From Hyphomicrobiales bacterium (GTDB lineage Bacteria > Pseudomonadota > Alphaproteobacteria > Rhizobiales > HXMU1428-3), in contig JAEPQF010000023.1 in the NCBI GenBank assembly GCA_017640685.1, positions 1-35,815 on the forward strand: DNA of 35,815 nt, read 5' to 3'. Both the position numbers and the translations under genes were made by a program. Below the pieces are notes generated by a model that did no database searches, was not told the origin of the DNA, and worked only from the letters and a program-made list of their open reading frames with translations. Of the stretch, positions 1-35,815 are shown one piece after another (the first letter of the stretch is position 1; each line of letters opens with the position of its first letter).

Positions 1-614
1 ATCACTCGTTTGATATACTCGTTTGCTTGATTAGATATTTCATTTTGTTGTTCAGCAGCCTCTTTCATATTTGTTGCAGCTTTAATTGAAGTTTCTAGAC
101 TATTCTTCATTTCTTCGTCGAATGAGGCAATATACTCATTTAAAACATTCACTCTTTTAACCTGAAATAATTCAGCCTTTTTGGCCTCATGAATATCAAC
201 GAGAGAACCACAGGCTCGTAAAGGAATTCCATTCTCGTCATGCATTACGCCACCTGTTGCACGAAACCATCTATATGAACCATCAAATACTTTTAATCGA
301 TAGGTGGCATCATATCCTTTTTTCTCCCCAGAAAGAGCATCCGTAAAAAGTTCAAATGTTGGCTCGACATCTTCTGGATGCAGTCGATCAGACCAAGCCT
401 CAACTAGATTTGGAAAATCATCTAGCGTGGAAAACCCACATAACCTTCTAAACTCTGATGACCAGGTCCATTTACTTTTTTCATGCATGGGATCTCCATC
501 ATGGAGGACAGCATCCCATAACCCTACACCAGAATATTTATCTAAGAGATCTAATAAATTACTTTTGTCTGTATGCTGATTATTTTTATTAACAAATGAT
601 GACAATCTGTTCAT
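1..614 (-). CDS. PAS-domain methyl-accepting chemotaxis-like protein, N-terminal part (cut by window edge)
   Basis: The frame opens at an ATG (612-614) preceded on the minus strand by a strong GGGGAGGAT ribosome site and runs open off the left edge (204 complete codons). Residues about 25-135 form a PAS_3-type sensor domain; visible pieces are WTWSSEFRRLCGF, LHPEDVEPTF and YRWFRATGG. It is followed by a helical stretch rich in Glu, Lys, Asn and Ala, as expected for the start of a coiled-coil signalling domain. There is no N-terminal signal or membrane segment, so the protein is probably cytoplasmic. I recognise this PAS version from soluble chemoreceptors, but the diagnostic signalling hairpin lies outside the window. 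A PAS histidine kinase or diguanylate cyclase is the alternative. Confidence 0.7.
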   Translation of the reverse strand, partial: MNRLSSFVNKNNQHTDKSNLLDLLDKYSGVGLWDAVLHDGDPMHEKSKWTWSSEFRRLCGFSTLDDFPNLVEAWSDRLHPEDVEPTFELFTDALSGEKKGYDATYRLKVFDGSYRWFRATGGVMHDENGIPLRACGSLVDIHEAKKAELFQVKRVNVLNEYIASFDEEMKNSLETSIKAATNMKEAAEQQNEISNQANEYIKRV

Positions 615-746
615 AGATATCCTCCCCACGACATAAAGCTTATAGATATTTAATTTTCAGGAATTTTAGTGGCTTACCAGATGTTTGCTGATCTTACTTT
701 TTTAAAGATCCTGAATTAACATCGTTTTGAAACCAAAGAAGGACAA

Positions 747-780
747 AAATAAAAGAGATGATTGAACACCTCTTTTATTT
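747..780 (-). terminator. Hairpin terminator between porin and PAS gene
   Basis: A perfect 11-bp inverted repeat (arms 747-757 and 770-780, 12-nt loop) lies just after the porin stop. On the minus strand the right-hand arm runs into TTTATTTTTG, a short U-rich tail. It would end the porin transcript and separate it from the downstream PAS gene. Confidence 0.65.
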
Positions 781-795
781 TTATATTTAAGTGAG

Positions 796-2148
796 TTAAA
801 AGAAAATAACTCCGCCTAATACAAAGAGATCTAAATCTTCAGCGTTATTAAGATCATCAACAACTGAGCCAGTACCATCGACGTCAAGTTCGAAGCGTAC
901 CCAACGGCCATAGATTTGTAAGCTCGCTGCATCAATCCATTGATTTACACCAACGCCATATCTTGAGTAAGTTGAACCTGTGATACCTGCGTTAAATAGA
1001 TTGACACCAAATTGATCCTTGTATTCACCATAATCAGCAAAGATTGCTGTTTTACCAAGTGAATTCCATTGACGTTTAATACCGGCTTTAAACCAATAAG
1101 CTTCAGCATTTTTTTCCATACCTGCAGGTCTTGCAATTCCTGCAAAAGTGTCTCTTACTTCATTGCCATAAGAGCCGATACCAAATATGCCTGTTGGTTG
1201 ATGCAAGAACCCGACTTGAACTTGATAATATTCAGTGTCGTTACCTTCGTCACTATTATCTGTGTAAGCAGCTGCTGCACTTACAAGAAAGTCATTAATC
1301 GTATTATTATATTTTAGAGCTACATCGAAATAATCATCTTCACCCCAACCAACAGAAAGTTGGAAGCCAGCAAACACAGGAGAGTCATATAAGACACCAT
1401 TAGTTGATAGGCCATTACAGTCTGTTCCAACACCAATACCACCAAGTGTTTGACACTGAGCAAAATCCCCCCAGTTCAAATTAACACCGGAATTTAAAGT
1501 TGATGCGATACCTGTGTTGGCCGCATTAGCAGACCCATTATTATATGTTGCACCATTAGAATTTCTAAGGAAGAAACCTTGCCCTCTAAAGATTGGTGCT
1601 AAACTTGCCCAATAACTACCTGAAGGGTCAACTAGAGCTGCAGAGTTATCAGCAGCGCCACTTAAGAAGCCCCAACTTAATCTACCTAACCGTTTATTTT
1701 CTAAATAAAGATAGCTCTCTGTATGATTAATTCCTGGCAATAGAGAGTTATCATCATCAGCTTGGTTAAACCCTAGAATAGATCCGCCTGACCCATCACC
1801 TAAAATATCGATTGCTATTTTATAACCGGCTGTCCATTCACTGTTGATTTTAGCCGAGCCATGGAATCTTAGAACATTGGAAATTGTGTAACTGTTATCG
1901 TCTCCGACATAAACGTCACTATCAATTCCATCATCCCAAGCGAAAATAGCAGTATTCACACTACCAGACACGACAAGAGAAACTTTTCTGTTTCCCTTGC
2001 GAGCAGTTGTAGCCTCTAAAACAGCAACTCGCTCCTCTAAATCTGCACAACAATCGCCACCTAAATCAGCAGCTTGTACTGTTGAAACGGCTCCCCAATG
2101 AAACAAGGCCATAACCCCTAGGCCTATATATTTAAAATTTTTCTGCAT
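796..2148 (-). CDS. Outer-membrane porin, alphaproteobacterial Porin_2 family
   Basis: A 450-residue beta-barrel porin that forms a diffusion channel in the outer membrane. Residues 1-26 are a signal peptide ending VQA before ADLGG. Next comes the short coiled-coil segment DLEERVAVLEATTARKGN that marks this family (Brucella Omp2 and rhizobial RopA type), then NRKVSLVVSGSVNTAIFAWD, where the first strands begin. The rest is a Gly-, Asn- and Asp-rich pattern of alternating strands ending in Phe, the usual C-terminal signal for barrel assembly. GGGGGA sits a few bases before the ATG. The gene is monocistronic, with a hairpin terminator close after its stop. Substrate specificity cannot be read from the sequence. 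Confidence 0.92.
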   Translation of the reverse strand: MQKNFKYIGLGVMALFHWGAVSTVQAADLGGDCCADLEERVAVLEATTARKGNRKVSLVVSGSVNTAIFAWDDGIDSDVYVGDDNSYTISNVLRFHGSAKINSEWTAGYKIAIDILGDGSGGSILGFNQADDDNSLLPGINHTESYLYLENKRLGRLSWGFLSGAADNSAALVDPSGSYWASLAPIFRGQGFFLRNSNGATYNNGSANAANTGIASTLNSGVNLNWGDFAQCQTLGGIGVGTDCNGLSTNGVLYDSPVFAGFQLSVGWGEDDYFDVALKYNNTINDFLVSAAAAYTDNSDEGNDTEYYQVQVGFLHQPTGIFGIGSYGNEVRDTFAGIARPAGMEKNAEAYWFKAGIKRQWNSLGKTAIFADYGEYKDQFGVNLFNAGITGSTYSRYGVGVNQWIDAASLQIYGRWVRFELDVDGTGSVVDDLNNAEDLDLFVLGGVIFF

Positions 2149-2299
2149 GGTTCCCCCATCCCTGAAACGTATTAAAATAATTTTTTACGCAACACTTACC
2201 TACTAAAGTAGACAATTAGAATTAAAACAGCAGAATCATAATCAATTGGCAGTACCCTGATACTACACCCTTTTATTCACCAATTTAAAAAGAGAAATG

Positions 2300-2332
2300 A
2301 TTGATCTAATAATCAATTGAACAGAGCTGTTC
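2300..2332. repeat. Two small adjacent inverted repeats between porin and RHH gene
   Basis: ATTGAT (2300-2305) pairs with ATCAAT (2312-2317), and immediately after it GAACAG (2319-2324) pairs with CTGTTC (2327-2332). They lie just downstream of the RHH gene on the minus strand and upstream of the porin. They may be weak termination structures or operator-like sites; there is no U tract to decide it. Confidence 0.3.
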
Positions 2333-2342
2333 TTAAGAAACA

Positions 2343-2672
2343 TTAGGAATTCACACACTGTTTCACCCTTAGGTGAGGTGATGAGATGATTTTATCATCT
2401 TTCATTTTAGAGACGTAAGTCAAACAGGCGCATCTTAAGAGTGAAGTAAAATTAGTTGAGATTGTGACTTCATCATTTGTAAGTTCAAGAACCTCATCAT
2501 ACATAAGAGATAAAAATCTCCCTAAACTCATGTCTTGCTTTCTGGCTAATTCTTCTAAAATTTTCCAATAGGCCCCTTCAAGGCGAATGCTAGTGGCATG
2601 ACCAGATAAACGGACTGACCGTGTTTGAGAAGAATAATCCTCTATTGGCAGTTTTGAAAAAATCTCACACAT
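2343..2672 (-). CDS. RHH_4-type ribbon-helix-helix protein
   Basis: A 109-residue protein. Residues about 17-85 match the ribbon-helix-helix family known as RHH_4: the strand RSVRLSGHATSIRLEGAYW, then a helix containing MSLGRFLSLMYDEV, then the SLLRCACLTYV region. Such proteins are small dimeric DNA-binding proteins, common as single-copy genes in Alphaproteobacteria and often mis-annotated as sulfotransferases. The ATG has a GGGGAT-like ribosome site upstream on the minus strand. The target is unknown. It precedes the porin in the same orientation with a 194-base gap. The roughly 30-residue tail after the RHH core is polar and unremarkable. Confidence 0.75.
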   Translation of the reverse strand: MCEIFSKLPIEDYSSQTRSVRLSGHATSIRLEGAYWKILEELARKQDMSLGRFLSLMYDEVLELTNDEVTISTNFTSLLRCACLTYVSKMKDDKIISSPHLRVKQCVNS

Positions 2673-3406
2673 ATCCCCTCCTACTCTTTCTAATTAAAGC
2701 AATAAAACGATTTTAGATATGAACTTATAAGAACCCGAAACTTAAAAGAACAAACGATCGTTTTAAAAAACAATTCATCAGACGTCTGATTTTTTGAATA
2801 ACACCAGCTTATTTTTTAACCACTTTTTTTAATGTGTAAAAATGATTTTTTAAGAGACTTTAAATACCACCCCTTCTCTTTTTAGGGGCTTAAAATTCTC
2901 GCTCATATTTTGGACCTCTAAACCAGTGATATTCTAAATATTATTACTAATCCCCCTCTTCATGTAAAGTAAAAGCATCCTTTTTCAATTCAAAAACCTT
3001 AATAATTTCAATATGTAAACTATATTTACATTAAGGGGCGTATTACTTCTTTACGATCGTAAAGTTTTTTTACAGTTTCGATTGCGAGCGTGAATTTTTT
3101 CTAATTTTTTTTGAAAAACAGCTCATCAAATTGTTTGTAGTAATTAGCTACTACCTTCTTTTTTGAGGCGATAATTATATTCAAAATTGTCTTGATAGGC
3201 TGGGATTGCAAACTGATTTTATTAAGGTTGTTACTCCTATGAAAACCATTTTTGAAATTCTTCATGATGATTTTTCAACTGAAACCACTGTAGGATTTCT
3301 AAGATAAACAAAGGACCTCACGTGTCTTCGTTGTCATCTGTTTTGAGATCTACAGCTTTATCAATTTTGAAAATTACAAAGCATCATAGAAAAGAGAGAT
3401 GAACTT
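2673..3406. other. Gene-free stretch with several perfect palindromes
   Basis: 734 AT-rich bases between the divergent RHH and VOC genes with no convincing gene. It holds perfect palindromes AAACGATCGTTT (2752-2763), ATCAGACGTCTGAT (2777-2790) and CTTTACGATCGTAAAG (3049-3064), plus an inverted repeat ATGTAAA-5-TTTACAT (3013-3031). The first and third share the core ACGATCGT, as expected for a shared regulator site. Promoters for both flanking genes must lie here, but I cannot place them with confidence. Confidence 0.5.
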
Positions 3407-3805
3407 ATGACCGCCAAACTAATTCATTCAATGATTAGAGTTATGGATGAAGAGAAGTCTACTAATTTTTACAAACAAGCCTTTGGCCTTGACGTGTTTG
3501 AGCGGTTTGACTTTGAAGACTTTGTTTTGATTTATCTAAAGAACAACCAATCGAACTTTGAACTCGAGTTGACTGTCAATAAATCACAAACAGAACCTTA
3601 TGATTTGGGAAATGGCTATGGCCACATTGCAGTTGTTGTTGACGACGTTGAAGCTGAACATCAACGATTAACAAAGCTAAATCTCAATCCACAAAATTTA
3701 GTTGAGTTTAACTCTCACCCAACACTCAAAGCGAAGTTTTTCTTCGTTACCGATCCTGATGGATACAAAATTGAAATCCTCCAGAAAATGGGGCGCTTTC
3801 AGTAG
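3407..3805 (+). CDS. Glyoxalase I-like VOC metalloenzyme
   Basis: A 132-residue single VOC (betaalphabetabetabeta) protein close in length to lactoylglutathione lyase. It would convert the hemithioacetal of methylglyoxal and glutathione to S-lactoylglutathione in the cytoplasm. All four expected metal ligands of bacterial GloA can be placed: His7 (LIHSMIRV), Glu54 (ELELTVN), His73 (GYGHIAVVV) and Glu123 (DPDGYKIEIL). The ATG follows AAGAGAGATGAACTT. It lies 82 bases upstream of the Tat-signal and GMC genes in the same direction, so it may act on an aldehyde product of that oxidoreductase rather than on methylglyoxal. The substrate assignment is inferred from family resemblance only. Confidence 0.75.
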   Translation: MTAKLIHSMIRVMDEEKSTNFYKQAFGLDVFERFDFEDFVLIYLKNNQSNFELELTVNKSQTEPYDLGNGYGHIAVVVDDVEAEHQRLTKLNLNPQNLVEFNSHPTLKAKFFFVTDPDGYKIEILQKMGRFQ

Positions 3806-3887
3806 ACATTATCAAGAGGCCTTGCCTCTAGAATAAAGACAAAAATTTAAACTTATAGCTACTTATAGAAATTCTGGGAGGATTAAT

Positions 3888-4415
3888 ATGGGAGAACAGC
3901 AACCACCAAAACTTACGAGGCGTGACTTTATTGCCTCATCAAGTATAGCTGTTGGCGCAGCAGCAATTGTAATTTCAGGATCAGCACTTGTTTCGACAAA
4001 AGAATCGTGGGGCTTAGAAGTTAAACATCTCTCTCCTGAGGCAATGAGTACCTTGATTCAAATGTCGAGAGATATTTACCCTCATGACCGTCTTGCTGAT
4101 CGTTACTATGCAATTGCTTGTAAAAATTTCGATAAACCGGACCTTAAAGAGACTATTGAAGAAGGTATCAAGATTTTAAACAAACTTTCTCAAACTCAGT
4201 TCGGTACTGATTATGTCAATATCGGGTGGGAAGCCGAGCGTACCTCTCTATTAGAAAAAATCCAAACTACACCAATGTTTCAAGCCCTAAGAGGCAGCCT
4301 TGTAACTGGCATTTACAATCAAAAAGAAGTTTGGCCACTTTTTGGATATCAGGGCGCTTCATTTGAGCATGGCGGTTATATTGACCGCGGCTTTGATGAC
4401 ATTGATTGGCTATAA
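3888..4415 (+). CDS. Tat-exported small subunit, gluconate 2-dehydrogenase subunit 3-like
   Basis: A 175-residue protein with a clear twin-arginine signal: TRRDFIASSS at about residues 10-19, then a hydrophobic stretch to about residue 36. The mature part resembles the gluconate 2-dehydrogenase subunit 3 family (PF13618), small partners of membrane-associated GMC flavoproteins. It contains the typical C-terminal WPLFGYQGASFEHGGY stretch. It starts after GGGAGG and sits 16 bases before the GMC gene. Because the GMC protein has no signal of its own, this subunit probably carries it folded through the Tat pathway to the periplasm. No cytochrome c subunit is present beside them. Confidence 0.75.
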   Translation: MGEQQPPKLTRRDFIASSSIAVGAAAIVISGSALVSTKESWGLEVKHLSPEAMSTLIQMSRDIYPHDRLADRYYAIACKNFDKPDLKETIEEGIKILNKLSQTQFGTDYVNIGWEAERTSLLEKIQTTPMFQALRGSLVTGIYNQKEVWPLFGYQGASFEHGGYIDRGFDDIDWL

Positions 4416-4431
4416 AGAGGAGAGATAAAAA

Positions 4432-6000
4432 ATGGTTAAATTTAGCAAAGATGACTCTTCTGTAGTCGTGGTTATTGGATCTGGTGCTGGTGGCGGTGTT
4501 GTTGGAACTGATCTCGCTTTGAAAGGTATTAAAACAGTTATCCTTGAAGCGGGAAAAAGACACGAGACTCATGATTTTATAAATGATGAATGGGATAGTT
4601 TTTCTCAACTCGCTTGGACAGACCAACGCATGACATCTGGCTCATGGCGTGTTGCAAAAGATTTCCCTCAATTGCCTGCATGGATCGTAAAATCAGTTGG
4701 TGGTTCAACAACCCATTGGGCTGGTGCCTCACTTAGATTTCAAGAACATGAATTTAAAACCAAATCAACATATGGAAACGTGCAAGGCGCTAACCTACTT
4801 GATTGGCCGATCACACTAAAAGACCTCGAACCATATTATGCTAAAGCTGAAGATCGGATGGGTGTGACACGCACCAACGGTATCAAAGGTTTACCTGGTA
4901 ATAATAATTTCAAGGTTTTTGAAAAAGGTGCAAAGGCCATTGGCTATAAAGATGTTCATACGGGAACGATGGCTATTAACTCTGAAGAAAGAGATGGTCG
5001 CCCTGGTTGTCAACAAGTTGGTTTTTGTTTTCAGGGGTGTAAATTTGGTGCTAAATGGTCAACTTTATACGCTGAAATTCCAAAAGGTGAGGAAACAGGC
5101 AAACTTGAAGTCCGCCCAGAAAGCTATGTTTTAAAAATTGAGCATGACAAAACAGGTAAAGTTACTGGTGTTGTTTATGCTGATAAAGATGGCAAGGTTC
5201 AAAGACAAAAGGCACGAGTGGTTTGTCTGGCAGGCAATTCTATTGAAAGCCCGCGTATTCTACTCAACTCTCATTCTTCAATGTTCCCTGATGGGCTTGG
5301 AAACTCATATGGGCATGTCGGTCGTAACTATATGCGTCATATGACCGGTTCAGTTTACGGTATTTTTGATAAACCCGTTCGTATGTGGAGAGGCACAGTT
5401 ATGGCAGGCATCATTAAGGATGAAGCCATGCATAATTCTAGCCGTGGTTTTGTTGGTGGTTATGAAATGGAAACTTTATCTCTTGGGTTACCATTTATGG
5501 CAGCCTTCCTCAACCCTGGCGCTTGGGGCCGCTCTTTCACAACAGCGCTAGACGCATATGAGAACATGGCTGGTATGTGGCTCGTTGGTGAAGATATGCC
5601 GCAAGAGACAAACCGTGTCAGCTTGCATAGCACAGCTAAAGACGCTCATGGCTTACCTGTTGCCAATGTACATTTTGATGATCACCCGAATGACATTGCT
5701 ATGAGAAACCATGCATATAAGCAAGGCTCTGCCATTTATGATGCTGTTGGAGCAGTGAGAACATTCCCAACACCTCCTTATCCGTCTACTCACAATTTAG
5801 GGACTAATCGAATGTCTGAAAAACCAAGAGATGGAGTTGTGAATAAGTGGGGCCGATCACATGAAATTCCAAATCTATTTGTTTCTGATGGTTCGGTTTT
5901 CACCACAGGTGGCTGCGAAAACCCAACGCTAACCATTGTTGCCCTAGCAACAAGGCAGGCTGAATATATTGCTGATCAGATGAATAAAGGAAATATATAG
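4432..6000 (+). CDS. GMC-family FAD-dependent oxidoreductase (large subunit)
   Basis: A 522-residue flavoprotein oxidising an alcohol or sugar C-OH group. The N-terminal Rossmann motif GSGAGGG begins at Gly16 and ends with VILEAG. The C-terminal GMC signature holds His454 (THNLGTNRM) and Asn497 (CENPTLTI), the expected catalytic pair. A cysteine cluster Cys193-x5-Cys199-x3-Cys203 (within GCQQVGFCFQGCKFGAK) occurs where some GMC dehydrogenases bind an iron-sulfur cluster. AAAGAGGAGAGAT precedes the ATG. It is co-transcribed with the upstream Tat subunit. This composition suggests a periplasmic dehydrogenase passing electrons to the respiratory chain, not an oxygen-using oxidase. The substrate is unknown. 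Confidence 0.85.
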   Translation: MVKFSKDDSSVVVVIGSGAGGGVVGTDLALKGIKTVILEAGKRHETHDFINDEWDSFSQLAWTDQRMTSGSWRVAKDFPQLPAWIVKSVGGSTTHWAGASLRFQEHEFKTKSTYGNVQGANLLDWPITLKDLEPYYAKAEDRMGVTRTNGIKGLPGNNNFKVFEKGAKAIGYKDVHTGTMAINSEERDGRPGCQQVGFCFQGCKFGAKWSTLYAEIPKGEETGKLEVRPESYVLKIEHDKTGKVTGVVYADKDGKVQRQKARVVCLAGNSIESPRILLNSHSSMFPDGLGNSYGHVGRNYMRHMTGSVYGIFDKPVRMWRGTVMAGIIKDEAMHNSSRGFVGGYEMETLSLGLPFMAAFLNPGAWGRSFTTALDAYENMAGMWLVGEDMPQETNRVSLHSTAKDAHGLPVANVHFDDHPNDIAMRNHAYKQGSAIYDAVGAVRTFPTPPYPSTHNLGTNRMSEKPRDGVVNKWGRSHEIPNLFVSDGSVFTTGGCENPTLTIVALATRQAEYIADQMNKGNI

Positions 6001-6062
6001 ATTTATCATTCTCCTAGTTCGTCGGGCAATTAATCCTCTACGACCTTGACGACTAGAGCTAG

Positions 6063-6109
6063 CCAACCTATCCATCTGCCCCTGTCTGGATGGATGGGTT
6101 GGTTTTTTT
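6063..6109 (+). terminator. Strong rho-independent terminator after GMC gene
   Basis: A 14-bp stem (6063-6076 with 6089-6102, including one T-G wobble) with a 12-nt loop is followed by seven T residues (6103-6109). It ends the VOC/Tat/GMC operon and isolates the peroxiredoxin gene. Confidence 0.9.
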
Positions 6110-6197
6110 ATCTTTAATTAAAATTCAAAGATGTTTGGGCTGCAGACTATCGCCCGATGACAATCACATTCCATTTAAATATATAGGGAGTTTTGAT

Positions 6198-6791
6198 ATG
6201 AAAATGGTAGGAAATCGATTTCCTGATGTTTCAACACCGGCAGTCACAGAAACTGGGGAAATAGTTGATCATTTTAATGTCCACGAGCAAGCTGAAAAAC
6301 AATATGCCGTCGTATTTTTCTATCCACTAGATTTTACATTTGTTTGCCCAACTGAAATTGTTACATTTGATAAACTGGTTCCAGAATTTGAAAAAAGAAA
6401 TGTGAAAATCATAGCTGCTTCTGTTGATAGTGCTCATTGTCACGCAGCTTGGAGACGAACTGAACTGAATGAGGGGGGAATTGGAGAGGTTTCATTCCCT
6501 ATGATTGCAGATATAAAGCGGCAACTTTCAACAGAACTTGGAATTTTGACTGATTGCGGTGTCACTTATAGAGCAAGTTATTTACTGGATACGAATGGTG
6601 TTATTCGTCACATGGTTGTGAATGACCTTCCTCTTGGACGCAATATTGAAGAAATGCTGCGAATGGTTGATGCTTTACAATTTTCTGAAAAACATGGTGA
6701 TGTTTGTCCTGCGAATTGGAAAGAAGGCGACACTGGCATTTCGGCTACCAGAGAAGCAACAGCTGCTTACCTTTCTGAAAGTGCAGCTTAA
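6198..6791 (+). CDS. Typical 2-Cys peroxiredoxin (AhpC/Prx1 type)
   Basis: A 197-residue thiol peroxidase that reduces hydrogen peroxide and organic hydroperoxides in the cytoplasm. The peroxidatic cysteine is Cys50 in FVCPTE and the resolving cysteine is Cys170 in VCPANW, so it works as a head-to-tail dimer with intersubunit disulfides. The open frame extends upstream to an ATG at 6090, but that lies inside the preceding terminator stem. The ATG at 6198 with GGGAG eight bases upstream gives the standard N-terminus MKMVGNRFPD. No dedicated reductase (AhpF or AhpD) is adjacent. The gene is flanked by terminators and stands alone. Confidence 0.92.
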   Translation: MKMVGNRFPDVSTPAVTETGEIVDHFNVHEQAEKQYAVVFFYPLDFTFVCPTEIVTFDKLVPEFEKRNVKIIAASVDSAHCHAAWRRTELNEGGIGEVSFPMIADIKRQLSTELGILTDCGVTYRASYLLDTNGVIRHMVVNDLPLGRNIEEMLRMVDALQFSEKHGDVCPANWKEGDTGISATREATAAYLSESAA

Positions 6792-6817
6792 GCATTGCTT
6801 TTAAATTTTATTACTAT

Positions 6818-6851
6818 AGATCGGTCAATGGCTAAAACGGCCGATCTTTTT
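6818..6851 (+). terminator. Terminator after peroxiredoxin
   Basis: A 9-bp stem (6818-6826 with 6839-6847, core AGATCGG/CCGATCT and one T-G wobble) runs into a run of T residues to 6851. It is placed 26 bases after the peroxiredoxin stop. Confidence 0.8.
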
Positions 6852-6995
6852 AATATCCACTTTTCTACTCAGTCAGTGGTTTAAGGTAATATGAGTAAAA
6901 AGTACAGACAAAGTGTTCAGGCTTCAAACCCATAATATTTATGACCCTGATTATACCAATTATATTAAGACTAATATGATTGGATCAAACTACTA

Positions 6996-7517
6996 TTATT
7001 TAAAACTGATTTTTAATCCCATTTCGTTTTTCATATATAGAAGAGCTTCTGCGTTCCCCATGGCATCATCAACAGGGTTATGCGTGTGTTTGGTTTTTCT
7101 TAAATGTTTGAAATTTTTAAACGTATCTTTTACCAACCCTTTATAAAGAGACCCCAGGTTTGTTGAGCTAAATCCAAACAGATTTTTTTCTAAAAAATGA
7201 ATGAAATACCAATTGATAAACTGCCAATCAAAACCGTTATTATCACTAAAAAATAAAGGTCGACTTTTGCAATTTTCATTGAGCCATTGGTTAAAGTTTT
7301 CCATTACAATTTTGGGCTCATCAAATTCTAAAACCTCAGCTCTTGTAAAGCCTGAGACTGCGAGTGCTTCGGGTATCCATTTTTCACTTATTGGTTTTAG
7401 TTTACCGTAAAATGTTTTATCCAGATCTTGGTCTACGATCACTGCACCAAAAGAGGTCATTGAATAATCTCCTGGAATGGGCCCATCACTTTCAACATCG
7501 ACCATTACAATTGTCAT
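6996..7517 (-). CDS. DEDDh 3'-5' exonuclease, RNase T-like
   Basis: A 173-residue single-domain exonuclease of the DnaQ/RNase T superfamily. The metal-binding acidic residues and the catalytic histidine can be placed: Asp7 and Glu9 (VDVESDGP), Asp97 (GFDWQF), His146 and Asp151 (HNPVDDAMGNAEAL). The N-terminus MVDVESDGPIPGDYSM is typical of a bacterial 3'-5' exoribonuclease-like family. The DNA or RNA preference cannot be told from sequence. It lies just downstream of the RNA-repair genes in the same orientation but beyond a hairpin terminator, so an RNA-processing link to rtcB is possible though not shown. Confidence 0.8.
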   Translation of the reverse strand: MTIVMVDVESDGPIPGDYSMTSFGAVIVDQDLDKTFYGKLKPISEKWIPEALAVSGFTRAEVLEFDEPKIVMENFNQWLNENCKSRPLFFSDNNGFDWQFINWYFIHFLEKNLFGFSSTNLGSLYKGLVKDTFKNFKHLRKTKHTHNPVDDAMGNAEALLYMKNEMGLKISFK

Positions 7518-7658
7518 TTTATTTTCTTTCTTAATTTTTTAACTTACTATAGACTTATTTTGCTGGACAATTTTCTTGAACAAATCCCTCTCCTTTTAAT
7601 AAAGGTGCGAACCGTATTTCATCTGTACGATCTTTTTCATGAGGTTTTCCTTCCTTAT

Positions 7659-7688
7659 AAAAGAGACCTCACTTCGAGGCCTCTTTTT
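7659..7688 (-). terminator. Terminator downstream of rtcB (bidirectional hairpin)
   Basis: Stem AAAGAG/CTCTTT plus CCTC/GAGG, separated by one A-C mismatch, closes a 5-nt loop (7671-7675). It begins six bases after the rtcB stop. T runs flank it on both strands (7684-7688 on plus; TTTTAT on minus), so it can act in the rtcB direction. Confidence 0.7.
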
Positions 7689-7693
7689 CATCA

Positions 7694-9094
7694 TCATCGT
7701 CTTTTCTTCTTTTTATTGAGCCATGGCTTTGGCTGGTCGCCGGCCATGATGCAGCCGTATGGATCGATATAATCTTCGATTTCTGCAAGTTCATATTTCT
7801 CTATTTGCTGAACAACAGCTTCAGCATTTTTATAACCAGATGGTAATTCCGAAGGATCAATATTGCCTCCAAAAAACCGAATATCCAAACCTTCTGTTTC
7901 CAAGGCTAGCATTTGTTCTGCTGTCATATTTCCCATCCGGCGGCGATGTTCAGCCCGAGAAAAATTGCGCCCAGCCCCATGAGGACTAAACCCTAGACCA
8001 TGCTCAGCATCTTTGCCACGCACGACCAAAATTGGCTCTGCCATATTAAGCGGAATAAGCGTCAATCCTGTTGCATCGCTCGCAAAATCATCCCAAGCAG
8101 GCGTGGCCCCTTTACCGTGATAAAACAAATCATCACGCTTAAAGACGAAATTATGTTCGTTCCAAAACCGATCTTCATGTTCAACTTCAAGCACATCACA
8201 TGTTGCCTGATGCAATGCATTATGATTGGCCTTTGTCCACTTTCTAATTAATTGCAAAGCTTGCCAATACTCTTGACCTTCCTCACTATCGGCCGGGATC
8301 CAGGCATTTTGCTTCAAGGTTTTAGGAGATAATTTTTTGCGGAATTGTTCCGCCACTTTCATACCTTCCTTATAAAGCAAAGCCCCTGGCCCACGTGAAC
8401 CATGATGGGTAACAAGCGCAGCTTTTCCTGTGCTACGTGATTTTCCAACGAAAGCAAAATGATTACCATCTCCTTGTGTCCCCATATGTTCTTGAGCACT
8501 ACGTAAAAGTTTTTTGCCATTTAAAAACCTATTCTCACGGAATTGATCAAGAAGATCTAATGACACAGTAAACCGTTTGCCATTAGGCCGACCACCGAAA
8601 CCAAAATGCGTCACCTCATTCACAGCATCTAAAACAGTTTTTGGATCGGAGTTGCCAAAATTCGTCATCATGACTGAGCAGCAAATATCAGCGCTATGCA
8701 TACCTGGATGAATGGCTTTTTTAGTCGCGACCACACCACCCACTGGAATTGTACCAATTGGACCAGCCGGACACGCATCTGGCATCACAGCACCAGCTTC
8801 TACTGTTGGCGTGCGCATAAGTTCTGTCATTGTTTCCGAAACTCTGAGAATATTTTCTTTTTCATCTGGATTTGAAGCTTCAATATTTATAGAAAACTCC
8901 AACTCACCTTCATTTCTTAAAGGAATGGTTGGCTCTGGTTTGTATGCTTCCAACATCGCACGAACTTCATCAAGGCTTTTTCCCTCATTCAACGCTGCAC
9001 TACCATCACGTAAAGCCGCGCCAAATTCTTTCCCTGGTTTATGCCCCCAAGACAAAAGTGTATCACTGGTCAATTTAATTGTAGTTTCAATCAT
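7694..9094 (-). CDS. rtcB: RtcB family RNA ligase
   Basis: A 466-residue GTP- and Mn2+-dependent ligase joining RNA 3'-phosphate or 2',3'-cyclic phosphate ends to 5'-OH ends, as made by toxin nucleases or tRNA breakage. Visible motifs are HSADICCSV (Asp136, Cys139 metal ligands), GTQGDGNHF (His212), THHGSRGPG (His231), NEHNF (His315) and SPHGAGR, whose His372 is the residue guanylylated in the family. It is longer than E. coli RtcB (408 residues) and ends in a basic KKKKRR tail. It is the last gene of a minus-strand unit with rsr and the ncRNA array. No rtcA cyclase is beside it. The ATG is 48 bases after the last Y-like RNA; the ribosome site (CGAGAT) is weak. Confidence 0.93.
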   Translation of the reverse strand: MIETTIKLTSDTLLSWGHKPGKEFGAALRDGSAALNEGKSLDEVRAMLEAYKPEPTIPLRNEGELEFSINIEASNPDEKENILRVSETMTELMRTPTVEAGAVMPDACPAGPIGTIPVGGVVATKKAIHPGMHSADICCSVMMTNFGNSDPKTVLDAVNEVTHFGFGGRPNGKRFTVSLDLLDQFRENRFLNGKKLLRSAQEHMGTQGDGNHFAFVGKSRSTGKAALVTHHGSRGPGALLYKEGMKVAEQFRKKLSPKTLKQNAWIPADSEEGQEYWQALQLIRKWTKANHNALHQATCDVLEVEHEDRFWNEHNFVFKRDDLFYHGKGATPAWDDFASDATGLTLIPLNMAEPILVVRGKDAEHGLGFSPHGAGRNFSRAEHRRRMGNMTAEQMLALETEGLDIRFFGGNIDPSELPSGYKNAEAVVQQIEKYELAEIEDYIDPYGCIMAGDQPKPWLNKKKKRR

Positions 9095-9142
9095 TTTATA
9101 TCTCGTTCGTAGTCGGTCGATTAGATTTTTTCTTTTTTAAAA

Positions 9143-9287
9143 TGAGGGCAAGTTGTTAGTAAGATATATATTTCCGCCATCGAATTTCTTCGAGCTGGAC
9201 TTGAACCAGCACGGTCTGAGTTTCCTCAAAACCATTCTTCTCAATGAGAAAAATTGCGTCTCCCTGTAATCCTACTGGCATCCCTCA
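9143..9287 (-). ncRNA. Y-RNA-like ncRNA, copy Y5 (T-arm plus GAAA-capped stem)
   Basis: The copy nearest rtcB. The closing helix TGAGGG/CCCTCA (9282-9287 with 9143-9148) is followed by the internal loop ATGCC versus AACAACTTG, then an 8-bp helix AGTAGGAT/ATCTTACT (9269-9276 with 9158-9165) with one G-U pair. The head differs from the others. It has a canonical T-arm GCTGG-TTCAAGT-CCAGC (9194-9210), followed at once by TCGAA-GAAA-TTCGA (9180-9193), a stem with a GNRA tetraloop where an acceptor stem would be. It also has a second GAAA hairpin, TGAG-GAAA-CTCA (9217-9228). No ordinary D-arm is visible. The call is inferred from shared architecture with its neighbours and from the adjacent rsr. 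Confidence 0.72.
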
Positions 9288-9295
9288 AACTATGC

Positions 9296-9426
9296 GAGCG
9301 ACAAGTATTGATGAAACTTTTCTCCTGCTCTACCGCTGAGCTACACTGCCATAAGTGGTAGCAGTGGCGGGATTCGAACCCGCGACCCGGTCGTCCACAA
9401 CGATGTAGTTCCATCTGCATTCGCTC
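9296..9426 (-). ncRNA. Y-RNA-like ncRNA, copy Y4 (permuted tRNA-like head)
   Basis: Closing helix GAGCGA/TCGCTC (9421-9426 with 9296-9301), internal loop ATGCA versus AATACTTG, and 8-bp helix GATGGAAC/GTTTCATC (9408-9415 with 9310-9317). The head is a tRNA cut open at the anticodon and closed at the acceptor. In transcript order: T-arm GCGGG-TTCGAAT-CCCGC (9367-9383), acceptor 3' strand CACTGCT (9360-9366), ACCA, a five-base linker, acceptor 5' strand GGCAGTG (9344-9350; 7 of 7 pairs, one wobble), TA, then D-arm GCTC-AGCGGTA-GAGC (9327-9341). This is the layout described for tRNA-mimicking YrlA Y RNAs. The copy lies eight bases from copy Y5. Confidence 0.85.
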
Positions 9427-9487
9427 TAAATCATACTTTTCTTTCTTGGCTCTCATAATTATGCGAGACCCTATATCTTCTTAATTT

Positions 9488-9507
9488 ATTGCAAGGTGCA
9501 ATTCCAA
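9488..9507 (-). promoter_or_regulatory. Inverted repeat and near sigma-54-like element in gap before Y4/Y5/rtcB
   Basis: The 101-base gap between the tRNA and copy Y4 is the longest spacer in the array. It holds the inverted repeat ATTGCA-3-TGCAAT (9488-9502). On the minus strand the same bases read TTGGAATTGCACCTTGCA, resembling a -24/-12 promoter but with 11 instead of 10 bases between GG and GC. An AAGATATAGGG segment follows. It may be an internal promoter for Y4, Y5 and rtcB. Confidence 0.25.
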
Positions 9508-9527
9508 TTTACCCCCTTACAAAACTA

Positions 9528-9605
9528 TGGTCAGGGATGAAGGATTTGAACCTTCGGCCTCCGCAGTCCAAGTGCGGCACTCTAACCGGACTGAGCTAAC
9601 CCCTG
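9528..9605 (-). tRNA. tRNA-Pro(UGG)-like gene with encoded CCA
   Basis: Every arm of a canonical cloverleaf can be placed. The acceptor is CAGGGGT with ATCCCTG (C1-G72, one G-U), discriminator A73 and genomic CCA (9528-9530). The D-arm is GCTC/GAGT, the anticodon stem CCGCA/TGCGG, the loop CTTGGAC, the T-arm GAAGG-TTCAAAT-CCTTC, and the variable region five bases. Anticodon UGG (9568-9570) reads proline, and C1-G72 with A73 agrees with bacterial tRNA-Pro identity. Position 37 is A, whereas standard tRNA-Pro has a methylated G37. It lies 12 bases after copy Y3 inside the RNA-repair unit. It may be a spare, decoy or repair-linked tRNA rather than the housekeeping one. Confidence 0.85.
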
Positions 9606-9617
9606 AGTAATTTAGCG

Positions 9618-9745
9618 GGCGACAAGTTTGATGCAAAACGTTCCTGCTCTACCACTGAGCTACGCTGCCATAAATGGTTGCAGCGGCGGGATTCGAACCC
9701 GCGACCTGGCGATTAAGAGTCGATTTAGTTCTGCAAGCATTCGCC
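9618..9745 (-). ncRNA. Y-RNA-like ncRNA, copy Y3 (permuted tRNA-like head)
   Basis: Closing helix GGCGA/TCGCC (9741-9745 with 9618-9622), internal loop ATGCT versus TCAAACTTG, and 8-bp helix TGCAGAAC/GTTTTGCA (9728-9735 with 9632-9639). The head is a permuted tRNA: T-arm GCGGG-TTCGAAT-CCCGC (9686-9702), acceptor CGCTGCA (9679-9685), ACCA and linker, GGCAGCG (9663-9669; 6 of 7 pairs), TA, D-arm GCTC-AGTGGTA-GAGC (9646-9660). There is no anticodon loop; the Y-type stem sits in its place. It is clearly a paralogue of copy Y4, with the TGCA of its 8-bp helix changed on both sides so that pairing is kept. Confidence 0.85.
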
Positions 9746-9770
9746 ATAAATTTTACAATTTCTATTTTTG

Positions 9771-9908
9771 TTTTGACGACAAGTTCTTAATGAAACTTGA
9801 AAAGCCGGTGCTCTGAAGCTTTTGAGCTACAATATTGTTTTTTACATTGATATGGCGCCACTCACATAACCTCCGGCGTGAATGTAGTTCCATTGGCATT
9901 CGTCAAAA
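9771..9908 (-). ncRNA. Y-RNA-like ncRNA, copy Y2 (decayed tRNA-like head)
   Basis: Closing helix TTTTGACGA/TCGTCAAAA (9 bp; 9900-9908 with 9771-9779), internal loop ATGCC versus AAGAACTTG, and 8-bp helix AATGGAAC/GTTTCATT (9887-9894 with 9789-9796). The head keeps the order of a permuted tRNA but has diverged. It has GCCGG/CCGGC at the base (9873-9877 with 9804-9808), an acceptor-like CAATGT/ATATTG (9844-9849 with 9830-9835), TA, and a D-stem GCTC/GAGC (9824-9827 with 9810-9813) whose loop lacks GG. No standard T-loop is left. This copy may bind Rsr without mimicking tRNA well. Confidence 0.75.
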
Positions 9909-9942
9909 TTTAATTTAATTACAAATCATTTTATTCTTATGT

Positions 9943-10014
9943 CCTGGTGACAAGGTTTGATGAAACAGCTTTTGTCATACCTAAAATGATGTAGTTCCAT
10001 CCGCATTCACCAGG
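9943..10014 (-). ncRNA. Y-RNA-like ncRNA, copy Y1 (minimal, no tRNA-like head)
   Basis: The shortest copy (72 nt) and the first after rsr. Closing helix CCTGGTGA/TCACCAGG (8 bp; 10007-10014 with 9943-9950), internal loop ATGCG versus AAACCTTG, and 8-bp helix GATGGAAC/GTTTCATC (9994-10001 with 9959-9966). The head is a 27-nt loop that can form only a weak TTTT/AAAA hairpin. It shows what the shared Rsr-binding module looks like alone and so helps delimit the other copies. Confidence 0.8.
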
Positions 10015-10031
10015 CGCTAATCTCTTTTCAG

Positions 10032-10062
10032 TGGAAGCGGATGGGTATCTCACCCGCTTCCA
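10032..10062. terminator. Hairpin just downstream of rsr
   Basis: A perfect 9-bp stem TGGAAGCGG/CCGCTTCCA (10032-10040 with 10054-10062) begins ten bases after the rsr stop. A T6 run follows it only on the plus strand (10063-10068), so in the rsr direction it lacks a U tract. It may be a 3'-protective or processing hairpin between the mRNA and the ncRNAs, or a block to antisense transcription. Confidence 0.5.
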
Positions 10063-10071
10063 TTTTTTCTA

Positions 10072-11628
10072 TTACAGTTTTACTGCTTCAATTTCCCCGA
10101 CCCAATGATCTGGACCCAGGCGATCTTCAGCAAAAGCTGCAATTTGGTCAAAGACCGCATCAGAAAATCCACCAATGTTTAAAACATCTGGTCGTGATGG
10201 CACTTGTGTCGTTCCATATGGCGCGATATCGATGCAAACCAATTTGGCTTTTGGGTTTCGTTTTTTAAGCGTTTCCCAATTTTTCATCATCATCGTGCCT
10301 CTGTTATAACGATTGGCATCCGCCCATGATTCATTATCTGAAACAAAGATAACCAAATCAGGTGCTTGTTTTCTGGCAATCAACCATTCTAATGGTGCTG
10401 AACAATTTGTTCCGCCGCCAGCAAGATCCGTTAATCGCTTCGCGTTTGTTAAAACTGTATCTCGAGCTTCTAGCTGCGTCTTGCAAACTTTAAACTCAAA
10501 CGGTAACACTGTTGCCCCGCGGTTGCGGCGCAAAAATGCTGCTGAAACAAGAGCTGCTACATGAACAAATCTTGTTGATGTTGTTGCTCCTTTTCGATAC
10601 CCGGTCACAGGTGATAACATTGAGCCGGAAACGTCTGGGCAGATTACCACCTGACCTTTGATCTTAGGCACGTTTGCTACTGCAATTTCCATTGCGTCGT
10701 GCAAGGCGTCCCTGATTTCTGCAGGAATATCTACAGAAAGTGATTGATAGGCCGTCATCAATTGATACGGGAATACCCGTGCCTTTTTGATGCGTGTTGG
10801 ATCTCTTAAAATTTCAGCAACATCTTTTGTTACACCTTTGATGCCAAAAGCACCTTGGCGATGGAATGTGTTTAAGTTCATGCGAACCATTTGCCAGCTA
10901 CCGCCGCGCGCAATTTTTGCCCATTTTTTTGCCGTCAACGGCAAATGCGTTAACATTTGAAACGGGACGTCCGGTAATGGGCCGCCTTCATTTTCTTTAT
11001 AGGCAATATACTCACGCACTTCTTGCGGCAATTGCGACACATCGCATGGTTTACCAATTATCCAGGCAAAAAATGCTTCACGCATTTTATCATCCGGTTT
11101 TGGGTGCACCATCTTAATCACATCAGCCAATGATGGATCATTACCAACATTTGCTTGCAATAACTGACGAACCGTTGCTCTTTTCAACCAACCGGAAACA
11201 AGAGCCTTTGGACGTGTGCCCAAAGACTTTCGACCCGTTTGACCAGAGCGCATGATTTGAACAAAGTTGCGCAACATTTTTCCGTTTGTCACAACTCGAG
11301 GGAAGGTATTTGAAAAAAGCTCTGTATCCCTTGATGCCAAGATCGCTAGCAATAGAGCTGGCATATCTTTCATATGTCCTTTTTCTCGAACATAAATAGC
11401 CGCTTTTGCCAAAAACTCAGGTGAAACATTTTTTGCGGTGTCTAGTATTGCCTCAAGCTCAACATTTGCTTGTTGGTAATATAGATCGCTTATTGTTCCG
11501 GTCATTGCGAGTTGTGCCAACAAATGTTGGTCACCATATGCATAGGCCGGAGCCCCTTCTTTATTTACAGCATCAGTTTTCGGGATCATTCTACCGCGCC
11601 CTGATGCAAACACAGATTTGTTAGCCAT
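10072..11628 (-). CDS. rsr: Rsr, bacterial Ro60 homologue (TROVE + vWA)
   Basis: A 518-residue ring-shaped RNA-binding protein. Residues about 25-320 form the TROVE HEAT-like ring (for example KGHMKDMPALLLAILASRD and FPYQLMTAYQSL). Residues about 325-510 form a von Willebrand A domain with an intact metal site: DVSGS (Asp332, Ser334, Ser336), Thr407 in GGGTNCS and Asp431 in FVSDNES. Bacterial Rsr binds Y RNAs and, with PNPase, guides degradation of structured or misfolded RNA. A full AAGGAAGAG ribosome site precedes the ATG. It heads the minus-strand unit that continues with the ncRNA array and rtcB, and is divergent from rtcR by 171 bases. Confidence 0.93.
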   Translation of the reverse strand: MANKSVFASGRGRMIPKTDAVNKEGAPAYAYGDQHLLAQLAMTGTISDLYYQQANVELEAILDTAKNVSPEFLAKAAIYVREKGHMKDMPALLLAILASRDTELFSNTFPRVVTNGKMLRNFVQIMRSGQTGRKSLGTRPKALVSGWLKRATVRQLLQANVGNDPSLADVIKMVHPKPDDKMREAFFAWIIGKPCDVSQLPQEVREYIAYKENEGGPLPDVPFQMLTHLPLTAKKWAKIARGGSWQMVRMNLNTFHRQGAFGIKGVTKDVAEILRDPTRIKKARVFPYQLMTAYQSLSVDIPAEIRDALHDAMEIAVANVPKIKGQVVICPDVSGSMLSPVTGYRKGATTSTRFVHVAALVSAAFLRRNRGATVLPFEFKVCKTQLEARDTVLTNAKRLTDLAGGGTNCSAPLEWLIARKQAPDLVIFVSDNESWADANRYNRGTMMMKNWETLKKRNPKAKLVCIDIAPYGTTQVPSRPDVLNIGGFSDAVFDQIAAFAEDRLGPDHWVGEIEAVKL

Positions 11629-11692
11629 TTTTCTCTTCCTTGTTTTGTACGAGACTAGTTTCTTGCGAAAACGGGCTCAAAAAAAGAAAAAA

Positions 11693-11709
11693 CGCAAAAC
11701 CTATAACCT
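11693..11709 (-). promoter_or_regulatory. Weak -24/-12-like element upstream of rsr
   Basis: An RtcR-controlled operon should have a sigma-54 promoter here. The best match on the minus strand is AGGTTATAGGTTTTGCG, with a good TTTTGC at -12 but 11 rather than 10 bases between GG and GC. No element with perfect spacing is present between rsr and rtcR, so the promoter call is tentative. Confidence 0.25.
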
Positions 11710-11799
11710 GCTGTTTTTTATAAGCTTTTCGCGCACTAACAAAATATAAAGAATATTTTACTAGAATTTTGTCTATTAATTTATATAAATAGATACATC

Positions 11800-13377
11800 A
11801 TGAAAAATAATGTTGTTATTGGCTTCCTCGGCACGAATTTAGATGCCGGCAAGAAAAAACGTTGGCGCCCTTCTCCCTCGCTCACCAAGCACGAGGCGTT
11901 TCCAGTTGAGCGTTTAGAACTAATCTATGATCGTCATCATTCAAACCTGGCGCATTCAATCAAAACAGAGATTGAAACCGAGACACCTGAAACAGAAGTG
12001 CTCCTTCAGCTTATAGATTTAAATAACCCTTGGGATTTCCAGGAAGTTTACGGTGCCTTATTTGACTTTGCTCGGAATTATGAATTTGATGAAGAACGTG
12101 AGAACTATCATGTTCACCTCACAACAGGTACGCACGTCGCCCAAATTTGCTGGTTTTTATTAACTGAGTCTCGTCACATTCCGGCGCGGTTATTACAGAC
12201 CGCGCCTCCTCGAAAAGAGGAGCACGGACCTGAGGGACAGATTAATATTATTGATTTAGACCTCTCTAAATATAACGCCCTACAACAGCGTTTTGATCTC
12301 ATCTCAGATGAATATAACGCCCTGTTAAAAGCTGGGATAAACACCCGCAATAAAGAATTTAATCAGCTTATAGAAAGAATAGAGCTGGTTGCGACAACAA
12401 CAGACGCTCCTCTGCTCTTACTTGGCGCGACCGGGACAGGTAAATCTGAGCTTGCAGAACGAATTTACGAACTGAAACTTCAACGACGCCGCGTTAAGGG
12501 GCGGTTTATTCATGTGAATTGCTCCACTTTAAGAGGGGAGCGCGCTATGTCTAATCTCTTTGGTCATCGCCGTGGCGCCTTTTCAGGTGCGCCCAATGAT
12601 CGAAGGGGTTTATTACGTGAGGCGGATGGTGGTGTTCTATTTCTTGATGAGATTGATGAATTGGGACAAGACGAACAAGCGATGATCTTACATGCTATTG
12701 AAACTGGTAAGTTCTTCCCCTTGGGATCTGATCATGAGATTACAAGCAAGTTCCAACTCATTGCCGGCGCAAATCGTGATCTTGGAAAACTCGTCTCGAA
12801 AGGTTTATTCAGGCCTGACCTATTTGCTCGCTTGAATTTATGGACATTTAATCTCCCAGCGCTGCAAGATCGACGCGAAGATATTGAACCTAACATTGAG
12901 TTTGAATTAAACAGAGCTGAACAAAGCTTAGGGATAAAGGTGGGGTTTAACGCTGATGCAATCAAGAAATATACTCGTTTTGCAACGGACCCCGCTACAT
13001 TATGGCCTGGTAATTTCAGAGATCTTGGTGCTTCTGTTCAACGCTTGTGCACCTTGGCCCCTCGGGGACGCGTCACTTCAGCAATGGTTGAGCATGAAAT
13101 TAACTCATTACAATATCAATGGGCGAGCGCTGAAGATAATCAAGACGACAAGCTTATCCGGCAATTTCTAGGATCAGATACTGATAAGATTGATCCTTTT
13201 GATAAAGTCCAACTGGGTCTTGTTATTCGCACCTGCCAACAAAGCAAATCCCTCAGTTCTGCAGGACGCACACTTTTTTCAGCTTCTCGCCAAAACAAAA
13301 ACACTAAGAATGATGCTGATCGCTTAAGGAAATATCTAGAGAAATTTTCATTAAACTGGAAAGACATCGCTAAATGA
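11800..13377 (+). CDS. rtcR: RtcR, CARF-sensor sigma-54 activator of the RNA-repair operon
   Basis: A 525-residue enhancer-binding protein. Residues 1-about 160 form the RtcR-specific CARF-like ligand domain (IGFLGTNLDAG, NPWDFQEVYGALFDFAR, HLTTGTHVAQICWFLL), thought to sense RNA-damage products. The AAA+ domain has Walker A GATGTGKS (209-216) and Walker B LFLDE (280-284). The sigma-54 contact loop reads GAFSGA (259-264) instead of the usual GAFTGA. The C-terminus (about 485-516, LSSAGRTLFSASRQ) is the DNA-binding helix-turn-helix. It is transcribed away from rsr, the standard arrangement for control of a divergent operon. No strong ribosome site precedes the ATG, but the N-terminus aligns with known RtcR. 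Confidence 0.93.
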   Translation: MKNNVVIGFLGTNLDAGKKKRWRPSPSLTKHEAFPVERLELIYDRHHSNLAHSIKTEIETETPETEVLLQLIDLNNPWDFQEVYGALFDFARNYEFDEERENYHVHLTTGTHVAQICWFLLTESRHIPARLLQTAPPRKEEHGPEGQINIIDLDLSKYNALQQRFDLISDEYNALLKAGINTRNKEFNQLIERIELVATTTDAPLLLLGATGTGKSELAERIYELKLQRRRVKGRFIHVNCSTLRGERAMSNLFGHRRGAFSGAPNDRRGLLREADGGVLFLDEIDELGQDEQAMILHAIETGKFFPLGSDHEITSKFQLIAGANRDLGKLVSKGLFRPDLFARLNLWTFNLPALQDRREDIEPNIEFELNRAEQSLGIKVGFNADAIKKYTRFATDPATLWPGNFRDLGASVQRLCTLAPRGRVTSAMVEHEINSLQYQWASAEDNQDDKLIRQFLGSDTDKIDPFDKVQLGLVIRTCQQSKSLSSAGRTLFSASRQNKNTKNDADRLRKYLEKFSLNWKDIAK

Positions 13378-14103
13378 TATTTTTGATTTTAAGTTTGTAT
13401 ATAAAATTGTTTTTTACGACTTTCATATCATTCATTTCTCCACCTTTCTCTCATCAGATCCAAAGATCATCAATAATCAACTAGGATTTGAAACACCATT
13501 ATCTTCTTTACCACACAGCACTTCTTATTTTACGTTTTTTAGAATGTTAATTTCGTCCATATCATTACTCTGCCTGTCTATGGGGCAAGTGATTTTTTTT
13601 ACTAGGTTTCTTCTTAATCTTTTCAATGAAACTGGCTCGCCTGGGTGTTACTATGTCATGCAGTGATGTTGAAAACCTTGATGATGAAGGGCAAACCGCC
13701 GTCGAGCTGGTTCGTATTAAATGAGAAAAAACTAAGTCACTTGCCGCTTTCAAATCATCTTTACATATTAAACCACTTCCCAAAACCTGTTCAGGTAAAG
13801 TTCTGAGAGATACCATTCAGAAGATAGCGAATAAGACAACATGGAAAATACTGACAGCAATTAATGCCCCTGAAATTTTATGTGAAATTAAAAAAAGCAT
13901 CGTAAGGCTGTAAGGTCATAGCGTGTTACCGAACTGTCCTCAAAAGAAAAAAACATCATGTTTATTATTCTCACGTTAATGACTTGAGCCCCTACTTTGA
14001 GGCCTAACATCTTTTATTAAAACCAGCCATCAAAACCCGCCTTTAAAGATACTTCTCCCCTAACTCTCTGATTAAAAATGATTTTTTAATATTATTTTTC
14101 CAC
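13378..14103. other. Gene-free AT-rich stretch after rtcR
   Basis: About 726 bases between the rtcR stop and the btuB promoter. The longest open frame, 83 codons on the minus strand (13565-13816), has no ribosome site and no recognisable domain, so I do not call it. I see no tRNA, repeat family or clear terminator. Confidence 0.45.
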
Positions 14104-14133
14104 TTGACTTTGTTAACGCTTTATTAATAGATT
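14104..14133 (+). promoter_or_regulatory. Putative sigma-70 promoter of the B12 operon
   Basis: TTGACT (14104-14109) and TAGATT (14128-14133) are 18 bases apart. The predicted start near 14140 falls just at the 5' edge of the cobalamin aptamer, as expected. Confidence 0.5.
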
Positions 14134-14144
14134 GCACGCACACG

Positions 14145-14360
14145 TCGGTTCCTATTGTTTTTTAAAGCAATCGGTGAAAAGGGAACACGGAAATAGACAG
14201 CAAGATTGACCTCTTGCATTAGTGCTTTAACCGTGGCTGCCCCCGCAACTGTAAGCGTTGAGCATATGTTCAAATGCGCCACTTCGAACAAATTATTTTG
14301 TTCTTGGGAAGGCCGAACATTATGCGTTGACCCGCAAGCCAGGAGACCTGCCAGCGTGAC
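14145..14360 (+). ncRNA. Cobalamin (AdoCbl-type) riboswitch
   Basis: The aptamer is recognisable from its conserved blocks in order: CGGTTCC pairing with GGGAACACGG, then GGCTGCCCCCGCAACTGTAA, GCGCCACT, GGGAAGGCCGAA and the B12 box AGCCAGGAGACCTGCC (14337-14352). It lies in the leader of btuB. Binding of cobalamin would shut off the B12 uptake operon. No intrinsic terminator with a U tract lies between the aptamer and btuB, so control is more likely at translation. Confidence 0.95.
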
Positions 14361-14447
14361 ATCGCCCATCTTGCTTTCGGGGTTTAAGGTAAGAAGAACG
14401 GTTCTCCGGAGTGGTGATTTGTTTCGTCCGCTCTTGGGGAGGTCAGT

Positions 14448-14603
14448 ATGGCTTTTTTCAAATTGTTGTTTATTCCTGCTTTATTCAAGCAGGCTAAATC
14501 CGGCTTTGCCATGAGCGTTTCTAGTAGCGTATTTCATGGAGGTCCGATTTATGGCCAACACTTACAACATTTTCCCTTTAAAAAAACACTTATCTGTAAT
14601 TAG
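14448..14603 (+). CDS. Possible leader ORF overlapping btuB start
   Basis: A 51-codon frame with an excellent ribosome site, GGGGAGG five bases before its ATG. It lies between the riboswitch and btuB and ends 53 bases inside btuB in another frame. It encodes a short hydrophobic then polar peptide (MAFFKLLFIPALF at the start) with no recognised domain. A 7-bp hairpin CCTGCTT/AAGCAGG (14475-14493) lies within it. It may couple translation to btuB or be the part actually gated by the riboswitch. It could also be chance; there is no homology evidence. Confidence 0.4.
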   Translation: MAFFKLLFIPALFKQAKSGFAMSVSSSVFHGGPIYGQHLQHFPFKKTLICN

Positions 14604-16530
14604 CCTTTGTACCGCTAGTCTATTATTATCTGTTTCACCAACCGTTGCTGAGGAAGCAACAAAACTAGATGAGCTGGTTGTCTCTGCTGGTCGTTTTGCA
14701 ATTGAAGCAGAAAAGCTTGGCAGTGCCACAACAATCATAACACAAGAGCAAATTGAAAATTCAGGTACCACTTATGCAGCAGATCTTTTGCGTAGCCAAC
14801 CCGGTATCGCCATTAACCGAACGGGTGGCCCAGGTGGTTTAACACAGCTAAGACTGCGCGGTGCTGAGGGCAACCATGTTGTGGTTGTTATTGATGGCAT
14901 TGAGGTGAATAATCCTGTACAGGGTGAATTCGATTTTTCTAACCTACTGGCTGAAGATATTGAACGCATTGAAATTTTGCGTGGCCCACAAAGCGCATCC
15001 TGGGGTTCAAATGCCCTTGCTGGTGTTATTAACATCACCACTAAGAAAGCCTCTAAAGGGTTTTCAGCCTCTGCCAAAGCGCAATATGGATCTTTCAATA
15101 GCAAACTCTTTTCTGGTCGTGTCGCAGCAGGAAATGATTATGCACGTCTTGCAATGACACTCACTCATCAAGATACAGACGGGTATAATGTTTCTGATTT
15201 TGGCACCGAGGACGATGGTGATGAGAATACAACATTTTCGGCTAAAGGTGATATCGATGTCACGAAAAACTTTAATATCTCAGGCGTTTTTAGATATTTG
15301 AGACACAATCTTGATTTTGATAATCAGGACTTTGCGTTCCCAGCAACAGCCACGCAAGGACTTGTGATTGATACGAATAATGAAACCCGTAGAAGAGAGC
15401 TTTATGCAAAAACTGAAGCCACTTTAAAATTGTTTGATGATCGCTGGATCCATAAAGCCTTTATTACTGGTGTGGACACTAAATCAAGCAATTATCAAGA
15501 TGAGCTTTTAAGCAGTGGGAATAATGGTGAACGTCTTAATTATGGCTATTCAAGTCAATTTACTTTTGAAACACCGAGTTTTGCCAATGCTCGCCACACC
15601 ATCATTGGCCTTGTTGAAAAGGAAACAGAAAAATTTAGAAACACTGTCCCTTCAAATGCAGCGCAAGCCCAGGAATTTGAACGCGACATAACTGGATATG
15701 TTGCTGAATACCGCCTTGACCTTTTTGACAGCCTCTTTCTAACCGGCGCTTATCGTTTTGATGATAATGATCGCTTTGAAGACGCTGAAACATACCGCTT
15801 AACAACTGCTTATCTTTTGAAAGATACAGGAACCCGCTTCCATGCTTCATATGGTAAAGGGATCACTAACCCAACTTTCTTTGAGCAATTTGGTTTCTCT
15901 CCGGATCGGTTTGATGGGAACCCGAATTTGATCCCTGAAGAATCTATTGGTTGGGATTTTGGTATTGAGCAGTCACTTTTCAATAAACGCCTTGTTGTTG
16001 ATGTGACTTATTTCGAATCTAATCTTGAGAATGAAATTGTATCAACCTTTGATTTTGCAACGTTTCGTTCAAGTGTTGATAATCTGCGTGAAAAAAGTGA
16101 ACGCAAAGGCGTTGAAGTTTCATTTACAGCAAAACCGACTGATCACCTTGATATCATCGGTGCCTATACATACACAGATAGTGTTGAGGTCCGAAATGGG
16201 ATGGAACTATTAGAAGTAAGACGTCCGGAACACACTGCTAGCTTAGATGTGACATATCGTTTCCTTGAAGATCGTGCTCGTGTTAGTGCCGGTGTTGTTT
16301 ACAACGGTAAAAGTGAAGATCTTGAATTTATTTCAAGCACGCCAGAAACACGCGTAACATTAGATGATTACACGCTTTTTCGTTTAAGTGGTTCTTATGA
16401 TATTAGTGAACGTGTTCGTTGGTTTGGGCGCCTTGAGAATGTATTTGACGAAAATTATGAGGAAGTTTTTGGATTTAACACTCCTGGTTTTGCCGCCTAC
16501 ACAGGTGTAAAAATAAACTTAGGAAATTAA
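14551..16530 (+). CDS. btuB: BtuB-type TonB-dependent cobalamin receptor
   Basis: A 659-residue outer-membrane transporter for vitamin B12. A signal peptide ends near VSPTVAEE, the TonB box is LDELVVSAGR, and the plug domain includes VVVVIDGIEVN and IEILRGPQSASWGSNALAGV. The barrel fills the rest, with the C-terminal tail GVKINLGN. The ATG at 14551 has GGAGGT eight bases upstream; an in-frame ATG at 14536 precedes that site and is less likely. Cobalamin as substrate is inferred from the riboswitch upstream and the btuFCD genes downstream, which are in the same direction with almost no gaps. Confidence 0.92.
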   Translation: MANTYNIFPLKKHLSVISLCTASLLLSVSPTVAEEATKLDELVVSAGRFAIEAEKLGSATTIITQEQIENSGTTYAADLLRSQPGIAINRTGGPGGLTQLRLRGAEGNHVVVVIDGIEVNNPVQGEFDFSNLLAEDIERIEILRGPQSASWGSNALAGVINITTKKASKGFSASAKAQYGSFNSKLFSGRVAAGNDYARLAMTLTHQDTDGYNVSDFGTEDDGDENTTFSAKGDIDVTKNFNISGVFRYLRHNLDFDNQDFAFPATATQGLVIDTNNETRRRELYAKTEATLKLFDDRWIHKAFITGVDTKSSNYQDELLSSGNNGERLNYGYSSQFTFETPSFANARHTIIGLVEKETEKFRNTVPSNAAQAQEFERDITGYVAEYRLDLFDSLFLTGAYRFDDNDRFEDAETYRLTTAYLLKDTGTRFHASYGKGITNPTFFEQFGFSPDRFDGNPNLIPEESIGWDFGIEQSLFNKRLVVDVTYFESNLENEIVSTFDFATFRSSVDNLREKSERKGVEVSFTAKPTDHLDIIGAYTYTDSVEVRNGMELLEVRRPEHTASLDVTYRFLEDRARVSAGVVYNGKSEDLEFISSTPETRVTLDDYTLFRLSGSYDISERVRWFGRLENVFDENYEEVFGFNTPGFAAYTGVKINLGN

Positions 16531-16534
16531 GATC

Positions 16535-17434
16535 ATGAAAGAGGGGGGCGTTTATAAATACATCAGTGAGTGTAGCTTGCATTCTCTCTTGGCTGCCCTC
16601 TTTCTACTTATGTCTATTTTATTTATGTGTAACTCTAATGGTGTATTAGCGGGAGAGAAGAAACCCAAACGCATCGTTTCTCTTAACGTCTGCACCGATC
16701 AGATTTTAATGCTGCTGGTGCCGCCTGAACGGATTGCTGCTTTAAGTTATCTGGCCAGGAATTCTGGAATATCGGTTATGCATAAAGAAGCAAGTGCAAT
16801 ACCCTTTACTTATGGTAGTGCTGAACATGTATTTATTCTCAAACCAGACTTAGTTTTAGCTGGCACGTATACCACGAGGGCAACCGTTAACCTTCTCAAA
16901 AGATTGGGACGCACTCTCATTGAGGTGGCACCTGCTCGTAACTTTGAAGATATTGAAACAAATATCAAAATGGTCGGCACAGCTGTTGGAGAAACAAAAA
17001 AAGCTGAAGCTCTCATCAATGAAATGCGCGCCAGAATTCAGCATTATTTGCCAAAGGGCAATGAACACAAGCTTGATGCAATCCCTTTTTATTCTAATGG
17101 CTACACAGTTGGTAAAAACACTTTGGTTGATCAGCTTTTATACCATTCTGGATTCACGTCTCTTGGCCGAAAAAAACAATTTACCGGCACTCGTAAAATC
17201 AGTTTAGAAACCTTGTTGATGAACAAGCCTGACCTTCTGCTTATTGGCAAACGAGATTTTAAAGGTCATGCCTTGGCTCAGGAAGTTTTCAAACATCCAG
17301 TAGTGAAAAACATTGCTCGTACAACGAAAACCATTTCCCTGGCTGACGCACTTACGGTTTGCGGCACACCTCATACTGTTAGAGCCCTTAAAAAACTCCG
17401 TAATATGCATGAAAAAATGATGGAGGCTCAATAA
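16535..17434 (+). CDS. btuF: BtuF-type periplasmic cobalamin-binding protein
   Basis: A 299-residue periplasmic binding protein of the type III (BtuF/FhuD) fold. The N-terminal hydrophobic signal (about residues 18-39, no clear lipobox) is followed by RIVSLNVCTDQILMLLVPPE, the start of lobe 1. KPDLVLAG and NKPDLLLIGKRD occupy the equivalent places in the two lobes, with a linking helix between. It would deliver B12 from BtuB to the BtuCD importer. The gene starts four bases after btuB, and its stop overlaps the btuC start (ATAATG), which suggests translational coupling. Confidence 0.88.
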   Translation: MKEGGVYKYISECSLHSLLAALFLLMSILFMCNSNGVLAGEKKPKRIVSLNVCTDQILMLLVPPERIAALSYLARNSGISVMHKEASAIPFTYGSAEHVFILKPDLVLAGTYTTRATVNLLKRLGRTLIEVAPARNFEDIETNIKMVGTAVGETKKAEALINEMRARIQHYLPKGNEHKLDAIPFYSNGYTVGKNTLVDQLLYHSGFTSLGRKKQFTGTRKISLETLLMNKPDLLLIGKRDFKGHALAQEVFKHPVVKNIARTTKTISLADALTVCGTPHTVRALKKLRNMHEKMMEAQ

Positions 17435-18492
17435 TGATAGTTCGAAATGAAACTCATAATTATCATAATAAGTTAGCTTTCGTCTTTCCTCTCTCAGCCT
17501 ATCAACTGGCTTTGAGTGTTTTACTGACTTTAACTCTCATATTATGTTTTTTCTCACTTCTGATCGGGCCAGCTGATTTGACAGTTTCTCAACTCATACA
17601 GGGGCTTTTGAGCAGTAAGGATGTCAACCAGGCCATCTGGCTGGTAATATATGAAGTTCGATTACCAAGAACATTATTAGCGCTTTTAATTGGGGCAGCG
17701 TTAGGCGCTTCGGGGGCAGCACTCCAGGGTTATTTGCGAAACCCTTTAGCTGAACCAGGTTTAATCGGTGTTTCATCTGGAGCGTCACTAGGCGCTGTGC
17801 TTGCCTTTTATTCAGGGTTGAGTGCGCTTTATGCTCTAGCTATTCCGCTTTCTGGTATAGCTGGTGCTTTTGTGGCTGTCCTAACTGTTTACTTTTTAGC
17901 TGGTAAACATAACAGCCCCCTCACCTTAATTCTTTCTGGTGTTGCGGTTAGTGCTTTTGCCGGCGCGCTCACCAGTCTTGCTCTTTCCATGTCATCTAAC
18001 CCATTTGCCATTATGGAAATTGTGTTCTGGTTGATGGGCTCTTTGGCAGATCGCAGCCTGACCCATCTTTATCTTGCCTCTCCCTTTATTCTTATTGGTT
18101 GTGCGCTTATTTGGTCATTAGGGCGAGACCTTGACGGCATGAGCCTTGGGGAGGACGTTGCTCACAGTCTTGGTGTTGATTTAAAGCGTCTACAAACGCG
18201 CCTTGTTTGCGGCATTGCACTTTCGGTTGGTGCGGCCACCTCTGTTGCTGGAGCTATTGGCTTTGTTGGGTTGGTTGCGCCGCATGTTTTAAGGCCTTTT
18301 TCAGGTGGCCATCCGAGTAAATTAATTACTTTGAGTGTCTTTGGTGGTGCCGTGTTTATGCTGGCAGCTGATTGTGCCGTTCGCACACTTACGCCTGGGC
18401 ATGAACTTAAACTTGGTGTTTTAACCTCCCTTATAGGGGCGCCCTTCTTTCTAATTCTTGTCTTGAAGATGAGACGGGAGCTTGCATCATGA
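17434..18492 (+). CDS. btuC: BtuC-type ABC permease (FecCD family)
   Basis: A 352-residue inner-membrane permease with about ten hydrophobic helices. FecCD-family landmarks are VRLPRTLLALLIGAALGASG, LRNPLAEPGLIGVSSGASLG and, near the C-terminus, GAIGFVGLVAPHVLRPFSG, the last being part of the contact with the ATPase. GGAGG lies before the overlapping ATG. It pairs with btuD, whose start overlaps its stop by four bases (ATGA). The B12 specificity comes from context; siderophore permeases share the fold. Confidence 0.9.
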   Translation: MIVRNETHNYHNKLAFVFPLSAYQLALSVLLTLTLILCFFSLLIGPADLTVSQLIQGLLSSKDVNQAIWLVIYEVRLPRTLLALLIGAALGASGAALQGYLRNPLAEPGLIGVSSGASLGAVLAFYSGLSALYALAIPLSGIAGAFVAVLTVYFLAGKHNSPLTLILSGVAVSAFAGALTSLALSMSSNPFAIMEIVFWLMGSLADRSLTHLYLASPFILIGCALIWSLGRDLDGMSLGEDVAHSLGVDLKRLQTRLVCGIALSVGAATSVAGAIGFVGLVAPHVLRPFSGGHPSKLITLSVFGGAVFMLAADCAVRTLTPGHELKLGVLTSLIGAPFFLILVLKMRRELAS

Positions 18493-19259
18493 AGCTTGAA
18501 ACAATCAATCTTAGTGTTTCTAAAAGCGGGCAGGAGATCCTCCGCTCAGTTGACGTTAAAGTCGAAGCGGGCAAACTCATTGGCCTCATTGGTCCCAATG
18601 GTGCTGGCAAGTCAACTTTGCTACGTGTTCTTGCTGGATTGAACGAACCGTCATCTGGGATCGTTAAATTTGATAACACAGAGCTTAGCAAATTATCTTT
18701 AAAAGAGCGTTCTCAAAAAATAGCTTATCTCCCACAAGATAAAAACCTCCACTGGAATTTAACAGTGAAAGATTTGGTTGCCTTAGGCAGGCATCCTTAT
18801 CGCCGCCCCTTTACTCCGCTTTCTCAAGCTGACTTAGACGCTGTTGAAACCGCTATGTCTTTGATGGATATTTCTAAATGGTGGAACCGCTCAGCTTTAA
18901 AATTATCTGGTGGTGAGTTTGCTCGTGTTCTTATGGCAAGGGCATTAGCGCAGCAACCTCAAATTCTATTAGCCGATGAACCAACAGCTGCTCTTGACCC
19001 AGCGCATCAGATCAGATTGCTCAAGCTATTGCGCCATTCAACAAAAAGTGGACTAGGAGCTGTGCTGGCCTTGCATGATTTATCACTCGCGGCTCAATTT
19101 TGTGATGAGCTGGTGATGCTTGTTGAGGGAGATGTTTTTATGAAGGGATCTGCTGAAGAGGTTCTAACAAAATCGGCTTTGGAACAAGTTTATGGTATCA
19201 GCGCAGATATTAAGTTCATAGATGATAAGCTGACGGTCACTCCGCTTGATATCGCATGA
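18489..19259 (+). CDS. btuD: BtuD-type ABC transporter ATPase
   Basis: A 256-residue ATPase powering the BtuCDF importer. Walker A is GPNGAGKST, the Q-loop lies in AYLPQDKN, the signature is LSGGEFARVLMARAL, and Walker B with catalytic Glu is ILLADEPTAALD. The switch His is in ALHDLSLAAQ. Length and motif order match the FepC/BtuD group. It is the last transport gene of the btuBFCD set. Confidence 0.92.
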   Translation: MKLETINLSVSKSGQEILRSVDVKVEAGKLIGLIGPNGAGKSTLLRVLAGLNEPSSGIVKFDNTELSKLSLKERSQKIAYLPQDKNLHWNLTVKDLVALGRHPYRRPFTPLSQADLDAVETAMSLMDISKWWNRSALKLSGGEFARVLMARALAQQPQILLADEPTAALDPAHQIRLLKLLRHSTKSGLGAVLALHDLSLAAQFCDELVMLVEGDVFMKGSAEEVLTKSALEQVYGISADIKFIDDKLTVTPLDIA

Positions 19260-19303
19260 TAGCTACATTCAAAAACTAAATAGCATTATTGAACGGGGAC
19301 ATA

Positions 19304-20245
19304 ATGAATTCAAACATACAACTATTAAAAGAAGTTCTAACCAACCATATTCAACTCGCAACTAGTGGGTGGAGCATGGGGTCTTTTGGTGTCATTGCGG
19401 AATTTCACCAGGATGCTGATGAGCCTCTTTTATCAGATAAGCCTGCCGACTGTCTTCGTGCCACCAATCGAGGTGCTATCCATATTGAGCAGTTTGATGA
19501 TATTCAGCCGGTTGCTTATGAGATTTTAAGTAAGAATGAAAATCGCTGGCAACATGGTCTTGCCCTTTGCTTGCCTGATGAAAAAGCTCGTATGGGGCAG
19601 CGGAATGTTCTAACCGACCTTGGACCGGATGAAAAAGCTGTTCTTGAAGATCATAGAGGCTGGCGCTTGTTTGATATGGGTATTAATGCGCTTGGCTCCG
19701 GTTGTGGGCAGGTTGATTTTTGCATTCGTACAGATAATGAAGAACTTATAAATATTCTTCGAGACAATTTAGGTAAGCCTATCTTTGAAAGTGGTGTTAT
19801 GCCAGAAATCTTAAAGGCTCATCCGCACAGAATAGCCATCACCCCCATTGGGCGTGTGGAAGTGTTTCAAAAAATTGGTGGGCCTGACACTGGTGATAAA
19901 TCCCCTGAAGGCCCACACACGCACCTACTGCCCAAACTCATTCAATCAGGCAATAGTCATAACGCAAATATCGCGATACCGGACGGGCTCATCCCTTGTG
20001 CTTACCTCCACCCTGAAAGTCCGATGGTTGATAATTTAGGAGCGGACAAACCTTTTGATCGCGGCGCGTATGATGCGTTTCAAAAACTTTTAGATATATG
20101 GGGGACAGAGCCCTATATGGCAACAAAAACAACTGTGTTTGCCCAGCTTAAAAATGGCTTAGAACCAGAAGACCCTAAACTTTACAAAAGCCGTGTTCAA
20201 CGCATGGCACATCGTATGGCCGTTCGCCAAGCTCTTTTTTTGTAA
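19304..20245 (+). CDS. Conserved alphaproteobacterial protein of unknown function (DUF6925-like)
   Basis: A 313-residue soluble protein with no signal peptide or membrane segment. Sequence features such as SMGSFGVIAEFH, HPHRIAITPIGRVEVFQKIG and SPEGPHTHLLPKL resemble, from memory, the family named DUF6925 in Alphaproteobacteria; I cannot verify the number. The clustered His and Asp in GPHTHLLPK could bind metal. The ATG at 19304 has GGGGA at the right distance; an upstream TTG in the same frame (19289) is less likely. It follows btuD by 44 bases in the same direction, so a role linked to B12 uptake or use is inferred. No enzymatic function is claimed. Confidence 0.6.
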   Translation: MNSNIQLLKEVLTNHIQLATSGWSMGSFGVIAEFHQDADEPLLSDKPADCLRATNRGAIHIEQFDDIQPVAYEILSKNENRWQHGLALCLPDEKARMGQRNVLTDLGPDEKAVLEDHRGWRLFDMGINALGSGCGQVDFCIRTDNEELINILRDNLGKPIFESGVMPEILKAHPHRIAITPIGRVEVFQKIGGPDTGDKSPEGPHTHLLPKLIQSGNSHNANIAIPDGLIPCAYLHPESPMVDNLGADKPFDRGAYDAFQKLLDIWGTEPYMATKTTVFAQLKNGLEPEDPKLYKSRVQRMAHRMAVRQALFL

Positions 20246-20321
20246 GTACGGCTTGTTATTTTGAAGAAACCTCTTCTTGAGTTTTAGTGAGAGTTGAATT
20301 TGAGTGAGAGATAGTTATGTG

Positions 20322-20347
20322 TGTAAGGGGGGATATCCCCCCTTACA
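20322..20347. terminator. 26-nt perfect palindrome between convergent genes
   Basis: TGTAAGGGGGG-ATAT-CCCCCCTTACA is fully self-complementary, with six consecutive G-C pairs. It lies between the end of the B12 operon and the convergent outer-membrane protein gene. It could stop transcription from both sides, although neither side has a clear U tract. Confidence 0.6.
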
Positions 20348-20403
20348 TGTTTCAGGGCTTGTTGTTTTCGCCTTCTCGCTCAAACTTTAAAACTCATATC
20401 TTT

Positions 20404-21426
20404 TTAAAATTCATACCGTAGTGACGAGATGAATTTTGACTCGTCAACATCCTGAATGAGAACGCCATCAATGTCTGCTTTAGATTTTGAGTAATTATAA
20501 CCTAAGTTCAATGAGAGCCCCCGGGCTATGTCATATTTTGCCCCAAGTGCATAACTTTCTTCTGAATGTCCTTCAATCTCGCCCCAATGCCCTTCTGCTG
20601 AAAGAGTGAGACTAAGAATTTTATAATGGATGCCAGCTGAAATGAAACGGCGATCCCCTTTTATACCGCCGCTTTTTAATTCTTCATATCCAACCCCGGC
20701 ATCAACAGCCAAACAGCCATACTCAACTTGGGCAACTGCACCAACAGCTCTTGTGTCAAACAAAACACCGGTGCTTGAGAGAAATTCACTATCCGTATAG
20801 CGACCGGTTAAGCGAAAATCTAAATATTTATTTGGCCGTTCATAGGTCACGCCAAAATCTGTGTGGCCATCATCATCCACACCAACATTGAGTGTATAAG
20901 CAGAAAGGCGTAAACTATAGGCTAAGCCGATATCATCTTCATTCAAGGCGCCTAAGACATCGTCGAACTCTAAATCTGCATTCCCGGTTCCTCGCCATCT
21001 TCTGGTTGCTTCACGAACGACATCGTTCACTTCACCACCAGATAACCGCCCCCAAACTGAGCTTGCATAAACCGCCCAACGATCTTCATATTCATCATCT
21101 TCAGCGGCATCATAAAGGCCTAAATAGGTTGCACCTATTGTTATTGCATTCGGTAATTGACGTTCGATATTCACTTGAAAATTTGTGCGCGGGTCTACAT
21201 CTGTTTCATCATTTTTAAAATTATGAGTAACAGGAATATCCAGCAATTGATTATAGGTGATTGTAAAGCCACCAAGAGTGAAGGCAAGTGGCTCTTCAAA
21301 AAATGAGAGATTATCCGGATTAAGCCCCCCCTCTTGCGCAAGGGTTGACGGCGCATTTCCTAGCGTGCACGCTAATAGGCAGCAGGTAAAGCTCGCTTTT
21401 TTATGTTTTTTGATTAATCCAAACAT
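20404..21426 (-). CDS. Predicted outer-membrane beta-barrel protein
   Basis: A 340-residue exported protein. The signal peptide ends near STLAQEGG. The remainder alternates aromatic and polar residues in short strands with Asp/Glu-rich turns and ends SSLRYEF, a typical terminal strand with C-terminal Phe. It resembles porin-type barrels but I do not recognise the family. Its ATG overlaps the haloperoxidase stop by one base (TAATG) and has a GGAGAG ribosome site inside the end of that gene, so the two are translated from one message. It could be the outer-membrane exit or entry route for the partner enzyme's substrate, which is speculation. Confidence 0.65.
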   Translation of the reverse strand: MFGLIKKHKKASFTCCLLACTLGNAPSTLAQEGGLNPDNLSFFEEPLAFTLGGFTITYNQLLDIPVTHNFKNDETDVDPRTNFQVNIERQLPNAITIGATYLGLYDAAEDDEYEDRWAVYASSVWGRLSGGEVNDVVREATRRWRGTGNADLEFDDVLGALNEDDIGLAYSLRLSAYTLNVGVDDDGHTDFGVTYERPNKYLDFRLTGRYTDSEFLSSTGVLFDTRAVGAVAQVEYGCLAVDAGVGYEELKSGGIKGDRRFISAGIHYKILSLTLSAEGHWGEIEGHSEESYALGAKYDIARGLSLNLGYNYSKSKADIDGVLIQDVDESKFISSLRYEF

Positions 21427-22859
21427 TACACTACTCTCCGGAATTTATTTCGAACTACATAATCGGCAATGGCTTTACCAGCTCTCAGCCCTTCAACATT
21501 GTCAGCCATCCAATGAACACCGCCGTAAATTCTACTCATGCCGTTTTCATCAGCGGCTTGACTTAAGCTGTTCCAGCTGCGGGTTACGCCTGAGAGATGA
21601 TCAGGCCAAATGACAGTATCTGCTGCTTTCTTTGAGAAGGTCACTCGGTCTCGCCCAATAATATGCGCGATCATTCTGGCGGCTGACGCTCCAAAGGCTG
21701 AGTGACCAGATGTGTAAGCTGGGAATGGCGGCGTTGGAATGAGTGATTTCCAATTAGATTGACCTACAACGCGGCTGTCGCCATTATTGAATTTGTTTGA
21801 TCTATACCGAATGGCCGTTTCTGGTCTGATGATGTCATGGGTGTATTTTGAGTGCCATGTTGCAATCGCGCTATCTGCCATGGCCATGCTTGTAAGTGCC
21901 ATTGCACGAGCTTGCGCTACCAAAGACATGTTCATATGCTGGAATAATTGCATTGCGATCACTACGAAGTGCCCTGGGGGTGTTACACCCCATGGACCAT
22001 CTTCCCAGAAAAATGCGATTTGGCTTTGATCATCCGTTCTTGAGTGACTTTTAGAGCCACCAAGCTCTTTCACCATATCATACTGTTCTGCAAATTCAGG
22101 GCTTGCCGGGTCTAAGAAATCTCTTGCTAAAAAATGATTGGCTGAGGGAATGGCCCATGGCGTGACAGCGCCAAAGCCTGGCAATAATCCTCTGTGATAG
22201 GTTCTTCTAAAGGCTGGTTGTGTTGAGCCTGAATCAAACATCGGCCCGGTCGGGCGCCAGCGCAATGCATCTTGTCTTCTGGGGTATCTTCTTAAATAAA
22301 AATTGACCTTACTTGGCTCAGCGCCATCATTCGTGCGCTCCCTAATAACAAAGCGACCAACTTTGCGGCCCCATTCAATGCCAAGTGTTTTTGCTTCACT
22401 GTTTGGAAAGCGCGCCAGAAAGCCTAATTTATCAAAAAGAAATGGTTGCTGGAAATGCTCTGCAAACGCTGTGGCGGCAGCTACACCATATGCCACGCGT
22501 GGGTCGGCGCCTTTTGGAGCGCGCTCCAGATGATAGCCTGTATCATAGCGATGCTCGATACCATTTACGGCCAGAAAGCCAGCGACGTGTCCCATTGTAA
22601 GGGCACGTGATGCTTGTGGCGGCGCGACCAATTGATCTCTTAAAGCTTGAAGGGCGATGTCTGTCCACTCGAAAACAACACTAAGTTTATCTTCTGCAAC
22701 GATATTTGTGAGATAAGAACTCGAGCTTCCAAAATTAGCGGCACAGCCCGACATGGCTGTGGTTGCAACGAGTGAAGATGCACCTGTTAAAAAATTGCGC
22801 CGACTTACATCAAACAGAGATGACTTCTTACTTTTACAACTTTCAACAGACTTGCGCAT
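21426..22859 (-). CDS. Vanadium-dependent haloperoxidase-like PAP2 superfamily protein
   Basis: A 477-residue exported enzyme. A Tat signal SRRNFLTGASS (Arg20-Arg21) runs into MSGC (Cys39), so it may be a Tat lipoprotein. The active-site set of the vanadium haloperoxidase/PAP2 phosphatase superfamily can be placed: Lys338 and Arg345 (SKYTHDIIRPETAIR), Ser384-Gly385-His386 (AYTSGHSAFG), and Arg443 with His449 (RIYGGVHW). Such enzymes oxidise halides with hydrogen peroxide using bound vanadate; acid phosphatase activity is the alternative. It is co-transcribed with the barrel protein downstream. Confidence 0.8.
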   Translation of the reverse strand: MRKSVESCKSKKSSLFDVSRRNFLTGASSLVATTAMSGCAANFGSSSSYLTNIVAEDKLSVVFEWTDIALQALRDQLVAPPQASRALTMGHVAGFLAVNGIEHRYDTGYHLERAPKGADPRVAYGVAAATAFAEHFQQPFLFDKLGFLARFPNSEAKTLGIEWGRKVGRFVIRERTNDGAEPSKVNFYLRRYPRRQDALRWRPTGPMFDSGSTQPAFRRTYHRGLLPGFGAVTPWAIPSANHFLARDFLDPASPEFAEQYDMVKELGGSKSHSRTDDQSQIAFFWEDGPWGVTPPGHFVVIAMQLFQHMNMSLVAQARAMALTSMAMADSAIATWHSKYTHDIIRPETAIRYRSNKFNNGDSRVVGQSNWKSLIPTPPFPAYTSGHSAFGASAARMIAHIIGRDRVTFSKKAADTVIWPDHLSGVTRSWNSLSQAADENGMSRIYGGVHWMADNVEGLRAGKAIADYVVRNKFRRVV

Positions 22860-22990
22860 TTAAGCTCACCTTACACCATTAAAAAAACTGATCCCGATAT
22901 CAGTAACTTTTACGTGAGCTTTGTTAAAACAGTCTTAATAACCGTGCAGTTTTAAAACATATTCTCTTTGTGTGTTGATAAGCGATAAAG

Positions 22991-23037
22991 AAAAGCTCCC
23001 AGTTGAAAGTAACCAAGTTTTTCAACTGGGAGCTTTT
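22991..23037 (-). terminator. Strong terminator after TonB receptor
   Basis: A perfect 18-bp stem (22991-23008 with 23020-23037) closes an 11-nt loop. The ends are AAAA/TTTT, so it is U-tailed on both strands. It lies 17 bases beyond the receptor stop and separates it from the haloperoxidase gene. Confidence 0.9.
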
Positions 23038-23053
23038 GTGAAACAAAGATGAC

Positions 23054-25648
23054 TTAATCTAATTTCATATTTAGGCGCACACCTACAGTTCGGCCATCAC
23101 CAATTTTCCCTGTATCATTAAACTCAAATATACTCGATACATAGTCTTCATCAAATATATTGGTAGAATAAATATAGGCGTCAATTTTTTCTGTTTTATA
23201 ACCTATTTTTGCATTCACCAGCGTTCTCGCATCTTCATGACCACTTGGGTCATTGTTTGGTTCGGTAAATGCTTTACTTCTATAGTTAGCATCTGCATGC
23301 GCATAAATCCCATTGTCAAAGCTGTACCTTACTGAACCTGCTAACGTCCATTTAGGGGCATTAGGGAATTCATTTCCGGTATAGTCTTTGCCATTTGTGC
23401 TAAATTCAATGAATTTAGTTTCAACATATCCGACACTGCCCCTTAGTTTTAATTGTTCAATTGGAAGGGCAAATGCTTCAACCTCAAAACCTTTTAATTC
23501 TGATTTACCCGCATTTACAAGAAACACATCTTGTGGACCTCCTGGCCCAATGATACCAACCTGTTGATCGGTCCAATCCATGTAGAAAATATTAGCATTT
23601 AATGTAAGTTTTTTATCAAACCACTGCGAACGCAGAGAAGCTTCATAATTCCAAACATATTCAGGCTCAACTTCATAGGGTGTAAAGGAGACAAAGCTAG
23701 TGCCTGCATTTCCTGAACGATAACCACGTTTTACAAAGAAACTGGTTGAAAGGTCCTCTTGCCAATTTAAAGTTACACCAAGAGAAGGAAGCCAAGCATC
23801 AAATTCAGTTTGAGCCCCTGGATCATCTCTCTGATTTACTACGCCTGATAAAGCACCATTAACAGCCACACAGCCAGCCGTTGCTGCGGCACCAAAAGCA
23901 CCACAATCAGCCACAGGGTCGGGTAAAGCTGTTAGAAAATTACGGTTATCAGTATTTAAATTTTCAAACTTTTCACGATCATATCGCAACCCACCAAATA
24001 TAGTGAGGAACTTATTGAAATCATAACTCAATTCACCAAATGCCGCATAACTTTCAATTTCACGATCACCCGTTCTATCTGTATCTAATGTTAGGCCTGT
24101 ATAAAAAGGCAACAAAGAACTTGGAATGCCAAATGCTAAAAGTTCAGTATCTGATATAAGTGTTGTCCCGCCAGATTTGTCATCCTCTTTAATTTTGGAA
24201 TAATATGCACCAATATGACCTTTCAGATTATCTCCTTGATAATGTAATCTAAGTTCTTCAGTAAAAGTATCCGTTACATTCTGTCTCGAAAACTCAAAAA
24301 AGTCATTCGGCCCATTCGCCCCTGTTATACTTCCATCATCATCATCAATTCGATCATATTCAGCTCGGTTAAAAGAGATGGTATTATTTAAATACCATTT
24401 ATCGTTTAACGTTATCTTCGTATCTAATGTTGCAATCAGCTGATCCGTAGCTTCTTTTCCTTGAATATTACCAAAGAAATTTCTCTGAAAAGGATTGGTA
24501 AAGTCAACAGCATCATCACCAGATTCATTTTTTGAAAAAGCCAATGTTAGTGTATTTTTTATTTTGTCTGAGGGTTCAAATAAAACCTTACCGCGCACGG
24601 ACTTATTTTCATTAAACGCCTGATCTCCAATATTCAGAGTGGGGTTAGAGTTAAAACCATCTGTTTTTTGCAAATCAACGGCAACACGTACAGCCAGTTT
24701 ATTCTTAATTATGGGAACATTCACCATTCCTGAAAAGAGCGCTGAATTTTGTGTTCCCAAGCCCCCTCTTGCTGCTGCTTCTAAATTATATGTTGGGTCT
24801 TTCGTTTTAATGATAATCGCACCAGCTAACGTATTTCGCCCTTGAGTGGTGGATTGAGGACCGCGCAAAACTTCAATTTGCTCAACATCCCATAACTCTT
24901 CTATACCTGTACGAATAGCATATGTTGAAATTGAAGCTCCATCAATATACAGACTAGCCAATGGACCTGAACCAAGAATATTCCCAGAGACGGTTGTATT
25001 ATTAATGCCTCGAATAGCAAAACCTTCTCCGCCAAAACGTTGCGTAACATTGGCTGTTTGGTCTAAAACATCGTCTAGATCTTGAACTGTTGATTTTTCT
25101 AAATCATCGCTAGTAAACACTTGCACACTGGTTGTTGTTTCTTGCAAGTCACGTTCAGTTTTTTCACCATAAACGGTGATACCGTCTAGTAAGATTTCAC
25201 CTCCGGCCTGGGCCGTTCTAACATTTGGCCTTTTTATTATAAAACCAAAATCATCAACTTGTCTGATTTTTAATTTTGTACCAGCAAGCAAACGAGTAAG
25301 AGCTTTTTTTGCACTCATCCTCCCCTTAAAACCTTCAGTTTTAAGACCTTCAACCTCAATGGCACCGGTGGAAATTTGTTTGCCAGTTTGCTTTGATAAA
25401 ATTTGAATGGCTTTGCGAACTGAACCTTTAGGAATATTGATTTCAGGATAGATTTTCGCATTGGCCCAAATAAGATGGGGCTTTGAGAGGCTAATATTTT
25501 TTTCATTCAGCTCAGATAATCTGGCTTCCGCCGTTTTTATATTAACAATGAGCAATGTGGAGACCAAAACCGAAATCATCACAATATGTGCCTTTCGGGA
25601 AACCCACTCATTAAAAAACTCCGATACACTTACACAAACGCTATTCAC
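23054..25648 (-). CDS. FecA-like TonB-dependent receptor with signalling (STN) domain
   Basis: An 864-residue outer-membrane receptor starting at GTG with GGGAG upstream. The order is: signal or membrane-targeting segment (about 20-43); STN domain (about 70-120, IPKGSVRKAIQILSKQTG to RLLAGTKLKIRQVDDFGFII); TonB box region (ILLDGITVYGEK, about 151-162); plug (about 165-290, with VDVEQ-like and IEVLRGPQSTTQGRNTLAGA pieces); then a 22-strand-type barrel. The STN domain normally contacts a FecR anti-sigma factor, and fecR and fecI homologues lie directly upstream in the same orientation. The ligand is probably a ferric siderophore or similar chelate but cannot be read from the sequence. Confidence 0.9.
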   Translation of the reverse strand: MNSVCVSVSEFFNEWVSRKAHIVMISVLVSTLLIVNIKTAEARLSELNEKNISLSKPHLIWANAKIYPEINIPKGSVRKAIQILSKQTGKQISTGAIEVEGLKTEGFKGRMSAKKALTRLLAGTKLKIRQVDDFGFIIKRPNVRTAQAGGEILLDGITVYGEKTERDLQETTTSVQVFTSDDLEKSTVQDLDDVLDQTANVTQRFGGEGFAIRGINNTTVSGNILGSGPLASLYIDGASISTYAIRTGIEELWDVEQIEVLRGPQSTTQGRNTLAGAIIIKTKDPTYNLEAAARGGLGTQNSALFSGMVNVPIIKNKLAVRVAVDLQKTDGFNSNPTLNIGDQAFNENKSVRGKVLFEPSDKIKNTLTLAFSKNESGDDAVDFTNPFQRNFFGNIQGKEATDQLIATLDTKITLNDKWYLNNTISFNRAEYDRIDDDDGSITGANGPNDFFEFSRQNVTDTFTEELRLHYQGDNLKGHIGAYYSKIKEDDKSGGTTLISDTELLAFGIPSSLLPFYTGLTLDTDRTGDREIESYAAFGELSYDFNKFLTIFGGLRYDREKFENLNTDNRNFLTALPDPVADCGAFGAAATAGCVAVNGALSGVVNQRDDPGAQTEFDAWLPSLGVTLNWQEDLSTSFFVKRGYRSGNAGTSFVSFTPYEVEPEYVWNYEASLRSQWFDKKLTLNANIFYMDWTDQQVGIIGPGGPQDVFLVNAGKSELKGFEVEAFALPIEQLKLRGSVGYVETKFIEFSTNGKDYTGNEFPNAPKWTLAGSVRYSFDNGIYAHADANYRSKAFTEPNNDPSGHEDARTLVNAKIGYKTEKIDAYIYSTNIFDEDYVSSIFEFNDTGKIGDGRTVGVRLNMKLD

Positions 25649-25689
25649 TCTTTACGCTCCCAACTAAACATTTTTTACTTAACGTCCCC

Positions 25690-25759
25690 TCAAGCAAGAC
25701 TTGACCTGATGGGGCATTGAGTGGCTTTGCCCCCTCAAATTGTCCTTACCTACAAGGAC
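25690..25759 (-). ncRNA. Structured 5' leader of the TonB receptor (possible pseudoknot element)
   Basis: On the minus strand, upstream of the receptor start, come GTCCTT-6-AAGGAC (hairpin, 25742-25759), then interleaved TTGAG/CTCAA (25734-25738 with 25717-25721) and GGGGCA/TGCCCC (25728-25733 with 25711-25716), which together form an H-type pseudoknot, then TCAAG-5-CTTGA (25690-25704). Three ordered structures in an mRNA leader suggest a cis-regulatory RNA. I do not recognise a known riboswitch class. Confidence 0.4.
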
Positions 25760-25991
25760 GGTGAGAGGTGAGCCCGTGTTTCAACTTTGTTGGAAGCTAA
25801 TTTCTTTCTTCTCACGACGCACATCGTTTCTTTAAATTGCACATGCCGCAAAAATTAAACTAACTCTTTGTTAATTAATATTATTTCTAAAAACCTTTCC
25901 GATTGATTGTTAAAAAACAAATCTGTTTACTCAACTACAGACTGTGTCCTAAATATTACGGACTGAACAAATATAAGTAAGTTTTTATAAC
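25760..25991. other. Remainder of fecR-receptor intergenic region
   Basis: AT-rich DNA between the fecR stop and the structured leader, with no open frame worth calling. The receptor promoter, expected to be read by the adjacent ECF sigma factor, should lie here; I cannot assign -35 and -10 elements by eye. Confidence 0.4.
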
Positions 25992-27023
25992 TTAAACCTG
26001 GGAGAGAATTACTATGCCGTTTCCCAATTCACGAAACTGCCACCCTTGGGTTTCTGCAAAAATTTTCAGGGCCGCTTTTGGGGTGTTTAAATCAAACACC
26101 CCTGTTATTCTTGGCTCTGAATATTTCCATGTACTTATCAATAGAGTGCCTTCAAAATTGTTTCTTAGCGCATCGAGCACGTCTTCTGCTCGCCAATTAT
26201 CAACGATTAATTTTCCTTGCCGCCAGGATGCAATATTTTGAGGCTCAATCTTAATTGTTTTTGATATATCTTTCTCATTCGAATTAGATCTAATCCGTTC
26301 ACCTGCCTGCACTGCTGTGCCCTCTCCCGGTTTTAGAGTTTTTTGTCTATCATTTGCCACAAGCACTTCACCTTCACGAACAGCAACATCTGTTCCTGAC
26401 CGCTTTGAGCGAACTTCGAATTTAGTGCCTGTCACCCTCACCTGAACTCTATTATGATGCACAATGAACGGGCGTTTTTTATCTTTGGTCGCGTGAAAAA
26501 AAGCGGTGCCTTTTATTAATTTAACGACACGTTTTTCATCTGTTTCGTCAAAATTCGCCGCACTTGCAGAAGCTAAATGCATAACGCTACCGTCAGCTAA
26601 AGTTATTTGCCTTCTCTCACCAGCAGTGGTGGAAAAATCGGCTGTTAAAACTCTGAATTTTAAAACAGGGTCAATATATATAAGCATGAGTATTGTTGCA
26701 GCTAATGCTACGGCCCACTTCAAGGAAGCTCCACTAACCTTTTTAGTATTTGTGTTTCCTAGTGGGGTTATTGATGTGAGGTCAGCAGGGCTGCCAGTTT
26801 GTAATTCGGTGATATTATCAACTTTATTCATTGGAGTAATATGACTATCGAGAGCTATTGCGCGTGTTTTTTCAATTTCACCCCACGCTAAGACGTTTGC
26901 TTCATTTGCGCTTAGCCACTCTAAAAATGCATTATATATTTTGTCGTCACTCTGCTCCTCTTCCAGAAGTAGAGACCAATTTAAAGCTTCTTCTCTTATT
27001 TTCTTTTGCTTATTGATACTCAT
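25992..27023 (-). CDS. FecR-type anti-sigma/sigma regulator
   Basis: A 343-residue single-pass inner-membrane protein. The N-terminal cytoplasmic part (about 10-55, EEALNWSLLLEEEQSDD and FLEWLSANEANVLAWGEIE) matches the DUF4880 sigma-binding region. A membrane helix at about 100-117 (LKWAVALAATILMLIYID) is followed by the periplasmic FecR domain (about 125-225, TAGERRQITLADGSVMHLAS and VRVTGTKFEVR). The C-terminal domain (about 265-340) would bind the STN domain of the receptor. It starts three bases after the sigma gene and lies before the receptor, the standard cell-surface signalling order. Confidence 0.9.
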   Translation of the reverse strand: MSINKQKKIREEALNWSLLLEEEQSDDKIYNAFLEWLSANEANVLAWGEIEKTRAIALDSHITPMNKVDNITELQTGSPADLTSITPLGNTNTKKVSGASLKWAVALAATILMLIYIDPVLKFRVLTADFSTTAGERRQITLADGSVMHLASASAANFDETDEKRVVKLIKGTAFFHATKDKKRPFIVHHNRVQVRVTGTKFEVRSKRSGTDVAVREGEVLVANDRQKTLKPGEGTAVQAGERIRSNSNEKDISKTIKIEPQNIASWRQGKLIVDNWRAEDVLDALRNNFEGTLLISTWKYSEPRITGVFDLNTPKAALKIFAETQGWQFRELGNGIVILSQV

Positions 27024-27026
27024 GAA

Positions 27027-27563
27027 TTACCTCTCTCCTGCCCATAACCGATCACGGCAGTGAGATGTGCCTTCTTTAATTAGACGGTATGCCTTTGTAA
27101 CAGGAACATCTAAGCGTTCAGCGATCGCTCGCACGCTTAATTGCTCAACCAGATGCAAAATTGTGGCTTTTTTGGTAAGATTTGGCAATTCATTGACAGC
27201 TTCATTAAACCGAACATAGTCTTGCTTTATTGCCATCTGCTGTTCTGGGCTATGCTCACTTGTTTTAATATTTTTAAGTTTTTCCGACTCTATCGAATAG
27301 AGAATTACTTTTCTTTCGCGTTGTTGACTTCGATATAAATCAATAGATAAATTTCGTACAGTCATTGTGACATATCGCAGAGGCTTTTCTATTTCGGATT
27401 GTTTTTTTTGTGCTAAACGTTCGAAAGCTTCATGTACAATATCTTCAGCAAGAGATTTACAGCCAACAATTGAAGAAGAGAGTAGAACAAGTGATTGACG
27501 GTGGGCGCGATAGAGCTCCAGAGCAAAGGCTGGATCGTCTCTTTTTTCCAGGTCTAGCACCAT
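27027..27563 (-). CDS. FecI-type ECF sigma factor
   Basis: A 178-residue sigma-70 family factor with region 2 (AEDIVHEAFERLAQKK, RYVTMTVRNLSIDLYRSQQRE) and region 4 (LTKKATILHLVEQLSVRAIAERLDVPVTKAYRLIKEG). The flanking FecR and STN receptor place it in the iron-starvation FecI group. It would direct RNA polymerase to the receptor promoter when the receptor is occupied. No clear ribosome site precedes the ATG. I could not identify a Fur- or RirA-type box upstream with confidence. Confidence 0.88.
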   Translation of the reverse strand: MVLDLEKRDDPAFALELYRAHRQSLVLLSSSIVGCKSLAEDIVHEAFERLAQKKQSEIEKPLRYVTMTVRNLSIDLYRSQQRERKVILYSIESEKLKNIKTSEHSPEQQMAIKQDYVRFNEAVNELPNLTKKATILHLVEQLSVRAIAERLDVPVTKAYRLIKEGTSHCRDRLWAGER

Positions 27564-27680
27564 TGGGTTATCACTTTATTAGTTATTTTATAAAGAGATA
27601 GAGGCTAGGGGAAAGGCCTTATAAAAGCCATATCATTATGTGCATCACTATAGTTGCATGTTTTAAAAAAACTAAAGAAT

Positions 27681-28127
27681 TTAAGCTTCATCACAACAAG
27701 TTTTGCACTTACATTTCTTTGCTTTTTGCACGTCTGCGATTGTTGTTGTTGCCAGATGATTTATAAAGTTCTGCTCTGTGCTTTTGATGACTTCTGAAAT
27801 ATGGTTTAGCAAAGAATGCTCTATGCAACAGTCTGGGGCACAGTCATTTTCATCCATCGATATTAGCCGTTCGCCCAATGCAAGGTAAATATCAGCGAGT
27901 GTGATAAGGTGAGGTTCACGCGCTAAACACCAACCACCCGCATGACCTTTTTCTGATGTGAGCAAGCCAGCTTCACGCAGTTTTCCTAATACACGCCGAA
28001 CAACGACAGGGTTTGTTCCGGCATGTTCAGCGATCTCAGAAGATGTGTGCATATGACTTGGGTTCGCTGCCATATGACCTAGTGTGTGCATAGCAAGAGC
28101 AAGGCGGCTATTGCGTTTCACAATCAT
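27681..28127 (-). CDS. Rrf2 family transcriptional regulator, cysteine-rich
   Basis: A 148-residue winged-helix regulator. Residues about 4-85 match Rrf2 proteins (NSRLALAMHTLGHMA, SSEIAEHAGTNPVVVRRVLGKLREAGLL, ITLADIYLALGE). The usual three-cysteine iron-sulfur ligand spacing (C-x5-C-x5/7-C) is absent; instead there are Cys96, Cys100 and Cys101, and a C-terminal cluster Cys139, Cys141, Cys144 and Cys145. This suggests thiol or metal sensing by another geometry. The ATG is only two bases after GGAG, so the in-frame GTG at 28121 may be the true start, giving MKRNSRLAL. It is divergent from the alcohol dehydrogenase, which it probably controls. Confidence 0.82.
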   Translation of the reverse strand: MIVKRNSRLALAMHTLGHMAANPSHMHTSSEIAEHAGTNPVVVRRVLGKLREAGLLTSEKGHAGGWCLAREPHLITLADIYLALGERLISMDENDCAPDCCIEHSLLNHISEVIKSTEQNFINHLATTTIADVQKAKKCKCKTCCDEA

Positions 28128-28169
28128 ATCTCCTTTGAATTGGCTGATAGTTTTACCTGAAGCTTAAAT

Positions 28170-28212
28170 GTAACTTTTGAAGTTGCGTCAGTCTAGTAAC
28201 TTGATATGTTAC
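28170..28212. promoter_or_regulatory. Paired operator-like sites between Rrf2 gene and alcohol dehydrogenase
   Basis: Two 17-bp sites start 26 bases apart: GTAACTTTTGAAGTTGC (28170-28186) and GTAACTTGATATGTTAC (28196-28212). They match at 12 of 17 positions and each is an inverted repeat (GTAAC/GTTAC in the second, AACTT/AAGTT in the first). They lie 43-85 bases upstream of the Rrf2 start, where an autoregulator would bind. Confidence 0.55.
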
Positions 28213-28502
28213 ATGAGTTTCACACTAATCACTGGGCTTAAAAATGCTAGTCACACGCCTTCACTCTGTCACTTCTCTTGTTTCAGTTAGTTCTTTTAAT
28301 TCACTCATGCATCACACCGCTGATCAAATTAAATTTTCAAAAGGCATGATTTTGCTTCGTAACAAGCTTTGCCAAAGCCCTCAAAGTCTGGCTTGTGCTT
28401 GTCATCGCGCCCAAAGTGTTAATGAGAATTCATGAGCGCCCAGAAAGACAAGCTGCATCCAGACATTTTACATTCGCAATCAATTGAAAAGGAAATAGAA
28501 AG
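28213..28502. other. Leader region of the alcohol dehydrogenase gene
   Basis: Together with the operator pair this makes a 375-base divergent region. The only open frame (28244-28435, plus strand) has no ribosome site or domain and is not called. The dehydrogenase has a GGAAATAGAAAG ribosome region directly before its ATG. Confidence 0.4.
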
Positions 28503-29666
28503 ATGAAAACACGTGCCGCAATCGCATGGGAGCCGAACCGACCACTTGAAATCGAAGAGCTTGACCTGGAAGGTCCAAAAGAAGGAGAGGTTCTTGTTCG
28601 CATTGTCACCACCAGTCTTTGTCACACAGATGTTTTCACTCTTTCTGGTGAAGACCCTGAGGGGCTTTTTCCTTGTGTCCTTGGGCATGAAGGCTGCGGC
28701 GTTGTAGAAGAAGTTGGCGCTGGTGTAACGTCGGTTAAACCAGGGGATCATGTTATCCCACTTTACGTGCCAGAAGACCCTGAATGCCCTTATATTCAAT
28801 CTGGCAAAACCAATCTTTGCCAATCCATTCGCAAGACACAAGGCGCCGGGTTAATGCCTGATGGCACCTCGCGATTTTCATATAAAGGCAAGCCGATCTT
28901 ACATTATATGGGCACCAGTACTTTTAGTGAATATACCGTTTTGCCTGAAATTGCAGTGGCTAAAATTTCACAAGAAGCTCCGCTCTCAAAAGCATCTGTA
29001 ATGGGCTGCGCCGTGCCAACTGGTATGGGAGCTGTGCGCAACACCGCCAAGATCGAGGCCGGTTCAACTGTTGCTGTATTTGGCCTTGGTGCTGTTGGCA
29101 TGGCGGTCATTCAGGGTGCCGTTATGAACGGAGCGTCACGGATCATCGGGGTTGATATCAACCCGTCTAAATTCCTGCTGGCCAAATCACTCGGCGCGAC
29201 AGAATGCGTCAACCCTAAAGATTATGATGCTCCCATTCAAGATGTTCTCATCGAAATGACCGGTGGTGGGTTGGACTATACATTTGAAGCGGTTGGCAAT
29301 GTTGATTTGATGCGGGCTGCGCTAGAGGCCTGTCATAAAGGCTGGGGCGAATGCACCGTGATCGGGGTTGCTGGTGCCGGGCAAGAAATCTCGACACGAC
29401 CTTTCCAATTGGTCACCGGCCGGGTTTGGCGGGGTACTGCTTTTGGTGGCGTGCTTGGTCGGAGTGAATTACCTGGGATGGTTGATGAATGGCTAAGAGG
29501 TGATTTCAGCGTCGACCCTTACATCACTCACCATATGGAACATGATCAGATCAACACCGCTTTTGACCTATTAAAGGCAGGCTCGTCTATTCGCTCTGTT
29601 ATTCACTTTCAACCAGGTGAGACGATGACGGTTAACTCACTGCCAGGTAAAATTGTTCCTAAATAA
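28503..29666 (+). CDS. Class III-type zinc alcohol dehydrogenase (S-hydroxymethylglutathione dehydrogenase-like)
   Basis: A 387-residue medium-chain dehydrogenase of the FrmA/AdhC group, which oxidises the glutathione adduct of formaldehyde with NAD+. The catalytic zinc ligands Cys40 (LCHTDVF), His62 (GHEGCG) and Cys169 (MGCAVPTG) are intact, as is the nucleotide motif VFGLGAVG (about 192-199). Two of the four structural-zinc cysteines are missing: the loop reads [17 protein letters not shown], with Asp92 and Ile98 at positions normally Cys and only Cys95 and Cys106 kept. The family match is strong ([21 protein letters not shown]), so it is probably active but with an altered structural lobe. 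Control by the divergent Rrf2 protein is inferred. Confidence 0.88.
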
Positions 29667-29683
29667 TCCATTATGTAATTCTG

Positions 29684-29714
29684 ACCAGAAGCGCGTCTTA
29701 GTGGTGCTTCTGGT
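29684..29714. terminator. Hairpin between convergent genes
   Basis: A 9-bp stem ACCAGAAGC/GCTTCTGGT (29684-29692 with 29706-29714) with a 13-nt loop lies between the alcohol dehydrogenase and the convergent transpeptidase-like gene. The U tract is weak on both sides. Confidence 0.6.
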
Positions 29715-29715
29715 T

Positions 29716-30792
29716 CTATTTGCAAACAGGCAGAGGCTTGCGGGTGATTTTAGGTAAGGATTGCCTCCATTTATTAATGATTGGTTGGAGGGTTTCTTTC
29801 GGCCAGAATTTTGGAGCCTTAATTGCACGCAAGCAGTTAGCGTTCCAATAAAGCCCTGTACCCGTTGGCAACTGCCCCTCTTTAACAGCTTTCTCAATCG
29901 CATTTATATCCTTTGACTCAGGATAGATATAAAGAGTGGTCGGGTTATTCTCTACAATTTCGATAATTTGTTTCGTGTCTGAAGGTGTCCAGGTTGTGCA
30001 GCCATTGCTGCGCCCTTTTGAATAGTCTATCAACCTTCCGTAGGGAACAAATCCCTCACGATCTGCATGTTTGCTTTTTGGATTTTTATAGCGGCACCGC
30101 CATCTTAACATAACAGCTTCGTGCCCGCCGATGGCGCGCTCCCTTGCATTGGCCGTATCTCCTTCGCCATCAAATAATAAAAATGTACGCAGGAACGGTT
30201 TTTTCTTACCCGACACACGGTGATACCCTTTAAATGATGTGCGTGTTTCGGCTGTTAGGTAAGCACCGCCAGTTGTCAGTTTTGAGCCCTCAGCATTACT
30301 AAAGTTTTTTGCGCATTGGCGACCATTTGAAAAATTAGCACTTTTTAATTTACGACCATTCCCATACCCAGATGAAACCGCTTTGAAAGTTTTCTTGCCT
30401 TCGCAAATGACATAAAATCGGGGTTTTCTTTCCCCCTTGCTGGACAAGCTAGGGCGTGTTGCATCCATGGCTAAATAACATGGATTTTTCACCTTGCCTT
30501 CAGTTTTTTTTGCCATGTAGTGCATGCGTGCACGCTCTAAGACAATTTTTGCAATCTGGCCTTCGCCTATTCCGACATGCTTAATCAGCCATTCAGGAAT
30601 GTTGGAATTCTTTTGCTTTTTAACAGGGAGCTCTATGGCAGCTGCTTCTTTCACAATGGCATCTTTAGCAATGGCTTTGCGCTGCTCTGCGGCAACTGCT
30701 AACTGCAGGCTTGGCAGGCCCCCCATGATTATAAAACTCATGGCTAGCAAGATCGGCTCAACCAGAAACTTTTGTCTTTGTATTTTTAGCAA
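29716..30792 (-). CDS. YkuD_2-type murein L,D-transpeptidase-like protein
   Basis: A 358-residue exported protein. A hydrophobic signal (about 12-34) is followed by a linker rich in Lys, Ala and Glu. The C-terminal catalytic-like domain has His224 in IGGHEAVMLRW and Cys265 in GRSNGCTTW, the S-x-G-C motif of YkuD-type enzymes, so it probably remodels peptidoglycan cross-links in the periplasm. It is of the larger YkuD_2 (PF13645) type rather than the classic YkuD type. The start is a TTG at 30792 with GGGGAG nine bases upstream; the ATG for Met18 (AMSF) is an alternative without a good site. It is monocistronic. Confidence 0.72.
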   Translation of the reverse strand: MLKIQRQKFLVEPILLAMSFIIMGGLPSLQLAVAAEQRKAIAKDAIVKEAAAIELPVKKQKNSNIPEWLIKHVGIGEGQIAKIVLERARMHYMAKKTEGKVKNPCYLAMDATRPSLSSKGERKPRFYVICEGKKTFKAVSSGYGNGRKLKSANFSNGRQCAKNFSNAEGSKLTTGGAYLTAETRTSFKGYHRVSGKKKPFLRTFLLFDGEGDTANARERAIGGHEAVMLRWRCRYKNPKSKHADREGFVPYGRLIDYSKGRSNGCTTWTPSDTKQIIEIVENNPTTLYIYPESKDINAIEKAVKEGQLPTGTGLYWNANCLRAIKAPKFWPKETLQPIINKWRQSLPKITRKPLPVCK

Positions 30793-31000
30793 AATTCACT
30801 ACTCCCCATCATAGCAACGAACCAAAAACTCATTTTCGATTACCGTATATTAATCCTAGCTGGCAGAACTGGCAAATAGGGCAGACCTCTATAGTGAGCC
30901 CTCCATTTTAAATTGGGTGGCTTCTACAAACGAAATCTCCAAGTATTTTAAGCTGAAAAAATAGCTTGATTATGATCAGGCACAGAACTTGCTGCAGTGA

Positions 31001-31246
31001 ATGGCAAGAGATTTATCACGTGATGGTATTCGCGTAGTCACAATTGCACCAGGCCTGTTTGAGACACCTATGTTAAAAGGCTTACCGCAAGATGTCCAAG
31101 ATGCATTAGGGAAACAAATTCCATTTCCTTCTCGCTTAGCTAAACCAGATGAGTATGCCATGTTAGCGCAGCAAATTTGTGAAAATGATATGATCAATGG
31201 CTCAGTGCATCGACTAGATGGAGCTATACGTTTAGCTCCAAAATAA
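31001..31246 (+). pseudogene. C-terminal fragment of a short-chain dehydrogenase (3-hydroxyacyl-CoA dehydrogenase type 2-like)
   Basis: 81 codons that encode only the last third of an SDR enzyme: [20 protein letters not shown], a loop region, and the tail [15 protein letters not shown]. Whole members of this family have about 250 residues; the Rossmann N-terminus and the catalytic Ser-Tyr-Lys are missing. A stop codon lies in frame immediately before the ATG, and the upstream bases (GATCAGGCACAG) only faintly recall the GQAAY region. This is a decayed remnant left by a deletion, with no ribosome site. Confidence 0.8.
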
Positions 31247-31718
31247 AATTTATGTTTAAATTGTTGAATATACATCTCGTGCGAACAAAGTCTAAAGAAC
31301 AAAAAAAAATTAAGGCTTTCAACTTTCAAGCGGTTATTTGATTGAGCTAAAACTCAAGTACCCCTAATACTCAAATGACTATGTATAGGTTATTTTTGCA
31401 GGCCACTCCCTACTTCTCCTTTGGAGGTAATCAGCAATTACCCATTTACCGATGATCAGCTAAATTGGTTTAGTAATTTTTCACGCAAGATGAATATTAA
31501 CAGTAACGCAACTATGCAAAAAAAGTTCCTTGATAAAACTATTTATTGCAAAGTAAGGGCGTCTCATGAACACCCGTTTTGAATGGTTCTACTGTTTTCT
31601 CACGATAGCAAAGAAAAAAACTAGTTTCTCTTTATTTATTTTTTATCTTTCTCATGGAGCGAAAAAACATTTCAATTTGCATCAAAACATACACAACAAA
31701 GTCACTAAAAAAACTAGG
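31247..31718. other. Gene-free stretch downstream of ptxC
   Basis: 472 AT-rich bases. It holds an inverted repeat GGTAAT-5-ATTACC (31426-31442) and no clear terminator for the ptx transport operon. A plus-strand open frame (31566-31817) runs into the end of ptxC in antisense and shows no domain or ribosome site. Confidence 0.4.
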
Positions 31719-32543
31719 CTACTGAAACTTTTTGCGAATGATACCGCTCAAACCATCGACAATCGCCACGGCCACCAGAATAACAATAAGAATAGCAAGA
31801 ACCTGAGGGTAATCTAGAAGGCGAAGAGAACCGACAAGCTCAGTGCCTATGCCGCCTGCACCAACCATTCCCATAACCGTAGATGCCCTGAAATTATATT
31901 CCCATCGATACATGGTAACATCAGCAAATTGCACAAAAACTTGCGGCATCACTCCATGTGTAATCACTTGAAATGAAGACGCGCCTGAAGCTTGTGCGGC
32001 CTCTATCGGTGCTGGGTGTGCATGTTCGATCGCTTCAGCAAAGAACTTGCCCACCATACCAACGGAGTGAAGACCAAGAGCCAAAACCCCTGGTAACATT
32101 CCAAAACCAACAGCGGCCACAAAAATAATACCCATGATCAATTCTGGTATAGAACGAAGCGCATTCAGTAACATACGAGCAAACCCGAAGACAAATGAAT
32201 TCGGTGCTGTGTTGCGAGCCGCAAGAAATGCCAAAGGCAGAGAAATCGCAACGGCAAGAGCAGTGCCAGCGACCGACATCGCAATGGTGTCTATCATAGG
32301 CCAAATCCATTGCTGCCAACGTTTAAAATCAGGGGGAAACATCTCTGAGACCAGAACACCAATAGCGGGAAGTCCTTCAGCCAATCTGCTTCCATCAAAC
32401 ATACCAGTCACCCAAAAGCAAACAAGAATGGCAATAATAACCAGTGCGACCTGGAGCATCATGCTAAAACGTCGCCGACGCTCTTTTTCCAAGATTTCCT
32501 CAAATTTGACGTCAATATTTTTCGGTTCAGAAATTGAAGACAT
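31719..32543 (-). CDS. ptxC: Phosphite/phosphonate ABC transporter permease (PtxC/PhnE-like)
   Basis: A 274-residue inner-membrane permease with about five or six hydrophobic helices and a PhnE-type EAA loop (EAAQASGASSFQVITHGVMPQ region, about two thirds along). The ATG at 32543 has AAGGAAC eight bases upstream; the open frame reaches further to 32615, but that adds an unlikely N-terminus without a ribosome site. It is the third gene of a minus-strand operon with the ATPase and binding protein. Phosphite specificity is inferred from the divergent ptxD; phosphonate uptake is the alternative. Confidence 0.82.
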   Translation of the reverse strand: MSSISEPKNIDVKFEEILEKERRRRFSMMLQVALVIIAILVCFWVTGMFDGSRLAEGLPAIGVLVSEMFPPDFKRWQQWIWPMIDTIAMSVAGTALAVAISLPLAFLAARNTAPNSFVFGFARMLLNALRSIPELIMGIIFVAAVGFGMLPGVLALGLHSVGMVGKFFAEAIEHAHPAPIEAAQASGASSFQVITHGVMPQVFVQFADVTMYRWEYNFRASTVMGMVGAGGIGTELVGSLRLLDYPQVLAILIVILVAVAIVDGLSGIIRKKFQ

Positions 32544-32700
32544 GATGTTAGTTCCTTGGTTGGTCGCACTAGGGCATATCACAAAATTAGCGAACGGTTT
32601 TATCAAAAAAAACATGCCAAAATAAAAAGTTAGAGCCTGCCAGTGAATTCTATAAAAAAGACAGGCTCTAGCTGCTAATTTCTAAGGTATAAAGCTATGA

Positions 32701-33600
32701 TTAGCTGTTTCCACCTTGAACATTTTTGCGAATGTCACGAATGATGTCATAATCTTCATCTTTAATCGTAGCAAAACCATCCGCTTTGAAAGGCTTCAAA
32801 ACTTTATCACCTTCCTCAGTTCCCTTTTTCAAAGAGTAAAAGGCAGTTTTAATTTTGGCAGTTAGGTCTTTTGTTAGGTCTGTACGCATCACCCAAGGAT
32901 ATTGCGGGATTGGGTCTGAATAAGTCACAACTTTAACTTTATCCTTTGAAATCGTTCCTTTTTCAAAAAGACGTTCAAGGATCGGGCGACTAAGACCACC
33001 AACTTGGGCATTTCCGCGCTCAACATTTTTTGCAACAGCATCATGAGCACCAGTGAAGTTTTCTTTATAGTCCTTACCTGTAAAGACACCAACTTTCATC
33101 ATTGTATATTTGGGAGCAAAGTGGCTTGAGGTTGAAGCTTGATCACCAAAAGCAACCTGAAGAGATTTCCCTTTCATATCTTCGATTTTTGAGATTTTCG
33201 CATCTGCATTAGCGATAATAACAGATTGATAAGTTGTCGAGCCACCCTTGAGGCGCGCAGCAAATGGCGCGATGTCAAGCTTGCCACCCTTCATTTTATC
33301 TTTTGCAATGGTATAAGATGCAGGACCAAAATAAGCAACATCGATCCGTCCAAAACGCATAGCTTCGATCATTGAAGAATAGTCAGTTGTAACAATCAGC
33401 TCGATCTTTTTACCAAGTTTTTTTTCAAGATATTCTGCAAGAGGTTTATTATCTTGAATAACTGTTGCAGCGTTTTCATCAGGCAAAAGCGCTACTTTAA
33501 TTTTGTCTGGATTATGACTGCCTGCAGCGTTAACAGCTATACTATTAAGCCCCATTAAAACTGCAACGGCTAACGTTGCCACTAAGTTCAGTACTTTCAT
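32701..33600 (-). CDS. ptxB: Phosphite/phosphonate periplasmic binding protein (PtxB/PhnD-like)
   Basis: A 299-residue periplasmic protein with a signal peptide ending near AVNA-AGS. PhnD family features are VALLPDENAATV, the FGRIDVAYFGPASY strand that builds the anion-binding cleft, and FGDQASTSSHFAPKY, equivalent to the second conserved binding segment. It would capture phosphite (or phosphonate) for the PtxAC transporter. AAGGAG precedes the ATG on the minus strand. It lies between the ATPase and permease genes, the order ptxA-ptxB-ptxC known from phosphite-oxidising bacteria. Confidence 0.85.
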   Translation of the reverse strand: MKVLNLVATLAVAVLMGLNSIAVNAAGSHNPDKIKVALLPDENAATVIQDNKPLAEYLEKKLGKKIELIVTTDYSSMIEAMRFGRIDVAYFGPASYTIAKDKMKGGKLDIAPFAARLKGGSTTYQSVIIANADAKISKIEDMKGKSLQVAFGDQASTSSHFAPKYTMMKVGVFTGKDYKENFTGAHDAVAKNVERGNAQVGGLSRPILERLFEKGTISKDKVKVVTYSDPIPQYPWVMRTDLTKDLTAKIKTAFYSLKKGTEEGDKVLKPFKADGFATIKDEDYDIIRDIRKNVQGGNS

Positions 33601-33677
33601 TGTTCAACTCCTTGTTGTGTCAATTTCTCCTGTTCCAAATGGGAACGAAGCTCGTAAAATGCTGCCTTTAGCCGCAC

Positions 33678-34451
33678 TTAAAGTTTTTTGGCGCTGTAGA
33701 TTTCTTCCAGCGCTTTATCATTGAGATCAAGCGGTGGCCCATCAAACACAATCTCACCTTGTGATAAACCAATAATACGGTCGGCAAATTGACGGGCATA
33801 TTCGAGTTGATGCAAACTAATTACAGCGGGGATTCCATCTTGCTTGCATATATCCCTCAGCATACCCAGTACTCGTTCAGAAGAGGCTGGATCGAGAGAG
33901 GCAACAGGCTCATCAGCCAAAATCATCGTTGGACGCTGTGCGATCGCTCTTGCTACACCCACCCGTTGTTGTTGACCTCCAGAGAGGGCATCACACCTCT
34001 CAAGGGCTTTTTCTATTAAACCTACCCGCTCAAGACAGTTCAAAGCCCACTGTCTTTCATTCTTACCAAGAGGAAACAAAGTCCTAAGCGATGAATAAGA
34101 TCCAATGCGACTGAGGAGAACATTTTGTAGCGTGGTTAAGCGGCCAATAAGCTGATGTTGCTGAAACACCATGCCCGTATTTTTACGGTGAGTGCGCAAT
34201 TGTTTGGAGCTTGTGAGTGCTCCAATATTCTTACTCGATACATATCCCTCAGTGGGTTTTACCAATCCGTTCAAGACCCGTAAAAGTGTGGACTTACCTG
34301 CCCCGGAAGGGCCAAGAAGCACCGTTACATCATTTTCGTAAATCTCAAGCTCAACCGGCTTGAGAGCCACCGTGCCATTTGAATAAACAACAGAGATGTC
34401 ATGCACGGAAATGAAAGAGGACATTGTCTTGCTTAAATTTTTTTCCAACAT
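33678..34451 (-). CDS. ptxA: Phosphite/phosphonate ABC transporter ATPase (PtxA/PhnC-like)
   Basis: A 257-residue ATPase with Walker A GPSGAGKST, Q-loop VFQQHQLIGR, signature LSGGQQQRVGVARA, Walker B ILADEPVASLD and switch His in SLHQLEYA. The pattern VFQQHQLIGRLTTLQNVL is typical of the PhnC group. It is the first gene of the minus-strand operon, 171 bases from the divergent ptxD. Met10 (MSSFISVHD) is a possible alternative start, but AGAGGAT lies before the first ATG. Confidence 0.88.
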   Translation of the reverse strand: MLEKNLSKTMSSFISVHDISVVYSNGTVALKPVELEIYENDVTVLLGPSGAGKSTLLRVLNGLVKPTEGYVSSKNIGALTSSKQLRTHRKNTGMVFQQHQLIGRLTTLQNVLLSRIGSYSSLRTLFPLGKNERQWALNCLERVGLIEKALERCDALSGGQQQRVGVARAIAQRPTMILADEPVASLDPASSERVLGMLRDICKQDGIPAVISLHQLEYARQFADRIIGLSQGEIVFDGPPLDLNDKALEEIYSAKKL

Positions 34452-34504
34452 AACTCTTGATCCTCTTAAGTCTCAACGTCCAAAAAAACATCACAAAAAA
34501 ATTG

Positions 34505-34554
34505 CAATTTATAATTGAACATGCATATTAATTTAAAAATATAATACGTGTATT
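34505..34554. promoter_or_regulatory. Operator-like repeats in the ptxA-ptxD divergent region
   Basis: CAATT-3-AATTG (34505-34517) and AATAC-2-GTATT (34543-34554) lie about 38 bases apart centre to centre. Small AT-rich dyads in a divergent promoter next to a LysR gene are a typical arrangement, so these are candidate sites for that LysR protein. Confidence 0.35.
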
Positions 34555-34622
34555 GCTTAACACTTTTATGAAAAAATCACACCAAGGTACAAACACACTG
34601 AATTAAAAGGGATTTTTTAGTA

Positions 34623-35627
34623 ATGACATTTAAGATTGTGCTTGCAAATAAAGTTCACGATACAATCACATCTAAACTTGAACCCTTTGGTCAGCTTGCC
34701 TTGAACAAGACAGACCACCCTTATTCAAGAGATGACCTCTTGAAAAATTGTGCTGATGCGCACGCGCTTATGGCGTTTATGACAGAAACAATTGATGAAG
34801 CCTTTCTAGAAGCTTGTCCAAATCTCAAAATTATAGCTGGCGCTCTTAAAGGGTATAACAATATTGATGTGGATGCTTGCTCGAAGCATGGCGTTATCGT
34901 GACCATCGTTCCTGACCTTCTCACCGAGCCGACAGCTGAACTCACTATCGGCCTTATGATTTCTGTCGCGCGCAAGGTTATTGCTGGAGATCAATTTATC
35001 CGTCAGGAGGGGTTTCAAGGTTGGCGGCCGAAATTTTATGGTGGATCCATCCAAGGCTCAACAATTGCTGTTTTGGGAGCAGGCGCTGTTGGACAGGCTA
35101 TACTCAAAATGTTGAAAGGGTTTGATTGCAAAAAACTCTATGTTGATAAGGAGGCCCTCTCCCCACAAACGGAGCATGACTTAGAGACAAAGAAAGTTAG
35201 CCTTGAAGAGGCACAAAAAACAGCTGACTTTATTATTCTCGCCTTGCATCTCATGCATGAAACATTTCACCTCATCAATCAAGGTTTTATCACTTCAATG
35301 AAGCCTGACAGTTATCTAATCAATCCAGCCAGAGGATCGCTGGTCGATGAAGCTGCGATTGCTGACGCTTTGGAACAAGGACATTTAGCCGGATACGCTG
35401 CAGATACATTCGAGATGGAAGATTGGGCTGTTGAACAACGGCCTCGAACCATTAACGAACGATTATTGACTTCAAAGAAAACAGTTTTAACTCCCCATAT
35501 AGGATCGGCTGTCAGAGCTGTTCGAGAAGAGATTGAACACTCAGCAGCATGTAGTATTATCTCTTTGATCAATGGCACAATGCCTGACACAGCTGTCAAT
35601 AATCTAGATTTAAAAATCGTTGGTTAG
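34623..35627 (+). CDS. ptxD: Phosphite dehydrogenase (PtxD)
   Basis: A 334-residue D-2-hydroxyacid dehydrogenase family enzyme that oxidises phosphite to phosphate with NAD+ in the cytoplasm. It aligns nearly without gaps to Pseudomonas stutzeri PtxD as I recall it: the substrate lysine Lys76 (ALKGYNN), Arg237 (NPARGS), Glu266 (FEMEDW) and His292 (PHIGSAVRAVR) fall at the same numbers. The Rossmann motif is LGAGAVG (151-157), and Asp175 stands where PtxD has Glu175, an acidic residue favouring NAD over NADP. The PtxD-specific strings FEMEDWA and GSAVRAVR distinguish it from ordinary glycerate or lactate dehydrogenases. It is followed after eight bases by the LysR gene. Confidence 0.92.
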   Translation: MTFKIVLANKVHDTITSKLEPFGQLALNKTDHPYSRDDLLKNCADAHALMAFMTETIDEAFLEACPNLKIIAGALKGYNNIDVDACSKHGVIVTIVPDLLTEPTAELTIGLMISVARKVIAGDQFIRQEGFQGWRPKFYGGSIQGSTIAVLGAGAVGQAILKMLKGFDCKKLYVDKEALSPQTEHDLETKKVSLEEAQKTADFIILALHLMHETFHLINQGFITSMKPDSYLINPARGSLVDEAAIADALEQGHLAGYAADTFEMEDWAVEQRPRTINERLLTSKKTVLTPHIGSAVRAVREEIEHSAACSIISLINGTMPDTAVNNLDLKIVG

Positions 35628-35635
35628 GAGAAGTC

Positions 35636-35815
35636 ATGCTGAACCTATCCTTTGTCAAAACATTTGTTACACTTGTTGAGACCGGTAGTTATATAGAAAC
35701 CGCCCGTAAACTCGGCATTGCACAACCGACAGTTACTCAGCAAATTAGAAAGCTGGAGGCCACTTTAGGGGCCACTCTTATTCACCGCTCTCACCAGTCT
35801 TGTTCCTGTCGCCCA
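35636..35815 (+). CDS. LysR family regulator, N-terminal part (PtxE-like; cut by window edge)
   Basis: The first 60 codons of a LysR-type regulator. The winged helix-turn-helix is visible as FVKTFVTLVETGSYIETARK, then LGIAQPTVTQQIRKLEATLG and LIHRS. AGGAG precedes the ATG. It lies eight bases after ptxD, as ptxE follows ptxD in the P. stutzeri locus, so it probably controls the divergent ptx genes. The effector domain lies outside the window. Confidence 0.85.
   Translation, partial: MLNLSFVKTFVTLVETGSYIETARKLGIAQPTVTQQIRKLEATLGATLIHRSHQSCSCRP

What the first reader, a model, noticed from the sequence alone, without database searches (positions are those of the whole stretch)
9143..10014. Five tandem Y-RNA-like genes plus a tRNA between rsr and rtcB
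Seen: five minus-strand units (72-145 nt) with the same two-helix stem and asymmetric internal loop, spaced 8-34 bases apart except around the tRNA. Known: Rsr binds Y RNAs, and Salmonella has a rsr-yrlBA-rtcBA operon with two Y RNAs. Inferred: this is an expanded Y RNA family, each copy with a different head, which could give Rsr a set of different adaptors or gates in one operon.
Basis: partly seen in the sequence, partly recalled or inferred. Interest (0 to 1): 0.9.

Follow-up and report, generated by a model that had tools for sequence, protein, structure and literature searches.

The report
Y RNA array with spare tRNA
Between two RNA-repair genes of a bacterium lie five small RNAs that share one protein-binding stem but carry several kinds of tRNA-like head, together with an extra, unusual transfer RNA, which suggests that the cell makes decay adaptors and a replacement tRNA together when its tRNAs are cut.

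Summary
Five minus-strand units (9143-10012) share a two-helix stem with an AUGC/CUUG internal loop; in Rfam one passes the YrlA cut-off (79.1 bits), two fall below it (64.9, 30.7), two give nothing. They lie in an RtcR/Rsr/RtcB operon. Such arrays are usual downstream of rsr: 272 units in 81 gaps, 2 on the reverse strand; median 3, maximum 8. A covariance model built on the stem hit 4 of 289 alphaproteobacterial genomes, all four with rsr. (1) The last unit looks like a circularly permuted tRNA-Leu, with the Y stem entering at the D loop. (2) The tRNA-Pro(UGG) is an extra copy; operon copies are 64-73% identical to housekeeping ones in nine genomes, have A37 in 10 of 10, and covary. 18 of 81 loci, window included, carry such tRNAs (Pro, Gln, Asn, Lys, Ser) in the gap. 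Best reading: a repair operon that also makes several Rsr adaptors and a substitute tRNA. Function is inferred. New variant of a known kind.

The parts
11800..13377 (+). RtcR: sensor domain (called CARF-type in PMC7790460) with sigma-54 activation domain, divergent from the operon
   Evidence: Pfam RtcR 6.9e-73, Sigma54_activat 3.7e-45
10072..11628 (-). Rsr, bacterial Ro60 (vWA_Ro60 and TROVE)
   Evidence: Pfam vWA_Ro60 1.9e-15, TROVE 2.7e-6
10033..10061 (-). hairpin after the rsr stop (GGAAGCGG...CCGCTTCC), similar in G001, L049 and L060 by eye; no U tail on this strand
   Evidence: read directly; no minus-strand terminator-like site between rsr and rtcB
9945..10012 (-). Y unit U5, short head
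   Evidence: stem grammar, fold z -2.46, inner helix only in the centroid; no Rfam YrlA match
9774..9905 (-). Y unit U4, head with D-arm motif but without a clear T loop
   Evidence: Rfam YrlA 30.7 bits, below cut-off; model R1 36.5 bits
9617..9746 (-). Y unit U3, YrlA head (T arm, acceptor hairpin, D arm)
   Evidence: Rfam YrlA 64.9 bits, just below cut-off 69
9528..9605 (-). extra tRNA-Pro(UGG), anticodon loop CUUGGAC, CCA encoded
   Evidence: ARAGORN, Rfam tRNA 66.7 bits; differs from the housekeeping tRNA-Pro(UGG) on contig C151; covariation with eight relatives
9428..9527 (-). probable decayed second tRNA; the counterpart in G001 is a less decayed tRNA-like sequence that ARAGORN does not call
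   Evidence: alignment, 64 identical of 106 columns; reading; inference
9296..9426 (-). Y unit U2, YrlA head
   Evidence: Rfam YrlA 79.1 bits, above cut-off
9143..9287 (-). Y unit U1, permuted tRNA-Leu-like head with the basal stem entering at the D loop
   Evidence: fold z -3.91; double changes at 20 of 27 pairs in 14 sequences; rotated head matches tRNA-Leu best
7694..9094 (-). RtcB RNA ligase
   Evidence: Pfam RtcB 1.2e-34
6996..7517 (-). RNase_T-family exonuclease, probably operon member
   Evidence: Pfam RNase_T 9.4e-8; membership of the operon inferred from place

Best explanation
This is the noncoding part of an RtcR-type RNA-repair operon (rsr, RNA array, rtcB, exonuclease). SHOWN by sequence: five Y RNAs share the presumed Rsr-binding stem and differ in head (two YrlA tRNA mimics, one degenerate, one nearly headless, one permuted tRNA-Leu mimic), and an intact extra tRNA-Pro(UGG) lies among them on the same strand. 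INFERRED: when tRNAs are cut, RtcR senses the halves and switches the operon on; the transcript is processed into Y RNAs and tRNA; Rsr binds every Y RNA by the common stem, and each head presents a different tRNA-like surface, which recruits a nuclease (as the D. radiodurans Y RNA does PNPase) or competes for enzymes that act on tRNA; RtcB rejoins the halves that can be saved; the extra tRNA, whose anticodon arm differs from the housekeeping copy, stands in for molecules that were lost.
For: Operon genes: RtcR, Rsr, RtcB, exonuclease by Pfam; sigma-54 gene present in the genome; no minus-strand terminator-like site between rsr and rtcB. Y identity: Rfam; 272 units in 81 gaps against 2 reverse, 1.0 in shuffles (sum of means of five per gap), 6 in an upstream control of about 3.2 kb per locus; anchors chosen without use of pairing, 186 of 286 with outer helix at least 5 of 6, against a mean of 78.8 and maximum of 95 with partners swapped; model R1 hit 4 of 289 alphaproteobacterial genomes, all four with rsr. 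U1: 20 of 27 predicted pairs with changes on both sides among 14 sequences (13 of them were located with a scan that demands pairing); rotated Leu-type heads score tRNA-Leu best (11) or level-best (1) among 35 tRNAs in 12 of 13, above the maximum of 100 shuffles in 13 of 13 (the set was chosen by the GGTAGACG-like motif, which itself favours Leu; rotation raised the best score in 13 of 13). All 13 are the last unit of their array. Extra tRNAs: 31 in 95 kb of gap, 18 of 81 loci, all on the rsr strand, after dropping one false Leu call in L079; housekeeping Pro(UGG) also present in 10 of 10 genomes, Gln(UUG) in 10 of 10, Asn in 8 of 9; operon tRNA-Pro cloverleaf 97.9% paired, 10 of 21 pairs with double changes, 0 of 500 shuffles. 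[quoted passage not shown]
Against: No transcript, Rsr-binding or charging data. No sigma-54-like site by pattern in the 260 bp before rsr of the window, nor in the others printed (L048-L051, L060, L091, L114), although 41 of 81 loci have one. rtcA, whose loss lowered induction 4.8-fold in a Salmonella truA strain, has no match in this genome (96.7% complete). 63 of 81 gaps hold no accepted tRNA call (some gaps are cut by contig ends or length caps). Six further rsr genomes from an even draw, seen only to 1.5 kb, gave one ARAGORN call, a tRNA-Ala in L192 that spans a Y-like unit and that I judge false. 13 of the 18 loci with tRNAs are Rhodobacteraceae-like by title, so counts are not independent. 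The anticodon loop is changed in all 10 operon Pro tRNAs but only in 3 of 10 Gln and 0 of 9 Asn, so resistance to one class of nuclease is not general. L050's Pro copy has C33 and a weak D arm and may be dying; the same-genus G007, where no rtcR is seen in the 10 kb read and rsr and rtcB are broken, has no tRNA. Rsr-bearing G209 gave no R1 hit under the strict filters although the grammar sees three units there.
Confidence: 0.5

Rival explanations
1. Ordinary YrlA locus: several redundant Y RNAs that all serve one Rsr-PNPase complex; heads drift, copy number is dosage, and the tRNA is a passenger.
For: Arrays are the norm downstream of rsr; U2 and U3 have the same head; 63 of 81 gaps hold no accepted tRNA call.
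Against: Head classes recur across families and keep structure and place: the 13 Leu-type units are each the last unit of their array, and 20 of 27 pairs have double changes; the tRNA cloverleaf is under selection.
Confidence: 0.25
2. The tRNA is a processing signal: tRNA-end nucleases cut at it and free the flanking Y RNAs from the long transcript.
For: The tRNA sits inside the array on the same strand with short spacers.
Against: Most arrays have no tRNA call; any tRNA would do, yet Pro, Asn and Gln make up 29 of 31 (though many of these are one inheritance).
Confidence: 0.12
3. Decoy: the tRNA and the tRNA-like heads bind anticodon nucleases or modification enzymes and spare the real tRNAs, or bind RtcR and shut the signal off.
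For: Hughes et al. name YrlA as a possible competitive inhibitor of the nuclease (PMC7790460, passages); of three 5' halves first tested there RtcR bound tRNA-Leu(UAG) best, and U1 resembles tRNA-Leu.
Against: Nothing here tests binding; in Salmonella no YrlA fragments were seen, which fits a decoy that is not cut as well as no contact at all.
Confidence: 0.12
4. The tRNA pieces are debris of a mobile element that integrated at a tRNA gene.
For: A decayed tRNA-like sequence lies beside the intact one; HNH genes lie beside tRNA arrays in 3 of 3 array loci checked, L084, L091 and L114.
Against: Complete tRNAs with CCA, unlike the housekeeping gene, conserved in place across genera and covarying.
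Confidence: 0.06

Closest known systems
Salmonella rsr-yrlBA-rtcBA RNA repair operon (PMC7790460, passages read)
   Same: RtcR, Rsr, YrlA-type RNA and RtcB in one operon
   Different: two Y RNAs and rtcA there; here five Y units, no rtcA found, an embedded extra tRNA and a permuted tRNA-Leu mimic
YrlA family, Rfam RF02553 (Chen et al. 2014 not held; recalled, and cited in PMC8394870, passages)
   Same: U2 and U3 have stem, T arm, acceptor hairpin and D arm in the family's order
   Different: U1 joins the stem to the D loop and resembles a tRNA with long variable arm; U5 has almost no head
Anabaena trn operon of 26 tRNAs and rtcB under the repressor TrcR (PMC10272220, passages)
   Same: normally silent extra tRNAs and RtcB under one regulator that is relieved in translational stress
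   Different: separate loci, a repressor, no Rsr or Y RNAs in the passages read
Phage tRNAs with altered anticodon loops (PMC10264068, passages)
   Same: extra tRNA with a changed anticodon loop, proposed to escape anticodon nucleases
   Different: viral and not in a repair operon; here cellular, and only Pro is changed in all copies
Mycobacterial tRNA array units (PMC5966550, PMC12803027, passages)
   Same: redundant extra tRNAs with variant anticodon domains, HNH gene nearby
   Different: 0 occurrences of RtcB or TROVE in those two papers; long arrays, often on mobile DNA

Membership tests
YrlA RNA (RF02553), unit U2 | score at or above the curated cut-off of 69 bits | tested here: met
   79.1 bits
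YrlA RNA (RF02553), units U1, U3, U4, U5 | score at or above the curated cut-off of 69 bits | tested here: not met
   U3 64.9, U4 30.7, U1 and U5 no match up to E 1
Bacterial Y RNA | two-helix basal stem with the AUGC / CUUG internal loop | tested here: met
   all five units by the grammar; the minimum-energy folds of U4 and U5 lack the inner helix
Bacterial Y RNA | encoded next to rsr | tested here: met
   model hits in 4 of 289 genomes, all four with rsr
Bacterial Y RNA | bound by Rsr in the cell | not testable with these tools
   needs pull-down
RtcR-type RNA repair operon | divergent RtcR, RtcB, Rsr | tested here: met
RtcR-type RNA repair operon | rtcA cyclase | tested here: not met
   no PF01137 match in a 96.7% complete assembly
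RtcR-type RNA repair operon | sigma-54 promoter before rsr | tested here: inconclusive
   sigma-54 gene present; no site by pattern in the window, 41 of 81 loci have one
tRNA-Pro | cloverleaf, CCA, UGG anticodon; C1-G72 and A73 (identity elements recalled) | tested here: met
tRNA-Pro | G37 as in the housekeeping copies | tested here: not met
   A37 in 10 of 10 operon copies, G37 in the housekeeping copies of the same 10 genomes

The most novel reading that the evidence does not exclude
A cellular repair-and-replace kit: one operon, switched on by broken tRNAs, makes the ligase, a family of Rsr adaptors whose heads are permuted mimics of particular tRNAs (one of tRNA-Leu, the isoacceptor whose 5' half RtcR bound best of three tested in Salmonella), and substitute tRNAs with altered anticodon arms that the nuclease does not cut.
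Probability: 0.3. Interest if true: 0.87.

Novelty: new variant of a known kind. Interest (0 to 1): 0.66.

Why it matters
In the papers I could read, bacterial Y RNA function rests on one or two RNAs at a time. Arrays with recurring head classes allow the adaptor idea to be tested inside one cell. A damage-inducible tRNA of its own in an RNA-repair operon would show that bacteria replace cut tRNAs as well as mend them, as phages have been proposed to do, and the isoacceptors chosen (Pro, Asn, Gln, Lys) would point to the nucleases. A permuted tRNA-Leu mimic on a Y stem also gives a defined RNA class that Rfam 15 does not recognise in the window.

Tried and rejected
A true 3' CCA in the acceptor loop of the YrlA heads (a permuted tRNA processed like two-piece tmRNA): NCCA occurs between T and D arm in 41 of 100 units of that order, and CCA...UGG can simply pair, so I do not claim it. 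A Pro-like permuted head in L086, L096, L110, L120, L121: all five rotated heads score Met above Pro, so the isotype is left open. Resistance of all operon tRNAs by loop change: rejected, since Asn loops are unchanged. ARAGORN's tRNA-Leu in L079 overlaps a Leu-type Y unit (95.9 bits with R1, which was trained on it) and was dropped; its tRNA-Ala in L192 spans a Y-like unit and was dropped. The YrlA hits in G003 overlap tRNA genes. The grammar misses variants such as CTCG (L192) and arrays upstream of rsr (L112), so counts are lower bounds. Nine literature searches listed no paper that by title or abstract treats tRNA genes inside rsr-rtcB operons or a tRNA-Leu-type Y RNA, but only the top rows of each were listed and two key papers (Chen 2014; Burroughs and Aravind 2016) are not held, so priority is unproven. 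The confidences of the rivals overlap and are not meant to add to one.

Full report
What is there. On the minus strand the order is rsr (10072-11628), U5, U4, U3, tRNA-Pro, a decayed tRNA-like stretch, U2, U1, rtcB (7694-9094), exonuclease (6996-7517), with rtcR divergent at 11800-13377. Rfam sees YrlA in U2 (79.1 bits, cut-off 69), U3 (64.9) and U4 (30.7), and not in U1 and U5. The shared element is outer helix, AUGC, inner helix, head, inner helix, CUUG, outer helix. The minimum-energy folds of U4 and U5 do not form the inner helix.

Is it more than chance. I took 80 rsr loci from genome records with titles (the best 80 of 237 confirmed; MAGs included) plus the window and scanned from rsr to rtcB, or a fixed length where rtcB was not seen: 272 units in 95 kb, against 2 on the reverse strand, 1.0 in mononucleotide shuffles and 6 in an upstream control of about 3.2 kb per locus. 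79 of 81 loci have at least one unit; per locus 1:9, 2:15, 3:24, 4:11, 5:10, 6:5, 7:3, 8:2. The scan demands pairing, so I also took anchors by the 5' motif alone: 186 of 286 have at least 5 of 6 outer pairs with the first CUUG downstream, against a mean of 78.8 (maximum 95 in 200 rounds) with partners swapped. A covariance model built from 14 Leu-type units gave 342 hits at E up to 0.1 in 82 sources; the 300 rows listed lie on the rsr strand (14 are the training set; U5 is not among those rows). In 289 alphaproteobacterial genomes it hit 4 at E up to 1e-4 under strict filters, all four with rsr, each hit within 1 kb downstream of rsr; rsr-bearing G209 was not hit. Rsr (E up to 1e-60) is in 7 of 385 such genomes, the own one included. 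Of the six others, seen with 1.5 kb flanks, the scan found units in four (4, 3, 2, 3) and none in two; of these two, L192 has two units by eye with CTCG and the genome of L191 (G062) has an R1 hit.

Heads. By motif the 272 units split into T plus D arm (YrlA-like) 107, T only 72, short 61, Leu-like 14, D only 7, other long 11. These are regex labels: the window's own U1 was labelled T-only there because of one base, so the Leu-type set was re-drawn (13 units) and by model R1 (18 of 82 sources above 70 bits, four of them not in the training set). In G007 the U4 slot has the same stem with another head, which by eye is the head class of a unit in Hoeflea L049: heads seem to be exchanged on a constant stem.

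U1. Its minimum-energy fold is the basal stem, then CGC/GCG (as in the D stem of tRNA-Leu), a hairpin at the anticodon-arm place, a second hairpin at the variable-arm place, a T arm GCUGG-UUCAAGU-CCAGC and an acceptor hairpin (z -3.91). Across 14 sequences GGTAGACGC after the stem and TGGCGGA before its return are invariant or nearly so, and 20 of 27 predicted pairs have at least one double change; the D-stem pairs never vary and say nothing. Rotated to start at the acceptor, the heads match tRNA-Leu best (11) or level-best (1, L079) among 35 tRNAs found in the window's genome in 12 of 13 (L108: Cys 41, Leu 40), and exceed the maximum of 100 shuffles in 13 of 13; unrotated heads already match Leu best in 9 of 13, with lower scores. 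The set was picked by a D-arm motif, which favours Leu. In YrlA the stem takes the place of the anticodon arm; in U1 it enters at the D loop. All 13 are the last unit of their array.

The tRNA. The genome has another tRNA-Pro(UGG) and a Pro(GGG) (the family search scored 150 of 229 candidates). Loci carry tRNAs in the same gap: 31 in 18 of 81 loci, window included (Pro 10, Gln 10, Asn 9, Lys 1, Ser 1), all on the rsr strand, after dropping the false Leu of L079 from 32 in 19; elsewhere in the loci 82 in 779 kb, of which 70 in five arrays. 13 of the 18 are Rhodobacteraceae-like by title (family recalled). They are extra: housekeeping Pro(UGG) is present in 10 of 10 genomes (64-73% identity to the operon copy in the nine computed; the operon copies of L054 and L065 read CGG), Asn in 8 of 9 (70-87%; G019 showed only the operon copy), Gln in 10 of 10 (70-76%). 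Position 37 is A in 10 of 10 operon Pro, G in housekeeping Pro; A37 in 3 of 10 Gln; Asn loops unchanged. Nine distinct operon Pro genes keep the cloverleaf with 10 of 21 pairs changed on both sides, 0 of 500 shuffles, and slid controls at 34-48% paired. Emcibacter L075 and Ponticaulis L111 carry Asn and Pro copies unlike those of the Rhodobacteraceae-like loci, which hints at repeated recruitment. Longer tRNA arrays lie beside the operon in L084, L086, L091, L106 and L114 (L114: 30 tRNAs directly before rsr); the genomes of L091 and L114 have 72 and 64 tRNA matches in all.

How it works. [quoted passage not shown] From PMC4726728 and PMC8394870 (passages): Rsr binds the stem and the D. radiodurans Y RNA tethers PNPase. 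The array therefore most simply gives Rsr several heads, and the extra tRNA a substitute. KptA in L051 and two RlaP genes in G001 keep to the repair theme. Against: no sigma-54 site by pattern here, no rtcA, no expression data, no tRNA in most gaps.

Verdict. Observation confirmed; interpretation partly supported; new variant of a known kind. The embedded tRNA and the tRNA-Leu-type Y RNA are the parts worth a bench test.

Noticed in passing
L088:7607-7734 and L100:7606-7731: A Y-like head in Undibacterium and a Burkholderiales MAG holds AACGGTCCTAAGGT, a string I recall from 23S rRNA; a possible rRNA mimic or chance.
   Followed up: no
L114:545-4859; L091:2219-4319; L084, L086, L106: Arrays of 30, 17, 8, 10 and 5 tRNAs lie beside the rsr operon; an HNH gene lies near in 3 of 3 checked, L084, L091, L114.
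   Followed up: partly
L042 (G007:C4:19000-29000): A decaying copy: no rtcR seen in the 10 kb, truncated rsr, broken rtcB, four Y units left, one with an exchanged head, no tRNA.
   Followed up: partly
G000:C186:26096-26169 (L009): ARAGORN calls a tRNA-Asn with anticodon ATT and no encoded CCA in the window's genome; odd or decayed tRNA.
   Followed up: no
L112:4412-4976: In Cardiobacterium hominis model R1 hits five stretches upstream of rsr instead of downstream.
   Followed up: no
window 14129-14369: Cobalamin riboswitch (95.9 bits) before an ORF (14536-16530) that by eye looks like a TonB-dependent receptor.
   Followed up: no
L041:7685-9465: Two RlaP (RNA repair nucleotidyltransferase) genes follow rtcB in G001, where the window has an RNase_T exonuclease.
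   Followed up: no
L053:7576-8592, L056:7860-9026, L059:7199-9373, L050:7464-7889: ORFs between array and rtcB without any Pfam match; some may be chance reading frames over RNA units.
   Followed up: partly
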